Positions 1 to 64,000 of a stretch of DNA of 64,000 bases are shown here, piece by piece. Position numbers and translations under genes: made by a program. Each line of letters starts with the position of its first letter. The first letter of the stretch is position 1. The notes under the pieces were generated by a model that had not been told where the DNA came from, did no database searches, and saw nothing but the letters and a program-made list of their open reading frames with translations. The DNA is from Pelagibacteraceae bacterium AG-414-E02 (GTDB lineage: Bacteria > Pseudomonadota > Alphaproteobacteria > Pelagibacterales > Pelagibacteraceae), in the NCBI GenBank assembly GCA_003214615.1, contig QCLK01000005.1, forward strand, positions 1 to 64,000, written 5' to 3'.

Positions 1-338
1 AAAAACGGGTAATCCTGGAAGGTAGGGACATGGGAATTCTTTTTCCAAATGCAGATATAAAAATTTTTTTTAAATGTTCTTTAAAAGTTGCTGCAAAAAG
101 AAGATTTAAAGAATTTAAAAAAACAGATAAGAGAATTACACTTAAAAAAGTGGAAAAGGCTATAAAAATTCGTAATCATATTGATTCTACACGAAAAATT
201 TCACCTTTACGAATTCCTCCTGGTGCTGTAATTGTTGACACCACAAAGTTAAATAAAAAACAAATGTTTAGGAAAGTTTATAAAATAGTAGATGAAAAAT
301 TATTATTAAAATATGGAAGAAGTTACAGAAAAAAATAG
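1..338 (+). CDS. cmk: Cytidylate kinase, C-terminal part (cut by window edge)
   Basis: The reading frame is open from the left edge and begins K-R-V-I-L-E-G-R-D-M-G. This matches the GRD(I/M)G loop of cytidylate kinase, which phosphorylates CMP/dCMP in the cytoplasm. It continues with the FPNADIKIFF strand, an RRFKEF segment, and the SPLRIPPGAVIVDTT region where the family has SPL...DA..iDTS. Only about 111 codons are visible; the N-terminal P-loop lies outside the window. An internal ATG at 30 is a Met of the motif, not the start. The 3' end overlaps rpsA by 26 bp, and cmk-rpsA adjacency is common in proteobacteria, which supports the call. Confidence 0.9.
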   Translation, partial: KRVILEGRDMGILFPNADIKIFFKCSLKVAAKRRFKEFKKTDKRITLKKVEKAIKIRNHIDSTRKISPLRIPPGAVIVDTTKLNKKQMFRKVYKIVDEKLLLKYGRSYRKK

Positions 339-2052
339 CAGTCTAAAAAAAGAATTTGAAAGCCTTCTGGTAAAAGATTTAGGTAATCGACATTTTAAAG
401 AAGGTGAAATTATCACTGGTGTAGTAGAAGAAATTAGCAAAAAATTTGTGTATGTTGATTTAGGTTTAAAGTCAAGTTCTGCAATTCCTATTGAAGAATT
501 TAAACTGAGTAATGAGATTGATGAAATTAAAGTTGGTTCCAAAGTAAAAATTTTGTTGGAACGACTAGAACATCCTAGAACTGGAAGTTTAATAGCTAGT
601 AGAGAAAAAGCTCGAAAAGCAGTTGCTTGGCAAAAAATGGAAAAAGCTTTTGAAAAATCCGAAAAAATTGAAGCACGCATAGTCAGTAGAATAAAAGGGG
701 GGTACGCAGTAGATTGCCAAAGCTGTCTCTGTTTTCTTCCAAATTCTCAACTCTCACTAAAACCATTAAATAATGATGAAATAAAAAAATTAATGCAAGA
801 GAAACAAATTTTTGAAATTGTCAAAATGGATAAACGTAGAGGAAATATTGTTTTAAGTAGAAGACAACATTTGCAAAGGTCGGTGGATGCTTCGCGTGAT
901 GAAGAAATTTCAAAACTTAAAGTTGGTATGGTTATAGAAAATGCAATTGTAAAAGCTTTAACTGCATGGGGAGCTTTTATTATGGTAAATAATATGGAAA
1001 CTTTATGCCACATAAATGAAATTTCTCATTCGAGAATTTCTGCACCAAGTGATTTGTTAAAAGTTGGACAAAAACTAAGAGTTAAAATAATTAAAATAGA
1101 CCCTGATACAAAAAAAGTAAGTACTTCGATCAAAGCTTTAACTGAGAATCCATTTAACAATGCAATTAAAGAATATAAAATTGGCAGTGATACAGATTAC
1201 GATGGCATAGTTACTTCGGTGCAAGATTATGGAGTGTTTGTTAAACTAGAAAAAACTGGAATTGAAGGGCTTGTCCACCAAAGTGAAATTGATCACCTCA
1301 AAAAAAATATTCATCCAGGAAAAATTCTAAGTGTTTCTCAACGCATCAAAGTTAGAATTTTAGATATAGAAAAAGAAAAAAATAGACTTTCTCTTTCATA
1401 CAAAAGAACTTTACCTAATCCTTGGGATGCTTTTTGTGAAAAGTATAAAGATTCAAATACTGTTAGCGCAACTGTTCGTAATATTACAGACTATGCTTTA
1501 TTTCTTGATATAGAGGACACTAATATATCTGGGATGCTTCATTATCGTGATTTAGATTATTCTGAAAAGGAAAGTGAATTACAAAAATATAAAAAAAAAG
1601 ATGTTTTAAAGGTGAAGATTTTAGAAATTAATAAAGAACAACAAAGAGTACGTTTATCTAAAAAAGCTTTGGATCCAGATCCATTCGAATATTGGAGCAA
1701 CAAAAAAATTTCCGATACAGTTACAGTAACAGTAGACTCTGTTTCACCACGTGGTGTTACAGTCTTTGCAAAAAATAGAAGTTTTCCTATCTTTATAAAA
1801 AAGAATCAACTAGCAAAAGAATTCGAAAATCAACGTACATCAAGATTTGTTCCAGGCCAAAAGGTGGATTGTGAAATAATTGAATTTCAAAAAGATAAGA
1901 GAAAAGTAGCTTTATCAATAAAAAGTCTAGAAGTTAAAACTGCTAAAGAAGTCCTTAAAAAATACGGTTCTACAGACTCGGGTGGTGTACTTGGTGACAT
2001 CTTCAATTTTTCTAGTTTAAAGACCAAAAAAAACCCAAAAAGTAAAAAATAG
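313..2052 (+). CDS. rpsA: 30S ribosomal protein S1 (somewhat divergent)
   Basis: A 579-residue protein with six S1/OB repeats beginning near residues 30, 118, 206, 293, 378 and 466, the usual number and length for bacterial S1, which delivers mRNA to the 30S subunit. The family linker NPW/DPF pieces and the C-terminal YGSTDSGGVLGDI segment are present. Repeats 3 and 5 are less canonical than expected: repeat 3 reads LCHINEIS where most S1 have LLHVTDIS, and repeat 5 reads GMLHYRDLDY where GLVHxSDLSW is usual. The tail ends in a Lys-rich stretch. It follows cmk with a 26 bp overlap and precedes ihfB, the standard proteobacterial order, so orthology is likely despite the divergence. Confidence 0.92.
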   Translation: MEEVTEKNSSLKKEFESLLVKDLGNRHFKEGEIITGVVEEISKKFVYVDLGLKSSSAIPIEEFKLSNEIDEIKVGSKVKILLERLEHPRTGSLIASREKARKAVAWQKMEKAFEKSEKIEARIVSRIKGGYAVDCQSCLCFLPNSQLSLKPLNNDEIKKLMQEKQIFEIVKMDKRRGNIVLSRRQHLQRSVDASRDEEISKLKVGMVIENAIVKALTAWGAFIMVNNMETLCHINEISHSRISAPSDLLKVGQKLRVKIIKIDPDTKKVSTSIKALTENPFNNAIKEYKIGSDTDYDGIVTSVQDYGVFVKLEKTGIEGLVHQSEIDHLKKNIHPGKILSVSQRIKVRILDIEKEKNRLSLSYKRTLPNPWDAFCEKYKDSNTVSATVRNITDYALFLDIEDTNISGMLHYRDLDYSEKESELQKYKKKDVLKVKILEINKEQQRVRLSKKALDPDPFEYWSNKKISDTVTVTVDSVSPRGVTVFAKNRSFPIFIKKNQLAKEFENQRTSRFVPGQKVDCEIIEFQKDKRKVALSIKSLEVKTAKEVLKKYGSTDSGGVLGDIFNFSSLKTKKNPKSKK

Positions 2053-2066
2053 TTGTATAATAAATC

Positions 2067-2378
2067 ATGGTTCGATCAGAGTTGGTTACAAAACTGGCGC
2101 ATCAGTATCCTAACGTTTTGCGTAAGGATGTAGAAAAGATTATAGATATTATTTTTTTTGAAATTACAGCTGCGCTTAGTAGAGGCGAAAATATAGAAAT
2201 TCGAGGCTTTGGCACTTACAGAATAGTAAGTAGAAAAGCAAGACGGGGAAGAAATCCCAAAAATTCAGAAACTATTCAAATACCTGCAAAAAAGGCGGTT
2301 AAATGGAAAATGAGTAAAATTTTATTTAACCGTTTAAACAAAAATTTTACTGAAAACAAAATATCTGATAATCATTAA
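2067..2378 (+). CDS. ihfB: Integration host factor beta subunit / HU-family DNA-bending protein
   Basis: A 103-residue protein of the HU/IHF family. It starts MVRSELVTKLAHQYP and carries the helix that ends in IEIRGFGTY, then the DNA-binding arm RRGRNPKNSE with the intercalating proline, and the IPAKKAVKWK strand. Its position directly after rpsA is the classic site for ihfB, so beta IHF is preferred over HU. IHF bends DNA as a heterodimer with the alpha subunit, which is not in this window. It is the only DNA-architecture or regulatory protein recognisable in the whole 64 kb. The C-terminal tail of about 12 residues is slightly longer than usual. Confidence 0.9.
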   Translation: MVRSELVTKLAHQYPNVLRKDVEKIIDIIFFEITAALSRGENIEIRGFGTYRIVSRKARRGRNPKNSETIQIPAKKAVKWKMSKILFNRLNKNFTENKISDNH

Positions 2379-2383
2379 AATCA

Positions 2384-3070
2384 GTGAATAGAATTATCCT
2401 TGCTTTAGATACAACAAATATTGAAGAAGCTATTAATATTACAAAAAGAATCAAAGACAAAATTTACACTGTAAAACTTGGATTAGAATTTTTTAATGCT
2501 CATGGAAAAAATGGTGTTAAAGAATTCAATAAAATTGGAATAAATAATTTAATGTTAGATCTTAAATTAAAAGATATTCCTGAAACAGTTTATAAAGCAA
2601 TTAAGGCTTTGGATGATATAAAATTTAGTTATTTAACCATACACGGTCAAGGAGGTAGAGAATTAGTTGAGAGCGCCAAAAAAGCTGCTAGTGAAATCAA
2701 ATCTAAGCCAAAAATTATGATGGTTACAATTCTTACATCTCTTAGTGATAGTGATCTAAAAGATATAGGCAGTGATAGCACTGTAATTGAACAAGTCAAA
2801 AAATTAGCAAAAATTGCTGAAGAAATGAAAGTTGGTATTGTATGCTCTGGACATGAAGCAAAAATTGTTAGAAAAATAATAGGACAAAATCTTTTAATTT
2901 TTACACCAGGAATACGTATGAACGAAGACGGTAAAAATGATCAAAAACGTGTTTGTACCCCAGCAGAAAGTATAAAAAATGGCGCAAATAAAATAATTAT
3001 GGGAAGAAGTTTAACCAAAGGGAATATTGAAAAAAATATAGGTAAAGTGTCTAATTCTATCAATAAATAA
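2384..3070 (+). CDS. pyrF: Orotidine 5'-phosphate decarboxylase
   Basis: A 228-residue TIM-barrel enzyme that converts OMP to UMP in pyrimidine synthesis. Visible motifs are ILALD at the N-terminus, KLGLEFF, the catalytic cluster MLDLKLKDIP (Asp-Lys-Asp triad kept), LTIHGQGG, ILTSLSD, IVCSGHE, FTPGIRMNEDGKNDQ and the phosphate-gripper IIMGRSL. The start is a GTG five bases after the ihfB stop; no strong Shine-Dalgarno is seen, so translation may be coupled. In many alphaproteobacteria pyrF is followed by trpF, but here trpB follows after 4 bp. Confidence 0.95.
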   Translation: MNRIILALDTTNIEEAINITKRIKDKIYTVKLGLEFFNAHGKNGVKEFNKIGINNLMLDLKLKDIPETVYKAIKALDDIKFSYLTIHGQGGRELVESAKKAASEIKSKPKIMMVTILTSLSDSDLKDIGSDSTVIEQVKKLAKIAEEMKVGIVCSGHEAKIVRKIIGQNLLIFTPGIRMNEDGKNDQKRVCTPAESIKNGANKIIMGRSLTKGNIEKNIGKVSNSINK

Positions 3071-3074
3071 TTTA

Positions 3075-4301
3075 ATGACAAAAATAAAAAAGGGTATACC
3101 CTTAATAGACCAACACAACAAAAATGGTTTTTGGGGAAAGTTTGGAGGTAATTTCATACCCGAAACTTTAAAAAAACCTGTAGAAGATCTCACTATTTTA
3201 TTTGAAAAATTAAGAAAGGATAAAAAATTTATTCAAGACAGAGATTATTATTTCAAAAATTGGGTTGGTGCCCCTACTCCATTTATAAAATTAGAGAATT
3301 TAACAAGATATTTAGGTGGTGCCCAAATATGGACAAAGGTTGTATCTGAAGCAAATGGTGGTGCTCATAAAATTTATAATGCTACAGTTCACAGTCTCAT
3401 TGCCAAAAAAGCTGGAAAAAAATACATAGTTGGAGACACCGGGGCCGGGTATGCTGGCAAAATGTTAAGTATGGCAGCAAAAAAGTTTGGTTTGAAATGT
3501 AAAATATTTATGGGTGTAAAAGATATAAAGAGACAAAAACCAAATTGTGATGCGATGAGAAAAAATGGTGCAGAAATAGTCCCAGTTTATACAGGCAGTC
3601 AAACACTTGTAGATGCTGTTAGCGAATGCATGAGATACTGGGTTTCAAATTGTGACTCTACTCACATGTGTGTAGGTTCTACTGTGGGACCTAACATCTT
3701 TGTAAAAATATGTGGATGGAGCACATCACAAATTTCTAAGGAACTTTCAGTTCAAATAAAGAAAGAATTTGGAAAAATACCAAAAAAATTAAAATTAATA
3801 AATTGCGTCGGTGGAGGTTCCTCAAGTTTCGGATTTTGGAATGAGTTTATACATTATGACAAAAGACAATTTGAGTTTATCGGTGTTGAAGCAGGTGGAC
3901 CAAAAAATAGTAAAAAACATGCTGCACCCTTAACTTATGGTTCAAAAATTGGAATACTGCATGGTGCAGCTCAATATGTAAATCAAGACTCGGAAGGCCA
4001 AATAGAAGAAACAGAATCAATTAGCGCAGGACTTGACTATCCGGGAGTTTCCCCATTGCATTGCTTTTTAAAAGATACAAAGAGGGCAAGATATACAGCA
4101 GCTACCGACGAAGAAGCCCTACGTGCGTATCAATTAGTTACTAAATATGAAAATTTAAACCCGAGCTTAGAGCCAAGTCATGCATTTGCCGAGGCTATAA
4201 AAATAGCTCCAAAATTAAGCAAAGATACAATTATAATTGTAAACTCATGTGGCGATGCACAAAAAGATCGTGATATTTTAAAAAAGAGACTAGGAAAATA
4301 A
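3075..4301 (+). CDS. trpB: Tryptophan synthase beta chain-like PLP enzyme (highly divergent)
   Basis: At 408 residues it has normal TrpB length, with the fold-type II PLP framework: GGNFIPETL, VGAPTPFIKLENL, the PLP lysine in GGAHK (K99), VGSTVGPN, GVEAGGP, ILHGAAQYV and SAGLDYPGV. TrpB condenses indole with serine. Several near-invariant sites differ. The KREDLNHTGAHK motif reads KVVSEANGGAHK. ETGAGQHG reads DTGAGYAG (residues 121-128), so the catalytic Glu is Asp. The phosphate cup GGGSNA is GGGSSS, and NLSGRGDKD is NSCGDAQKD, putting Cys392 at the site of the Ser that contacts the PLP ring. It is neither a typical TrpB1 nor TrpB2. It lies between pyrF and trpA, with trpF absent. It may be a repurposed paralogue or a fast-evolving orthologue. 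Confidence 0.75.
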   Translation: MTKIKKGIPLIDQHNKNGFWGKFGGNFIPETLKKPVEDLTILFEKLRKDKKFIQDRDYYFKNWVGAPTPFIKLENLTRYLGGAQIWTKVVSEANGGAHKIYNATVHSLIAKKAGKKYIVGDTGAGYAGKMLSMAAKKFGLKCKIFMGVKDIKRQKPNCDAMRKNGAEIVPVYTGSQTLVDAVSECMRYWVSNCDSTHMCVGSTVGPNIFVKICGWSTSQISKELSVQIKKEFGKIPKKLKLINCVGGGSSSFGFWNEFIHYDKRQFEFIGVEAGGPKNSKKHAAPLTYGSKIGILHGAAQYVNQDSEGQIEETESISAGLDYPGVSPLHCFLKDTKRARYTAATDEEALRAYQLVTKYENLNPSLEPSHAFAEAIKIAPKLSKDTIIIVNSCGDAQKDRDILKKRLGK

Positions 4302-4304
4302 AAA

Positions 4305-5114
4305 ATGACTATATCTCCAATTGGTCTAGCATTTGAAAAATCAAAAAAAGAGAAAAGGCCGGCTTTGCTTACCTATATAGTAGCGGGAGATAATACAAAG
4401 AAAAAATCGTTGGATATTTTAAATTCAATTTCAAAATATGCCGATATTTGCGAAATAGGTTTTCCTCATAACACACCAATAGCTGATGGTGGGCAAATTC
4501 AAACATCTTCATATCGCGCCATTAAAAATGGCATTAAGATGAGGGACGTCTTTCAAATTATAAAAAAATTTAAAAAAAATAAAAATACAAAACCAGTAAT
4601 TTTGATGGGATATTACAACATGATATACCAATATGGTCCAAACAAGTTTTTAAAAAAATGTAGGCAGGTAGGTGTAAACGGTATTATTGTTGTCGATTTA
4701 CCTTGGCCAGATAATATAGTTTTTGCAGGGAAGTGCAAAAAAAACTTTATCACTTTTGTACAACTTTTGTCTCCAACAACATCAAAAACAAGAATGAAAA
4801 AAATTATTAACAGTTCTCATGATATGATCTACTACATTAGCATGCTATCTACGACCGGAGGAAAACTTAAAGTATCTCCAAGAAAAATTTTAAAAAATTA
4901 TAGTAAAATTAAAAAAATAATTAAAACCAGAAATAAAAAACTAGTAATTGGCTTTGGAATAACAAGTAAAAATATTTCCGCTTTTAAATCATCAGATGGG
5001 TGCGTTGTTGGCTCAGAAATCTGCAAAAAAATTTCAAAATCGATTAAAAATAGACAAAATCCTGTCACAAAGGTCCGTAATATGGTAAAAAATTTAAGAA
5101 GAAAATTATCATGA
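4305..5114 (+). CDS. trpA: Tryptophan synthase alpha chain-like protein (divergent)
   Basis: A 269-residue TIM barrel of TrpA length. TrpA cleaves indole-3-glycerol phosphate to indole and G3P. The two catalytic acids are kept: Glu50 in EIGFP and Asp61 in ADGGQIQ. The phosphate-binding GFGI and VVGSEI elements are also kept, along with VILMGYYN and APTT-like SPTT. In contrast, the loop that contacts TrpB, normally PFSDP, is PHNTP (residues 54-58). The DLPPEE loop is DLPWPD, and VTGVTGA is MLSTTGG. The chemistry is therefore plausible while the alpha-beta communication surface has changed. It follows trpB by 3 bp and overlaps accD by 4 bp (ATGA), so the three are translationally linked. Confidence 0.78.
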   Translation: MTISPIGLAFEKSKKEKRPALLTYIVAGDNTKKKSLDILNSISKYADICEIGFPHNTPIADGGQIQTSSYRAIKNGIKMRDVFQIIKKFKKNKNTKPVILMGYYNMIYQYGPNKFLKKCRQVGVNGIIVVDLPWPDNIVFAGKCKKNFITFVQLLSPTTSKTRMKKIINSSHDMIYYISMLSTTGGKLKVSPRKILKNYSKIKKIIKTRNKKLVIGFGITSKNISAFKSSDGCVVGSEICKKISKSIKNRQNPVTKVRNMVKNLRRKLS

Positions 5115-6076
5115 ATTGGATTACACGGTGGAAAAAAATCGGGATAAAAGTAAAACAGATCTTTAAAAAACAACCTCTATCTCAAGAAGCAACTGATTGG
5201 AAAAATTGTCCTCAATGTAAAAAAATTTCATACAAACCAGATTTATTTAATAACTCATATATTTGCGAATGTTCTTTTCATTTTGATTTACCTCCTAAAT
5301 TACGTATGGATTCTCTTTTTGACTCAAATTATGAAATGATTGATGCTCCAGACAATATTGATCCAGATCCATTAAGCTTTGAGGTAAAAGATGGCGCAAG
5401 AGAAGGATACAGGTATATTGATAAAATTAAAAAGTATAGAAAAGCTACTGGACAAAAAACAGCTTTAATATGTGCCAGCGGAAATATTTCAAATTTAAGT
5501 GCAGTTGTAGTTTGTTTTAATCCAAAATTTGGCGCTGGACGTTTTGGCCCCGCCGAAAATGAACACTTTTTGAAAGCTGCTAATTTTGCAATCCAAAAAA
5601 AAGTTGATATTTGGGTGGTTGTTTACCAGAGCTCGGGTATTGACGTTCACACAGGCGTTACTGGTTTGGCCGGAATGACAAAAAGTATAATCGCAATGAA
5701 TGAGATTAAAAAAAATAATATTCCAACTTTTTGTGTGGCAGCACGAGCGACTGCTGGAGGAACATACGCTTCTAGCTTTTTTATGCACGATTTTATAATC
5801 GTGGAATCTAAATGTGTTGAAAATTTACTTTTCTCAGGAAAAAGAGTCACGGCAAATATTTTAAAAGGAACTGATCAAATTCCTGATGATTTTGGTACTG
5901 GTCCGGGAGTAATGAAATCAGGTTTAGCTGACATAACTCTTGAAAGTAGAAAAGAATTAAAAGAAACTATTGCTAATTTAGCAAGTATAATTTTAAAAAA
6001 AGAAGAATCAAAAATATCTAATGAGGAAGAAATCGAAAATAGAGAGTCTGATATCAAAGTTTCTTCTGCTTCATGA
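5111..6076 (+). CDS. accD: Acetyl-CoA carboxylase carboxyltransferase beta-like protein (highly divergent)
   Basis: A 321-residue protein with the AccD layout: a zinc ribbon followed by a crotonase-fold carboxyltransferase domain. The locus order (trpB-trpA-accD-folC) also identifies it. The zinc ribbon has Cys33, Cys36, Cys52 and Cys54, so its second knuckle is CxC rather than the usual CxxC. The acyl-CoA core is strongly altered. The family FMGGSMGSVVGEK is PKFGAGRFGPAENE. SGGARMQEG is SSGIDVHTG (174-182). TTGGVSAS is TAGGTYAS. GFAGPRVIEQT is LLFSGKRVTAN. These are usually invariant, and AccD is essential, so either this form still carboxylates acetyl-CoA in an unusual way or it acts on another acyl-CoA and a canonical accD exists elsewhere. 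Confidence 0.7.
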   Translation: MNWITRWKKIGIKVKQIFKKQPLSQEATDWKNCPQCKKISYKPDLFNNSYICECSFHFDLPPKLRMDSLFDSNYEMIDAPDNIDPDPLSFEVKDGAREGYRYIDKIKKYRKATGQKTALICASGNISNLSAVVVCFNPKFGAGRFGPAENEHFLKAANFAIQKKVDIWVVVYQSSGIDVHTGVTGLAGMTKSIIAMNEIKKNNIPTFCVAARATAGGTYASSFFMHDFIIVESKCVENLLFSGKRVTANILKGTDQIPDDFGTGPGVMKSGLADITLESRKELKETIANLASIILKKEESKISNEEEIENRESDIKVSSAS

Positions 6077-7322
6077 TCGAAAAATCGACCTAAGTTTAGA
6101 TCGCATAAATAGATTAAATAAAGATTTAAAAATTAATATAGATAAATTAGGAAAAAAAACTATTACTATTAGTGGAACTAATGGCAAGTGGTCAACTGCG
6201 GTAACTATACGTTCAATTTTTGAAGCAGCAGGATACAAGGTGGATCTTTTTACGTCACCACATGTTCAAAATTATACTGAAAGATTTATATTTGAATCAA
6301 AAGAAATCTCGGAGAAAAGCTTATTTAATTTACTTTCAGAAGTAGGATTAAAAAATTATTCAAAGCCGATAACTATATTTGAAATTTTGACAAGTGCATT
6401 TTATTTTTATTCATCGTCAAAATCGAAAAGCGATATTGTAATTGCAGAAAATGGTTTATTTCAAAGATATGATAGCGTTTCCTCTATTGGGAATCATTTA
6501 ATGAATGTAACCTGTTCTATAGGACTTGATCATCTTGATTGGCTACCTGAAGGAAAAAAAAACATCGATCAAATAATTATCGAAAAAACATCAAATATAA
6601 AGAGTTCTAATATTGTTGTCTCAAAACAAAGTAATTATGAAATTTTAAATAAAATCGAAAAAAATATAAAAAATAATCCCGCTAAGAAAATCATTTTTTC
6701 AAAAAATTATAATTATGAAATCAATAAAAATGGTTTTTTCTACAAAGATGAGTTCGGATCACTTCAACTTCCAAAACCTAACTTGCTTGGAGAACATCAA
6801 TTCTCAAATACAGCTTGTGCTGTTTCTGCTGTCAGAAATCTTAAAAAATATAAAATCAAAAATGAACATATCGTAGAAGGAATAAAATCATTAAAAAATA
6901 TGAGGGGAAGATTAGAAATATTGAAAAAAGGTTTTTTAAAGAAACTTGCTCCTTCAAATACCATCATCTGTGATATTGGGCACAATCCTAGCGCAAGTGC
7001 TGTAATCAAAAAATATTTAAATACTCTAGATAAAAATAAAAAAGTTTTTGTAATTTGTGGCATGATGAATAATAAAATTCATGACAAATTTCTCTCTAAT
7101 TTTAAACATGTAAATGAAATTATAACCATAGATATTCCAAATAATAAAAATTGTATAAAAAAAGAAGCACTACAAAAAATTGCAGAAAAAGTTGGAATAA
7201 AAAATAGAACTAGCAACTCAATACAAGATGCTATTAAATATATAGCAAAAAAGGATAAAAATTCCATAGTTTTAATTGTAGGATCTATTTTTTTAATTGG
7301 CGAAGTATTAAATATAAATTAA
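6021..7322 (+). CDS. folC: Folylpolyglutamate/dihydrofolate synthase-like Mur ligase (divergent)
   Basis: A 433-residue ATP-dependent ligase of the Mur/FolC superfamily. It has the family N-terminus RKIDLSLDRI, an ATP loop GTNGKWST (52-59), FTSPHVQNYTER, SIGLDH, the EK of IIIEKT, a GRLE motif and the C-terminal CDIGHNP. FolC adds glutamate to dihydropteroate or folate. Three changes stand out. The loop glycine after the P-loop Lys is Trp57. The E-x-GLGGRxDATN motif is ENGLFQRYDS (143-152). The lid segment EKAGIIK is EKTSNIK. The start is inside accD (56 bp overlap), an unusually long overlap; later in-frame starts would delete the family N-terminus. It ends tail-to-tail with trxA sharing TTAA. 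Confidence 0.75.
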   Translation: MRKKSKIESLISKFLLLHDRKIDLSLDRINRLNKDLKINIDKLGKKTITISGTNGKWSTAVTIRSIFEAAGYKVDLFTSPHVQNYTERFIFESKEISEKSLFNLLSEVGLKNYSKPITIFEILTSAFYFYSSSKSKSDIVIAENGLFQRYDSVSSIGNHLMNVTCSIGLDHLDWLPEGKKNIDQIIIEKTSNIKSSNIVVSKQSNYEILNKIEKNIKNNPAKKIIFSKNYNYEINKNGFFYKDEFGSLQLPKPNLLGEHQFSNTACAVSAVRNLKKYKIKNEHIVEGIKSLKNMRGRLEILKKGFLKKLAPSNTIICDIGHNPSASAVIKKYLNTLDKNKKVFVICGMMNNKIHDKFLSNFKHVNEIITIDIPNNKNCIKKEALQKIAEKVGIKNRTSNSIQDAIKYIAKKDKNSIVLIVGSIFLIGEVLNIN

Positions 7323-7639
7323 ATATTTTCTTTTATCCAAGATACAATATTTGATTTTGTAGTGGCGCCTACTTTGGTAGCTTTAAGCTCACCGTCTTTG
7401 AATAATAACATTGTCGGAATTCCTCTAACACCATACTTCGTTGGCTGATTAGGATGATCATCAATATTATGTTTAGCGACAATGATTTGTTCGCTCATCT
7501 CATTAGAAATTTCTTCAAGAATAGGAGAAACCTGTTTACAAGGGCCACACCACTCAGCCCAAAAATCAACCAAAGTTGGTTTATTTGCTTTTACAACTTC
7601 AGTTTCAAAATTCTCGTCGGTAACATTTTTGGTTGCCAT
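7319..7639 (-). CDS. trxA: Thioredoxin 1
   Basis: A 106-residue classical thioredoxin with the redox site WAEWCGPCKQ, the cis-proline segment VRGIPTMLLFKDGE and the family length. It reduces disulfides in cytoplasmic proteins such as ribonucleotide reductase and MsrA, using thioredoxin reductase. It sits beside folC as in many alphaproteobacteria, on the opposite strand, and the two genes converge with both stop codons read from the same TTAA. Its sequence is ordinary, unlike the divergent block next to it. Confidence 0.97.
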   Translation of the reverse strand: MATKNVTDENFETEVVKANKPTLVDFWAEWCGPCKQVSPILEEISNEMSEQIIVAKHNIDDHPNQPTKYGVRGIPTMLLFKDGELKATKVGATTKSNIVSWIKENI

Positions 7640-7674
7640 AAGATTATTCTAATCTATTAATTTTAAAATTAATG

Positions 7675-9093
7675 TCAACTAGCCTTTTGGTAATTTTTTT
7701 CCATATCCTCAATAAAAGAATTGATATCATCAAGTGCTTTTAACTTATTATCATCATCCTTAAATTTATTTCTCAAGGTATCAATTTCATTATAAGTTCT
7801 TGGAATCGTGTTCCATTTTTCTTCATTTGTGCTTAAAATTCTTGTGGCAACTTCTTTGTGAACTAAATTATATTCATTTTTAGGCAGAGATTGAGGACTT
7901 TCTTCATAGAGAATTTTTTTTCCAAAGTACTGCATCCGCTTATCTTTAAATTTTTGTATTACTGAAAATTTATCTTTCCAATCTGCATTATGAAATTCAG
8001 GCATAATTTTATTATCATGATCAGATGTAAATTGTTTGTAAATGGATTCTTCCGCATAAACATCTTCTTGTGATTCTGATTCTTGTCTATCTCTTGCATC
8101 ATCATCTAAGATTGCAGCGACTTTTTTTGAAAACTCCTTATTTTTTCTTATTAATTTAGCTCTCTCTTTTAATTTCTTAATACCTAGTTGTTTATAACTG
8201 TCAAAATTTAAACCATAGCTCGAATTCATAATTATTGGATGTTTTTTATGTTTTATAGTTCTTATAACTTTTGGTTTTTTATCTAATTCTTTTTTTAATT
8301 CCTGAGCAGACAAATTAAAGTAAAAATTGGGGTCAGCTTTAAGATCAAAGCACATAGGATACTTCCATTGGGGATGTTGACATACAAAAGTCAAAACAAA
8401 TGGGACTGATTTTCCATAATAAAAAAAATCTGTACAGAATAATTCTTCATTTTGGATTAATTGGAAACTTTTGTCTTTATTTGTGGTCATTAAACTTGCC
8501 CTCCAAACATTTGGAGCTTTTTTGCTTAAAAGTTTTGCAATTTCAATGGTTGCTAGAACATCGCTGATAGCCGAATGCGCATCTTCATGTTTAATACCAT
8601 TCATTGGAGCCAATTTATCTAGCTTAAAAACAGGATTATTTTTATCACTTATTGGAGTTTTGATACAATTTGGATAATAAAGATGGCAAGCTCTAGCTAG
8701 ACTAAATAAATCTCCTCTCTCGTTACCATTTGTGTTTGTTAAATAAGGATATTCGAGATTTTTCCATAAAGTTCTTCTTAAAAACTCTTCATCAAAATTA
8801 ATTGAATTATAACCAATAAAAATAGAATTTTTCCATTGTTTAAATTTATCTGTCATTTGTCTGACCATTTGATAGTGGGACAGGTTTGTTTCTTTAAGCA
8901 TTTTTGGAGTAGTTTTGTTTACTAATAACGCCATAGCTTCAGGAACAACTCCAGGGTTCAATTTACATCGTGCTTCATATCGATCTAATTCTTGAAAATT
9001 GTCATTAACAAGCACTGCTGCTACCTGAATAATTTGGCCATAGGAAACATTTGAAGAGCATGTTTCAAAATCGTAAAAAACCAAATTTGGCAT
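7675..9093 (-). CDS. sbcB: Exodeoxyribonuclease I (SbcB-type)
   Basis: A 472-residue protein with an N-terminal DEDD 3'-5' exonuclease domain: FYDFETCSS holds the first acidic pair, GYNSINFDEEFLRR the second motif, and HEDAHSAISDVLATIEIAK the third with His and Asp. The remainder matches the length and helical SH3-like/C-terminal regions of exonuclease I, which degrades single-stranded DNA in mismatch repair and recombination. It lies 5 bp downstream of rmuC, forming a small DNA-maintenance pair. The middle contains a charged run near residues 330-360. Confidence 0.88.
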   Translation of the reverse strand: MPNLVFYDFETCSSNVSYGQIIQVAAVLVNDNFQELDRYEARCKLNPGVVPEAMALLVNKTTPKMLKETNLSHYQMVRQMTDKFKQWKNSIFIGYNSINFDEEFLRRTLWKNLEYPYLTNTNGNERGDLFSLARACHLYYPNCIKTPISDKNNPVFKLDKLAPMNGIKHEDAHSAISDVLATIEIAKLLSKKAPNVWRASLMTTNKDKSFQLIQNEELFCTDFFYYGKSVPFVLTFVCQHPQWKYPMCFDLKADPNFYFNLSAQELKKELDKKPKVIRTIKHKKHPIIMNSSYGLNFDSYKQLGIKKLKERAKLIRKNKEFSKKVAAILDDDARDRQESESQEDVYAEESIYKQFTSDHDNKIMPEFHNADWKDKFSVIQKFKDKRMQYFGKKILYEESPQSLPKNEYNLVHKEVATRILSTNEEKWNTIPRTYNEIDTLRNKFKDDDNKLKALDDINSFIEDMEKNYQKAS

Positions 9094-9098
9094 AAGTA

Positions 9099-10136
9099 TT
9101 ATTTGTTCAACACTTTCACCTTGTCAGTATCTTCTTTGATTGCGGCTTCAACTTTTTCAGGATCTTTAATATTTTCTAGGGTATTCTTAATTGATCTTGC
9201 GCTTTTTCCAAAGTCAACTGTATAACTCATAGCTTCTTCTAACTTTTTTCTTAATCCATCTATTAAAAAAAAATGTTTTTCAAATCTAGTAGATAGTTTT
9301 TTTAAATCGTCATGAATTTGTGTTGCATGTTTTTGTACTTTAAGTGTTTGAAAACCCATATGAAAGGCCTGCAAAATAGAAGATAATGTATTCGGACCCG
9401 CTATTGTAATTTTATATTTGGTTCTAAGTTCCTGCATTAATAATTCTTTAGTTTTTGAGTCGCGATAACTTGATAATTCAGCATACAAACCTTCGGTCGG
9501 AGCATAGATAATTGCGAAGTCTGTGGTCTTTGGAGGTGAAATATACTTTTCATTTACTCTTTTTGCTTTATTTCTAAATGCAGACGCTAGATCTTTTCTA
9601 GCATCAGCTAGAGCATCTTTGTCTTTTGATTGAAAAGCATCATCAATGGCTTTAAATTTTTCTATTGGCCAATGGCTATCTATTGGACAAAGTATTCCAT
9701 CTTGTAATTTTACAGCAAATTCAACATTGTCCCCGCTCTCATCAGGTTTCATTTTGACATTAGCAATATATTGTGATGCAGGTAACAAATCTTTTAATAA
9801 AGAAGCTAAAGAAAATTCAGCAAGCACTCCATATTGCTTAACGCCTGCTAAAATTCTACTAAAATTTTGTTGGCTTTTGTTTAGTGTCTCTACTTGTTGA
9901 TTAAATGCTCCAACTTTTTCATCAACTCTGGTTAATGCGCTTGTCATATCCTTTGCTACGTCTTTTGACATACTGCCGAAAGATTCGCTAAAAGATGTTT
10001 TTATTGAGTTAATTTGATTATTAATTTTTTCACTAATATCAGAATCTTGCTTAGGCCTACTTTTAAACAAAAAATAAAGAACGCATAAATTACCAAAAAT
10101 TAAAAGTAATACTAAAATTATTAATAAACTATCCAT
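9099..10136 (-). CDS. rmuC: DNA recombination protein RmuC
   Basis: A 345-residue protein starting MDSLLIILVLLL. It has one N-terminal membrane helix, a coiled-coil region, and the RmuC domain with LLPASQYIANVKM, VEFAVKL, CPIDSHWPIEKF and FAIIYAPTEGLYAEL, which is a restriction-endonuclease-like fold. RmuC limits inversions at short inverted repeats in E. coli. An upstream in-frame Met at 10226 is possible, but it would run into the neighbouring gene's 3' end and place a basic tail before the membrane helix, so the start at 10136 is preferred. It precedes sbcB by 5 bp. Confidence 0.9.
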   Translation of the reverse strand: MDSLLIILVLLLIFGNLCVLYFLFKSRPKQDSDISEKINNQINSIKTSFSESFGSMSKDVAKDMTSALTRVDEKVGAFNQQVETLNKSQQNFSRILAGVKQYGVLAEFSLASLLKDLLPASQYIANVKMKPDESGDNVEFAVKLQDGILCPIDSHWPIEKFKAIDDAFQSKDKDALADARKDLASAFRNKAKRVNEKYISPPKTTDFAIIYAPTEGLYAELSSYRDSKTKELLMQELRTKYKITIAGPNTLSSILQAFHMGFQTLKVQKHATQIHDDLKKLSTRFEKHFFLIDGLRKKLEEAMSYTVDFGKSARSIKNTLENIKDPEKVEAAIKEDTDKVKVLNK

Positions 10137-10191
10137 GATTCGTAAGATAAACTTCCTATATAAAATTTCTAGTCTAAAATCAAAACTAGTT

Positions 10192-11334
10192 TTATGCTTG
10201 TTCTTTCTTCTGTCTTTCGCGATCAATATGAGAAGTCATTACATCCACAAGATAATCGGAATAATTGAATATTTCTTTTGTTGCAAAAGATTTAGTTTCA
10301 TGTTTTTCGGGATTAGCTTTATTTTCTACAACAATTTTCCCTTTTTTTGCGTCGGAGTCTTCTAAGTAAATTAAAATCAGCCAATCTTCATCTGGACTAT
10401 CATCGTATCTAATAAAGCATTCATTGGTTTCATATCTTCGATCAATAACTCTTAAAATACTTTTATGTTTTGGTATATATCTTTTATTTAACTGAAAAAC
10501 TAAAGAATTTGCTGAACGGTAAAAAGATTCTAAAACAAGCTCTATGTTTTGCCTGTGCTCTGCATATTCTTTCTCTTTTTGTAGCAAATCCTCTTTGGTA
10601 TCAGTATCTGAAATTTCTACACCTAAAGATTCCACTCTTTCTCTAATTTTTTGCTCTCTGATTAATCGATATTTTTCTTTAATTTTTTCAAGCCGTTCTT
10701 CTACTGGACGATAATCTTCACGTTGTTCTTGCAATGCAATTTTTTCTAAATTTTTAATTTCTTGAAGTTCCCTTTTGCGGAATGATTCAATCTTTTTTGA
10801 AAGTTTTATTTCTTCTAAAAATTGTCTGCGTTTATTAGCCTGTTCTTTTCTTAGAATTGCCTGTTCCTGCCTGATGAATTTTTTTAAGTCTTGTTCGCGC
10901 TCCTTGGCAAGCTTTTGTTCTTCACGGAGTTGTTGTTTTTTAGTTTCATATCTCAAACGACGTTCTTCTTTTATTTGTCTTTCTTTTTCTTTTTTCTCAA
11001 AGGCAATTTTTTTTAGTTTTTCAATTCTTCGTTTTTCCCTAAAATCTTCATAAGCCCTAAAAATTGGCCGAAGAACAAAATTTAGTATGCTTTGAAAGCG
11101 CAGTTTTTTCAATTGTTTTGCTCGATCTTTAAAAATTGGAATTTTTATCTTTGGTAAACTGCTTATTTTTTTATTTAACTGAACTTTAATTTTATATTTT
11201 TTTGTTTTTTTCCTTCTTTTAAATTTGCGTGATTTTTTTGTTTTTTTTTTTAATCTAAATCTTTTTATTTTTTTGATTTTTTTTCGTATTTTACGTAGTT
11301 TTTTCTTATTTCTTTTTTTAGTTTTTTTCTTCAT
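10192..11334 (-). CDS. Lys/Arg-rich coiled-coil protein of unknown function
   Basis: I do not recognise this 380-residue protein. The first 60 or so residues are almost entirely Lys, Arg and Ile (for example KKKTKKRNKKKLRK). Residues about 95-260 form a long charged region rich in Glu, Lys, Arg and Gln, very likely a coiled coil. The last 110 residues look like a small globular domain with ECFIRYDDSPDEDWLILIYLED followed by a short helix. There is no signal peptide or membrane segment. The basic tail could bind nucleic acid or membrane; that is inference. It lies just upstream of rmuC/sbcB on the same strand, which may link it to DNA maintenance. Confidence 0.7.
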   Translation of the reverse strand: MKKKTKKRNKKKLRKIRKKIKKIKRFRLKKKTKKSRKFKRRKKTKKYKIKVQLNKKISSLPKIKIPIFKDRAKQLKKLRFQSILNFVLRPIFRAYEDFREKRRIEKLKKIAFEKKEKERQIKEERRLRYETKKQQLREEQKLAKEREQDLKKFIRQEQAILRKEQANKRRQFLEEIKLSKKIESFRKRELQEIKNLEKIALQEQREDYRPVEERLEKIKEKYRLIREQKIRERVESLGVEISDTDTKEDLLQKEKEYAEHRQNIELVLESFYRSANSLVFQLNKRYIPKHKSILRVIDRRYETNECFIRYDDSPDEDWLILIYLEDSDAKKGKIVVENKANPEKHETKSFATKEIFNYSDYLVDVMTSHIDRERQKKEQA

Positions 11335-11366
11335 ATGAAATGATTCTACTTATATATAACAAATAA

Positions 11367-12563
11367 CTATTGATATATATAATCTCTACGATTGCTTGGT
11401 AATGCGGTAAAATTTTTTACAAGTTGCAATTGATATACAACTAAATCTCTAAATTTAAATGCTGCAGAACAACTGGCTAGATAAAATTCCCACATTCTAA
11501 CAAATTCTTTATTATACATAAATTTGGCTTTTTCTTTATTTTGCATGAATCTATCCAGCCAAGCTTTTAACGTTTTATCATAATGATGTATTAAAGTTTC
11601 GCAGTCAGATATAATTAAACCTGTTTTTTCAATAGGAACGACCATATCTGATAAACTAGGAATGATTCCTCCTGGAAAAATCCGTTTTTGAATCCATGAC
11701 TGCGCAGGACCCGGCTCGTCTATACTTCCGATTGTATGCAATAAGCAAATACCATCATCTGTCATAAGTTTTTTTACCCTTTTAAAGAAAGTTTTATAAA
11801 ATTTTTTTCCAAAATGCTCAAAAGCACCTACTGAAACTATTCGATGAAATTTTCCTTTCACCTTACGGTAGTCGGTAAGTTCGAATTGCACCTGATTATC
11901 CATATTTAGTTCTTTAGCCTTTTTTTTGCAGTAGTTTATTTGATTTTCGCTTAAAGAAATTCCAACAACCTCGCACTGGCTTTGTTTAGCAATTTCAAAT
12001 GCCATACCGCCCCATCCACATCCAATATCCAAAACTTTTTGTCCTGGTTTTAAATTTAATTTTTTAATTATATGGTTAATTTTATTTTGTTGAGCATCTT
12101 CTAAACTTTCATCCTCTCTATTGAAGTAGGCACATGAATATTGTCTATGTTTTTTATCCAAAAAAAGATCATAAAAATCCTCTCCAATATCATAATGATG
12201 CTCCGCATTCTTTTTAGATTTTCCAGGTAAATTATAATTTGTAAGATATCTCCAAGTATGCAAAGTTTTTTTTATAAAATATCCAGAAAAATTTATTTCA
12301 CCTCTCCCTATATTTTCAAAGGTCATATTTAAAAAATCTAGCAAAGAGGCATTTTCGATCTTAATTTCTCCACGCATATAAGCTTCTGGAAAATTTAAAT
12401 CTGGATTAAGTACCAGTTTCCAGTTTAAGTCTTTTTTTAATAGTTTTAGGGTTACAGGTTTATTTAAATCTGGTTTACCGCAAATATATTTTTGCTCTGA
12501 GGAATCTATTAAAATAATTCCATTTTTTTTATAAATTTTAGATAATAATCTAGCTAATAACAT
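11367..12563 (-). CDS. cfa: Cyclopropane-fatty-acyl-phospholipid synthase
   Basis: A 398-residue SAM-dependent methyltransferase that adds a methylene bridge to unsaturated phospholipid acyl chains. It has the family pre-catalytic HHYDIGEDFYDLFLD and the QYSCAYF strand, the SAM-binding loop VLDIGCGWGGMA, SVGAFEHFG and the substrate region IFPGG. The N-terminal lipid-binding part (about 100 residues) is present, so it is full length. It is 3 bp downstream of a DapA-family gene and probably shares its transcript. Confidence 0.93.
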   Translation of the reverse strand: MLLARLLSKIYKKNGIILIDSSEQKYICGKPDLNKPVTLKLLKKDLNWKLVLNPDLNFPEAYMRGEIKIENASLLDFLNMTFENIGRGEINFSGYFIKKTLHTWRYLTNYNLPGKSKKNAEHHYDIGEDFYDLFLDKKHRQYSCAYFNREDESLEDAQQNKINHIIKKLNLKPGQKVLDIGCGWGGMAFEIAKQSQCEVVGISLSENQINYCKKKAKELNMDNQVQFELTDYRKVKGKFHRIVSVGAFEHFGKKFYKTFFKRVKKLMTDDGICLLHTIGSIDEPGPAQSWIQKRIFPGGIIPSLSDMVVPIEKTGLIISDCETLIHHYDKTLKAWLDRFMQNKEKAKFMYNKEFVRMWEFYLASCSAAFKFRDLVVYQLQLVKNFTALPSNRRDYIYQ

Positions 12564-12566
12564 AGT

Positions 12567-13451
12567 TTAAGCCGCTATATTTTTTTCTGGAAAGAATTCT
12601 AATTCTTTTAACTTAGACATAAGCTCTTTCTGTTCTACATTTGAAAGCAAACTCATAGGAGGTAAAATTCTTTTATATTTCTCATTTTCTACTGACATAA
12701 AAGTGTGGAGTCCAGAAATTAAATTATAATTGTCAAACACCTTTCTAATTGAACAAAGTTTTTCATTAAATTTTTGTTCTTTTTTATTGTGAAAATCATC
12801 ATAAACTTTACGTGATAACTGTGCTGTTACGTTACAAATTGCCGAAATAATTCCGCTATTACCTAATTGCAAACCTTGTAATAATTTTCTTTCTGATCCA
12901 GGAAAAATTAAGAAATTAGGAATTTTAAGAACATCAAATAAATTATACGTACTATCTTTCACCCCAATTATTTGTTTTGGAAAATCTTTTACTAGTCTCT
13001 CTATTACTTGCACACTAAATTTGTATCCGCACAATTTCAAATAATTATATAAAATTATTGAAACTTCTGGAACTTTTTCAATTATATTTGAATAATATCT
13101 ATAAACTCCATCATCTTGATATGAATAATATGCTGGCGGCATTAAAAGAAATCTATTAATTCCATTGCTCAAACTATGCTTAATTAAATCAACATTTTCA
13201 AGCAATGAATTTGATCCAGTTCCAATAATAAAATTATCTCTGCACTTGCTGGTGCCTGCTTTATCAATTAATTTTTTTTTTTCCTTTGAAGAAATATATT
13301 GAGCAATACCTGTGCTTCCCAGCAGTACTACGCCATGACATCCATCCTTAACAACTCTTTCTGCATGTCCAATTGTAAAATCAACGTTCAATGACAAATC
13401 TTCATTAAAAATAGACATTGAAGCCGCATAAATTCCAGGTTTGACTGCCAT
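12567..13451 (-). CDS. DapA/NanA-family class I aldolase or lyase, substrate unknown
   Basis: A 294-residue TIM barrel of the dihydrodipicolinate synthase family. The Schiff-base lysine is clear in IGVKDST, and the barrel landmarks GCHGVVLLGSTG, IIGTGSNS and LLMPPAYYSY are present. It is unlikely to be true DapA. The pyruvate carboxylate-binding GTTGE motif is GSTGIAQYIS, and the catalytic YNVPxRT segment reads YNYLKLCGYK, losing the Pro and Arg/Thr that bind the second substrate. It could be a 2-keto-sugar-acid aldolase or similar enzyme. It precedes cfa by 3 bp; the gene upstream is divergent. Confidence 0.78.
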   Translation of the reverse strand: MAVKPGIYAASMSIFNEDLSLNVDFTIGHAERVVKDGCHGVVLLGSTGIAQYISSKEKKKLIDKAGTSKCRDNFIIGTGSNSLLENVDLIKHSLSNGINRFLLMPPAYYSYQDDGVYRYYSNIIEKVPEVSIILYNYLKLCGYKFSVQVIERLVKDFPKQIIGVKDSTYNLFDVLKIPNFLIFPGSERKLLQGLQLGNSGIISAICNVTAQLSRKVYDDFHNKKEQKFNEKLCSIRKVFDNYNLISGLHTFMSVENEKYKRILPPMSLLSNVEQKELMSKLKELEFFPEKNIAA

Positions 13452-13503
13452 ATTTTTACCTCTTAGCTTATTTATTTATCGTAAATTATATAAAATTAAA
13501 AAA

Positions 13504-14442
13504 ATGAATCAAACAGCTTTAGTGATAATAAAATCTATGGGAATTGGAGATTTATGTATTTTGATTGCAAACATACATGCAATTAGCAAATCAACAGGTA
13601 AGCCGGTGGTTGTTTTGGCACAAAAAAATACCCAAGCTAACTCAATATTAAAAAATGATCCTCATGTTAAAGAAGTAATTGAACTCGATAAAAAAGGCTT
13701 CTTTAATATTATTAAAAAAATTGAACCTTATAAGTTTAGCCAGTCTTATATTTATAGCGATAGTTTAAGGCTTTATATGATTTCAAAACTATCGGGTATA
13801 AAGCAAATTTTTCATTATAAATTTTTTTCTAAAAGAGGTAAAAATTTTTTTAAGACAGCAAAGAAATTTACTGAAAAAATATTAAATGTAGAAATTAATT
13901 CTCAATCTAAAATCTATTGTAGTAATGATGATATTCAAGAAGCCAAAAAGAGATATAATATTACAGGTAAAACAAAAAACATTATTTGCGGCATCTCAGC
14001 TTCAGGACCTACAAAACGTTGGGAAATAAAAAATTTCATTAAATTGTTTGAAAATCTTAATTCTAAACATGAATGTAGATTTTTTCTTGCAGGTGGAGTT
14101 AAAGACGAAAACTTAATTCAACAAGTTAAAGATTCTTCTATTGGAAAAAACTGTATCTCTCTATCTGAAATGACCATAGCAGAAATAATGCCTATTATAA
14201 GTTCATGCCAATATTGTATTTCGAATGATTCTGGTTTTGCTCATATTTCTTCCGGTTTAAATTTAAAATGTTTAGTCTTGTTCATGGATTCTCCCCCGGC
14301 AGCTTACGGATTGTATAGTAAAAATATATCTATTATTGTTCCGAATGGTCAAACTATTGATACTTGTACTCACAATACACGCGGAAAAGATAAAATATCA
14401 TTTGATGAGGTACTGAAAAGATCTTTGGAAATAATTAATTAA
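13504..14442 (+). CDS. Glycosyltransferase family 9 (heptosyltransferase-like)
   Basis: A 312-residue GT-B protein starting MNQTALVIIKSMGIGDLCI, the GDxxl N-terminal loop of the ADP-heptose:LPS heptosyltransferase family. The C-terminal nucleotide-sugar region shows GISASGPTKRWEIKNF (like GxSGxxKrWP), and CISNDSGFAHISSGLN matches the xxNDSGxxHxA motif. The role is probably transfer of a sugar to a lipid A core or another envelope glycan. An upstream Met at 13441 is rejected because it would overlap the divergent aldolase gene. The 3' end meets the J-protein gene in a shared TTAA. Confidence 0.85.
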   Translation: MNQTALVIIKSMGIGDLCILIANIHAISKSTGKPVVVLAQKNTQANSILKNDPHVKEVIELDKKGFFNIIKKIEPYKFSQSYIYSDSLRLYMISKLSGIKQIFHYKFFSKRGKNFFKTAKKFTEKILNVEINSQSKIYCSNDDIQEAKKRYNITGKTKNIICGISASGPTKRWEIKNFIKLFENLNSKHECRFFLAGGVKDENLIQQVKDSSIGKNCISLSEMTIAEIMPIISSCQYCISNDSGFAHISSGLNLKCLVLFMDSPPAAYGLYSKNISIIVPNGQTIDTCTHNTRGKDKISFDEVLKRSLEIIN

Positions 14443-14951
14443 CTAAAATCATTTTTTAATATTGTTTCTTTAGCTTCGTTTACTATTTGGCTTAAACGCT
14501 CTGTGTTAGAATTTGGATTAACATCAGGATGAATTTTTTTCTGGAGTCCATTTGTAGCTTTGATTACATCTTCTTTGGAACAGCCCTTTTGTAATCCCAA
14601 AATTTTATAAGCCTCTTGCAAAGATAAATTGCTTGAAGGTTGTGACTGGTTAGAACTACCATAGTAAGAAAATCTTCCTGAATTTCTCAAATACTGCAAT
14701 AGTCTCCATAATTGAAATATTTGAATGGCTGTTAAACCTTTAATTTTGAGAACGCTCATTGCTAGAAGAAGCAAAGGAAGTGAAAAAAGAAATCTACCGG
14801 CAATTACAAAAAGAATGGCAAAAATAATTGATAAAACAAAGATTACACCTCTAGTCCCTTTTGCTATTTTTTTGCTACTTGTCTTCGCAAACCAAGAAAG
14901 TAGAACAAAAATCAGGATAAAAATAATAATTCCAAAAAAAACTAAATTCAT
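14439..14951 (-). CDS. Membrane-anchored J-domain protein
   Basis: A 170-residue protein with two to three N-terminal hydrophobic segments (about residues 3-20, 33-52 and 55-70), then a C-terminal J-like domain. The HPD tripeptide lies in KKIHPDVNPNS, preceded by SLQEAYKILGLQKGCSKEDVIKA. J-domains stimulate DnaK ATPase. This arrangement resembles the alphaproteobacterial and mitochondrial Tim14/Pam18-like J-proteins, with the domain at the end of the chain. No zinc-finger or Gly/Phe region is present, so it is not DnaJ itself. It converges on the GT9 gene. Confidence 0.82.
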   Translation of the reverse strand: MNLVFFGIIIFILIFVLLSWFAKTSSKKIAKGTRGVIFVLSIIFAILFVIAGRFLFSLPLLLLAMSVLKIKGLTAIQIFQLWRLLQYLRNSGRFSYYGSSNQSQPSSNLSLQEAYKILGLQKGCSKEDVIKATNGLQKKIHPDVNPNSNTERLSQIVNEAKETILKNDFS

Positions 14952-14969
14952 ATATTAATCATCTTTCAC

Positions 14970-17051
14970 ATGAATATACCAAAATTAAGACAACAGAAAA
15001 CAATCAAAAAATGTCATGGAATTTCATGGGAAGATAATTATGCATGGATTCATCAAGCAAATATATTAGAAGTGCTTAGGGATCCTGCAAAATTAAATTC
15101 TGAGGTTAAAAAATACTTAGAAAAAAATAATGAATATACAGAATATCATTTAAAAGATACTAAAAAATTTCAAAAAAAATTATTTGATGAAATAAAGAAC
15201 AGAATAAAACTTGATGATGAAACTTTACCCTATACAGACAAAAAATATATTTATTGGACAAAAACTACTAAAGAAGCAAATTACTCATTAAAACTTAGAA
15301 AAAAAATAGGAAGCAATAAAATTGAAGAATATTGGTCAGGAGAAAAAGAAAAGGCGAAATTAAAAGCAGAATATTTTGGGATTGGAGATTTAGAAGTTTC
15401 AAACAATGATGAAATGCTTGCCTATTCTTTGGACCTAAAAGGTTCTGAGTATTTTACAATAAATGTACGTAGAATTTCTGATAATAAAATTTTGTCAGAA
15501 GAAATTAAAGAAACCTCAGGAAGTATTACTTGGTCATTAGATGATAAGTATATTTTCTATTCAAAGTTAGACAAATTTCATAGACCGCGAAAAATTTACC
15601 AACATAAAGTTGGAACCTCGCCAGAAAAAGATAAATTAATTTATGAAGAAAAAGACGAAGGTTTTACATGTGGAATTGGAATTAGTTCTGATGAAAAATA
15701 TTACTTTATTGCAACCTCAGATCACACTACATCTGAAATATATTTTTTTAATGTTCATGAAGATAATCCAAAATTAAAATTATTTAAAAAAAGACAAAAG
15801 GAAATAAAATACTCTATAGATTCTTGGAAAGGCAATTTTTATATACATACAAATCTTAACGCGGAAGATTACAAAATCTGTAAATGCAAACATGGAAATA
15901 TTGAAAAATGGGAAAATTTAATCACAGCTACCAACGGTGTTCTTATTGGAAGTTTTGATTTACTTAATGAGTGGATGATACGATCTGAACTTAGAGATGC
16001 TTTATCTAAAATTTACATTAGAAATTTAAATACAAATAAAGAAGAAGAATTATTTATTACTGAGGAAAAAGTAATAAGTATAGGATCTTCGTTAATGCAA
16101 AAAGACAGAAATACAAATAAAATTTATATTGCTTACCACTCTCCAAAAACTCCTGGCAAATCTTATATTTATGATATTATTACGAAAGAAAAAAAACTCG
16201 TAAAAGAAGAAGTTGTGCCTTCTGGTCATAATCCCGAGGATTATATCGTCGAAAGATTAAATTGTAATTCTCATGATGGAAGAAAAATTCCTTTAACAAT
16301 AACTCGTCATAAAAAAACAAAATTAGATGGAAAAGCAAATCTTCTTCTTTATGCTTATGGAAGCTACGGTGCTTCAATGGGACCTGGATTTTCTTCTAGT
16401 AGACTAAGTTTAATTAACAGAAATATAATTTGGGTAACCGCCCATATTAGAGGTGGAATGGAAAGAGGAATGAGTTGGTGGAAAGAAGGAAAAATGCTGA
16501 ATAAAAAAAATACTTTCGAAGATTATATCTCAAGTGCTAAATTTTTAATTGAAAAAAAATATACAGGTAGAGGAAAAATAATTGGTATGGGCGGTTCTGC
16601 TGGCGGATTACTGATGGGCGCTGTTGTTAATCAAGCCCCGCAATTATTCCTTGGAATGATTATGGCTGTACCTTTTGTTGATACACTTACAACAAATTTA
16701 GATCACTCATTACCTTTAACAGTTGGAGAGTTTAATGAGTTTGGAAATGCAAAAGAAAATAAAGAACACTTTGATTATATTCGCTCATACTCTCCTTATG
16801 AAAATATAAAAAAAATGGACTATCCTCATATTTTCATAACAACAAGCTTGAGTGATAATAGAGTTCTGTTTGATGAACCTACAAAATTTACTGCAAAATT
16901 AAGAGACTATAAAACGGATAACAATCTTATGCTTTTAAAAACTGAAATGAAAGCTGGTCACGCAGGAAAAACAGGAAGAGATTCGGCAATTGAAGAAATT
17001 GCTCTAGATTATGCTTTTGCATTAAAAATATCTCAAAAATTAAATACTTAA
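14970..17051 (+). CDS. ptrB: Oligopeptidase B (protease II), S9 family
   Basis: A 693-residue prolyl-oligopeptidase-family peptidase. The N-terminal half (about residues 60-400) is the beta-propeller gate, with the family pieces YAWIHQAN, YSLDLKGSEYFTI and FYSKLDKFHRP. The C-terminal alpha/beta-hydrolase domain has YGSYGASMGPGF, AHIRGGMERG, the nucleophile Ser543 in GMGGSAGGLLMG, and the catalytic His near KAGHAGKTGR. Such enzymes cleave short peptides after basic residues, usually in the cytoplasm, and no signal peptide is visible. It begins 18 bp from the divergent J-protein gene, so the two share a very small promoter region. Confidence 0.93.
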   Translation: MNIPKLRQQKTIKKCHGISWEDNYAWIHQANILEVLRDPAKLNSEVKKYLEKNNEYTEYHLKDTKKFQKKLFDEIKNRIKLDDETLPYTDKKYIYWTKTTKEANYSLKLRKKIGSNKIEEYWSGEKEKAKLKAEYFGIGDLEVSNNDEMLAYSLDLKGSEYFTINVRRISDNKILSEEIKETSGSITWSLDDKYIFYSKLDKFHRPRKIYQHKVGTSPEKDKLIYEEKDEGFTCGIGISSDEKYYFIATSDHTTSEIYFFNVHEDNPKLKLFKKRQKEIKYSIDSWKGNFYIHTNLNAEDYKICKCKHGNIEKWENLITATNGVLIGSFDLLNEWMIRSELRDALSKIYIRNLNTNKEEELFITEEKVISIGSSLMQKDRNTNKIYIAYHSPKTPGKSYIYDIITKEKKLVKEEVVPSGHNPEDYIVERLNCNSHDGRKIPLTITRHKKTKLDGKANLLLYAYGSYGASMGPGFSSSRLSLINRNIIWVTAHIRGGMERGMSWWKEGKMLNKKNTFEDYISSAKFLIEKKYTGRGKIIGMGGSAGGLLMGAVVNQAPQLFLGMIMAVPFVDTLTTNLDHSLPLTVGEFNEFGNAKENKEHFDYIRSYSPYENIKKMDYPHIFITTSLSDNRVLFDEPTKFTAKLRDYKTDNNLMLLKTEMKAGHAGKTGRDSAIEEIALDYAFALKISQKLNT

Positions 17052-17052
17052 T

Positions 17053-17087
17053 CTTGAAATTTTAAAAATCGTTTCTATATAAATAAT
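17053..17087 (+). promoter_or_regulatory. Likely heat-shock (sigma-32/RpoH) promoter of hsp20
   Basis: CTTGAAA at 17053-17059 matches the RpoH -35 consensus exactly. After a 13-base spacer an AT-rich TTCTATAT (17073-17080) could serve as -10; the C-rich part of the classical CCCCATNT is weak. Transcription would then start near 17087, just before the two leader hairpins. This is inferred from sequence only. Confidence 0.5.
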
Positions 17088-17090
17088 TAT

Positions 17091-17140
17091 GAGTTGCCAT
17101 TGTGGGACTCGTAAATAGTACTTGCTTAATGAAAGGAGTA
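17091..17140 (+). promoter_or_regulatory. ROSE-like RNA thermometer in the hsp20 leader
   Basis: Two adjacent hairpins fill the leader. Hairpin I (17091-17110) pairs GAGTTGCCA with TGGGACTC around a 3-base loop. Hairpin II (17119-17140) pairs TACTTGCTT with AAGGAGTA across a 5-base loop (one G-U pair), with G17124 bulged. In it the Shine-Dalgarno AGGAG (17134-17138) is paired with the CTTGCT stretch. A UUGCU sequence facing AGGA with an unpaired G is the hallmark of ROSE elements, which melt on heating to free the ribosome site of small heat-shock genes. The ATG is at 17145. Confidence 0.65.
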
Positions 17141-17144
17141 AATT

Positions 17145-17585
17145 ATGAAAGAACTATCTATATTTAATCAACTAAGACCAGTAACTGTAGGTTTTGACAG
17201 TGTATTCGATAATTTCGAAAGAATGTTTTCTGACGATTTTTTCAGCACTCCGTCAAATTACCCAGCCTACAATATCGTAAAGACAAAAGATAATCATTAT
17301 GATGTTGAAGTTGCGTTGGCCGGATTTAATAAAAAAGATATAAAGGTTAGCTATGCCGACGGACAGTTGTCTATTGAATCAGTTAAACAAGACAAAACTA
17401 AAGAAAAAGATGAAAATGGAAATGTGATTCATCGAGGTATTGCAAAAAGATACTTCAAAAAAAGCTTTAGTGTAGCTGACAATTGTGAGGTTAAAGGTGC
17501 TGAACTAAAGGACGGTTTGCTTAAAGTTTCTTTAGAAAGAATAATTCCAGAAGCACAAAAACCAAGGGTGATTGAAATTAAATAA
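17145..17585 (+). CDS. ibpA: Small heat-shock protein (Hsp20/IbpA family)
   Basis: A 146-residue alpha-crystallin-domain chaperone that holds unfolding proteins for refolding by DnaK/ClpB. The N-terminus starts MKELSIFNQLRPVTVGFD, typical of the IbpA/HspA class (F..L.P.tVGFD). The crystallin domain covers about residues 40-130 with YDVEVALAGFNKKDI, RGIAKRYFKKSF and the GLLKVSLER strand, and a C-terminal I-x-I-type anchor (VIEIK). A strong AGGAG is locked in the hairpin described in the leader entry. A clear terminator follows the stop. It is a single gene transcript with its own heat-shock promoter. Confidence 0.95.
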   Translation: MKELSIFNQLRPVTVGFDSVFDNFERMFSDDFFSTPSNYPAYNIVKTKDNHYDVEVALAGFNKKDIKVSYADGQLSIESVKQDKTKEKDENGNVIHRGIAKRYFKKSFSVADNCEVKGAELKDGLLKVSLERIIPEAQKPRVIEIK

Positions 17586-17599
17586 TCATTCCATAGATA

Positions 17600-17620
17600 G
17601 AGGCGGCTTTAAGTCGCCTC
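17600..17620. terminator. Hairpin terminator between hsp20 and the lipoprotein gene
   Basis: GAGGCGGCT-TTA-AGTCGCCTC forms a 9-pair stem (one G-T wobble) with a 3-base loop, located 15 bp after the hsp20 stop. The T-run after it is weak, so it may act as a terminator or as a 3' stabiliser. It lies between convergent genes and could serve both. Confidence 0.7.
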
Positions 17621-17626
17621 TTGATA

Positions 17627-17929
17627 CTAAAAACATCCCTTGCTAGTAAAACCAACAATCATTTTGTTTTGGTCAACCTCAAATTTTCGTTCACAAGTAA
17701 TGTTGTATTTTTTTTTAGTATATACTAAAAATTTTGACCCTTTGTCGTCATGTACTATCTCATCTGGTTTACCCATTACTATTCTTAGTTCTGATTCTGG
17801 CTGTTGAAGAAATTTACTTAATTTTTCATTTTCTTTTCTAATTGTAGACTCAGATTTTTTTTCAATAGTTTGACAGCCTGCAATTAAGAAAACGAAAGTA
17901 ACAATAAAAAAAATATTGAAAATTTTCAT
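17627..17929 (-). CDS. Small lipoprotein, function unknown
   Basis: A 100-residue protein with a lipoprotein signal: MKIFNIFFIVTFVFLIAGC, giving lipobox IAGC and lipidated Cys19. The mature part starts QTIEKKSEST and contains a short region PESELRIVMGKPDEI...SKFLVY resembling the small SmpA/BamE-like fold that recurs in envelope lipoproteins (G-x-P-D then a strand). The resemblance is weak. It ends with one Cys in the last three residues (KGCF) plus an internal Cys, which could form a disulfide. It is probably attached to the inner leaflet of the outer membrane. Confidence 0.75.
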   Translation of the reverse strand: MKIFNIFFIVTFVFLIAGCQTIEKKSESTIRKENEKLSKFLQQPESELRIVMGKPDEIVHDDKGSKFLVYTKKKYNITCERKFEVDQNKMIVGFTSKGCF

Positions 17930-18090
17930 AGTTTCAACTTAACATAGAATATCAGAAAAAATATAAACAGATATAAACTCTCAAGTTGAATCCTATTCAT
18001 GTTATGCACACCAGATAACACTTATTTAATTGTGACTTCCTTAAAAATCTTTATTAAGGTTACTTCATTAACTTTAGGAGGAAATATCTT
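17930..18090. promoter_or_regulatory. Divergent intergenic region with inverted repeats before the purine permease
   Basis: This is the largest gap in the window (161 bp). It must carry promoters for the lipoprotein (minus) and the permease (plus). It contains three imperfect or perfect dyads. TGTTAT/ATAACA is at 18000-18020. CCTTAA/TTAAGG is at 18039-18059. AAGGTTA/TAACTTT (about 18056-18075) overlaps the second and could be an alternative fold. A strong AGGAGG (18076-18081) sits 9 bases before the ATG. It does not match the known purine riboswitch core. Confidence 0.45.
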
Positions 18091-19377
18091 ATGATGGATA
18101 AATATTTCGACTATAGAAAACATAGAACGGATTTTAAAACAGAAGTTATAGCCGGCGTTTCTACTTTCTTAACAATGGCTTACATATTGTTTTTAAATCC
18201 TGTCATACTTGCTGATGGTGGGTTTGACTTTGGCGGAGTTTTCACAGCTACAGTTTTGGCGACAGCCATTGCCTGTTTCATAGCTGCATTTTACGCTAAA
18301 ACTTGGCCTGTTGGCCTAGCACCTGGAATGGGTATTAACGCATTCATAGCTTACGGCGTTTGTTTGGGTATGGAATATACTCCAGCTGAAGCGCTTGGTG
18401 CTGTACTTGTTGCTGGTGTGCTCTTCTTAATAATTTCACTAACTCCAGTAAGAGCTTGGCTAATCAACTCAATTCCAAAAAGTTTAAAACTTGGAATTGG
18501 TGCTGGAATAGGTTTGTTCTTAGCAATCATTGGTTTTGAAATTATGGGATTGACTGGTGACCATCCAGTTACACTTGTAACTCTTGGTGATCTTAGCAAC
18601 CCATTACTTCTTTTAGGTGCCGGTGCATTTATATCAATGATCGTAATGGAAAAATATAAGATCAAAGGAAACATTATCATTGGAATCATTGCCTTTAGTA
18701 TTATTGCTTGGGTAACTGGTTTAGCAAAATTTAATGGTGTTGCTTCTGCTCCACCTCCAATGACGCACTTGTTTGCATTTGATTTGGGTGCTGCGCTTTC
18801 AGCTTCAATGGTAACAGTAATCTTTACTCTGTTCTTCATTGACTTTTTTGATACTGCAGGAACTTTAACGAGTGTTGCAAATGTTTCGGGTAAACTTGGA
18901 AGAGATGGAAAAATCCAAGATATCGACAAAGCTATGCTTTCAGACAGTGTATCAACTGTTGCGGGTTCGTTATTAGGAACAAGTACAGTTACTACATATG
19001 TAGAGTCTGCTGCTGGTGTAAAAGCTGGTGGAAGAACGGGAATGACTTCTCTTGTAATAGGACTTTTATTTTTGGCTTGTATATTTTTAGCGCCATTAGC
19101 AACGAGTCTTCCAAAAGAAATCGACGGAGCTGCATTGATTTATATTGCAACTCTTTTCGTTCGTAACATTGTGGATATTGAATGGGATGATATTGCTGAA
19201 GCAGGACCTGCGGTCCTTGCTATGATAGCAATGCCATTTACTTATTCAATTTCTCACGGAATTGCTTTAGCATTTATTTCTTATGCAGCGATTAAAATCT
19301 GTACAGGAAAAACTAATGTTAGCCCTGCGATTTGGGTAATAGCAGTAGCAAGCGTAATAAGCTTCGTTGTAGCTTAA
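18091..19377 (+). CDS. Purine permease, NCS2/AzgA (PbuG-like) family
   Basis: A 428-residue inner-membrane protein with about 12-14 hydrophobic segments. Family motifs are AGVSTFLTMAYILFLNP at the N-terminus, GLAPGMGINAFIAY, the LKLGIGAGIGLFLAIIGFE segment, FFDTAGTLTSVAN and GTSTVTTYVESAAGVKAGGRTG. These place it in the guanine/hypoxanthine (AzgA-type) branch of the NCS2 proton symporters rather than the xanthine/uracil branch. The start has tandem ATGs (18091 and 18094) after a strong AGGAGG. Its location before a purine-salvage and oxidation cluster supports purine uptake. A strong terminator follows. Confidence 0.92.
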   Translation: MMDKYFDYRKHRTDFKTEVIAGVSTFLTMAYILFLNPVILADGGFDFGGVFTATVLATAIACFIAAFYAKTWPVGLAPGMGINAFIAYGVCLGMEYTPAEALGAVLVAGVLFLIISLTPVRAWLINSIPKSLKLGIGAGIGLFLAIIGFEIMGLTGDHPVTLVTLGDLSNPLLLLGAGAFISMIVMEKYKIKGNIIIGIIAFSIIAWVTGLAKFNGVASAPPPMTHLFAFDLGAALSASMVTVIFTLFFIDFFDTAGTLTSVANVSGKLGRDGKIQDIDKAMLSDSVSTVAGSLLGTSTVTTYVESAAGVKAGGRTGMTSLVIGLLFLACIFLAPLATSLPKEIDGAALIYIATLFVRNIVDIEWDDIAEAGPAVLAMIAMPFTYSISHGIALAFISYAAIKICTGKTNVSPAIWVIAVASVISFVVA

Positions 19378-19396
19378 AAAATTTAAATTTTTATAG

Positions 19397-19426
19397 AAAG
19401 GGCCGGATTTATTCTGGCCCTTTTTT
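19397..19426. terminator. Strong intrinsic terminator, probably bidirectional
   Basis: AAAGGGCC then GGATTTATTCT then GGCCCTTT, followed by a run of six T, form a GC-rich stem with a T-tract on the permease strand. Read from the other strand the A-rich left arm gives a second T-tract, so it can also stop the convergent phosphoribosyltransferase transcript, whose stop codon lies at its edge. Confidence 0.85.
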
Positions 19427-19949
19427 ATTTAGGGTGTTTCTTTTTTAAATCTTCAATTCTTATTTCTTCGTAGTGTTCAAAAGGTTGGACTATCCAAGGA
19501 TTATCTTTCAATTTGACAGCGCAATAATCTGGTTCAAATGTAGATTTCTTTTTTTTCCATAAAGTGGCTGTTTTTATATCTTCAATCTTATTTTTTATTG
19601 GTTCATAATTTTTTAACCAATCAACACTTTTATTTAAAGTAATTCCAGTATCAGAAAGATCATCACATAAAAGAATTTTTCCCCCCATATTCTTCGCTAT
19701 TGAGCTCATCTCTCTTGAAAATACTATGTCTCCCTGCTCGTCCTCTACACCTTTGCCACTATATGACTCTACTGCTAGGTAAGCACATTTTAATTTAAAA
19801 ACTCTACTTAAGAGATCTATCATCGGAGCCCCACCACGCATAATACCAACAAGCAAGGTAGGTTTATAACCACTATCATGAACCATGATAGCTAATTTTT
19901 CTACGGTCTTATTGTATTCATCCCAAGAAACAATTAATTTTTCAGACAT
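19425..19949 (-). CDS. Purine phosphoribosyltransferase (xanthine/hypoxanthine type)
   Basis: A 174-residue type I phosphoribosyltransferase. The PRPP-binding motif is ILLCDDLSDTGITL, and LLVGIMRGGAPMIDLLSR forms the N-terminal pyrophosphate loop. The C-terminal hood has PWIVQPFEHYEE. It joins a free purine base to PRPP to make the nucleotide. The length and WIVQPFE segment fit the Gpt-like xanthine/guanine group, but substrate cannot be set from sequence. It lies convergent to the purine permease and upstream of the xanthine oxidation genes, which suggests a salvage branch for imported bases. Confidence 0.85.
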   Translation of the reverse strand: MSEKLIVSWDEYNKTVEKLAIMVHDSGYKPTLLVGIMRGGAPMIDLLSRVFKLKCAYLAVESYSGKGVEDEQGDIVFSREMSSIAKNMGGKILLCDDLSDTGITLNKSVDWLKNYEPIKNKIEDIKTATLWKKKKSTFEPDYCAVKLKDNPWIVQPFEHYEEIRIEDLKKKHPK

Positions 19950-20001
19950 ATTAATTCTGCTATCATAGTTAAAAAAAACTTAATTAAAAAGGAGAAAATT
20001 T

Positions 20002-20292
20002 ATGTCAAAAGGAATTTGGATAGCGGTTTATGAAAAAATTGAAAATATGGAAACTTTGAAAAAATATGCAGTTAAAGCTACAACAGCTATTAGTAAATAT
20101 TCTGGGAAATTTATAGTAAGAGGCGGAAAAAATATAACTCTTGAGGGAAAAAATTCACCAAGAACAGTAATAGTTGAATTTCCAACTTTTGAAGATGCTG
20201 AAAAATGTTACAATTCTGACGAGTACCAAGAAGCCCATAACATTTTGAAAGGTTCAGTAAAAAGAAATTTGCAAATTATAGAGGGAATTTAA
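20002..20292 (+). CDS. DUF1330 family protein
   Basis: A 96-residue dimeric alpha-beta barrel-like protein of the DUF1330 family (known fold, unclear function). Recognisable pieces are KGIWIAVYEKIENMETLKKYA at the N-terminus, GKFIVRGGK, RTVIVEFPTFEDAEKCYNSDEYQEA and the final strand RNLQIIEGI. A clean AAGGAG sits 7 bases before the ATG. It faces puuD tail-to-tail with both stops in one TTAA. Members are small ferredoxin-like folds that may act on small organic compounds; a link to purine breakdown is only positional. Confidence 0.88.
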   Translation: MSKGIWIAVYEKIENMETLKKYAVKATTAISKYSGKFIVRGGKNITLEGKNSPRTVIVEFPTFEDAEKCYNSDEYQEAHNILKGSVKRNLQIIEGI

Positions 20293-21131
20293 TTGTTTTC
20301 TTTTTTATTCTTATTATTAACGTAATATTGAATCGTCCCAAAAATTATTGCTAGTATAAAAAGAATTATCCAATTGTATTTGTTAGTCGAAACAAAAGAA
20401 GCATGTCCGCTTAACATTATAAACAAAACCAATAACGTAATAATATTATTATGAACTGATCTCACTTTTGCCCTAAGTGAAAGATTTAAATCAAAATTTT
20501 CTTTTTTTGAAGCAGCTAATGCAATCTTTTTTCCATTTGGAGCTATAACAAAAAACACATTCATGGTCATTATACTTCCCAAAATAATACCCGATTGTAA
20601 AAAAGCAAATCGTGAACCATAAATTTTAGTCAAACCAAATGAAATAAGTGTGCCGATAATTAAAAGTGCAGTTGGAAAAATAATTTTGTAATTTATTAAT
20701 TTAGATTTACAGATAAAATCATATATTAACCAAGATACTATTATAGATAAAACTGAAATAGTTATAGCAAGAAAAGGAGAGATATTTTCGTTTACTCTTT
20801 TATCAACCATCAAAATATCTGCATTCACGTAGTAAATTAATATTAATAATGCTATTCCCGATAAAAAAGTTAGATACGAAGTGTATTTCCAAATAATTAC
20901 ATTCTTGGGAACTTCCGTGGGAGCTCCGTGATATCTTGTGAGTTTATAATAATAACCGCTATGCTGTAAAATTCCTTCAGCCTCGATATTTTTTTCCTTT
21001 AAATTTTTTGGCAATTTATTATCTAAATAATTAAATGTAAATGACGTTCCCACCCACAGTATAGCAAAAAAAACATGGCCCCATCTGAGTAGGATTTGAA
21101 TCCATTTAGAAATATCTGGTAAAAATTCCAT
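20289..21131 (-). CDS. puuD: Urate hydroxylase PuuD, membrane domain only
   Basis: A 280-residue integral membrane protein with about eight helices. It has the signature of the membrane urate oxidase: RWGHVFFAILWVGTSFTFNYLD near the start, then HSGYYYKLTRYHGAPTEVPK and WKYTSYLTFLSGI. PuuD oxidises urate to 5-hydroxyisourate and usually passes electrons to a C-terminal cytochrome c domain. Here the protein ends after the last helix with a short Lys/Asn tail and has no CxxCH, so the cytochrome part is missing. It is the last gene of the minus-strand cluster uraH-xdhA-xdhB-guaD-puuD, and its ATG follows the guaD stop directly. Confidence 0.87.
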   Translation of the reverse strand: MEFLPDISKWIQILLRWGHVFFAILWVGTSFTFNYLDNKLPKNLKEKNIEAEGILQHSGYYYKLTRYHGAPTEVPKNVIIWKYTSYLTFLSGIALLILIYYVNADILMVDKRVNENISPFLAITISVLSIIVSWLIYDFICKSKLINYKIIFPTALLIIGTLISFGLTKIYGSRFAFLQSGIILGSIMTMNVFFVIAPNGKKIALAASKKENFDLNLSLRAKVRSVHNNIITLLVLFIMLSGHASFVSTNKYNWIILFILAIIFGTIQYYVNNKNKKENN

Positions 21132-21596
21132 TTAATATTTTACCTTATCTATTTTTTTGTTCCATAATTCAAAAGCCTTTAAAGCTTCACTTCTCATCAT
21201 TTGAATCATAGGAATTTTTCTTTTATCAATACTTTTTTTAAATTCTGAATAAATTAATGAATCGTCAAAATCAATTTTTTGTGCGTCAATTCTGGTATTT
21301 GCATAATATATTTTATTAATTCTTGCCCAATAAATTGCAGATAAGCACATCGGGCAAGGCTCACATGACGAATACAGTTCATATCCGTTAAGGCTAAAAT
21401 TATTTATTTTTTTACACGCTTCGCGAATAGCAACAATTTCTCCATGTGCGGTTGGATCATTGTTTGACGTAACTTTGTTTGATCCTTCTGACACGATCTT
21501 TTCATCTTTAACTATAACACATCCAAAAGGTCCTCCACCGCCACTTACACTTTCAATCGAAAGCTCTATAGCTCTTTTCATAAATTCATTTCTCAT
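21132..21596 (-). CDS. guaD: Guanine deaminase (cytidine-deaminase fold)
   Basis: A 154-residue zinc deaminase. The motifs are HGEIVAIREAC (His ligand and catalytic Glu) and CEPCPMCLSAIYWARI (two Cys ligands). The length and the ESVSGGGGPFGCVIV N-terminus match the small GuaD of Bacillus type, which converts guanine to xanthine, rather than tRNA deaminase TadA. The neighbours (xanthine dehydrogenase upstream, PuuD downstream) support guanine as substrate. Its start overlaps the end of xdhB by 11 bp. Confidence 0.9.
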   Translation of the reverse strand: MRNEFMKRAIELSIESVSGGGGPFGCVIVKDEKIVSEGSNKVTSNNDPTAHGEIVAIREACKKINNFSLNGYELYSSCEPCPMCLSAIYWARINKIYYANTRIDAQKIDFDDSLIYSEFKKSIDKRKIPMIQMMRSEALKAFELWNKKIDKVKY

Positions 21597-23892
21597 ATTT
21601 TTTTTTTAAGTTTTTAATACTCATTAATATTCTCTCAGGCGTTGCTGGAGCATCAAGCTTAGGGTTTATATTATAATCTCTGATGGATGCTATGGCATTT
21701 TTAATTGCAAAAAAAACTGACATTGCATTCATTAATGGAGGTTCTCCGGTTGTTTTTGACTTGTTTATCACATTTTCAATATTTTTTCCTTTTTTAAAAA
21801 TTTCTGCATTAAATTTTTCTGGCATATCACTTACTGCAGGGATTTTATAAGTTGATGGAGAGTGAGTGGTAATTTGACCGTTGGTTTTCCAATTAACTTC
21901 TTCGCAGCCTAACCAACCTGCTCCTTGCACAAAGCCCCCCTCTATTTGTCCCATTTCAATGGCTGGATTAATGGCCCTGCCTGCATCATGAAGAATATCT
22001 GCACGTAATATTTTATTTTCTCCAGTCAAAATGTCAATAATGACCTCACTAACAGCTGCACTATAACAAAAGTATAAGAAGGGTCTTCCTTTAAAATTTT
22101 TCTTATCAAAATGTATTTTTGGTGTCGCATAAAATCCTGAAGAAGACAATGAAACTCTATTTAAATAAGCTTCTTTAATAAGTTTATTAAATTTAAAGAT
22201 TTTACCCTTAAATTTTACCATTCCATTTTCATAAATTCCTTCGCTATTTTTGATTTTATATTTACGTTTTACATATTCTGACAAATTTTTTTTTATTTTA
22301 GAAATTGCATTAAGTGTAGCTGCGCCATTAAGGTCAGTAGTACTTGAGGCGGCACTAGCACTTGTATTTGGCACTTTATCAGTACGAGTGGCTGAAACTT
22401 TTATTTTATTAAAAGGCAAGCCTAATGCATTTGCTGCTAATTGTGCAATTTTAGTATAAGTGCCCTGTCCCATTTCTATTGCTCCAGTATTTACGTGTAC
22501 ACTTCCATCATTAAAATAAATATGTACTAAAGCTCCAGCTTGATTTAAATGCCAGGTAGTAAAGCTGATACCAAACTTTACTGGTGTCATTGCTATTCCT
22601 TTTTTAATATATTTATTTTCTGAATTAAACTTTTTAATGTTTTGCATCCTACTTTTATAATTTGAAGATTTTATTAGCTGATCAAAAATTTCTTGGATAA
22701 TATTATCTTCAATTTTCATATTATAGTGTGTTATATTTTTTTTCTTTTTTTGATAGAAATTTCTCCTTCTTATTTCAGCAGAATCTTTTTTAAGTGAAGT
22801 GGCAATATGATCAATTATATTTTCAATGGCCATCATACCTTGATTACCTCCAAAACCTCTAAAGGCAGTGTTTGATGCAGTATTAGTTTTGCAGAGATAA
22901 TTTTCTAATAATACATTTTCAAGATAATAGGCGTTATCAATATGTAGCAAAGCTCTGTCGTTAATTGCTCCTGATAGATCTGGAGATATTCCGCACCTTG
23001 AGGCTAGTTTTAATTTTAAACCTTTAATAACACCTAGCTCGTCAAAACCTACTTCATACTCTGAATAAAAATCATGTCGTTTTCCTGTTATAATAATATC
23101 ATCGTCGCGATCTATTCTAAGTTTAACTGCACGTTTAGTTTTTTTGGCAAGCAAAGTACAAATCGCCGCAAATATAAAAGATTGTGTTTCGGTTCCCCCA
23201 AACGATCCGCCTATTCTTCTTGTTTCAACAGTAATCGTATTGCTTTTCTGATTAAGCATTTTTGCTATGATTTGTTGAGTCTCGCTTGGATGTTGTGTTT
23301 TAGAAAATACCTTAAAATCATTATCTTCTTGAGGAATGACAAAAGCAGCTTGTCCTTCAAGAGCAAAATGCTCTTGGCTTCCTGTGGTAAAATTACCTTT
23401 TAAACGATATGGTGAATTTTCTATTGCTTTAAGCGCTTCACCTTTTTTTATTATTTTCTCTTTTAAAACAAAAGATTTTTTCTTTAGTGCTTCCTGAATT
23501 GTAGTAATTGGTTTTAATGTTTTATAACTAATTTTCGCTTTTAAGACAGCTTTTCTAGCAAGTTCTGTTGTTGTTGCCGCCACAGCATAAAGTGGTTGTC
23601 CATAATACTCAGCTTTTTTTGGAAAAATTGGATCACCATCAAACACCGGACCAACATCGTTTCTACCAACTATATCATCTTCTGTAACAACGGCTATTAC
23701 ACCTTCACTTTTAATCACTTCATCAAGGTTTATTTTTTTAATTATTGCGTGGGACTTTTTGCTCCAGCCTATAGCGCCATACAAAGTTCCTGGTGGTTCA
23801 GGAATATCATCAGTATAATGAGCTTGACCACTAACGTGTTTTATGGCGCTTTCATGGGGTCTATTTTCATTAATAAAATTCTCTATTTTCAT
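21586..23892 (-). CDS. xdhB: Xanthine dehydrogenase, molybdenum-binding subunit
   Basis: A 768-residue large subunit that hydroxylates xanthine to urate at the molybdenum cofactor. Key parts are HVSGQAHYTDDIPEP at the start, IGGSFGGTETQS (moco contact), TAFRGFGGNQGM with the substrate-binding Arg, the ASAASSTTDLNGAA region and the catalytic Glu in TTGEPPLMNA near the C-terminus. The length matches bacterial XdhB (about 770). The partner XdhA is encoded just upstream. The XdhC insertion chaperone is not found in this window. Confidence 0.96.
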   Translation of the reverse strand: MKIENFINENRPHESAIKHVSGQAHYTDDIPEPPGTLYGAIGWSKKSHAIIKKINLDEVIKSEGVIAVVTEDDIVGRNDVGPVFDGDPIFPKKAEYYGQPLYAVAATTTELARKAVLKAKISYKTLKPITTIQEALKKKSFVLKEKIIKKGEALKAIENSPYRLKGNFTTGSQEHFALEGQAAFVIPQEDNDFKVFSKTQHPSETQQIIAKMLNQKSNTITVETRRIGGSFGGTETQSFIFAAICTLLAKKTKRAVKLRIDRDDDIIITGKRHDFYSEYEVGFDELGVIKGLKLKLASRCGISPDLSGAINDRALLHIDNAYYLENVLLENYLCKTNTASNTAFRGFGGNQGMMAIENIIDHIATSLKKDSAEIRRRNFYQKKKKNITHYNMKIEDNIIQEIFDQLIKSSNYKSRMQNIKKFNSENKYIKKGIAMTPVKFGISFTTWHLNQAGALVHIYFNDGSVHVNTGAIEMGQGTYTKIAQLAANALGLPFNKIKVSATRTDKVPNTSASAASSTTDLNGAATLNAISKIKKNLSEYVKRKYKIKNSEGIYENGMVKFKGKIFKFNKLIKEAYLNRVSLSSSGFYATPKIHFDKKNFKGRPFLYFCYSAAVSEVIIDILTGENKILRADILHDAGRAINPAIEMGQIEGGFVQGAGWLGCEEVNWKTNGQITTHSPSTYKIPAVSDMPEKFNAEIFKKGKNIENVINKSKTTGEPPLMNAMSVFFAIKNAIASIRDYNINPKLDAPATPERILMSIKNLKKKYEK

Positions 23893-23893
23893 T

Positions 23894-25333
23894 TTAAAAA
23901 TATACTCCTATTATTTTTTTCTGTTTAATTTCAAAGTACAATTTTTCAAGCAAATTTTTTGCAACTTCCATACGGTATAATCCGCTAGCACGCATATCAC
24001 TGATAGGTTTGAAATCTTTTTCTAAAGCTTTTTTTGCTTTGCTTACAATTTCATCTGTAACTATAGAATTTGAAAGTATTTTTTCACAGTAAATTGCTCT
24101 TTTGGGTATTGCAGCCATGCCACCATATGCAATTCTTACACTTTGAACTTTATTTTTAATTATTCTCAAATTAAATGCAGCACAAACCGATGATATGTCA
24201 TCATCATAACGTTTTGAAACTTTATATGCCTTAAAAGTATTGCCTTTAAGTACTGGTATCCTAATTGAATGAATAAATTGACCTTTCTTCAACTTAGTTT
24301 TGCGGTAACTTATAAAAAAGTCATTAAGAAATAAAACTTTGGTTTTCTTAAAATCTTGCAAAACTATTTCTGCATTTAATGACAATAATAAAGGTAGGCA
24401 GTCTCCTATTGGAGACGCAGTTGCAATGTTTCCAGCTATTGTTGCAACATTTCTTATCTGCGGCGATCCATAACGTTTAAGAATTTTTGTAAAATCCGGA
24501 TAATATTTTTTAATATAAGATTCAAATTCAATTAATGGAGTTGATGCACCTACTTCAATATACTTATTATTATTTTTTATATAGTTTAAATCTCTAATTG
24601 AATTCATATAGACAATAGAATTAATATCTTTTCTTTCTTTAGTAACAACTAGTGATAAATCGGTTCCTCCACTAAGGAAATCTACATCAGCATTTTTTTT
24701 AAGAATTTTTTTTAGTTCCATTAAATATCTAGGAGCAAAATATTTTTTTCCTTTGTGATAAATTACAACACTTTTGTTATTAATTTTTTTTAGTAAATTA
24801 ATAGTATTTTTTTTACTTTTGCTAAATTCATCAATTTTACTTTTATTTTTTAAACTTTTTGCAGCTTTTATTATTGGCTGATAGCCAGTACAACGACAAA
24901 GATTACCTGCGATAGAGTCCTTAATCTCATCATTTTTAAATTTAGAATTTTTTTTGAACATTGAAAATAATGACATAATAAAACCTGGGGTGCAGAAACC
25001 ACATTGTGATCCATGGTAGTTCACCATTGCTTGTTGGACGGGATGCAGTGAACCATTTTTTAAAATTAAATCTTCAACAAGTATAAGTTGCTTGCCTTGC
25101 AAAGTGGGTAAAAAAGTAATGCAGGAATTTATAGCTTTATAATTTATTTCATTTTTTTTTAATTCGCCTAAAACAACTGTGCACGCTCCACAACCACCTT
25201 CGGCACATCCCTCCTTAGTGCCAGTTTTTTTTAATTTTGTTCTGATAAAATTTAGTAAAGTTTCATTTGAATCAGGATTTGTAATTTCAAAAATTTTATT
25301 CTGATAAACGAACTCAATATTACTGGAAGCCAT
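23894..25333 (-). CDS. xdhA: Xanthine dehydrogenase, iron-sulfur/FAD subunit
   Basis: A 479-residue small subunit. The N-terminal plant-type [2Fe-2S] domain has GCAEGGCGACTVVLG. The second [2Fe-2S] domain has CGFCTPGFIMS and NLCRCTGYQPI. The FAD domain from about residue 200 includes FLSGGTDLSLV and ATIAGNIATASPIGD. It carries electrons from the molybdenum site in XdhB to NAD. It overlaps uraH by one base and is followed by xdhB after 1 bp, so the subunits are made together. Confidence 0.96.
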   Translation of the reverse strand: MASSNIEFVYQNKIFEITNPDSNETLLNFIRTKLKKTGTKEGCAEGGCGACTVVLGELKKNEINYKAINSCITFLPTLQGKQLILVEDLILKNGSLHPVQQAMVNYHGSQCGFCTPGFIMSLFSMFKKNSKFKNDEIKDSIAGNLCRCTGYQPIIKAAKSLKNKSKIDEFSKSKKNTINLLKKINNKSVVIYHKGKKYFAPRYLMELKKILKKNADVDFLSGGTDLSLVVTKERKDINSIVYMNSIRDLNYIKNNNKYIEVGASTPLIEFESYIKKYYPDFTKILKRYGSPQIRNVATIAGNIATASPIGDCLPLLLSLNAEIVLQDFKKTKVLFLNDFFISYRKTKLKKGQFIHSIRIPVLKGNTFKAYKVSKRYDDDISSVCAAFNLRIIKNKVQSVRIAYGGMAAIPKRAIYCEKILSNSIVTDEIVSKAKKALEKDFKPISDMRASGLYRMEVAKNLLEKLYFEIKQKKIIGVYF

Positions 25334-25680
25334 TAACTTCCTCTATATGTAGAATAACTCCAAGGACTTACAAGCAAGGGCACATGATAATGTTCGTTGG
25401 GTTTAGATATCCCAAATCTAACAACCACTTCATTTAAAAAAGGTGTCTTTGGCAAATTGGTTATATTTTTAAAATAATCACCAATAAAAAAAACAAGTTC
25501 ATATTGACCTTCTTTAAAATTATCCCCTTCTAGTAAAGGTTTGTCTGAACGTCCGTTATTATTTAATATTGTGGAGTTAAGTTTTTCTTTCTTGCTTGAA
25601 ATTGAATAAACTTCTACTTTAACGCCCTTAGCGGGTTTTCCAGAAAAAGTATCAAGGCAATGAGTGGTTAATTTTGTCAT
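25333..25680 (-). CDS. uraH: 5-Hydroxyisourate hydrolase
   Basis: A 115-residue transthyretin-like protein. It opens THCLDTFSGKPAKGVKVEV and ends with the diagnostic YRGS tetrapeptide; HYHVPLLVSPWSYSTYRGS holds the catalytic His and Arg. It hydrolyses the unstable product of urate oxidation to OHCU. It is the first gene of the minus-strand purine operon and is separated from divergent uraD by only 25 bp. Confidence 0.96.
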   Translation of the reverse strand: MTKLTTHCLDTFSGKPAKGVKVEVYSISSKKEKLNSTILNNNGRSDKPLLEGDNFKEGQYELVFFIGDYFKNITNLPKTPFLNEVVVRFGISKPNEHYHVPLLVSPWSYSTYRGS

Positions 25681-25705
25681 AAGATATTATATAAACTAAA
25701 TAAAT

Positions 25706-26209
25706 ATGATCAATAAAATTAATAAATTGTCTCAAAGTGAATTTATTAAAGTTTTCGCCAATATATTCGAAAACGCAACATGGATAGCTGAAGAGCTATA
25801 CAAACTAAAACCTTTTAAAGATTTTAACGAGTTATCTACAAAAATGATGGATATTTTTGAAATATCAACAAGAGAAAAAAAATTAAAAATTCTTAATGAT
25901 CATCCAGATTTAGGTAATAAAGCAAAAATAGGTTCACTAACTTCTGATTCTTTAAAAGAGCAAAAAAATTCTGGTTTAGATCAATGTACAAAAGAAGAAT
26001 ATAATGAATTTAAAAAGCTCAATGATGCTTACAAAAAATTTGGTTTTCCTTTTATACTAGCGGTAAAAGATAAAAATAAAATTGAAATTTTAAATAACTT
26101 TCGAAAAAGAGTTAATTCTGAAAAAGCGATAGAGTTCGAAGAAGCTATAAAACAAGTAAAAAAAATTGCAAGTTCACGTTTAGAAAATCTAAATATTAAA
26201 AATATTTAA
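25706..26209 (+). CDS. uraD: OHCU decarboxylase
   Basis: A 167-residue all-helical enzyme that makes S-allantoin from OHCU. Family motifs are HPDLGNKAKIGSLT, the EQKNSGLDQCTKEEY segment, LNDAYKKFGFPFILAVK and FRKRVNSEKAIEFEEA. The catalytic His is in HPDLG. It completes the guanine-to-allantoin route in this window; allantoinase is not present here. It runs divergent to uraH and ends convergent with alkA in a shared TTAA. Confidence 0.94.
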   Translation: MINKINKLSQSEFIKVFANIFENATWIAEELYKLKPFKDFNELSTKMMDIFEISTREKKLKILNDHPDLGNKAKIGSLTSDSLKEQKNSGLDQCTKEEYNEFKKLNDAYKKFGFPFILAVKDKNKIEILNNFRKRVNSEKAIEFEEAIKQVKKIASSRLENLNIKNI

Positions 26210-26832
26210 TATTCAACATCCGATGGATCAATTGATCGCCACATATACCAAGTAAATACAGTTCTATAACCATAGTGAATTTTAGAAATTGTCTCTAGAA
26301 ATTTTTTACTAGGTGGATAGGTTTTTTTATAATTTTTAGATATTGCTCTTAATAGACCTATATCCTTCACTGGAAATATATTTGGTCTATTTAAATTAAA
26401 CATTAAAAACATTTCAGCACTCCAAACTCCTAAACCTTTTAATTTTGTAATATAGTTAATAGCATCACTATCGTTCATTTTTCGAAGTTTCTTTACGTCA
26501 AAAGTTTTGCTTGTAAAAGCTTTAGCTATATTTTTTAAATAACTAACTTTTTGTCTAGATAGTCCAGCACTTTTTAAATTGCGGGAAGATAATTTAAGTA
26601 TTGTTTTTGGTTCAATATTTTTTTTACATTTTTTTTCAAATTTAGCCCAGATAGAATCGGCTGCTTTAGTACTAATTTGCTGCCCCACTATTGTGCGACA
26701 TAAAGAGAAAAATGGATTGTTTCTTGTAGTTAAAAAACCCTTATTATATTTTTTTATTATTTTTTTTAACACAGAATCTTTTTTAGATAACGTTCTTTTT
26801 GCTTTTTGCCAATAAGCTGGAGGATGTCTCAT
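26206..26832 (-). CDS. alkA: DNA-3-methyladenine glycosylase II (AlkA/HhH-GPD)
   Basis: A 208-residue base-excision glycosylase. The helix-hairpin-helix is LKGLGVWSAEMFLMF, followed by the catalytic aspartate in FPVKDIGL, and IVGQQISTKAADSIW is the family N-terminal helix. It removes alkylated purines from DNA. It lacks the E. coli AlkA N-terminal domain, as in many short bacterial forms. The ATG overlaps the stop region of the upstream DMT transporter gene by 4 bp. Confidence 0.92.
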   Translation of the reverse strand: MRHPPAYWQKAKRTLSKKDSVLKKIIKKYNKGFLTTRNNPFFSLCRTIVGQQISTKAADSIWAKFEKKCKKNIEPKTILKLSSRNLKSAGLSRQKVSYLKNIAKAFTSKTFDVKKLRKMNDSDAINYITKLKGLGVWSAEMFLMFNLNRPNIFPVKDIGLLRAISKNYKKTYPPSKKFLETISKIHYGYRTVFTWYMWRSIDPSDVEY

Positions 26833-27746
26833 TGTTGCCTTGGCAGGGTAATGGGTTTTTTTAGTTGATGTTCTCTAACAAATATTATAGCAGAAGAAAT
26901 TACAATTAAGCTTGCACCTGATAAAGTATAAATTGTTGGAACCTCATTAAAAAGATAAAATCCGAAAATTATTGCAAAAACAAGTGACAAATATTTTAGT
27001 GGTGTAGTTAATGAAACCTCTGCTAATTGGTATGATTTTGTAAGTAATAAATTTGCAATACTTCCAAAAAGTCCGATTAAAATTAGTAAACCAAAATCGT
27101 ATCCTGTAGGCATTACCCATCCACCAAATGGTAAAGTAAAGAGTCCGAAGATTGCTGAACAAAGAGAAAAATAAAAAGCAATAAGATAAACCGGTTCACC
27201 AACAAGAGTTAATTTACGAATAAATATGGAAACACCGGCAAAACCCAAAGTAAATATTATTGGAAAAATATAATATAAATTTAAATTTTCAAATCCTGGT
27301 TTTGAAATTATAATAACACCCACAAAACCAAGGCCAACTGCAACCCAACGTTTCATTCGTATTTTTTCACCTAAAAATAAAATTGAAAATATTACTACCC
27401 AGATTGGTCCTGAAAACGCCATTGAAGTAACCTCTGCAAGTTCTAAATTTCTTAATCCTACAAAAATAGCATACATCGCAATAGCACCTATGAAAGATCT
27501 ATAAAAATGTAATTTTATATATTTTGTTTTGTAAAAATTTTTTAAACGTTCTTTAGGTATTAAAAAAAAAATAGGAATAAGACCAAAAATAGCCCTGGAA
27601 AACATTACCTGACCAACATCATATTCATACGTAATTTTTATTAAAACATCCATGAGCGAAAAAAATAAAACGCTTAGGATCATGCATATTCCACCTAGAT
27701 GATTTTGATTTTTGATCATTTTGATATTTTCATTTATATTTATCAT
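26829..27746 (-). CDS. DMT-family (EamA) membrane transporter
   Basis: About 305 residues with ten hydrophobic helices in two EamA repeats. The first has GGICMILSVLFFSLMDVLIK and FSRAIFGLIPI, and the second GFAGVSIFIRKLT. The family exports metabolites; the substrate is unknown. Several starts are possible. The longest (27785) would overlap the start of msrA, so 27746 (16 bp from msrA) is chosen; 27719 (MIKNQNHLGG) is also plausible. Confidence 0.87.
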   Translation of the reverse strand: MININENIKMIKNQNHLGGICMILSVLFFSLMDVLIKITYEYDVGQVMFSRAIFGLIPIFFLIPKERLKNFYKTKYIKLHFYRSFIGAIAMYAIFVGLRNLELAEVTSMAFSGPIWVVIFSILFLGEKIRMKRWVAVGLGFVGVIIISKPGFENLNLYYIFPIIFTLGFAGVSIFIRKLTLVGEPVYLIAFYFSLCSAIFGLFTLPFGGWVMPTGYDFGLLILIGLFGSIANLLLTKSYQLAEVSLTTPLKYLSLVFAIIFGFYLFNEVPTIYTLSGASLIVISSAIIFVREHQLKKPITLPRQQ

Positions 27747-27762
27747 TAAATTAAAAAATATT

Positions 27763-28212
27763 ATGCAAAAATTTATAGGAGGCATTGGCTGTTTTTGGGA
27801 TGAAACCGAGTACGAGGGAGTTCCAGGTATTATCTCTACAGAATGCGGATATTGTGGTGGAAAAAGTCCGCAAGTGACTTATGAACAAGTATGTGATGGA
27901 GATACTGAACATATAGAAGTAGTTAAAGTTACATTCGATCCTAAAATAATTTCTTATGAAGATATAACTAGATTTTTCTTTAAAATCCATGATCCAACAA
28001 CGCTTAATCGACAGGGCCCTAATGTTGGATATCAATATCGATCAGAAATTTTTTATACCACTGAAGAAGAAAAAAAGTCTGCTGAAAAAATATTAGATGA
28101 GGTTAATAGAAAGCTTAATGGAAAAGTGGTAACGGTTATCAGAAAAGAAAAAAATTATTGTAAAGCCGAAGATTATCATCAAAAATATTTTGAAAAACGA
28201 AATAAAAGATGA
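27763..28212 (+). CDS. msrA: Peptide methionine sulfoxide reductase MsrA
   Basis: 149 residues starting MQKFIGGIGCFWDETEYEG, with the catalytic Cys in GCFW. The family continues with ECGYCGGKSPQVTYEQVCDGDTEHIEVVKV and HDPTTLNRQGPNVGYQYRS. It reduces S-methionine sulfoxide in proteins, probably with thioredoxin. An upstream Met at 27712 would extend it by 17 hydrophobic residues and cross the divergent gene, so it is not used. The next gene overlaps by 4 bp. Confidence 0.95.
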   Translation: MQKFIGGIGCFWDETEYEGVPGIISTECGYCGGKSPQVTYEQVCDGDTEHIEVVKVTFDPKIISYEDITRFFFKIHDPTTLNRQGPNVGYQYRSEIFYTTEEEKKSAEKILDEVNRKLNGKVVTVIRKEKNYCKAEDYHQKYFEKRNKR

Positions 28213-29024
28213 CTTTGGTTTCTACAGATTGGCTCAATAAGAATTTAGATAAGGTTAAAATTGTTGATGCATCTTGGCATTTAGTTAAAAATCGAAATGC
28301 TATTAAAGAATATAATAAAGAACATATAAAAAATGCAATTTTTTTTGATCTAGAAAAAAACTCTAATCAAAAAAAAAATTTGCCTCATAATCATTTTCTA
28401 CCAGAAATAAATGATTGGGAAAAAATAGTTTCAAAAATGGGAATTGTAAATAATGATTTTATAGTTTTTTATGATAATAGCGATTTAATTAGTAGCTGTA
28501 GGTGTTGGTTCCAATTTTTATATTTCGGCCATGATCCTAAATTGCTTTTTATTTTAGATGGAGGTCTTAAAAAATGGAAAATAGAAAATAGAAAACTTAC
28601 TAATGTAAAAACAGAAGTTAAACAGTCAAAGTATTTTGCAAAAGAAAATACTTACATGATTAAGAATAAATCCCAAATTATAGAAAATATTAACAAAAAA
28701 AAATTTAAACTTTTAGACGCTAGAAACAAAGATCGATTTGATGGTAAAGCTAAAGAACCAAGGCCAGGCGTTAGAAGTGGATCAATTGAAGGTTCAATAT
28801 GCCTGCCATATAGCGAATGTATAAATCCTAAAGATAACACTTTTTTAAGCAAAAAAGTTTTAATGAAAAAATTTCATTCTATAGGAATTACCGACGATAA
28901 TGTCGTTTTTTCTTGTGGTTCTTCTGTAACTGCATCAGTATTAGGGGTTGCATATTCATTAATAAATAATAATTATATGCCGAATATTTATATAGGCTCG
29001 TGGAGTGAATACGGAAAAGAATAA
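28209..29024 (+). CDS. sseA: 3-Mercaptopyruvate/thiosulfate sulfurtransferase
   Basis: A 271-residue double-rhodanese protein. The N-terminal domain has KIVDASWHL and the HIKNAIFFDLE strand. The C-terminal domain has LLDARNKDRFDGKAKEPRPGVRSGSIEGS and the active-site Cys in SCGSSVTASVLG. The usual loop is CGSGVTA; the Gly is Ser here, which may shift substrate choice. It moves sulfane sulfur to an acceptor such as cyanide or thiols. It overlaps msrA by 4 bp and is followed directly by the RND adaptor gene. Confidence 0.88.
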   Translation: MTLVSTDWLNKNLDKVKIVDASWHLVKNRNAIKEYNKEHIKNAIFFDLEKNSNQKKNLPHNHFLPEINDWEKIVSKMGIVNNDFIVFYDNSDLISSCRCWFQFLYFGHDPKLLFILDGGLKKWKIENRKLTNVKTEVKQSKYFAKENTYMIKNKSQIIENINKKKFKLLDARNKDRFDGKAKEPRPGVRSGSIEGSICLPYSECINPKDNTFLSKKVLMKKFHSIGITDDNVVFSCGSSVTASVLGVAYSLINNNYMPNIYIGSWSEYGKE

Positions 29025-29894
29025 ATGAAGAGATCAAAAAAAATAACTATAAGCATAATAACATTTTTTGTCATTATAGCATTAATTATTGTTGGACGTT
29101 ATGGAATTGGTTTGTATTTCAAAAAAAAATTTTCTAAACGGCCTCCTCCTGGCACAATAGTTCAAATAGTTAAAAACGAAAGTTTTAGTCAAAGTATAGA
29201 AAGCTATTGTACTTCTTTAAGCAGTAAAACTACTTCCTTCAAAATTAAAAAAAATGAGTTATTAGAACCAATTAGCTTTAACAACGCAGTTAATAAAGGC
29301 GATGTAATCGCCAAGCTTTCATCTAAAACTATTGTGGCTCCTTTTTCAGGTATAATTGGAAAAAGAGGAATTAGTGGAAGTAGTTTAGGTTCCGAAAATA
29401 CAATTATTCTTACTTTAGATGATTCCAGAAAAGTATTATGTGATCTAAAAATACCCGAAGTTTATGCTGCGGTACTGAAAAAAGACCTACAGCTAAGAGC
29501 TACATTTTCTGCATATAAAGATAAAATATATGAAGGTGCGATTGAATCTGTTGCATCACGTGTTGATGCTCAAACGAGATCAATTTTAGCTCGTGCTAAA
29601 ATTAATAATGAAAATTCTGAAATAATTCCAGGCTCTCTTCTTGAAATAGAAATATTATACAATCAAAAAAACGCTCTGGGTATTCCTGATACAAGTATTA
29701 TGTATGAGGGTAGCAAGAAATTTATTTATAAAATAATAGAAAATAATACGATTAAAAAAATAGAAATCGAAACAGGAATTAGAAATAAAGGAAATCTTGA
29801 AGTTTTAAGTGGCATAAATGAAGGAGATAAAGTGGTTGCTGAAGGGCTAACTAAAGTTAGACCTGGTATGAAAATAAAACCTATTATCAAATAA
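29025..29894 (+). CDS. RND efflux periplasmic adaptor (membrane fusion protein), short form
   Basis: A 289-residue adaptor. It has an N-terminal helix (about 8-28), a lipoyl-like fold with NAVNKGDVIAKL and IVAPFSGIIGKRGISGSSLG, a beta-barrel and a C-terminal membrane-proximal domain ending EVLSGINEGDKVVAEGLTKVRPGMKI. In most adaptors the two lipoyl halves are split by a 60-120 residue alpha-helical hairpin that meets the outer-membrane channel. Here GDVIAKL and IVAPFSG are separated by only a few residues, so that hairpin is absent. The RND pump gene follows by 18 bp. Confidence 0.88.
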   Translation: MKRSKKITISIITFFVIIALIIVGRYGIGLYFKKKFSKRPPPGTIVQIVKNESFSQSIESYCTSLSSKTTSFKIKKNELLEPISFNNAVNKGDVIAKLSSKTIVAPFSGIIGKRGISGSSLGSENTIILTLDDSRKVLCDLKIPEVYAAVLKKDLQLRATFSAYKDKIYEGAIESVASRVDAQTRSILARAKINNENSEIIPGSLLEIEILYNQKNALGIPDTSIMYEGSKKFIYKIIENNTIKKIEIETGIRNKGNLEVLSGINEGDKVVAEGLTKVRPGMKIKPIIK

Positions 29895-29912
29895 CATTAA
29901 TAAAAAATATCC

Positions 29913-32900
29913 ATGTTTATTACCGATCTATCCATTCGCAGACCAGTCGTATCAGCAGTTTTTTCAATGATCCTTGTGGTTTTTGGATTGTTTGTGTTTT
30001 GGAAGCTACCAGTAAGAGAATTACCTTCGGGTCTTCAGCCACCCGTAGTGCAAGTACAAGTAGATTATCAAGGAGCTTCTGCAGAAATAGTTTCTAGTGA
30101 AATAGTTGAAATATTGGAAGATGTTATAGGAGGGGCTGAAGGAATAAAAAATATAGATTCAACTTCAGAAAATGGTAGAGCAACAATTAAAATTGAATTT
30201 GATACCTCCATTGATCTTGATGCAGCAACAAACGATATAAGGGATAGGGTAAGTAGAGTTTCGGATAATTTACCTGAGGATGCTGATGCTCCTGAAATAC
30301 TTAAACAAAGCGCTGGTTTTACCACTTCGATGTGGCTTTCTGTTTCTTCAACAACTTGGAGTGATTTAGAAATTGGAGACTATACAAGAAGATATCTGGT
30401 AGACAATTTTTCAAACGTAAAAGGTGTTGGAAGAATTTTAGTTGGTGGTCTTCGTGAACTAAGTGTTAGAATATATATTTCTCCAGCCAAATTAGCAGCA
30501 AACGATTTGACGGTACAGGAAGTTGAACAAGCCTTAAGAAAAGAAAATATTAGTCTTCCCGCAGGAAGTTTAGAAGCTACCAATATTGATTTAACAATTA
30601 ATCTTGATAAAGCTTACAAAGATTTATCCTCTATAAAACAATTGCCTATAAAAAAAATTAAAAATAGCGTTATTCGTTTAGAAAATATTGCTGAAATAAA
30701 ATATGGTCCAGTATCAGAAAAAACACTTTTTAAAGCACAGAGTAAAGATGGAAAACCTAATGAAAAAGTCGTTGGAATAGGAATCTATGCCAAAAGTGGT
30801 GCTTCTACTGTTGAATTATCAAAAAAAGTAAGGGAAAGAATTAAAATAGTTCGAAATACTTTACCGGATGGATTAAAGTTAGGCGTTTCATTTGATAGAG
30901 CGACCTACATAAACGCTGCTATAAATGAAGTATATAAAACTTTGGCGATTGCATTTGTATTAGTTGTAATAATTATTTATTTATTTTTAGGAAATTTAAA
31001 AGCAGTCATTGTTCCTGCGGTTGCACTACCAGTAAGTTTAATCTCTGCTGCACTAGGGTTATGGATCTTTGATTTATCAATAAACATTTTTGTACTTCTA
31101 GCTGCTATTTTAGCAATAGGAATAGTAGTTGATGACTCTATAATAATGACTGATGCTATTTATAATAGAGTAGAAAATGGCGAGACTCCTTTGGTGGCCT
31201 CAGTTAATGGGGCAAAAAGTGTAACATTTGCAATCATTTCAACAACTTTGGTTTTAATAGCAGTTTTCTTACCTTTAATTTTTATTAAAGGAATATCTGG
31301 AACCCTGTTTAGAGAAACTGCAATTTCTCTAACTTTTGCTATTGTTGTATCTTCTTTTGTAGCCTTAACTCTTTCACCAATGCTTGGAAGTAAATTTTTA
31401 AATAAAAACACGTCCAAGTCAAAAATCGTATTGAAATTCGAAAAATATTATAAATCCTTCTTAGAATTTTACACAGAAACTTTAAATTATTGGATAAATA
31501 AACAAAAAGTAATAATTGGTTTTATGTTTTTTATTGTTATAGCGTCTATATTACTTTTTAGTTTTTCAACAAAAGAATTGCTGCCAAAAGAAGATAGGGG
31601 TGTTTATTTAGTTATAGGTAAAACAGATGAAGGAAGTTCATTCCAATACACAGCAAATAAAGCTGAAGAAATAGAAAAAAGATTAATTCCTCTAATTAAA
31701 AAAGAAGGAGAGTCTTATAAAAGAGTAATTATGAGAGTTCCGGGATTTGGAAGGGCAAGTAAATCCTATAATAGTTTTATTATCATAGCCTTATTAGATG
31801 ATTGGAAAGACAGAAGCGAAAGTGCAAAAAAAATTATGAGGAAAGCTATAGGAAAAATAGTTACAGTCCCGCAAGCACTTGCATTTCCTATTTCGCCACA
31901 AAGCATTCGTGTAAGTAGTTATAACAAACCAGTGCAAATGGTTTTGTTAGGAAATAGTTATGAACAACTAGAAAGATGGCAAAAATTAATAATGATTGAA
32001 CTGAGAAAGAACAGAAATTTAGCTGCAATTGAATCTGATTATTCAAAAAATAAACCAGAAATAAAACTTGTTATTAATAGAAAAAAAGCCCAAGATTTAG
32101 GAGTTTCTATTCAATCGATTGGTTCAACAGTAAGTACACTTTTTTCAGGTAAGACGGTTACAAAATTTAGTAGGCTAGGCAAAGAATACCCTATTATCCT
32201 TCAGGCTGATGTTAAAAATAGAAAAAGAAGTGAAAGTTTAAGCAAAATTTTTGTTCGTTCTGACACTACAGGAAAATTAATATCGCTGGCAAATCTTGTT
32301 GAATTTGAAGAAGTTGGTTCAGCAAAAATTTTGGCACGTTATGATAGACAGCGTGCTATTACTATTAGCGCGAGACTAATTGGTGATTATACTCTTTCAG
32401 AGGCTTTAGATTATCTTGAAAAAACTGTTAATAAAAAAGTTTCAAATGCTAGAATAGAATGGAAAGGTAAATCAGAAGAATTAAAAGAAACAAGTAATGA
32501 ATTATTTATTATATTTGCTCTAGCATTGTTAACGGCATTTTTAGTTATGGCTGCAAATTTTAATAGTTTCATTCATCCAGCAGTGATTATGCTAACCGTT
32601 CCTTTAAGCGTATTTGGGGGTATTATTTTTATTTTGTTGTTTAATTCAAGTATAAATATTTTTTCTCAAATCGCGTTAGTAATCTTAATTGGAATTTCTA
32701 CAAAAAATTCAATTTTAATAGTTGATTGGGCAAACCAGCTGAGAAGAACAGGAAAAAATATTCAAAGCGCTGCATTAGAAGCTTGTAAAAGAAGATTTCG
32801 TGCAATAATTATGACGTCTCTTTCAACTATGATTGCGATGGTTCCATTGTTAGTTGGCAATATAGGTCCTGGCGCTGGTGAAAGTAGTCGTTTGGCAGTG

Positions 32901-33041
32901 GGTGCTACAATATTTGGTGGAATGCTTATTTCAACTTTTTTCACACTTTATGTGACACCGACGATGTACGTCGTTTTAACAAAAAATACACAAAGAATTG
33001 ATGCAGTTGATATCCAGTTAAGCAAGGAATTAAAAAAATAA
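29913..33041 (+). CDS. RND efflux pump, AcrB/MdtB-type inner-membrane transporter
   Basis: At 1042 residues it has the full AcrB length with twelve membrane helices and two large periplasmic loops. Features are FITDLSIRRPVVSAVFSMI at the start, the proton-relay pair in helix 4 (AIGIVVDDSIIMTDAI), PADVKNR-like porter motifs, and the second helix group with VPLSVFGGIIF and LIGISTKNSILIVDWANQLR. It exports hydrophobic compounds using the proton gradient. No outer-membrane channel gene is in the window. It converges with the SLT-like gene, leaving only 4 bp. Confidence 0.95.
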   Translation: MFITDLSIRRPVVSAVFSMILVVFGLFVFWKLPVRELPSGLQPPVVQVQVDYQGASAEIVSSEIVEILEDVIGGAEGIKNIDSTSENGRATIKIEFDTSIDLDAATNDIRDRVSRVSDNLPEDADAPEILKQSAGFTTSMWLSVSSTTWSDLEIGDYTRRYLVDNFSNVKGVGRILVGGLRELSVRIYISPAKLAANDLTVQEVEQALRKENISLPAGSLEATNIDLTINLDKAYKDLSSIKQLPIKKIKNSVIRLENIAEIKYGPVSEKTLFKAQSKDGKPNEKVVGIGIYAKSGASTVELSKKVRERIKIVRNTLPDGLKLGVSFDRATYINAAINEVYKTLAIAFVLVVIIIYLFLGNLKAVIVPAVALPVSLISAALGLWIFDLSINIFVLLAAILAIGIVVDDSIIMTDAIYNRVENGETPLVASVNGAKSVTFAIISTTLVLIAVFLPLIFIKGISGTLFRETAISLTFAIVVSSFVALTLSPMLGSKFLNKNTSKSKIVLKFEKYYKSFLEFYTETLNYWINKQKVIIGFMFFIVIASILLFSFSTKELLPKEDRGVYLVIGKTDEGSSFQYTANKAEEIEKRLIPLIKKEGESYKRVIMRVPGFGRASKSYNSFIIIALLDDWKDRSESAKKIMRKAIGKIVTVPQALAFPISPQSIRVSSYNKPVQMVLLGNSYEQLERWQKLIMIELRKNRNLAAIESDYSKNKPEIKLVINRKKAQDLGVSIQSIGSTVSTLFSGKTVTKFSRLGKEYPIILQADVKNRKRSESLSKIFVRSDTTGKLISLANLVEFEEVGSAKILARYDRQRAITISARLIGDYTLSEALDYLEKTVNKKVSNARIEWKGKSEELKETSNELFIIFALALLTAFLVMAANFNSFIHPAVIMLTVPLSVFGGIIFILLFNSSINIFSQIALVILIGISTKNSILIVDWANQLRRTGKNIQSAALEACKRRFRAIIMTSLSTMIAMVPLLVGNIGPGAGESSRLAVGATIFGGMLISTFFTLYVTPTMYVVLTKNTQRIDAVDIQLSKELKK

Positions 33042-33045
33042 CATT

Positions 33046-33660
33046 TTAGAATAAAATATATTTTTTTCTATCTAAACTTTTTTGACATTCTTTTAATTGA
33101 TCTTTATAAATTTTAGATTGTTTTTGTACACTTTTTGCAAAAATAATTGCTTTTTTGTCATTCTTATATGCTTTCTTGGCATAGCCAGCCCAGCCCAAAT
33201 AATAATTTAGATATTGTCGATAAGAATCGTTTAAAGGAACTTTATTTATTTTATTTGTTTTTTTTATATACCATCCTATAAACATAACTGAATCCTTGAA
33301 ATGGGTGCGTAAGGCTAGCGGATTATTAGTTTCAGTTTTATAAAGCTCCCATGTTTTTTTAACCGCCTGAGAATATCCATATGAACTTGAGGGCCTTTTG
33401 TAGGGTATAACTTTAAATATTTTGTGTCTTTTAGGTTTGGCAAAACGATTGAAGCCCGATTCTTTATTTACAAAAGCTAAAATCATATAGACTGGGGCCC
33501 CATATTTTTCTGAGCTTTTTTTAGTGTGTTTATACCAAAGGTATTTTTCTCCAAAAATTTTACATGCATTAGATGGATATTTTGGAATAGAACTGCAAGA
33601 AAATAAAAAGAAAAAAAGAATAAAGTAAATTAATTTATTTTTTAAAATCTTCTTTTGCAC
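33046..33660 (-). CDS. SLT-like lipoprotein, possible lytic transglycosylase
   Basis: A 204-residue protein with an N-terminal lipoprotein signal (LIYFILFFFLFSC, lipid Cys about residue 22). A lysozyme-like part has VNKESGFNRFA, with the catalytic Glu and Ser as in SLT domains, then PSSSYGYSQAVKKTWELY and WAGYAKKAYK. Lytic transglycosylases cut peptidoglycan. The fit to the family is partial, so the activity is inferred. The start overlaps the end of the DUF1476 gene by 26 bp, and no other Met is available before the signal helix. Confidence 0.75.
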   Translation of the reverse strand: MQKKILKNKLIYFILFFFLFSCSSIPKYPSNACKIFGEKYLWYKHTKKSSEKYGAPVYMILAFVNKESGFNRFAKPKRHKIFKVIPYKRPSSSYGYSQAVKKTWELYKTETNNPLALRTHFKDSVMFIGWYIKKTNKINKVPLNDSYRQYLNYYLGWAGYAKKAYKNDKKAIIFAKSVQKQSKIYKDQLKECQKSLDRKKYILF

Positions 33661-33952
33661 GCGTAAAAGCCTTTTTCATTTGATCTCTAATTTCTGTCTC
33701 TTCAATAACGATAGAAGCAGCTTGAAAATCTTTTTTGATTTTACGAAATACATCTTCTTGTCCCGCTTCTTCTAGGTCACTTTTAATTATTTCTTGGATA
33801 TAATTTTTTTTCTCTTCTTCACTTTTTCCTAACTTTGAACCCGCCCATTCACCTAAATATTTATTGCTCTTAGCTGCAATTTTAAATTGTAATTCTTCAT
33901 CCATTTGAAACTTTTTCTCAAAGCTTTTTTCTCTTTCATCAAATTTATTCAT
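33635..33952 (-). CDS. ATPase inhibitor subunit zeta (DUF1476)
   Basis: A 105-residue protein of the alphaproteobacterial DUF1476 family, known in Paracoccus as the zeta inhibitor of the F1F0-ATPase. The signature is FDEREKSFEKKFQMDEELQFKIAAKSNKYLGEWA near the start, and the last helix is EIRDQMKKAFTRAKEDF. It blocks reverse (hydrolytic) turning of the enzyme. The gene supports alphaproteobacterial origin. A 94 bp gap, probably a divergent promoter with no clear motif, separates it from gpmA. Confidence 0.93.
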   Translation of the reverse strand: MNKFDEREKSFEKKFQMDEELQFKIAAKSNKYLGEWAGSKLGKSEEEKKNYIQEIIKSDLEEAGQEDVFRKIKKDFQAASIVIEETEIRDQMKKAFTRAKEDFKK

Positions 33953-34046
33953 AGTTTGCTAAAGAATAAATAAATCTTTACAACAGAATATGCAACCAAT
34001 ATTAATATACAATAGATATTAAGAGTCGTATTATATTTTATACAAA

Positions 34047-34742
34047 ATGAATAATTTAATTTTGGTTCGTCATGGACAGAGTCTTTGGAATAAGGAAAAA
34101 AGATTCACTGGTTGGGCTGATATTGATTTGACTGAACAAGGAAGGTCAGAAGCTAAAGAAGCTGGAAAATTAATAAAAGAGTTAAAAATTGAATTTAATT
34201 CATATTTTACTTCAAAATTAAAAAGAGCTACAGAAAGTTTAGAAATAATTTTAGAAATTTTAAATAAAAAAAACGTTGAAATTATTAAAACTGCAGCATT
34301 AAATGAACGACACTATGGTGGACTTACTTCGCTCAATAAAGACGATATAATAAAAAAATATGGAAGCAAAAAAGTTCAAGTATGGAGAAGAAGTTTTGAT
34401 ATACCACCACCTCCAATGGAGTCGAACCATCCCTATAAAGATAAAATTAGTTCGGATATTTTAAGTGAATCTTTAAAGGATACATTTGAAAGAGTTGTTC
34501 CATATTATAATGAAAAAATAAAACCTTTAATCTCAGAGAAAAAAAATATTTTGGTTGTATTTCACGGAAACAGTTGCAGAGCGCTATTAATGAAAATATT
34601 AAATATTTCTAAAGAAAAGATCGCTGAATTTGAAATTCCAACAGGAAATCCACTTTTAATTAAATTTGCAGATGATTTAAAAATAGAAGACTACAAGTAT
34701 CTTGATTCGAAAAGAGCAAAAAAAATACTATTTAATGTCTGA
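34047..34742 (+). CDS. gpmA: 2,3-Bisphosphoglycerate-dependent phosphoglycerate mutase
   Basis: A 231-residue histidine-phosphatase enzyme. The phospho-accepting His lies in LVRHGQSLWNKEKRFTGWAD. ALNERHYGGLTSLNK, WRRSFDIPPPPME and the second His in VVFHGNSCRALLM complete the site. It interconverts 3- and 2-phosphoglycerate. It is the cofactor-dependent type. Its stop lies inside the 3' end of the convergent nucleotidyltransferase gene (15 bp overlap), the only real coding overlap of convergent genes in this window. Confidence 0.95.
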   Translation: MNNLILVRHGQSLWNKEKRFTGWADIDLTEQGRSEAKEAGKLIKELKIEFNSYFTSKLKRATESLEIILEILNKKNVEIIKTAALNERHYGGLTSLNKDDIIKKYGSKKVQVWRRSFDIPPPPMESNHPYKDKISSDILSESLKDTFERVVPYYNEKIKPLISEKKNILVVFHGNSCRALLMKILNISKEKIAEFEIPTGNPLLIKFADDLKIEDYKYLDSKRAKKILFNV

Positions 34743-35435
34743 AACTTTTTTCAATAAATTTTTATAAATATCTAATGTGCTTACGTGTAAAAAATCAATG
34801 CTACTTTCGATAGCATATAAGGAGTTGTCTTTAATTAATTTGTCCCACATCTTGTTCATTGAAAAAACTTTCTCATTTATCTCGGTAAAAATATCAGGCT
34901 CAGCAATTTGTAAACCCGTATAAATATAATCCAAATTATTACTGGATTTTCTTTCAACTAAATTACCACTTAAATTAAAATCTCCTTTAAAAGATTGATC
35001 AAAACTTTTTTTTTTATTTACTAAAAGAAGTACGAATTTTTTTTTATTTTGAAAAAATAATTTTTCCATTAACTTTAATTCTTCTAAATAACGAAGATTC
35101 CATATCGTGTCAGGATTAATAATTAGAAAAGCTTCTTCTGAGAAATGATGAATCGCATTTAATACTCCTCCGCCTGTATCTAAAATTTTATCTTTTTCTT
35201 CAATTGTTTTAATATTTAAATTAAATTTATTTTTATTAACATAGTTAATAATTTGTTCTCCTAAATAATGAACATTAATTACTACCTCCTTTATTCCAAA
35301 TGATTCAAGAAATTTTATGGTGTTGGATAATAAAGTTTCTTTCCCAATTTCTAATAAAGGTTTTGGTGTCTTTAATGTTAAAGGGCTTATACGCTTCCCA
35401 AAGCCAGCCGCAAGTATCATTGCTTTTTTAATCAT
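34728..35435 (-). CDS. Sugar-1-phosphate nucleotidyltransferase (MurU/GMP-like)
   Basis: A 235-residue nucleotidyltransferase with the N-terminal signature AAGFGKRISPLTLKTPKPLLEIG, VINVHYLGEQI, the DTGGGVLNA loop and LIINPDTIW, which supplies the metal-binding Asp. The short length fits the MurU (N-acetylmuramate-1-P uridylyltransferase) and mannose-1-P guanylyltransferase group rather than full-length GalU. The substrate cannot be fixed from sequence. It is the last gene of the long minus-strand run, 17 bp after lpdA. Confidence 0.82.
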   Translation of the reverse strand: MIKKAMILAAGFGKRISPLTLKTPKPLLEIGKETLLSNTIKFLESFGIKEVVINVHYLGEQIINYVNKNKFNLNIKTIEEKDKILDTGGGVLNAIHHFSEEAFLIINPDTIWNLRYLEELKLMEKLFFQNKKKFVLLLVNKKKSFDQSFKGDFNLSGNLVERKSSNNLDYIYTGLQIAEPDIFTEINEKVFSMNKMWDKLIKDNSLYAIESSIDFLHVSTLDIYKNLLKKVSDIK

Positions 35436-35452
35436 AACTTTTATAGCGAATA

Positions 35453-36859
35453 TTAAAAATGAATTGGCCTTTTATCAACTGCCATTGCCGCTTCTTTGAT
35501 TGCTTCACTATGAGTTGGGTGGGCATGGCATGTTCGCGCAATATCTTCTGCACTTGCACCAAATTCCATTGCAATAGCCAATTCAGCAATCATAGTTCCG
35601 GCTACAGCACTGATTATAGACACTCCTAAAACCCTATCTGTTTTTTCATCAGTAATTATTTTGACAAAACCCTCTGTCTCATTATTAACCTTTGCCCTCG
35701 AATTTGCTAAAAATGGAAATTTTCCTATCTTATATTTTACATTTTCTTTTTTAAGCTGCTCTTCAGTTTTACCAACTGTAGCTACTTCTGGGGAAGTGTA
35801 AATAACTGCAGGTATTACATCATAATTAACATGACCCGCTTGGCCCGCAATTATTTCTGCTACAGCTATTCCTTCATCTTCAGCTTTGTGCGCCAACATA
35901 GGACCTTTGGCTATAACATCTCCGATGGCATAAATATTTTTAATTGATGTTCTAAATTTTTCATCAACTTGAATTTTGTTTTGATTATTTAATTTAATAC
36001 CAAGCTTAGATATATTTTCACTAATATTAGATTTTCTTCCTACCGCAACAAGAACTTTATCACACTCGATTTTTTCTTTTTGTGAGCTTTTGTTATTGAT
36101 AAATTCTACAATTGCTTTATTTTTTGATATATTAATTTTTGTTACTTTTGTGTTTAGCTTAAAATTAATTCCCTGTTTATTTAAAATTTTCAAAAATTCA
36201 GCTGAAATATCCTTATCCATTCCAGGAATTATATGATCTAAAAATTCAATAACTGTAATATCTGAGCCTAGCCTTTTCCAAACGCTTGAAAGTTCTAAAC
36301 CTATATAACCACCTCCTATTACAACCAGTTTTTCAGGGACCTTATCAAAGGATAAGGCACCCGTTGAAGAGACAATCGTTTTTTCATCTATTTTTACTCC
36401 TGGCAAAGAAGCAGGTTCTGAACCTGTGGCAATTACTATATTTTTTGTATTATAATTAGTTTTTTTTTGAGAATCGTCTACAACTGTTACCGTATTCTTA
36501 GAAGAAATTAAGCCCTTTCCTTTTAAATGAACAATTTTATTTTTTTTAAATAAAAATTCAATTCCTTTGGTAAGAATTTGAACTGATTTTTTTTTATTAT
36601 CCATCATTTTGCGCAAATTTAATTTAATATTTGTAGTCTCAATTCCTAAAGTATTAAATTCTTTTTGAGCTTTATGATAAAGTTCAGATGAATTAAGCAA
36701 GCTTTTTGAAGGTATACATCCACGATTAAGGCATACTCCGCCAAGAGTACTGCTCAGCTCTACACACGCTGTTTTAAAACCTAACTGGGCCGATCTTATA
36801 GCACAAACGTAACCGCCGGGACCGGAGCCGATTACAATTACATCAAAATTATTATTCAT
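35453..36859 (-). CDS. lpdA: Dihydrolipoamide dehydrogenase (E3)
   Basis: A 468-residue flavoprotein. It has an FAD Rossmann start (VIVIGSGPGGYVCAIRSAQLG), the redox disulfide in GGVCLNRGCIPSKSL, an NAD domain with VVIGGGYIGLELSSVW, and the C-terminal HAHPTHSEAIKEA with the catalytic His-Glu pair. It reoxidises the lipoyl group of 2-oxoglutarate dehydrogenase, whose E1 and E2 genes lie directly upstream (2 bp gap). This is the third enzyme of the complex. Confidence 0.97.
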   Translation of the reverse strand: MNNNFDVIVIGSGPGGYVCAIRSAQLGFKTACVELSSTLGGVCLNRGCIPSKSLLNSSELYHKAQKEFNTLGIETTNIKLNLRKMMDNKKKSVQILTKGIEFLFKKNKIVHLKGKGLISSKNTVTVVDDSQKKTNYNTKNIVIATGSEPASLPGVKIDEKTIVSSTGALSFDKVPEKLVVIGGGYIGLELSSVWKRLGSDITVIEFLDHIIPGMDKDISAEFLKILNKQGINFKLNTKVTKINISKNKAIVEFINNKSSQKEKIECDKVLVAVGRKSNISENISKLGIKLNNQNKIQVDEKFRTSIKNIYAIGDVIAKGPMLAHKAEDEGIAVAEIIAGQAGHVNYDVIPAVIYTSPEVATVGKTEEQLKKENVKYKIGKFPFLANSRAKVNNETEGFVKIITDEKTDRVLGVSIISAVAGTMIAELAIAMEFGASAEDIARTCHAHPTHSEAIKEAAMAVDKRPIHF

Positions 36860-36861
36860 TA

Positions 36862-38202
36862 TTAAAGGTCTAGAAATAGTCTCCTTGGTTCTTCAAGACA
36901 CTCTTTAACAGTTTTTAAAAAAGATACGGCTTCCTTACCATCAATAATTCTATGATCGTAGGACAAAGCTAAATACATAACAGGTCTTATAACAACACTA
37001 CCTTCTTTTGCCACTGGTCGCTCAACAATATTGTGCATACCTAAAATGCCAGTTTGCGGTGGGTTTAAAATTGGAGTAGAAAGCATTGATCCGTAAATTC
37101 CCCCATTACTAATAGTAAAAGTGCCTCCTTGAAGATCATTAATAGTAATTTTTCCTTGTTTAGCTTTTTCAGAAAGCAGTGAAATATTCTTCTCAATATC
37201 GGCAAAAGATAACTCATCTGCTTTTTTGACAACAGGAACAACTAATCCTCGGTCAGTTCCAATAGCGATAGATATATTATAATAGTTTTTATAAATAATA
37301 TGATCATTTTCTATTTCCGCGTTTACTGCTGGAAAATTTTTTAATGCAACAACTGATGCTTTAACAAAAAATGACATAAAGCCCAATTTAACAGAATATT
37401 TTTTTTGAAAATCTTCTTGGTAATCTTTTCGCATTTGCAATATATTTTGCATGTCTACTTCATTAAAAGTAGTTAACATAGCCGCATTATCTTGGGCTTC
37501 TTTTAATCTTTTAGCAATAGTTACTCTTAGCCTTGACATTTTTACACGTTCTTCCGATCCATGTGTGATTTTTCTCTTAGATGGTTGGGGTATATTACCC
37601 ATTAAGTTTATTAAATCACCTTTCGAGATTCTTCCTTCTCTTCCTGTACCTTCAATATTTGAAATATCAATATTTTTTTCTTCAACAATTTTACGAACCG
37701 AAGGGGATAAGTGTTTTTTACTTTTAGGGGGTATATATTTTTTTTCTTTTATTTTATTTACACTTTCATCAGCCAAATTATCTAAAACTAAAGTTCCGTT
37801 AGAATTTTTGTCTTCAGTTTCATTTGTTAATATAAGAGGTTCATTCTTTGCAGAACTTAGTTTTTTTCTTTTTTGTAAAACTTTTTTAGTTGTCTTTTTA
37901 GGTTCATGTAATTGTTGATTTTCTTCTTGTACAATTGTTTTAACAGCTTTAATTGGTTGAGCTTTTCCCTCATTTACCAAACCTAATAAGGTGCCTACCT
38001 CTACAGTATCGCCTTCTTTTACTTTGATTGATGACAAGGTTCCGCTTTGAGGAGAAGGCACCTCAACATTAACTTTATCTGTTTCCAACTCTACTAAGGG
38101 CTCGTCAGTATCAACTGTTTCACCAACTCTTTTAAGCCATTTAGACACAGTTGCCTCTGTAATTGACTCTCCTAAAGACGGAACTAAAATTTGATTCGAC
38201 AT
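36862..38202 (-). CDS. sucB: 2-Oxoglutarate dehydrogenase E2 (dihydrolipoyl succinyltransferase)
   Basis: 446 residues in three parts. A lipoyl domain (about 1-78) carries the modified Lys in ELETDKVN. After a long charged Lys/Glu linker comes a peripheral subunit-binding domain (about 165-200: [15 protein letters not shown]...[13 protein letters not shown]). The catalytic core holds TFNEVDM and the C-terminal [14 protein letters not shown] His-Asp pair. It transfers succinyl to CoA. Gaps to sucA and lpdA are 2 bp each. Confidence 0.97.
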
Positions 38203-38204
38203 GC

Positions 38205-41108
38205 TTAGCTAAATACCTTTTCTATTATTTCTTTTTGTTGCGCAAGATGTTTTTTCAAATACCCCGTTGCTGGTGATGCCGCAGGCTGTCTACCTATGTA
38301 CCTAACTTCCTTATTTTCCGCTTTAATATGATCTAAAGTCCACTCAATATAATTTTTTGCAGTATTCCAAGCTCCCATATTTTGAGGTTCTTCTTGGCAC
38401 CAATAAAACTTAGCTTTTTTTCTGAATCTTTTTAATTCTTGTGCCAGCGTTTTAACTGGAAATGGGTATAATTGCTCTATTCTGACAAAAAATATTTCGT
38501 CATTTTTTAATTTTTCCCTAGCTTCTAAAAGATCAAAATAAATTTTTCCTGAACAAAAAACTACTTTTTTAATTTTTTTATCTTTTTTAAGTTTAATTAG
38601 ATTGTATTCTTTTAACTCTGCATGATCTAGAAGAACTCTATGAAATGTATTTTTTTTTGTAAAATCTTCTATGTTTGAAACACACCTTTTGTTTCTCAAC
38701 AAGGATTTAGGTGTCATTATTATTAGAGGTTTTCTAAAATCTCTATGTATTTGCCTTCGCAAAGCATGGAAATAATTAGCAGGAGTAGTACAATTCATAA
38801 CCTGAATATTTTCTTTGGCACATAATTGCAAAAATCTTTCTAGCCTTGCAGACGAATGTTCGGGGCCTTGCCCCTCATAGCCATGCGGAAGTAACATTAC
38901 TAGGCCGCTAGCCCTAGACCATTTTCTTTCTCCTGATGTAATAAATTGATCTATTATAACCTGTGCCCCATTTACAAAATCTCCAAATTGAGCTTCCCAA
39001 ACCACTAATGTTGTTGGTTCTGAAAGAGAATAACCGTGTTCAAAACCCAACACAGCAAACTCAGAAAGTACACTATCAATTACCTCAAACTTTTTTTGTT
39101 TTTTTGAAATATTATTTAATGGGGTGTAGTAACTGTTATCTTTTTGATCACGAAGCACTGAATGTCTTTGACTAAATGTTCCTCGTCCAGAATCTTGCCC
39201 TGAAAGCCTTACAGGTGTCCCTTCGTCTAACAAGGTTGCAAACGCTAATTGTTCTGCCGTTGCAAAATCAAAACCCTTCCCTTTCTCAAACATTTTCTTT
39301 TTGTTTTCAAGAATTTTTTTTAGGGTAGAATGTGCATTAAAATTTTCTGGAATATAAGTAATTTTTTTTCCAATTCTTTTAATTGTATCTATTGTTACTC
39401 CTGTAACTCCCCTTTTATCTTTTCCTTTTTCAGGTTTAAATCTTGACCAAACTCCTTCGAACCATTCGAGTTTTGGTTTATATTCTTTTGCAGTCTTTAA
39501 TTGTTCATCAAGAAGATTTTTAAATTCTTTTTTTTCACGATTAAATTCTTCAGAGGTAATTATCCTCTCGTTAATAAGTTTTTCTGCATAAACATTTAGT
39601 GTGGTTGGGTGTTTTTTAATTTTTTGATACATTAGAGGTTGAGTAAAAGAAGGTTCATCTCCTTCGTTGTGACCAAATCTTCTATAACAAATCATGTCTA
39701 TCACTACGTCTCGATTAAAGTGCTGTCGAAATTCTGTTGCTATTCTTGCGCAATGCACTACGGCTTCAGGATCGTCTCCATTCACATGTAAAATTGGTGC
39801 ATCAACCATTTTTGCGATATCAGATGGATAAGGGGAAGATCTTGCAAATCTTGGATTTGTAGTAAAACCTATTTGATTATTCACAATAATATGAATTGTT
39901 CCACCAGTACTATGTCCTCTTACTCCGGACATTGCAAAACATTCTGCTACAACACCTTGAGCTGCAAAGGCAGCATCCCCATGAATTAAAATAGGAACTA
40001 CTTTTTTTCTTTTAATATCTTTATGAAAAAATTGCTTTGCACGGGTCTGACCTAATACGACAGGATCAATTGCTTCAAGATGTGATGGATTATCAGATAA
40101 ACTTATGTGAACAACATTACCATCGAATTCTCTATTTGATGAGGCTCCTAAGTGGTATTTTACATCTCCTGCTGATTCTGCTGTTGCAGAACCAAATTCA
40201 CCGGCAAATTCGTTAAAGATTCTTTTATAAGATTTTTGCAACAAATTTGCTAATACATTCAATCTACCCCTATGTGGCATACCAATTTTAACTTCTTTGA
40301 CCCCCAACTGTCCCCCACGCTTTATTATCTGCTCTAAAGCTGGAATTAATGCTTCTCCTCCATCTATTCCAAATCTTTTTGTGCCAACAAATTTGACAGC
40401 TAAAAATTTTTCAAACCCCTCAGCTTGAATTAGTTTATTCAAAATAAATTTTTTACCAGTATCAGTAAAATTTAATTGATTTTCTTTTTTTTCCATTCTT
40501 TCTCTAAACCATTTTTTCTCAATAGGATCTGAAATATGCATGTATTCCACTCCTATGGTCGAACAATAAGTTTTTTTAAGGAATGAAAGTAATTCGTTAA
40601 TTGTTGCATAACCCCGATCTATATATTCATGTATATAAATCTTTTTATTATAATCTTCCTTTTTAAAGCCATGATCTGATGGATGAAGTTCATGAAGATA
40701 TTTTCTCTCCATCATATTAAGAGGATCAAGATTTGCTATAAGATGCCCTCTAATTCTATAGGCTCTTATAAGAGCTATGGCCTTTACTGATTGTTCTTTT
40801 TCTTTTTCGTAATCTTCTGTAGAAATTGATGCACCGTTATCAGGTTTTTGTTTCTTTTCTAAAATACTTTTCTGTTGAGATATAATTTTTAAATTATTAT
40901 TTTTTCTTGGAGCCCAACTCGGTCCAAGTATTTCTTTTTTTATGACTTCTTGATCTTCATTAAGACCATCAAAAAATTCTTTCCAACTTTGAGGTATAGA
41001 TTTTGGATCGCTTAAATACTTTATGTACAGCTCCTTAATAAAAGAGCTATTTCCACCCTGCAAAAATGAAGTTTTTTCGAAAATTATGTTATCTTTGTTA
41101 GATTTCAT
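38205..41108 (-). CDS. sucA: 2-Oxoglutarate dehydrogenase E1
   Basis: A 967-residue thiamine-diphosphate enzyme that decarboxylates 2-oxoglutarate. The N-terminus [18 protein letters not shown] is the E1o start. The core has [27 protein letters not shown] and [31 protein letters not shown] and [21 protein letters not shown] form the C-terminal half. The length is standard. It follows sucD with a 44 bp gap, the largest inside the TCA block, which may hold a promoter or processing site. Confidence 0.97.
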
Positions 41109-41152
41109 TGAATGTAAAAATAATTCTTAATATTATTATAAAATTGATCAAA

Positions 41153-42028
41153 CTATCTTGCAAGTTTGTCATACAAAGTTTTCCCGATTTGCGCAGGCGA
41201 CTCTGCTACTAAAATACCGCATGACTTCATTTTTTCTATCTTATCTTCTGCATTTCCCTTGCCTCCAGAAATAATTGCACCAGCATGTCCCATTCTTTTG
41301 CCTGGTGGAGCTGTTTTGCCTGCTATGAATCCTACAATAGGTTTTTTAATTTTTGATGATTTAATAAATTCTGCCGCTTCTTCTTCCGCTGAACCTCCAA
41401 TTTCTCCTATCATTAAAATTGATTTAGTTTCCCGGTCTTTTAAAAAAAGTTCTAAGCAATCTATAAAACTAGTCCCGTTAATTGGATCTCCTCCTATTCC
41501 TACACAAGTAGATTGTCCAAGCCCAATTTGACTTGTTTGTGCAACTGCCTCATATGTAAGAGTCCCTGAACGAGAAACTATTCCAACAGATCCCTTGCGA
41601 TGTATGTTTCCGGGCATAATTCCAATTTTACATTCATCTGGTGTTATAATACCTGGACAGTTAGGTCCTATAAGTCTACTTCTACTTTTTTTAATAATTT
41701 TTTTTATTCTAATCATATCCAAAATCGGCATGCCTTCCGTGATACAAACAATTAATTCTATTTTTGCTTCAATAGCTTCAATTATTGCTGAAGCACAAAA
41801 TTTAGCTGGGACATAAATCATTGTTGCGTTAGCTTTAGTAGCTTTGACAGCTTCCTCTACCTTATTAAAAACTGGAAGATCTAAATGTTTTTGACCCCCT
41901 TTATTTGGAGTAACACCACCAACAATTTTGGTTCCATACTTTAAAGCTTGTTCAGAATGAAATGTGCCATGATTTCCAGTAAAACCTTGACATATTACTT
42001 TTGTATTTTTATCAATTAAAATTGACAT
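41153..42028 (-). CDS. sucD: Succinyl-CoA synthetase alpha subunit
   Basis: A 291-residue subunit with CoA-binding [37 protein letters not shown], the [13 protein letters not shown] segment and the phospho-His in [19 protein letters not shown]. It is near-perfectly canonical, a useful contrast to the divergent genes at the left end. It forms a heterodimer with SucC, makes succinate with nucleotide triphosphate, and is encoded immediately after sucC. Confidence 0.97.
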
Positions 42029-43189
42029 TTAATTCACCGCCTCCACAATTTTTTTTGCAGCTTCGTCTAAATCATTGGCAGAAAGAATTTTTAAATTTGA
42101 CTCATTAAGAATTTTTTTTCCCTTTTCAAAATTTGTTCCTGATAGTCTGACTACTAATGGTACTTGTAATTTTACTTCCTTTGCTGCTTCAACCAAACCC
42201 TTGGCTAATTCATCACAACGAAGAATACCGCCAAAAATATTAACTAAAATTCCTTTTACATTTTTATCTAAAAGTATGATTTTAAACGCGGCTGATACTT
42301 TTTCTTTTGATGCTCCCCCTCCAACATCTAAAAAATTTGCCGGTTCCTTTCCATATAATTTTATTATATCAAGCGTAGACATAGCTAAACCAGCGCCGTT
42401 AACCATACACCCTATGGAACCGTCGAGTTTAATATAGGATAAATTATGTTTGCTCGCTTCTATTTCTATTGGATTTTCTTCATTTAAGTCTCTTAATTTT
42501 AATATTTCAGGATGCTTAAATAATGCATTATCATCAAAATTAATTTTAGCATCCAAACAACATAGATCATCAGATTTTTTTACTATTAATGGATTGATTT
42601 CGATTAAACTTGCATCTTTTTTGATAAAAAGACTAAAGATTGATTGGACAATTTGTTTAGCCTGTTCTTTTTGTTTCTGGTTAAGATTAAATACTTTAAT
42701 AATTTTATTAAAATCATCATTAGATATAACATCGATTGAATCAAGCTTGGTAGTTATAATTTTATTTGGTTTTTCTTTTGCAACTTTTTCTATATCTACT
42801 CCACCTTCAGTGCTACTGATAAATGCAATTTTTGAACTTGCCCTATCAACCAAACAGGCAAGATAAAATTCTTTTTTTATTTCTGAAACCTCTTCTATAT
42901 AAATTCTTTTTACTATTTTGCCTTCCGGACCTGTTTGATGGGTAATGATTTTTTTACCAAACATATTGTTAGCTTCCCTTAATAAATCATCCTTATTGTT
43001 AACTATTTTTATCCCACCAGCTTTCCCTCTACCTCCGGCGTGAATTTGAGCCTTAACTACAAATTGATTCATATTTAAAAGTTTAACTTTTTCATTAATT
43101 TCACTTGCGTTATAAACAGCAATACCGGTCGGTACGGCAACTCCAAACTCTTTTAGCAAATCCTTTGCTTGGTGTTCGTGAATATTCAT
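42029..43189 (-). CDS. sucC: Succinyl-CoA synthetase beta subunit
   Basis: A 386-residue ATP-grasp subunit: MNIHEHQAKDLLKEFGVAVPTG, VKAQIHAGGRGKAGGIK, LIEINPLIV, the GSIGCMVNGAGLAMSTLD loop, GGGASKEKV and GILVNIFGGILRCDELA. It pairs with SucD. Its stop abuts the sucD ATG. Its own ATG shares one base with the stop of the upstream membrane-protein gene. Confidence 0.97.
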   Translation of the reverse strand: MNIHEHQAKDLLKEFGVAVPTGIAVYNASEINEKVKLLNMNQFVVKAQIHAGGRGKAGGIKIVNNKDDLLREANNMFGKKIITHQTGPEGKIVKRIYIEEVSEIKKEFYLACLVDRASSKIAFISSTEGGVDIEKVAKEKPNKIITTKLDSIDVISNDDFNKIIKVFNLNQKQKEQAKQIVQSIFSLFIKKDASLIEINPLIVKKSDDLCCLDAKINFDDNALFKHPEILKLRDLNEENPIEIEASKHNLSYIKLDGSIGCMVNGAGLAMSTLDIIKLYGKEPANFLDVGGGASKEKVSAAFKIILLDKNVKGILVNIFGGILRCDELAKGLVEAAKEVKLQVPLVVRLSGTNFEKGKKILNESNLKILSANDLDEAAKKIVEAVN

Positions 43190-44739
43190 TATAAAATTTC
43201 TTTACAATTATTAATACTGAATTCAGTTAATAACTCATTTAATTTTTTTGAAACTATACAATTGTTATTTTTTTTAAGCTCCTGGAAAAAACTCATTCTA
43301 TATTTTGCTCCTCCTATAAAATATATACTTTCAATTTTATTTTTTAATATTTGGCTCAAAAAGAAGTTTTTATGTTCATTATAATATCTATTTTTCTCGC
43401 TAGGAATACTAAGATCATCATACCATTTATTTGGGGACGCAAATTTATTACCCAATAAGCTTGAAAAAAACTGATAGTCTGTAACAATAATTTTTCTTTC
43501 CTTCTTTTCTAATAATATATTTTTAGTTTTTTTTAATAAATTTATTTCATGTGAGGGATTTTTTGAAAAATCTGGCGTAATCCATTTTAAACCTTTTAAT
43601 CTGTCATCTATTTGGGTTGAACTTTCTGATAAAGTAAAATTCACATTTGACAATTCAATAAATTTTTTTTCAAGGTTAAATCTTATGTGATATTTTCCAG
43701 TCGAAAAAATAAAAATCCCCACAATAAAATATATTAAATATTTTTTATTAAAAAATTTTATTGAATATACATGAGATATGGCGGCAGAAATAGGTATGAG
43801 AAAAAAAATGAGTATTTGGTTTCTAGTTAATAATTGACAGTAAATGATTATTAGCACCGAAAACAAAAATAGCATTAAAACAATAAATTCTTTTTTATTA
43901 ATCAAATTTTTTCCTTCACTTCTAATAATTAAAAATGCACTTACAAGTAATGGCAACAAAGCCAAATAGATAAATTTAAATTGCGATATAAGATTTTTAA
44001 AATCTATATTTAATTTATTAATCCTTTCGTCACCTAAACTTGAAGGATAAAGAATATACTGAGTTATAAAATTATTAAATGGAATTGCATTAATATAAAA
44101 TACACTAATTATTAATAATAATGAAAATATAGATCCGAAAAATAATGATATTAAATTTTTTCTATTTGAGTCTTTTGAAATAAAATAAATAAAAATTATT
44201 AGGATAAATAATATGATTAAATAAGATGAAGGTATTTGTTTTGAAAAAAAAGAAAAAACAAGAAATAAAGGGGTTAAAAACCAAAATAAATTTTTTTTTA
44301 ATAAAATTCCTAAAGAAAGAGAGTATAAAGACATTAAAGCAAAAATAACTGAATGATGATCTATAAATGGTGTTCCGATTGATGGATATGCAAGTATCGC
44401 AATCCCTAAAGAATAAATAAAAGAATATATATTTCTTAATCCTAAATTTAAAAAAAAGTAAAATGAAAACAAAGTAAAAACCATGTTTATTATAGATGCG
44501 TGTAAAACATAGCTAAACCAATTGATACCAAAAATAATAAAGAAAATTGACTGAACATAATCCAAAAATGGTCCGGTGATTAACCAATAGTCTTTAAATG
44601 GATGGTTGCCTAAAGTAATATTATAAGCAGCATCAAAGATTAAAAAATTATCAATAGGAAATACGCCTCTGTTAGCAAAATATTGATTTATGCTTACAGA
44701 AAATAAGACAAGAATTATTAAATAAATTTTATTTTTCAA
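43189..44739 (-). CDS. Polytopic membrane protein, possible GT-C glycosyltransferase
   Basis: I cannot name this 516-residue protein. It has about ten to eleven hydrophobic helices in the first 350 residues and a soluble C-terminal part of about 150 residues. The first loop (residues about 20-55: NRGVFPIDNFLIFDAAYNI, then GNHPFKDYWLITGPF) resembles the acidic luminal loop of GT-C lipid-linked-sugar transferases such as the PMT/ArnT group. It interrupts an otherwise pure TCA gene run (mdh upstream, sucC downstream) with gaps of 8 bp and a 1 bp overlap. Strong AT bias and many Ile/Phe/Lys residues are visible. Confidence 0.7.
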   Translation of the reverse strand: MKNKIYLIILVLFSVSINQYFANRGVFPIDNFLIFDAAYNITLGNHPFKDYWLITGPFLDYVQSIFFIIFGINWFSYVLHASIINMVFTLFSFYFFLNLGLRNIYSFIYSLGIAILAYPSIGTPFIDHHSVIFALMSLYSLSLGILLKKNLFWFLTPLFLVFSFFSKQIPSSYLIILFILIIFIYFISKDSNRKNLISLFFGSIFSLLLIISVFYINAIPFNNFITQYILYPSSLGDERINKLNIDFKNLISQFKFIYLALLPLLVSAFLIIRSEGKNLINKKEFIVLMLFLFSVLIIIYCQLLTRNQILIFFLIPISAAISHVYSIKFFNKKYLIYFIVGIFIFSTGKYHIRFNLEKKFIELSNVNFTLSESSTQIDDRLKGLKWITPDFSKNPSHEINLLKKTKNILLEKKERKIIVTDYQFFSSLLGNKFASPNKWYDDLSIPSEKNRYYNEHKNFFLSQILKNKIESIYFIGGAKYRMSFFQELKKNNNCIVSKKLNELLTEFSINNCKEIL

Positions 44740-44747
44740 CTTTTTAT

Positions 44748-47191
<2,444 letters not shown>

Positions 47192-47219
47192 GGTCTTCTA
47201 AAATGATTTAATTAAGCTT

Positions 47220-47996
47220 CTAGCTTGTTGCAAGCATTTTTTTGATTGAACCAATAGCCTTTGCAGGATTTAGGCCTTTTGGGCAGGAACTTGTGCAGTT
47301 CATTATAGTATGGCACCTATATAATTTAAGTTTATCAGCTACCATTTTTAATCTTTTCATTTTTTCTTCATCTCTACTATCTGATATCCATCTATATGCT
47401 TGAAGTAGAACAGCTGGACCTAAATAACTTTCTCCATTCCACCAATAGCTTGGGCATGACGTTGAACAACAAGCACACATAATACATTCATAAAGACCAT
47501 CAAGTTTTTCCCTATTCTCTTTAGATTGATTAATTTCATTTTTTTGAGATTTTAATTTCGATGTTTTCAACCAAGGTTCTATCGATTCATATTGCTTATA
47601 TAATGTACTTAAATCTGCAACTAAATCTTTAACCACCTTTAAATGAGGTAAAGGAAAAATGCGCAAATCACCTTTTATATCTTTGTGCGATTTCATACAG
47701 GATAATGTGTTCACTCCATCAATATTCATAGCACAAGATCCACATACACCATGAGCACATGATTTTCTAAATGTTAAAGAAGAATCTAAATCATTTTTAA
47801 TTTTATTTAAAATATCTAAAACTTTATTTCCACAAGTATTTAAATCTACTTCGAATGTATCTTCCCTGGGATTTTCTTTTTTTTCGGGATCCCATCTATA
47901 AATATGCACAACTTTTATATTTTGCGACCCTGTTTTGTCTTTGAAGGTTTGCCCTTTTAAAATTTTAGAATTTTTTGGAAGATTAAATTGTACCAT
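47220..47996 (-). CDS. sdhB: Succinate dehydrogenase iron-sulfur subunit
   Basis: A 258-residue subunit with three Fe-S clusters: [2Fe-2S] [15 protein letters not shown] with SCMK, [4Fe-4S] [13 protein letters not shown] and [3Fe-4S] [17 protein letters not shown]. It passes electrons from SdhA to quinone in the membrane. It overlaps sdhA by one base and is the last gene of sdhCDAB. Confidence 0.97.
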
Positions 47997-49771
47997 TAAT
48001 AAACTCTATCTTTTGGTGGAAAAGTTTGAACATCATTTGTCATCGTTGATAAATTTACCTTACGATAATCAATTTTAACTTTTTTGCCATCGTGCCAACT
48101 TAAAGTATGTTTCATATAATTTTGATCATCTCTTTTAGGAAAATCTTCTCTAGCATGAGCACCACGACTTTCTTTTCTGTAATATGCTGACTCCATAGTT
48201 GTAATAGCTTGGCGAATAAGATTATCAAACTCTAGGGTTTCCATTAAATCTGTATTAAAAATTAAAGATCTGTCTTTGACTGATATATGCTTCATGTCCT
48301 CAAAAGGTTTTTTAATTTCATTTACACCTTCTTTTAGAGTTTTTTCAGTTCTAAATACTGCACATTTTTCTTGCATAGTTTTTTGCATTAATAATCTAAG
48401 TTCTGAAGTTTTGTTTGACCCATTTCCATTTCTTAATTTATCAAATCTATCAAGTGACTTATCGGTTTCACTTTTTGAAATTTCATCATGCGGTGAATTT
48501 GGCTTTACTAACTCTGCAGCTCTCATTGCTGCTGATTTTCCAAAAACTACCAAATCTATTAATGAATTTGATCCTAATCTGTTTGCACCATGTACTGAAA
48601 CACAAGCAGCTTCACCTATTGCCATTAATCCTGGAACAGTTTTATCATTACCGTTTAAAGTTATAACTTCCGCCTTATAGTTAGTAGGTATTCCACCCAT
48701 GTTATAATGAACTGTTGGTACAACTGGAATCGGATCCTTAGTTACATCTCGATGAACAAAAGTTTCTACAGATTCAGATATTCCTGGTAACCTACTTTCT
48801 ATAATTTTTGGATCTATATGATCAATATGTAAATGTATGTGGTCTTTATTTTCTCCAATCCCTCTTCCTTCCTTAATTTCTATTGACATTGATCTGCTTA
48901 CCACGTCCCTGGAAGCTAAATCCTTAGCTTTAGGAGCATACCTTTCCATAAACCGTTCACCTTTTGAATTTACTAAGTAACCGCCTTCTCCTCTTACTGC
49001 TTCTGAAATTAAACATCCAATACCATAAAGGCCAGTAGGATGAAACTGAACAAACTCCATATCTTGCAGTGGTAGTCCAGCTCTTAAAACCATTCCATTT
49101 CCATCTCCGGTACACGTATGTGCTGCTGTAGTTGAGTGGTAAATTTTACCATAACCTCCTGTAGCTAAAATTGTAATATGTGATCTAAATCTATGAATGG
49201 TGCCATCATTTAAGTTCCAGGCAAGCACACCTTTACATTCACCATTTTTCATTAACAAATCTAAAGCAAAATATTCAATAAAAAATTCTGTCTTATGTTT
49301 TAATGCTTGACCATATAAAGTGTGCAATATTGCATGACCTGTTCTATCTGCAGCAGCACACGTTCTTTGCACTGGTTCATTACCATAATTTTTTGTCATA
49401 CCTCCAAATGCCCTTTGGTATATTTTTCCATCCTTGGTTCTGCTAAATGGAACACCATAATGCTCAAGTTCAATAACTGCTTCTGGGGCTTCTTTACACA
49501 AATATTCTATGCAATCTTGGTCTCCCAACCAATCAGATCCTTTAACAGTATCATACATATGCCAACGCCAATCATCTTCTCCGGCATTACCTAAGGCAGC
49601 TGAAATTCCACCTTGAGCAGCTGCAGTATGGCTTCTTGTTGGAAACACTTTTGAAATACAGGCTGTTTTTAAACCAGACTCACTCAGTCCAACTGCAGCC
49701 CGCAAACCTGATCCTCCTGCTCCAACGACTAGAACATCATATTTATGATCAATTATTTTATAAGCACTCAT
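47996..49771 (-). CDS. sdhA: Succinate dehydrogenase flavoprotein subunit
   Basis: A 591-residue FAD protein with [18 protein letters not shown], the covalent-FAD His in [37 protein letters not shown] and the C-terminal [14 protein letters not shown] with active-site residues. It oxidises succinate to fumarate. It overlaps sdhD and sdhB by one base each. Confidence 0.97.
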
Positions 49772-50094
49772 TAAATTTTATATATTAAAAAAATTAAAAT
49801 TATTACAGGGATAATTATACTAAATATTAAAGTAAAAATATTTGCGACATCTTTGATTTTTTGGTTATGAATATAATCTTCAAATATCTCATTTAAACTA
49901 ATTTTAGCATGGAAAAACCCAACAAAAAATAACGCAATTGTTAAAATTCCAAATAATGGATTTTTTAAAAAATAAACGGCATCTGAATAACTTTGGGTCG
50001 AAAGTGAAATAAATGAAAAAAAGAACCAAATGTATAACGGTGCTAGGATTACAGCACTTACCCTGTGAATAATCCATTTTCTTGTTTCTTTCAT
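49771..50094 (-). CDS. sdhD: Succinate dehydrogenase membrane anchor D
   Basis: A 107-residue hydrophobic anchor with three helices. It starts [19 protein letters not shown], and its second helix ends [18 protein letters not shown], the His-x-x-x-x-x-x-x-x-DY pattern of SdhD quinone/haem sites. With SdhC it ties the SdhAB head to the membrane. The start codon touches the sdhC stop. Confidence 0.92.
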
Positions 50095-50481
50095 TTAAAT
50101 CAAACCTCTTGCAAATATCCAAAATATAATTGTTAGGACAAAAGAAAAAATAATTACAATTACTCCAGAAATATTTGCAGTTTTGATTTCAAATCCATAA
50201 CCCAAGTCCCAAGCCAAATGTCTTAAACCACTTAATATATGAAAAACCATAGACCAAGAAAATCCAATTAAAATGAATTTCCCAAAAAAACTATTCATCA
50301 TTAATAAAAATAATTCATAATTACTTTCGCCAAGACTTAAAATTATAAACCAAAAAAAAATTAAAATTAATGAAAGTAGATTTACGATACCCGCGATTCT
50401 GTGCGTTATTGAAAGTAAAGATGAAACATGCCATCTATAAATTTGAAGATGAGGTGATAATGGATTATTGGAATCATTCAT
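50095..50481 (-). CDS. sdhC: Succinate dehydrogenase cytochrome b556 subunit
   Basis: A 128-residue anchor with three helices: PLSPHLQIYRWHVSSLLSITHRIAGI is the family N-terminal signature, and the haem-binding His lies in VFHILSGLRHLAWDLG. It is the first gene of sdhCDAB, 3 bp after asd. Confidence 0.95.
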   Translation of the reverse strand: MNDSNNPLSPHLQIYRWHVSSLLSITHRIAGIVNLLSLILIFFWFIILSLGESNYELFLLMMNSFFGKFILIGFSWSMVFHILSGLRHLAWDLGYGFEIKTANISGVIVIIFSFVLTIIFWIFARGLI

Positions 50482-50484
50482 TAT

Positions 50485-51489
50485 TTAGTTAATATATTTT
50501 TTAATCAAAACATTTGCAATTTGAACTGCATTAAGTGCAGCACCTTTGAGCAAATTATCAGACACTATCCACATATTTATAGAATTTTTTTGTGTCTGGT
50601 CGTCTCTTATTCTTGAAATGTATGTTACAAAATCACCACTTGATTCAACTGGAGTTATATAGCCACCATCTTTTATTTCATCTACAACTTTACATCCTTC
50701 GGCTTTTTCTAAACATTTTCTAATTTTTTCAGCGTTGACTTCTGAATGAAACTCAACATTTACTGATTCAGCATGGCCGATAAAAACTGGAACTCTTACA
50801 CATGTTGCACTTAAAGATATATTTGAGTCCAAAATTTTTTTTGTTTCTACAGTCATTTTCCATTCTTCTTTTGTATAACGATCTTCCATAAAAGTATCTA
50901 TATGCGGAATAACATTAAAAGCTATTTGTTTAGTAAAATTTTTTGAACTTACTTTTTGTTTATCTAAAACTTTTTTACTTTGTTCTTCTAGTTCATTCAT
51001 ATGAACGTTTCCCGCGCCTGATACTGATTGATAAGTAGAAACAATAACTCTTTTAATTTTGAATTGATCGTGCAAAGGTTTTAGAGCCAAAACCAATTGG
51101 ATAGTTGAACAATTAGCATTAGAAATAATATTTTTATTTTTATATTTTTTTAAGGAATCTGCATTAACTTCGGGAACTACTAAAGGAATTGCCTTATCCA
51201 TTCTGAAATGTTTTGAATTATCAATGACAATCGTTTTTTTTGCGGCTACAGGTGCCCATTTTTCTGCTATAGTACTACCAGCAGAAAAAAAAGCTATTTT
51301 CACTTTTGAAAAATCAAAATCACTAAGACCTATAATAGAATAAGTTTTTCCTTTAAAAATTATTTTTTTTCCAATGCTTTTATCAGAAGCAATAAGATAT
51401 AATTCACTAAATTTAAAATTTAATTTTTCTATAACTTCTAAAAGTTTTCTACCGACATTACCTGTCGCTCCAACAATTGCTATATTCAT
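50485..51489 (-). CDS. asd: Aspartate-semialdehyde dehydrogenase
   Basis: A 334-residue enzyme of lysine, threonine and methionine synthesis: VGATGNVGRKLLEVI start, ISNANCSTIQLVLAL with the catalytic Cys, and the C-terminal NSINMWIVSDNLLKGAALNAVQIA. The gene lies between dmdA (36 bp upstream) and sdhC, on the same strand. Confidence 0.96.
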   Translation of the reverse strand: MNIAIVGATGNVGRKLLEVIEKLNFKFSELYLIASDKSIGKKIIFKGKTYSIIGLSDFDFSKVKIAFFSAGSTIAEKWAPVAAKKTIVIDNSKHFRMDKAIPLVVPEVNADSLKKYKNKNIISNANCSTIQLVLALKPLHDQFKIKRVIVSTYQSVSGAGNVHMNELEEQSKKVLDKQKVSSKNFTKQIAFNVIPHIDTFMEDRYTKEEWKMTVETKKILDSNISLSATCVRVPVFIGHAESVNVEFHSEVNAEKIRKCLEKAEGCKVVDEIKDGGYITPVESSGDFVTYISRIRDDQTQKNSINMWIVSDNLLKGAALNAVQIANVLIKKYIN

Positions 51490-51525
51490 ATAGATTAAAG
51501 TATTACTATTGTTTTATGACCAATT

Positions 51526-52632
51526 CTAGACTAATGGCAAATCACAAATTAAGCCCTTGCTTTTTTTACCATTAATTTCCAATTCAAAGGGAGTTTTTTT
51601 GTCCCAATATTCTTTTTTGATCATTGCAATCCCTACCACTTTTTTAAAATGTGGTGAATAAACTGCAGATCTTAAATGCCCTAATGTACTTTTGCCATTT
51701 TGCAGAAGTCTTTCCTCCATCATTTCAATTTTATCTAAATCTATTTTAACTCCCATAAGTTTTCTTTTAATGCCTTCTTTTGAAATTTTAACTAAAGCTT
51801 TTTTTCCCAAATAATTAATATCAGACTCAATATCTATATATTTATCAAACCCACACTCAAAGGGATTGTCGTCATTATCAAAATCGTTACCACATGATAA
51901 AAGTCCGCTTTCTATTCTTTCTATTAAGTTTGGACATCCTGGTTTTACATTAAATTCTTTTCCAGCAGAAAATAGTTCATCATATAAATTTAATCCTGCT
52001 AATCTATTTTCTACATAAATTTCATACCCACCTTGCTTAGACCATCCTGAGCGAGCTATAAAAAATTTATTTCCTTTAAAATCAAAGTAATCAAAACCAA
52101 AAAATTTAAGTTCCGTTATTTTTTTTCCTAAAACTTTTTCCATTAATTTAAATGATTTTGGTCCTTGAACAGCTAATATATTTACATCTGGTTCGCTAAC
52201 TTCAGCTTGAAGTTTTAGCCCGCTTGTTAATCCTTTAGCATAAAGCCCTACATCAGAATCTGCTAATGATATCCACCATTTATTTTCATCTAATTTTAAA
52301 ATTATAGGATCGTTTATCATTTTACCTTGCTCATCAATTATTGGGGCATAATAGCACCTTCCGACTTTTGATTTTGAAAGATTTCTACAAGTCATTAGTT
52401 GTACTAATTTTGCAGAATCTTTGCCTACTATCTGAACTTGTCTTTCAGCAGCAACATCCCAGACTTGAACATGTTCTTTTAAGTGAGAGTATTCTTTTGT
52501 TGTTCCTTCAAATCCAGCAGGTAAAAGCATATGATTATAAACTGTATAAGCTGTTAAACCCTGATCCTCGATTCTACTTGAAAAAGGAGTGCCTCTTAAT
52601 CTTCTTGCTTTTGCAATATAAAATTTTTTCAT
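51526..52632 (-). CDS. dmdA: DMSP demethylase
   Basis: A 368-residue GcvT-like protein matching DMSP demethylase, which moves a methyl group from DMSP to tetrahydrofolate, giving methylmercaptopropionate (MMPA) and 5-methyl-THF. Typical parts are the N-terminal [61 protein letters not shown], the folate segment [17 protein letters not shown] and [17 protein letters not shown]. It lacks the GcvT glycine-cleavage context; gcvH and gcvP are absent here. It is the final gene of a tight cluster that also encodes DmdB and DmdC. Confidence 0.93.
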
Positions 52633-52634
52633 TA

Positions 52635-53420
52635 TTATTTGTGATTTTTTTGTACAAAATTTTTGACAATCTCTCTCATTTCAAAAGCTTTTTCAAATAT
52701 AATCATATGACCACATTCTTTTAGCACCTCTAATTGGGAACTTTTAATACTTTCAGCCATTTTTTTTCCTTTTTCTAATGGAACCATCTTATCTTTATCT
52801 CCTAATATACAAAGTGCAGGGCAACTTATTTTTGCCGCAGCTTCTAAACCATTTTTATAATCATTGCATGCCCTAAGATCTACTGCTAATCCTTCTTGGA
52901 CTTGCCTTGGTGAATTAATAATTTTTTGTACTGGGTTTCCTCCAATAAATTTTTTAACTCCTTCATAACCCCATTTCATCATAAGCTCTACTGATTTCAT
53001 GTCGCCTCCATCTGCATAATTAATTAGGGCTGGATTAACAGGTAGTTCATAAGACCCACCAACAAGAACTAAACTTTTAATTAATTTTGGAAAACGCGAA
53101 GCAAATTCAAGACCAACTAGACATCCTTGAGAGTGACCTATTAATGAAATTTCACTAACTTTTAATTGTTCCATTAATTTTTTAATCCATTCTGCTATAC
53201 CCTCGATAGATTTTACTGCAGGACCTTCGGAGTTACCGTGTCCAGGTAAATCAACGGATAAAACGCTATAACCTTTTGCTGCTAGAAATGTTTCATGCAA
53301 AGACCAAACTATGTGCGTAAGTCCGCTACCATGCATCAGAACAATTACCGGTTTTTTATTATCAAAATCTAATCCACCAGTAGATGCAAAAACATCTTTT
53401 TGGTCTACTTTGAAATTCAG
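52635..53420 (-). CDS. Alpha/beta hydrolase of the DMSP cluster (CTG start proposed)
   Basis: A 261-residue hydrolase with the oxyanion loop MHGSG, nucleophile Ser in GHSQGCLVG, Asp in LGDKDKMV and His in ECGHMII. A start at the internal ATG (53336) would begin inside the oxyanion loop and remove the first beta strand. The frame extends upstream through [16 protein letters not shown] and [11 protein letters not shown] to an in-frame TAA, and holds no ATG, GTG or TTG. A CTG at 53418-53420 lies 5 bases after AAGGAG and overlaps the dmdB stop as CTGA. This is the likely start. The substrate is unknown; it may act on a CoA thioester or methylthio compound. Confidence 0.75.
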
Positions 53421-55045
53421 TTTATCTCCTTAGCTTTCTTTCTTAATTCAAACTTTTGGATTTTTCCGGTTGAAGTTTTTGGTAGTTCACAAAATTCAAT
53501 TTTCTTTGGAACTTTAAATTTAGCTAAAGTTTCCTTGCAAAAGTCGATCAATTCTTTTTCTGTAACAGTTTTATCTTTAACAGATTCAATAAATGCACAA
53601 GGTACCTCTCCCCATTTTTCATCTGGTTTTGCCACTACTGCTGCTATTGATACAGAAGGATGTTTTGCTAATGTATTTTCTATTTCAATTGATGATATAT
53701 TTTCACCGCCAGAAATAATTATATCTTTAGACCTGTCTTGAATTTTTACATACCCATCTGGGTACATTACGGCCAAATCTCCAGTATGAAACCAACCACC
53801 TTTCATTGCTTTGTTGGTGGCATCTTTATCTTTAAAGTAGCCTTTCATAACTACATTTCCTCTGATCATTATTTCTCCAATTGTTTTACCATCTCTTGGA
53901 ACTTCCTTCATGGTTTCTGGGTCCATAATTGTTACACCCTCTGTATTAGGATATCTCACTCCTTGTCTAGCTTTAATCTCATTTTGTTTTTCCTCTTCTA
54001 ACTCATTCCACGATTCATTCCATGCACATTGCGTTACGTGTCCATAGGTTTCGGTTAGGCCATAAACATGCATTACTTCAAAACCAATATTTTTCATCTT
54101 TTTAAAAATTATACTTGGTGGAGGAGCTCCAGCAGTTAATACATAGACTTTTTGCTTTAATTTTTTACGATCATTTTCTGGTGCTCCTGTGATCATATTA
54201 AGTACGATTGGTGCACCACCAAAGTGAGTTACATTATATTTATCTATTAGTTCAAAAATTTTCTTAATATCAATATTTCGAAGACAAATTGTTTTTCCAT
54301 TTAGCATAGGAATGGTCCAGGGGTAACACCACCCATTGCAATGAAACATTGGTACAACAGTTAAAAAATTTAATCTATTTGGCATATTCCAAGCTGTTGC
54401 GCTCCCCGTTGACATTAAATATGAGCCTCTATGATGATAAACAACTCCTTTTGGATTTCCTGTTGTTCCTGAAGTATAGCTTAATGAAATAGCTTGCCAC
54501 TCATCTTCCGGCATTTTCCAAAGATAATTCTCATCACCTGTGTTTAAAAATTTTTCATACTCCAAATCACCAATTTTTTGTAGTTTTGACTGATCTGCAA
54601 ATTTATCATTTATATCTATAACAATAATTTTTCTTTTTATTGTACTTAATGCTTTTTTAACTTCTGTATGAAGTTGTCTATCTACGACTAACACCTTGGC
54701 TTCACTGTGATCTAAAATATAAGCAATAGTTTTAGCATCCAATCTAATATTAATTGTATTTAATACTCCACCAGTCATAGGAACAGAATAATGAGCCTCA
54801 AAAATTTCTGGAGTGTTAAAGGCCAGAAATGAAACTGTATCACCTTTGCTAATACCAATTTTTTCTAATGCGCTTGCGAATTTGATACATCTTTTATAAA
54901 TTTCTGACCAAGTGTACTTCCGATCTTCATAAATTAATGCCTCATAATTAGGATAAATATCTTTAGCTCTTTTTAAGAAAGACAATGGTGTTAATGGAAC
55001 AAAATTTGCATTATTTTTGTCGAGATTTTTATCGTAATGACTCAT
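53417..55045 (-). CDS. dmdB: MMPA-CoA ligase
   Basis: A 542-residue acyl-CoA synthetase that activates 3-methylmercaptopropionate. Motifs are YTSGTTGNPKGVVYHHRG (P-loop), VYGLTETYGHVTQC, GWFHTGDLAVM, and the C-terminal ISGGENISSIEIENTLAKHP with the adenylation Lys in TSTGKIQKFEL. The DMSP neighbourhood supports DmdB over a fatty-acid ligase. The stop overlaps the next gene's CTG start. Confidence 0.92.
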   Translation of the reverse strand: MSHYDKNLDKNNANFVPLTPLSFLKRAKDIYPNYEALIYEDRKYTWSEIYKRCIKFASALEKIGISKGDTVSFLAFNTPEIFEAHYSVPMTGGVLNTINIRLDAKTIAYILDHSEAKVLVVDRQLHTEVKKALSTIKRKIIVIDINDKFADQSKLQKIGDLEYEKFLNTGDENYLWKMPEDEWQAISLSYTSGTTGNPKGVVYHHRGSYLMSTGSATAWNMPNRLNFLTVVPMFHCNGWCYPWTIPMLNGKTICLRNIDIKKIFELIDKYNVTHFGGAPIVLNMITGAPENDRKKLKQKVYVLTAGAPPPSIIFKKMKNIGFEVMHVYGLTETYGHVTQCAWNESWNELEEEKQNEIKARQGVRYPNTEGVTIMDPETMKEVPRDGKTIGEIMIRGNVVMKGYFKDKDATNKAMKGGWFHTGDLAVMYPDGYVKIQDRSKDIIISGGENISSIEIENTLAKHPSVSIAAVVAKPDEKWGEVPCAFIESVKDKTVTEKELIDFCKETLAKFKVPKKIEFCELPKTSTGKIQKFELRKKAKEIN

Positions 55046-55047
55046 GA

Positions 55048-55944
55048 TTAACTTATTTTAGATTCTTTTATAATTTCTGCAATTACTTCTTCTTTTTTAT
55101 GTCCCATTAGGTGAATCCCTCTAACCCCTTTAATTTCGCGAAAAATCTGAATTAATTCAAGGCAAATTTTTTTACTTTCTTCTTTTTGATCTTTTGCTTG
55201 TTCTAATCTTTTAATAATTTCATCAGGGACATCTACACCGAACAAGTTATCATTCATCCATTTGGCGCTTTTTGCTGAAGCAAATGGACCTAAACCAATT
55301 AAAAATGATGTTTTTTCTAAAATTCCAGCATCTTCTAAAACTTTCATGTATTCTTCTAATTTTTTAGCTTCAAAAACATATTGGGTTTGAAAAAAATCAA
55401 TTCCATTTTTAATTTTTCCCAAAATTTTTTCTATATCTGGTTTTCCTTTTGAGGGAACTTCAGCTCCTCCTATAAATAATTTAGGCGCAGGGTCAATAAT
55501 TCTTCCTGATGGAAATTTTTTATCTTTTCTCATCATATTAGCTGTTGCAACTAAAGTTTTACTATCAATATCCTTAGCAGATTTTGTTTCGGGTTGGTCC
55601 CCAACCTTTGGATCATCTCCTGATAAACAAAGAATATTATGAACTCCCAACGCAGAGGCACCGACCAAATCGCCTTGAATAGCTAATCGATTACGGTCCC
55701 TAACTGTTAATTGTAATATTGGATCAATATCATTTTGAGCTAAAATAATTGCTGCGGTAAGTGCTGACATGTGCACTTTTGCTCCTGGACTATCAGTTAC
55801 ATTAATAGCATCTGCTATATCTTTTAATGGTTCTATTTTTTTTAATAGAGTTTCTTTATTTGAGGCATCAGGAGGTGTTGTTTCTGCAGTAAATACAAAA
55901 ACACCGTCGTGCAGCTTCTTATGAAGTGGACTTTGATATTCCAT
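55048..55944 (-). CDS. Methylenetetrahydrofolate reductase-like protein of the DMSP cluster
   Basis: A 298-residue TIM-barrel flavoenzyme of the MTHFR family, with VFTAETTPPDASNKE, INVTDSPGAKVHMS, LQLTVRDRNRLAIQGDLVGASALGVHNILCLSGDDP and the FFQTQYVF strand. These are family FAD and folate sites. MTHFR interconverts methylene-THF and methyl-THF. In this cluster, between dmdB and dmdC, a natural role is oxidation of the methyl-THF produced by DmdA; that is inference. The gene lies 2 bp from dmdB. Confidence 0.87.
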   Translation of the reverse strand: MEYQSPLHKKLHDGVFVFTAETTPPDASNKETLLKKIEPLKDIADAINVTDSPGAKVHMSALTAAIILAQNDIDPILQLTVRDRNRLAIQGDLVGASALGVHNILCLSGDDPKVGDQPETKSAKDIDSKTLVATANMMRKDKKFPSGRIIDPAPKLFIGGAEVPSKGKPDIEKILGKIKNGIDFFQTQYVFEAKKLEEYMKVLEDAGILEKTSFLIGLGPFASAKSAKWMNDNLFGVDVPDEIIKRLEQAKDQKEESKKICLELIQIFREIKGVRGIHLMGHKKEEVIAEIIKESKIS

Positions 55945-55945
55945 T

Positions 55946-57715
55946 TTAATTAAATTTAAAATCCATTATATACTTGCTTCCAGAAATTGCAGATTTATAA
56001 TGGTAATCTATTCTAGGTAAAACTCGGTTAAAGAAAAAATTCGCAGTTTCAATTTTATCTTCAAAAAACTTCTTATTTTTGCTCAGCTCTTTATAACTAA
56101 CATCTAATACTCTAAGCCAAGAGTGTGCCAGCGCAATTAAACCTAATACTTTTAGATAGTCATTGCAGGCTGCACTTACATCGTCCTTAGAATTTTTCAT
56201 TTTGTCTTTTATCCAATTTGTAAAATTTACTGCTACTTTTAAATAGTCATCTAGTTTATCGGCTAATGGTTTTATTTTTTTTTGATTTTTATTTTTTTTT
56301 ACTTCTATTTCAATTAGTTTAACGTAACGTCCTATAATATCTTTGTCTTTATTAACAAGTTTTCTAAAAACCAAATCAATCGCCTGAACTGAGTTTGTTC
56401 CTTCATATATTGGTGTAATCCTATTGTCTCTGTAAATCTGTTCTATGCCTTGATCTTTTGTATATCCATATCCACCAAAAATTTGTATGGCTTCACTGGT
56501 AATTTCCATTCCCATGTCACTAAACAATGACTTAACTACTGGGGTCATTAAAGAAACAAAGTCTAAAGCTTCTTCTTTAATTTTATTATCTTTATGATGC
56601 AAGCTAACTTCAGTTTGTTGAGCCAACCAAAAACTTAAAGCTCTTTCACCTTCTATAATTGATTTCATATTTAATAACGATCTTCTAATGTCAGCATGAT
56701 CGATGATTAGATTTGCCCCATTTTTTGTTTTGCTATTATGAGCCTTACCTTGCTTTCTTTCTTTTGAATAAATTAAAGCATTTTGATAAGCAATCTCTGA
56801 TAATCCTAACCCTTGGAGTCCAACGACAATTCTTTCTAAATTCATCATAGTAAACATTGAGCTAAGTCCTTTATTTTTAGGTCCAATCATATATCCAATG
56901 GCTTCATCAAAATTTAAAACACATGTGGCAGATCCTTTAATTCCCATTTTGTTTTCAATTGAATTTGTCGTAACTCCATTTCTTGGACCTAAAGATCCAT
57001 CTTCTTTAACTTGAATTTTGGGTACCAAAAATAAACTAATTCCTTTTGTTCCTTCTGGTGCGTCAGGAGTTCTTGCAAGAACCAAATGAATAATATTTTC
57101 AGTGAGATCTTGATCTCCTGAAGTTATAAATATTTTTTGACCAGTTAATTTGTAAGTGCTATCTGGCTGTTCTACAGCTTTTGTTTTTAATAAGCCTAGG
57201 TCTGTTCCACAAACTGGTTCTGTTAAGCACATCGTGCCACTCCAAGTTCCCTTAACCATATTGGGAAGAAACTTTTTCTTTATAGAATCATCGCCATGGT
57301 GAAGTATGCAATTATATGCCCCAATACTAAGTTCACTGTAAAGTTTAAAAGAAAGACTAGCCGCAGATAGCATTTCATCAAAAAATGAACTGATGGTTTT
57401 GGGCATTCCTTGGCCGCCATATTCAGGATCACAAGATAAAGAAACCCACCCATCTTCAATAAATTTTTTATAAGCTTCTTTATATCCTGGAGGAGTTCTT
57501 ACTATCCCATTTTCTAATTTAGCAGGTATTTCATCTCCAGTTTTAGCTAAAGGAAGTATAAGATTTTCAGTTAATTTTGCAGCTTGTTCTAAAATATCTT
57601 TTGCAAGATCTGGATTAACTTCTTTATATTTTTCAAGCGAATTATAGTGAGCATTATCTCTCAACTTTTCGAAGAGAAACATCATATCTTCTAATGGTGC
57701 TTTATAAGTTGCCAT
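55946..57715 (-). CDS. dmdC: MMPA-CoA dehydrogenase
   Basis: A 589-residue acyl-CoA dehydrogenase. It has the long form with a C-terminal helical extension, as in the DmdC group. Motifs are YGGQGMPKTISSFFDEML, GTMCLTEPVCGTDLGLLKTKA, KGISLFLVPKI, MGIKGSATCVLNFDEA and the catalytic Glu region PIYEGTNSVQAIDL. It oxidises MMPA-CoA to methylthioacryloyl-CoA with FAD. It sits next to the FadN-type gene and the MTHFR gene. Confidence 0.92.
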   Translation of the reverse strand: MATYKAPLEDMMFLFEKLRDNAHYNSLEKYKEVNPDLAKDILEQAAKLTENLILPLAKTGDEIPAKLENGIVRTPPGYKEAYKKFIEDGWVSLSCDPEYGGQGMPKTISSFFDEMLSAASLSFKLYSELSIGAYNCILHHGDDSIKKKFLPNMVKGTWSGTMCLTEPVCGTDLGLLKTKAVEQPDSTYKLTGQKIFITSGDQDLTENIIHLVLARTPDAPEGTKGISLFLVPKIQVKEDGSLGPRNGVTTNSIENKMGIKGSATCVLNFDEAIGYMIGPKNKGLSSMFTMMNLERIVVGLQGLGLSEIAYQNALIYSKERKQGKAHNSKTKNGANLIIDHADIRRSLLNMKSIIEGERALSFWLAQQTEVSLHHKDNKIKEEALDFVSLMTPVVKSLFSDMGMEITSEAIQIFGGYGYTKDQGIEQIYRDNRITPIYEGTNSVQAIDLVFRKLVNKDKDIIGRYVKLIEIEVKKNKNQKKIKPLADKLDDYLKVAVNFTNWIKDKMKNSKDDVSAACNDYLKVLGLIALAHSWLRVLDVSYKELSKNKKFFEDKIETANFFFNRVLPRIDYHYKSAISGSKYIMDFKFN

Positions 57716-59943
57716 TAATTTACCAAAGGTTTTCCTGTTGATAGTGTGTGTTTTATTCTAGCTTGAGTATTTTTCATTTCAATGAGTTTAACAAACGCAT
57801 CCAACTCTAAAGCATACATATCATCTTCAGATAATTCTTTATTTACAGTTGTATTGCCTCCGCTTAGTACAAAAGCTAATTTTTTTCCCACTTCCATTCC
57901 ATGCTCCAAAATTTTCTTTTCTTTAAAAAGTTTTTCCAGCGTTTGGTACATTTTACCTCTAACTTGGCTTCCTGATAACTTAAAAGTGGGTTTTTTTGGA
58001 GGTTTATACCCATCTTTTTTCTTATTTATTAAATCTTGAGAAACTGAAAGTAACTTGTTTCTATTCATAATACTTTTATCTTTCTCTAGTAAAAATTTAA
58101 AGGGTACTGCCTCTAGTGGTGAAGTTGCAGTCTTACCATAACCAATAATATCAAATACTTTTTGTGGAGCAAAATCAGGGTCTTTTTTAGCTTCTTGAGT
58201 TTGCATCCATCTCCACAACATATTGGTAGTTCCTCCTCCAGCAGGTATTAATCCTACTAGTGTTTCGACTAATCCTGTAACTATGTTAGTGTGTGCAACC
58301 ACATAATCGCTCTGAACTAAAACTTCAAAACCACCACCCAAAGCCAAACCTGAAGGTGCTGAAACAACAACGTTATCGGAATATTTTAAATGTTTGCAGG
58401 TCATCTGAAAATGATTAATAAATTTTTCAATTGCTTTCCAATTCTTTTCCTTTGCAAAATTCATTACATAATTTAAATTAACGCCTGCAGAAAACTGCAT
58501 TCCTTCATTAATAATAATTAAATTTTTATCAGATGCTCTTTTTAGAGCATTCATTGAATCATAGTCTAGAGTATTTGCTTTTGTATTAAATTCTACAATT
58601 TTACAGTCTTTGTATTCGTACGTAAAAGCTGATTTATTATCTTTACTAATTTTTGCTAACTGTTTTACTTTTCCTAATGTTTCTAAATTTGTATAAATTT
58701 GCCTTTTTCCATAAAACGTCTCAGTTTTTTTAGCATAAAGTTCTTCTATAAATTTATTTATTTTTAAATCACTATCTTTTTCTACAAAAAACTTTACCCC
58801 AAGCTCTTCTAACATTTCAAAAGGGCCCTTTGTCCAGTTAAAACCGAGTCTCATTGCTTCATCAATATTATTATAATCTTTTGTTACGTTAGGAACTAAA
58901 GAAGATGCATAAAGAATAATTTTAGAAATAACCGACCAGGCATACTTTCCATACTTATCATTTCTTAAAACAAGTTCTTTTAAATTAACTTTTTCATCAA
59001 TATTAAGATCAATTTTTTTGGAAGGAGAGTAATCTTTGCTAATTAGATTAATTGCTTCTAACACCTTCTTGCCATCCTTTTTGTTTATTCTATAAAATCC
59101 ACCTTTTCCTTTTCTTCCAGTATAGCCAGTGTCAATTAAATTTTTAACTAATGGAATTTCTTCAGCCACTTCATGAAATACATCTGACTTTGGTAATTCT
59201 TTTATAAAACTTTTTAAAACATCAGCCATTAGATCGATGCCAATTAAATCATACAAGCCGAAAACTCCTGTTTTAGGAATACCCATAGGTCTTCCAAAAA
59301 CTGCATCTGCTTCTTCTATGCCTAACTGCATTTTTATGGCTTCTGTCATTGCCACTTGCATAGCATAAACACCAACTCTATTACCTAAAAAACCTGGTGT
59401 ATCTTTACAGATAATTACCCCTTTGCCTAACTTGTCTTCACAAAAATTTTTTAAAAAATCTATTTTCTTTGAATCGTTCGTAATTTCGCTAACAATCTCT
59501 AGTAAACCCATATATCTCACTGGATTGAAAAAATGTGTGATACAAAAATCTTTTTTATCCTCGTCAGACATTTTTTCTGATAAAACTTTTAAAGGAATTG
59601 TGGATGTATTTGATGAAATTATAGAATCTTTTTTTCTTATTTTTAATATTTTTTCGTAAAGACTATGCTTTATATCTATTCTTTCTACTACCGCTTCAAC
59701 AACCCAATCAGCTTTTTTAACAACATCAAAATTTTCATCTATATTTCCAACTTTTATATTTTTAATTCTATTCTTATCAATTAGTAGCGGAGGTCTAGAT
59801 TCAAAAATTCTTTTTTTTGCTTTTTCTGAAAATTCTGTTTTAAGATCCAATAACGTAACAGGAACATTTGCATTACACAATTGTGCTGCAATACCACTCC
59901 CCATGGTACCGGAGCCAATGACAACCACATTTTTAATATTCAT
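57715..59943 (-). CDS. 3-Hydroxyacyl-CoA dehydrogenase / enoyl-CoA hydratase (FadN-type order)
   Basis: A 742-residue two-part beta-oxidation enzyme. The N-terminal NAD domain has VVVIGSGTMGSGIAAQL, ISSNTSTIPL and ITHFFNPVRYMGLLEIV, then hydroxyacyl C-terminal domains. A crotonase domain follows from about residue 460, with APSGLALGGGFEV and GLVETLVGLIPAGGG; both catalytic Glu positions are present. This order is the reverse of E. coli FadB. No separate dmdD is seen, so this crotonase part may hydrate methylthioacryloyl-CoA; that is inference. It overlaps dmdC by one base. Confidence 0.9.
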   Translation of the reverse strand: MNIKNVVVIGSGTMGSGIAAQLCNANVPVTLLDLKTEFSEKAKKRIFESRPPLLIDKNRIKNIKVGNIDENFDVVKKADWVVEAVVERIDIKHSLYEKILKIRKKDSIISSNTSTIPLKVLSEKMSDEDKKDFCITHFFNPVRYMGLLEIVSEITNDSKKIDFLKNFCEDKLGKGVIICKDTPGFLGNRVGVYAMQVAMTEAIKMQLGIEEADAVFGRPMGIPKTGVFGLYDLIGIDLMADVLKSFIKELPKSDVFHEVAEEIPLVKNLIDTGYTGRKGKGGFYRINKKDGKKVLEAINLISKDYSPSKKIDLNIDEKVNLKELVLRNDKYGKYAWSVISKIILYASSLVPNVTKDYNNIDEAMRLGFNWTKGPFEMLEELGVKFFVEKDSDLKINKFIEELYAKKTETFYGKRQIYTNLETLGKVKQLAKISKDNKSAFTYEYKDCKIVEFNTKANTLDYDSMNALKRASDKNLIIINEGMQFSAGVNLNYVMNFAKEKNWKAIEKFINHFQMTCKHLKYSDNVVVSAPSGLALGGGFEVLVQSDYVVAHTNIVTGLVETLVGLIPAGGGTTNMLWRWMQTQEAKKDPDFAPQKVFDIIGYGKTATSPLEAVPFKFLLEKDKSIMNRNKLLSVSQDLINKKKDGYKPPKKPTFKLSGSQVRGKMYQTLEKLFKEKKILEHGMEVGKKLAFVLSGGNTTVNKELSEDDMYALELDAFVKLIEMKNTQARIKHTLSTGKPLVN

Positions 59944-59954
59944 TGGGTTAGATA

Positions 59955-61061
59955 CTATTTAAGTTTAGAAATTATTGCATCACCCATTTGTGAGGTGGAT
60001 ACTTCTTTTTTGCCTTTAGTAAAAATATCTTTAGTTCTTAAACCATCATCAAGAACTTTCTGAACTGCTTGATCTAAGTTTTGTGACTCTTTATTAAGAT
60101 CTAAAGAATACTTAAGAGCCATAGAAAAGCTTAAAATAGTAGCTATAGGGTTTGCTATTCCTTTTCCGGCAATATCAGGTGCTGCACCATGAACAGGTTC
60201 GTACATTGATCTTAATTTACCATTTTTGTCTTTTGCACCTAAGGATGCTGAGGGCAACAAACCTAATGATCCTGTCAACATTGCAGCTTCATCAGATAAC
60301 ATATCTCCAAATAAGTTATCAGTTACGATTACGTCAAATTGTTTCGGATTTCTTAATAATTGCATTGCACAATTATCAGCAAGCATGTGATTAAGTTCAA
60401 TATTAGGATAATCACTGTCTTTAAGTTTTTGAACCTCCTCTCTCCATAAAACTCCTGCTTCCATAACATTTGATTTTTCACATGAAGTTACTTTTTTATT
60501 TCTCTTTTGAGCAAGTTCAAAAGCTACCTTTGCCACCCTAACTATTTCGTTAGTTGTGTACGTGTGCGTATTAATACCTTTCCTTTCACCATTTTCGATA
60601 GGTTTAATTCCTCTTGGTTCCCCAAAATAAATACCGCCAGTAAGTTCTCTAACAATCATTATATCTAAGCCAGAAACAATTTCGGGTTTCAAGCTTGAAG
60701 CTTCAACTAATTGTTTAAAGCAAATTGCTGGGCGAAGATTTGCAAATAGCTTTAATTCTTTTCTTAACTTTAACAATGCTCTTTCAGGTTTTTTTGAAAA
60801 TTCCAAATTATCCCATTTTGGACCACCAACAGCTCCCAAAATTACAGCTTCGGATTCTAACGCTTTATAAAATACTTCATCTGTAATTGGGTTTTTGTGT
60901 TTTTCATACGAAGCGCCGCCTACTAAATCTTCATCAATTTGAAAATCCAAAGATTTTTTTGAATTAAGCCATTTTATAATTTTTTTTACTTCAGCAACTA
61001 CTTCTGGTCCGATACCATCACCTGGTAGTAACAAAATTTTTCGCTTTTTAACTTTGATCAT
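59955..61061 (-). CDS. leuB: 3-Isopropylmalate dehydrogenase
   Basis: A 368-residue NAD enzyme of leucine synthesis: [17 protein letters not shown] start, [29 protein letters not shown], and [30 protein letters not shown] with metal-binding Asp residues, then [18 protein letters not shown]. It is the last of the leuC-leuD-leuB set; leuD lies 1 bp upstream. Downstream, the FadN-type gene begins 11 bp later. Confidence 0.97.
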
Positions 61062-61062
61062 A

Positions 61063-61662
61063 TTAATTTACCCAAGGTTTTATTTTTTTAAGTTCCTTTT
61101 CGTATGCAAGTATCTTTTCTGATTTTTCTAAAGATAGCGAAATATCATCTAAACCATTTAACAAACATTTTTTTTTAAAAGGATCAATTTCAAAATTAAT
61201 TATTTTATTTCCAAATTTAATTTCTTGCTTTGTTAAATTTATTTCTATTATTTCTTTTCTTTTTGAATATTCAATTATATCTTCTAATTTATTTTGATCT
61301 AAAACTATTGGTAACATACCATTTTTAAAACAGTTATTATAAAATATATCTGCAAAACTTGAACCAATAATACATTTAATTCCAAAATCTAATAGCGCCC
61401 ATGGAGCATGCTCTCTTGAGGATCCACACCCAAAATTTTTCCCAGTTATTAAAATAGGTGATTTATTGTAAGGATCTTGATTTAAAATAAAATTTTCTAT
61501 TTTTTTTCCCTTGTCATCATAACGCATCTCAAAAAATAAACTTTTACCAAGTCCACTTCTTTTTATAGTTTTAAGAAATTGCTTTGGAATTATCATGTCT
61601 GTATCGACATTGATCATAGGCAAATTAGCAGGTATTCCTTTTAAAATATTAAATTTTTCCAT
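61063..61662 (-). CDS. leuD: 3-Isopropylmalate dehydratase small subunit
   Basis: A 199-residue subunit with the family parts [41 protein letters not shown] and [18 protein letters not shown]. It works with LeuC to isomerise 2- to 3-isopropylmalate. The gaps are 1 bp on each side. Confidence 0.97.
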
Positions 61663-61663
61663 T

Positions 61664-63067
61664 TTAGTTTTGAAACTTTCTTACATCGGTTAAATGCCCA
61701 TCAATTGCTGCAGCTGCTGCCATAGCTGGACTTACAAGATGAGTTCTTCCTCCACGTCCTTGGCGGCCTTCAAAATTTCTATTTGAAGTGGATGCGCATC
61801 TTTCTTTAGGATTAAGTTTGTCGGCATTCATGGCCAAACACATAGAACAACCTGGTTCTCTCCACTCAAAACCGGCTTCTTTGAATACTTTGTCTATCCC
61901 TTCTTTTTCCGCTTGCTGCTTCACAAGTCCAGAGCCAGGAACAACCATAGCATTTACATGTTGTGCAACTGATCTTCCTTTTATAACTTTGGCAGCATCT
62001 CTTAAATCTCCAATTCTTCCATTAGTGCAACTTCCTATAAAAATTTTGTCAACTTTAATATCAGTTATTTTTGTATTTGGTTTAAGCCCCATATAATTTA
62101 ATGAACGATTCATTGATGCTTTTTTATCTGCGTCTAATTCTTTTTCTGGGTCTGGAACAACTCCTGTGACTTTAACAACATCTTGAGGAGAAGTTCCCCA
62201 TGTAACCATTGGGCTAATGTCATCTCCTTTAATTTCAACTTCTTTATCGAATTTGGCTTCTTTATCTGATTTAAGACCAGACCAATATTCAATTGCCTTA
62301 TCCCAGTCTGTACCTTTAGGAGACATAGGTTTGTCTTTTAAATACTGAAAAGTTTTTTCATCAGGAGCTATCAATCCTGCTCTAGCACCTGCTTCTATTG
62401 ACATGTTACAGATCGTCATTCGTTGTTCAATGTTCAAACTTTCGATTACAGGTCCAGCATATTCTATGACGCACCCTGTTCCTCCAGCGGTTCCTATTTT
62501 TCCTATTGTTTGTAAAATTACATCTTTAGCTGTAACACCATTTGCTAACTTTCCTATTACTTTTATACAAAGATTTTTTGATTTTTTTTGCATCAAAGTT
62601 TGAGTTGCTAGGACGTGTTCAACTTCAGAAGTTCCAATACCAAATGCTAATGCACCAAAAGCTCCATGTGTTGCTGTATGACTATCACCACAAACTATTA
62701 TAGTTCCTGGCTGGGTAAATCCTTGCTCTGGTCCAATAATATGAACAATTCCTTGTCGCTTATCTTGCATATTAAAAAGTTTTATCCCAAAATCATTGCA
62801 ATTTTTTTCAAGTGCCTCAACTTGAATTTTAGATTCTTGATCATCTATACCTTTTGATCTATCAGTAGTTGGTACATTATGATCTGCAACAGCCAGGGTA
62901 AGATTTGGTTGCCTAACTTTTCTTTTTGATAATCTTAATCCCTCAAAAGCTTGAGGACTTGTTACTTCGTGAATAAGATGTCTGTCAACATATAATAGAG
63001 TGGTTCCATCATCCTGTTGGTGAACTATATGTTCGTTCCAAATTTTATCGTAAAGTGTTTGGGGCAT
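61664..63067 (-). CDS. leuC: 3-Isopropylmalate dehydratase large subunit
   Basis: A 467-residue aconitase-family protein. It starts [20 protein letters not shown], has [33 protein letters not shown], and ligates the [4Fe-4S] cluster through [13 protein letters not shown] and [37 protein letters not shown] is near the end. It starts 12 bp after the rplS stop, the usual alphaproteobacterial arrangement. Confidence 0.97.
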
Positions 63068-63079
63068 TATAAAAAAAAA

Positions 63080-63631
63080 TTATTTTTTCTTTTTTTTTAA
63101 TTCTTCTTTTTTGAGTTCAGTTTTTGCAGCTTCTTTTTTAGGCTCTGCTTTTGGAGCTGCTGCTTTAGGTTCCTCTTTTTTAGGCTCTGCCTTTAATTCT
63201 TGAGTCTCAACAGAAGGTTCCTTCACAATTTCTGCTTCGGGGGCTTGCTCAGATATATCTACACCAATTCTTTTTTTTATTTTTTCTGAAATTCTAGCTG
63301 ACTTACCTTTTCGATCTCTTAAATAATATAACTTTGCCTTTCTAACCTCGCCCGAGCGTATTACCTTAATAGAACCAATAACGGGACTATATAAAGCAAA
63401 TGTTCTTTCAACACCTTCGCCAAATGAAATTTTTCTCACTGTAAATGAAGAATTTATATTTCTATTTTTCTTTGCAATACATACTCCTTCAAAATATTGA
63501 ATTCTTTCCCTTTTTCCCTCAACAATTCTTACTCCAATTTTAATAGTATCTCCTGCAAAAAATTCAGGAATTTTCTTTTTTGCTAAAATTTTTTTTACTA
63601 TCGAGTTATTTATTTCTTCAATATTTTTCAT
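63080..63631 (-). CDS. rplS: 50S ribosomal protein L19 with C-terminal extension
   Basis: 183 residues: the normal L19 domain (about 1-118) has [45 protein letters not shown] and the [23 protein letters not shown] end. A tail of about 60 residues follows, built from Lys, Glu, Ala and Pro in repeats like [14 protein letters not shown], ending in a Lys run. Most L19 are 115-125 residues. The tail is probably disordered and surface exposed. The ATG overlaps the trmD stop by 4 bp (ATGA). Confidence 0.95.
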
Positions 63632-64000
63632 TTGTTTTTCTTATATTTTTCCCATAAATCAGGACGCCGGCGTCGTGTTATATCCTCTGATTGATGTAAA
63701 CGCCAGCCTTTAATTTTAGCGTGATCTCCAGTTAATAATACATCGGGAACATCCTTTTTTTCCCATTTTTGAGGTTTAGTATACTGCGGATATTCTAATA
63801 AATTCTTTTCAAAGCTTTCTTCGGTTAAAGACTCAAAATTTCCTACCACACCTGGAATTAATCTAACCACTGTATCAATTATTAGTAGGGCACCAATTTC
63901 GCCCCCTGACAAAACAAAATCTCCAACGCTCACTTCTTCTATATTTCTTGTTTCTAACAATCTTTGATCTACTCCTTCAAAATGTCCACATATAATGTTT
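63628..64000 (-). CDS. trmD: tRNA (guanine-N1-)-methyltransferase, C-terminal part (cut by window edge)
   Basis: The minus frame is open through the right edge and reads [18 protein letters not shown] then [14 protein letters not shown], the SPOUT-knot SAM site of TrmD, which makes m1G37 in tRNA. The C-terminal domain continues with [28 protein letters not shown] and [18 protein letters not shown]. The N-terminal half lies outside the window; the TTG at 63960 is an internal codon, not the start. trmD-rplS order is conserved. Confidence 0.95.

Follow-up and report, generated by a model that had tools for sequence, protein, structure and literature searches.

Does the short leader of hsp20 in a SAR11 bacterium sense temperature and, if so, to which class of RNA thermometer does it belong? 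The window analysed here, a 64,000-nt stretch of DNA, stems from a Pelagibacteraceae genome of 1.14 Mb (87% complete), in which a reading of the letters alone had proposed a heat-shock promoter and a minimal two-hairpin ROSE-like thermosensor upstream of hsp20. Based on comparison with relatives, covariance-model searches and folding calculations, we consider it highly probable that the 5' leader of hsp20/ibpA in SAR11 is a ROSE-type RNA thermometer; the evidence for its anatomy and conservation is of a different kind from that for melting, and the two are taken in turn below.

The hsp20 locus and its predicted promoter

The ORF behind the leader (17145..17585, forward strand, ATG at 17145) encodes a small heat-shock protein of the hsp20/ibpA type with 146 residues, an identity already proposed by the sequence-only reading and borne out by a match to Pfam PF00011 (E 1.4e-17). 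No other HSP20 gene was found in the genome, and the nearest relatives of the hsp20 product are from Pelagibacteraceae and HIMB114, which places the genome in SAR11. Upstream lies a gene for an S9 prolyl oligopeptidase; downstream are a small reverse-strand ORF and then a Xan_ur_permease gene. Also near the locus, at 14439-14951 on the reverse strand, the window encodes a small protein with a hydrophobic N-terminal part and a C-terminal DnaJ domain. Comparison of window positions 14970-19377 with loci L013-L023 showed that, within the genus, hsp20 has been replaced in place: two hsp20 types of ~50% identity are found at a single position with shared, conserved neighbours, as exemplified by L017, in which the peptidase (83%) and the permease (96%) are far closer to those of the window than is Hsp20 (only 48% identical). 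The hairpin carrying the Shine-Dalgarno (SD) sequence tracks the gene type, while the promoter and hairpin I are common to both.

The predicted promoter comprises a sigma-32 (RpoH)-type -35 box, CTTGAAA (17053..17059, forward strand), which is kept in relatives, and, after a 15-nt spacer, a -10 box, CTATATA (17075..17081, forward strand), read as CCATATA in many relatives. Among 96 SAR11 hsp20 leaders, CTTGAA was found in 71, and in 64 it was accompanied by a spaced -10-like box (the spacing, as computed here between hexamers, being 16 or 19 nt in most), vs. a rate of 0.005 in shuffles; the proposed heat-shock promoter thus proved to be conserved across SAR11. A genome-wide search with a promoter pattern yielded 4 loose matches vs. 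1 for the control and did not recover the hsp20 promoter, since its -10 box CTATATA falls outside the pattern as written; these matches were set aside. The genome also harbors rpoH, above the curated cut-off. Judged from sequence, the CTTGAAA box, a suitably spaced sigma-32-like -10 box and the presence of rpoH would place hsp20 in the sigma-32 regulon, and we surmise from the same elements that the usual double control, comprising sigma-32 transcription and a thermometer, is in place. If transcription starts 7 nt past the -10 box, the leader is ~57 nt long, in agreement with the length first proposed.

Two conserved hairpins and the register of the second

Both hairpins that had been noticed upstream of hsp20 are present, and both elements recur in all 96 SAR11 hsp20 leaders inspected. 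Hairpin I (17087..17114, forward strand; 28 nt) reads UUAUGAGUU-G-CCA / UGG-GACUCGUAA, with a conserved U(U/C)-G-CC / GG(G/A) step around bulged G17096. Its folding is well beyond chance (z -4.1, with 0/200 shuffles equally stable), as is, to a lesser degree, that of the whole 66-nt leader (z -2.6, 4/200). Most of the covariation signal in the aligned leaders sits in this hairpin, with two-sided changes in 7 of its 9 pairs in a structure-blind MAFFT alignment of 68 leaders and with 98.9% of the cells of helix 1 paired in an alignment of 23.

Hairpin II, the putative thermosensing hairpin (17119..17140, forward strand), pairs UACUU-G-CUU with AAGGAGUA across the loop AAUGA. It brings the anti-SD CUUGCU (17121..17126, forward strand), which contains the ROSE motif U(U/C)GCU, opposite the Shine-Dalgarno AGGAG (17134..17138, forward strand), such that ACUUGCU pairs with AGGAGU around a single unpaired G, G17124. 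Taken alone, this hairpin is not significant against shuffles (z -1.5, 17/200 equally good), and its case must therefore be argued from comparison and not from one sequence. CUUGCU is present in 96/96 SAR11 leaders and invariant or nearly so in every row of the 68-leader alignment, in which the U, G, C and U of the motif are invariant, and the SD lies opposite in a conserved register. Outer pair 1 appears as C-G, U-G or A-U, and outer pair 2 as A-U, C-G, U-A, U-G or G-U; many SAR11 leaders have A-G or A-A in place of outer pair 2, so that the SAR11 helix is short. Beyond SAR11, covariation extends to the lower stem of this hairpin, which is paired in 15 of 16 hsp20 leaders vs. 7.6 in shuffles. 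A search for relatives lacking the pairing of TTGCT with the ribosome site, which would have spoken against the proposal, showed the pairing to be kept, with L014 missing the innermost pair only; compensatory changes, also sought on that proposal, proved to be many in hairpin I and, in hairpin II, to occur in the lower stem in other alphaproteobacteria.

Over the leader as a whole, the MAFFT alignment of 23 relatives was 97.4% paired with 7 two-sided pairs, a result that 0/500 shuffles equalled, and sliding the partner strand by one column lowered pairing to 49-63%. The 68-leader alignment, which misplaces the SD in some rows, gave 39 two-sided cells vs. 10 in shuffles, and 32 leaders spanning families also supported covariation.

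The nearest-neighbour model prefers another register for hairpin II, UUGCUU/GAGUAA, by 1.4 kcal/mol at 37 C, and assigns the bulged core an energy of about +0.9 kcal/mol at 37 C and -1.9 kcal/mol at 15 C, which makes it marginal. We prefer ACUUGCU/AGGAGU because its anti-SD stands in 96/96 SAR11 leaders and its outer pairs covary, whereas the rival register is not kept in relatives. ROSE cores are known to hold non-canonical pairs that nearest-neighbour models overlook (PMC3669281), and we therefore trust the comparative register over the calculated one. When codons were included in the folding, an alternative fold arose in which AUAGU of the leader pairs with codons and leaves the SD open; in window-type genes the partner is an ACUAU just inside the coding region, a few codons from its start (window 17114-17165). 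This predicted fold may represent either a second conformer or a chance pairing.

A protein-blind covariance model (R1) matched 172/198 Pelagibacteraceae genomes, 130/140 good ones and 9/9 genera; almost every genome, including that of the window, had a single match. The strongest test was its search of 386 alphaproteobacterial genomes, because the model was built solely from SAR11 leaders. Beyond the family it matched 14 loci, 11 of them upstream of hsp20, 2 upstream of rpoH and 1 upstream of an ABC-F gene (L136); the last, a long terminator-like hairpin, was judged a chance match. In G030, a complete SAR11 genome, there was a second, weak match (G030:C1:775290-775354, E 0.007). Two contigs labelled Acidimicrobiales and Gammaproteobacteria (L039 and L057) carry alphaproteobacterial-looking hsp20 genes with ROSE-type leaders, and are possibly misbinned.

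Relation to ROSE elements and occurrence upstream of rpoH

The features by which ROSE-type leaders are described (PMC3669281, PMC4166951) were compared with the leader. It shows pairing of U(U/C)GCU (17122-17126) with AGGAG in the 3'-proximal hairpin, retained in 96/96 relatives; an unpaired G17124 opposite the SD, in a register backed by covarying outer pairs; two stem-loops in the 5' UTR, within the class range of two to four; and a position in front of a gene for a small heat-shock protein (PF00011), the kind of gene to which ROSE is always tied according to a 2014 review (PMC4166951). On architecture, promoter and target gene, and on conservation in SAR11, the assignment to ROSE made by the sequence-only reading stands, with the reservation that Rfam does not recognise the element. 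At gathering cut-off, ROSE_3, ROSE and ROSE_2 matched neither the window nor any of 20 relatives, and a genome-wide scan with ROSE_3 returned nothing up to E 10. In a 201-nt search, ROSE_3 (RF02523) does align end to end with the leader (E 7e-4), with its main features in register, at 26.8 bits vs. a gathering threshold of 43, which is why Rfam misses the element. The SAR11 element is below Rfam's resolution rather than absent.

The leader shares with ROSE_3 the order of hairpin I with a bulged G (its bulged-G step resembles that of ROSE_3), linker, anti-SD with a bulged G, SD and AUG, but is AU-rich and differs in linker and loop lengths. With classical ROSE (RF00435; Bradyrhizobium) it has in common the motif of the SD hairpin and the hsp20 target, whereas the classical element has 3-4 hairpins and the SAR11 leader two. 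In a sister family of the same order (f2; L024-L030), hsp20 is preceded by a longer, apparently three-hairpin leader that contains UUAAUCGCU..AAGGAGGAUUAA and bears a weak resemblance to classical ROSE (21 bits to RF00435 for L025, gathering 45). The closest described system is that of Pseudomonas ibpA, whose 61-62 nt ROSE-like thermometers (Krajewski 2013, PMC3669281) likewise comprise two hairpins only, are transcribed by sigma-32, use their second hairpin to pair U(U/C)GCU with the SD and precede the same type of gene. Given these published leaders, the two-hairpin form, which had been put forward as a minimal version, is not new. In contrast to the sensing hairpins of Pseudomonas (-4.1 to -7.6 kcal/mol, with flanking G-C pairs; PMC3669281), the SAR11 core is shorter and AU-rich, and that of the window's leader is marginal. 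Among the papers searched, we did not find a report of a ROSE-type leader in the SAR11 lineage, and a survey of structured RNAs of P. ubique (Meyer 2009) mentions no thermometer or heat-shock gene. Taken as a leader, the SAR11 element is well supported as a real and conserved member of a thermosensor class that is already known.

A broader covariance model (R2) was run on the order of G143, where it located the element in 20/43 genomes; of its 23 matches, 18 immediately precede an RpoH-like gene. The alignment behind R2 already contained the rpoH leaders of L129 and L135, and these matches are thus not fully blind. The core of the rpoH leaders in this order is AUAUUGCU/AGGAUAU, with the compensated variants UUGUUGCU/AGGACAA and CAUAUUGCU/AGGAUAUG. 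Two-hairpin leaders of this type, whose SD hairpins show compensatory changes, lie directly upstream of rpoH-like genes at L141, L152, L155-L161 and L163-L171 (order of G143) and at L129, L135, L140 and L142; RpoH was identified with curated models for L129 and L135 and by full-length tblastn similarity for the remaining loci. In the papers searched, a ROSE-type leader upstream of rpoH was not found. We think it likely that these leaders make up one lineage-wide family of short ROSE-type elements missed by Rfam, preceding hsp20 in SAR11 and other alphaproteobacteria and rpoH in the order of G143 (43 genomes).

Probable temperature sensing and protein feedback, and their significance

Temperature sensing by the SAR11 leader, which we infer from family resemblance, is the weakest point of the case. 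In leader-only folding the SD is mostly paired: its mean unpaired probability over 101 leaders was 0.17 at 5 C and reached 0.33 at 50 C. This is a weak switch, and the window's own leader gave a flat curve (0.25 to 0.26). By this calculation the proven thermometer of E. coli ibpA also hardly melts (0.03 to 0.13). Nearest-neighbour folding, as a model, gives no convincing melting of hairpin II.

What else might the leader do? One could suppose that it is mainly a binding site for Hsp20, whereby aggregation is sensed as in E. coli and temperature acts indirectly, through misfolded proteins that titrate Hsp20. In E. coli, translation of ibpA is repressed by its own product via the ROSE-like 5' UTR, in a manner requiring Arg93 (PMC10474464), and that study also noted the Arg in alphaproteobacterial IbpAs; the Hsp20 of the window has the residue equivalent to R93, which is kept in all SAR11 Hsp20s aligned, with position 97 basic in most. 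In addition, IbpA of P. ubique shifted at unchanged temperature (PMC5069961). However, binding by Hsp20 alone leaves the pairing of anti-SD with SD unexplained, and in E. coli the autoregulation acts alongside the thermometer, not in its place; as a substitute for a thermometer we hold this account to be unlikely. The E. coli leader has the target gene and the conserved Arg of the protein in common with SAR11, but is longer and more stable, and self-repression has been demonstrated on the E. coli side. In view of the conserved Arg and of this Arg93-dependent self-repression, feedback by the Hsp20 protein is likely a second layer of control.

Still less probable, to the point of being very unlikely, is that the leader serves as a stable 5' hairpin protecting the mRNA in front of a constitutively weak ribosome site, with pairing that has no sensing role. 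It would fit with hairpin I as the sole strongly stable part and with the small change in predicted SD pairing across temperatures, but it does not account for a bulged-G anti-SD that is invariant in 96 leaders with covarying outer pairs, nor for the confinement of most element matches to heat-shock genes. A third reading, in which hairpin I terminates transcription of the peptidase gene upstream and hairpin II pairs by chance, is scarcely credible and was rejected, since hairpin I, despite lying 35 nt past the peptidase stop codon, has no U run after it, drew no terminator call, is situated past the hsp20 promoter and is kept beside different upstream genes (e.g. L007).

In the thermometer that we favor, sigma-32 would transcribe hsp20 from the CTTGAAA/CTATATA promoter; in the cool, pairing of CUUGCU with AGGAG around one bulged G would hinder the ribosome, and upon warming the weak bulged helix would open to allow Hsp20 to be made. 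Hairpin I would stay folded, probably aiding in-register folding of hairpin II and shielding the 5' end. Published data from Ca. P. ubique fit control after transcription, as IbpA protein rose beyond its mRNA: in stationary phase under sulfur limitation the protein increased 3.74-fold while no significant mRNA change was reported, and in control stationary phase it increased 7.63-fold vs. 3.69-fold for mRNA (PMC5069961). We assume here that SAR11_0181 is the P. ubique gene with this leader.

If the rpoH leaders are what they appear to be, they would take the ROSE class beyond an effector gene and up to the master regulator. SAR11 cells, which count among the ocean's most abundant, possess very few regulators, and their hsp20 element escapes current RNA annotation; a conserved RNA thermometer on hsp20 would provide these streamlined cells with a concrete, testable sensor of warming.
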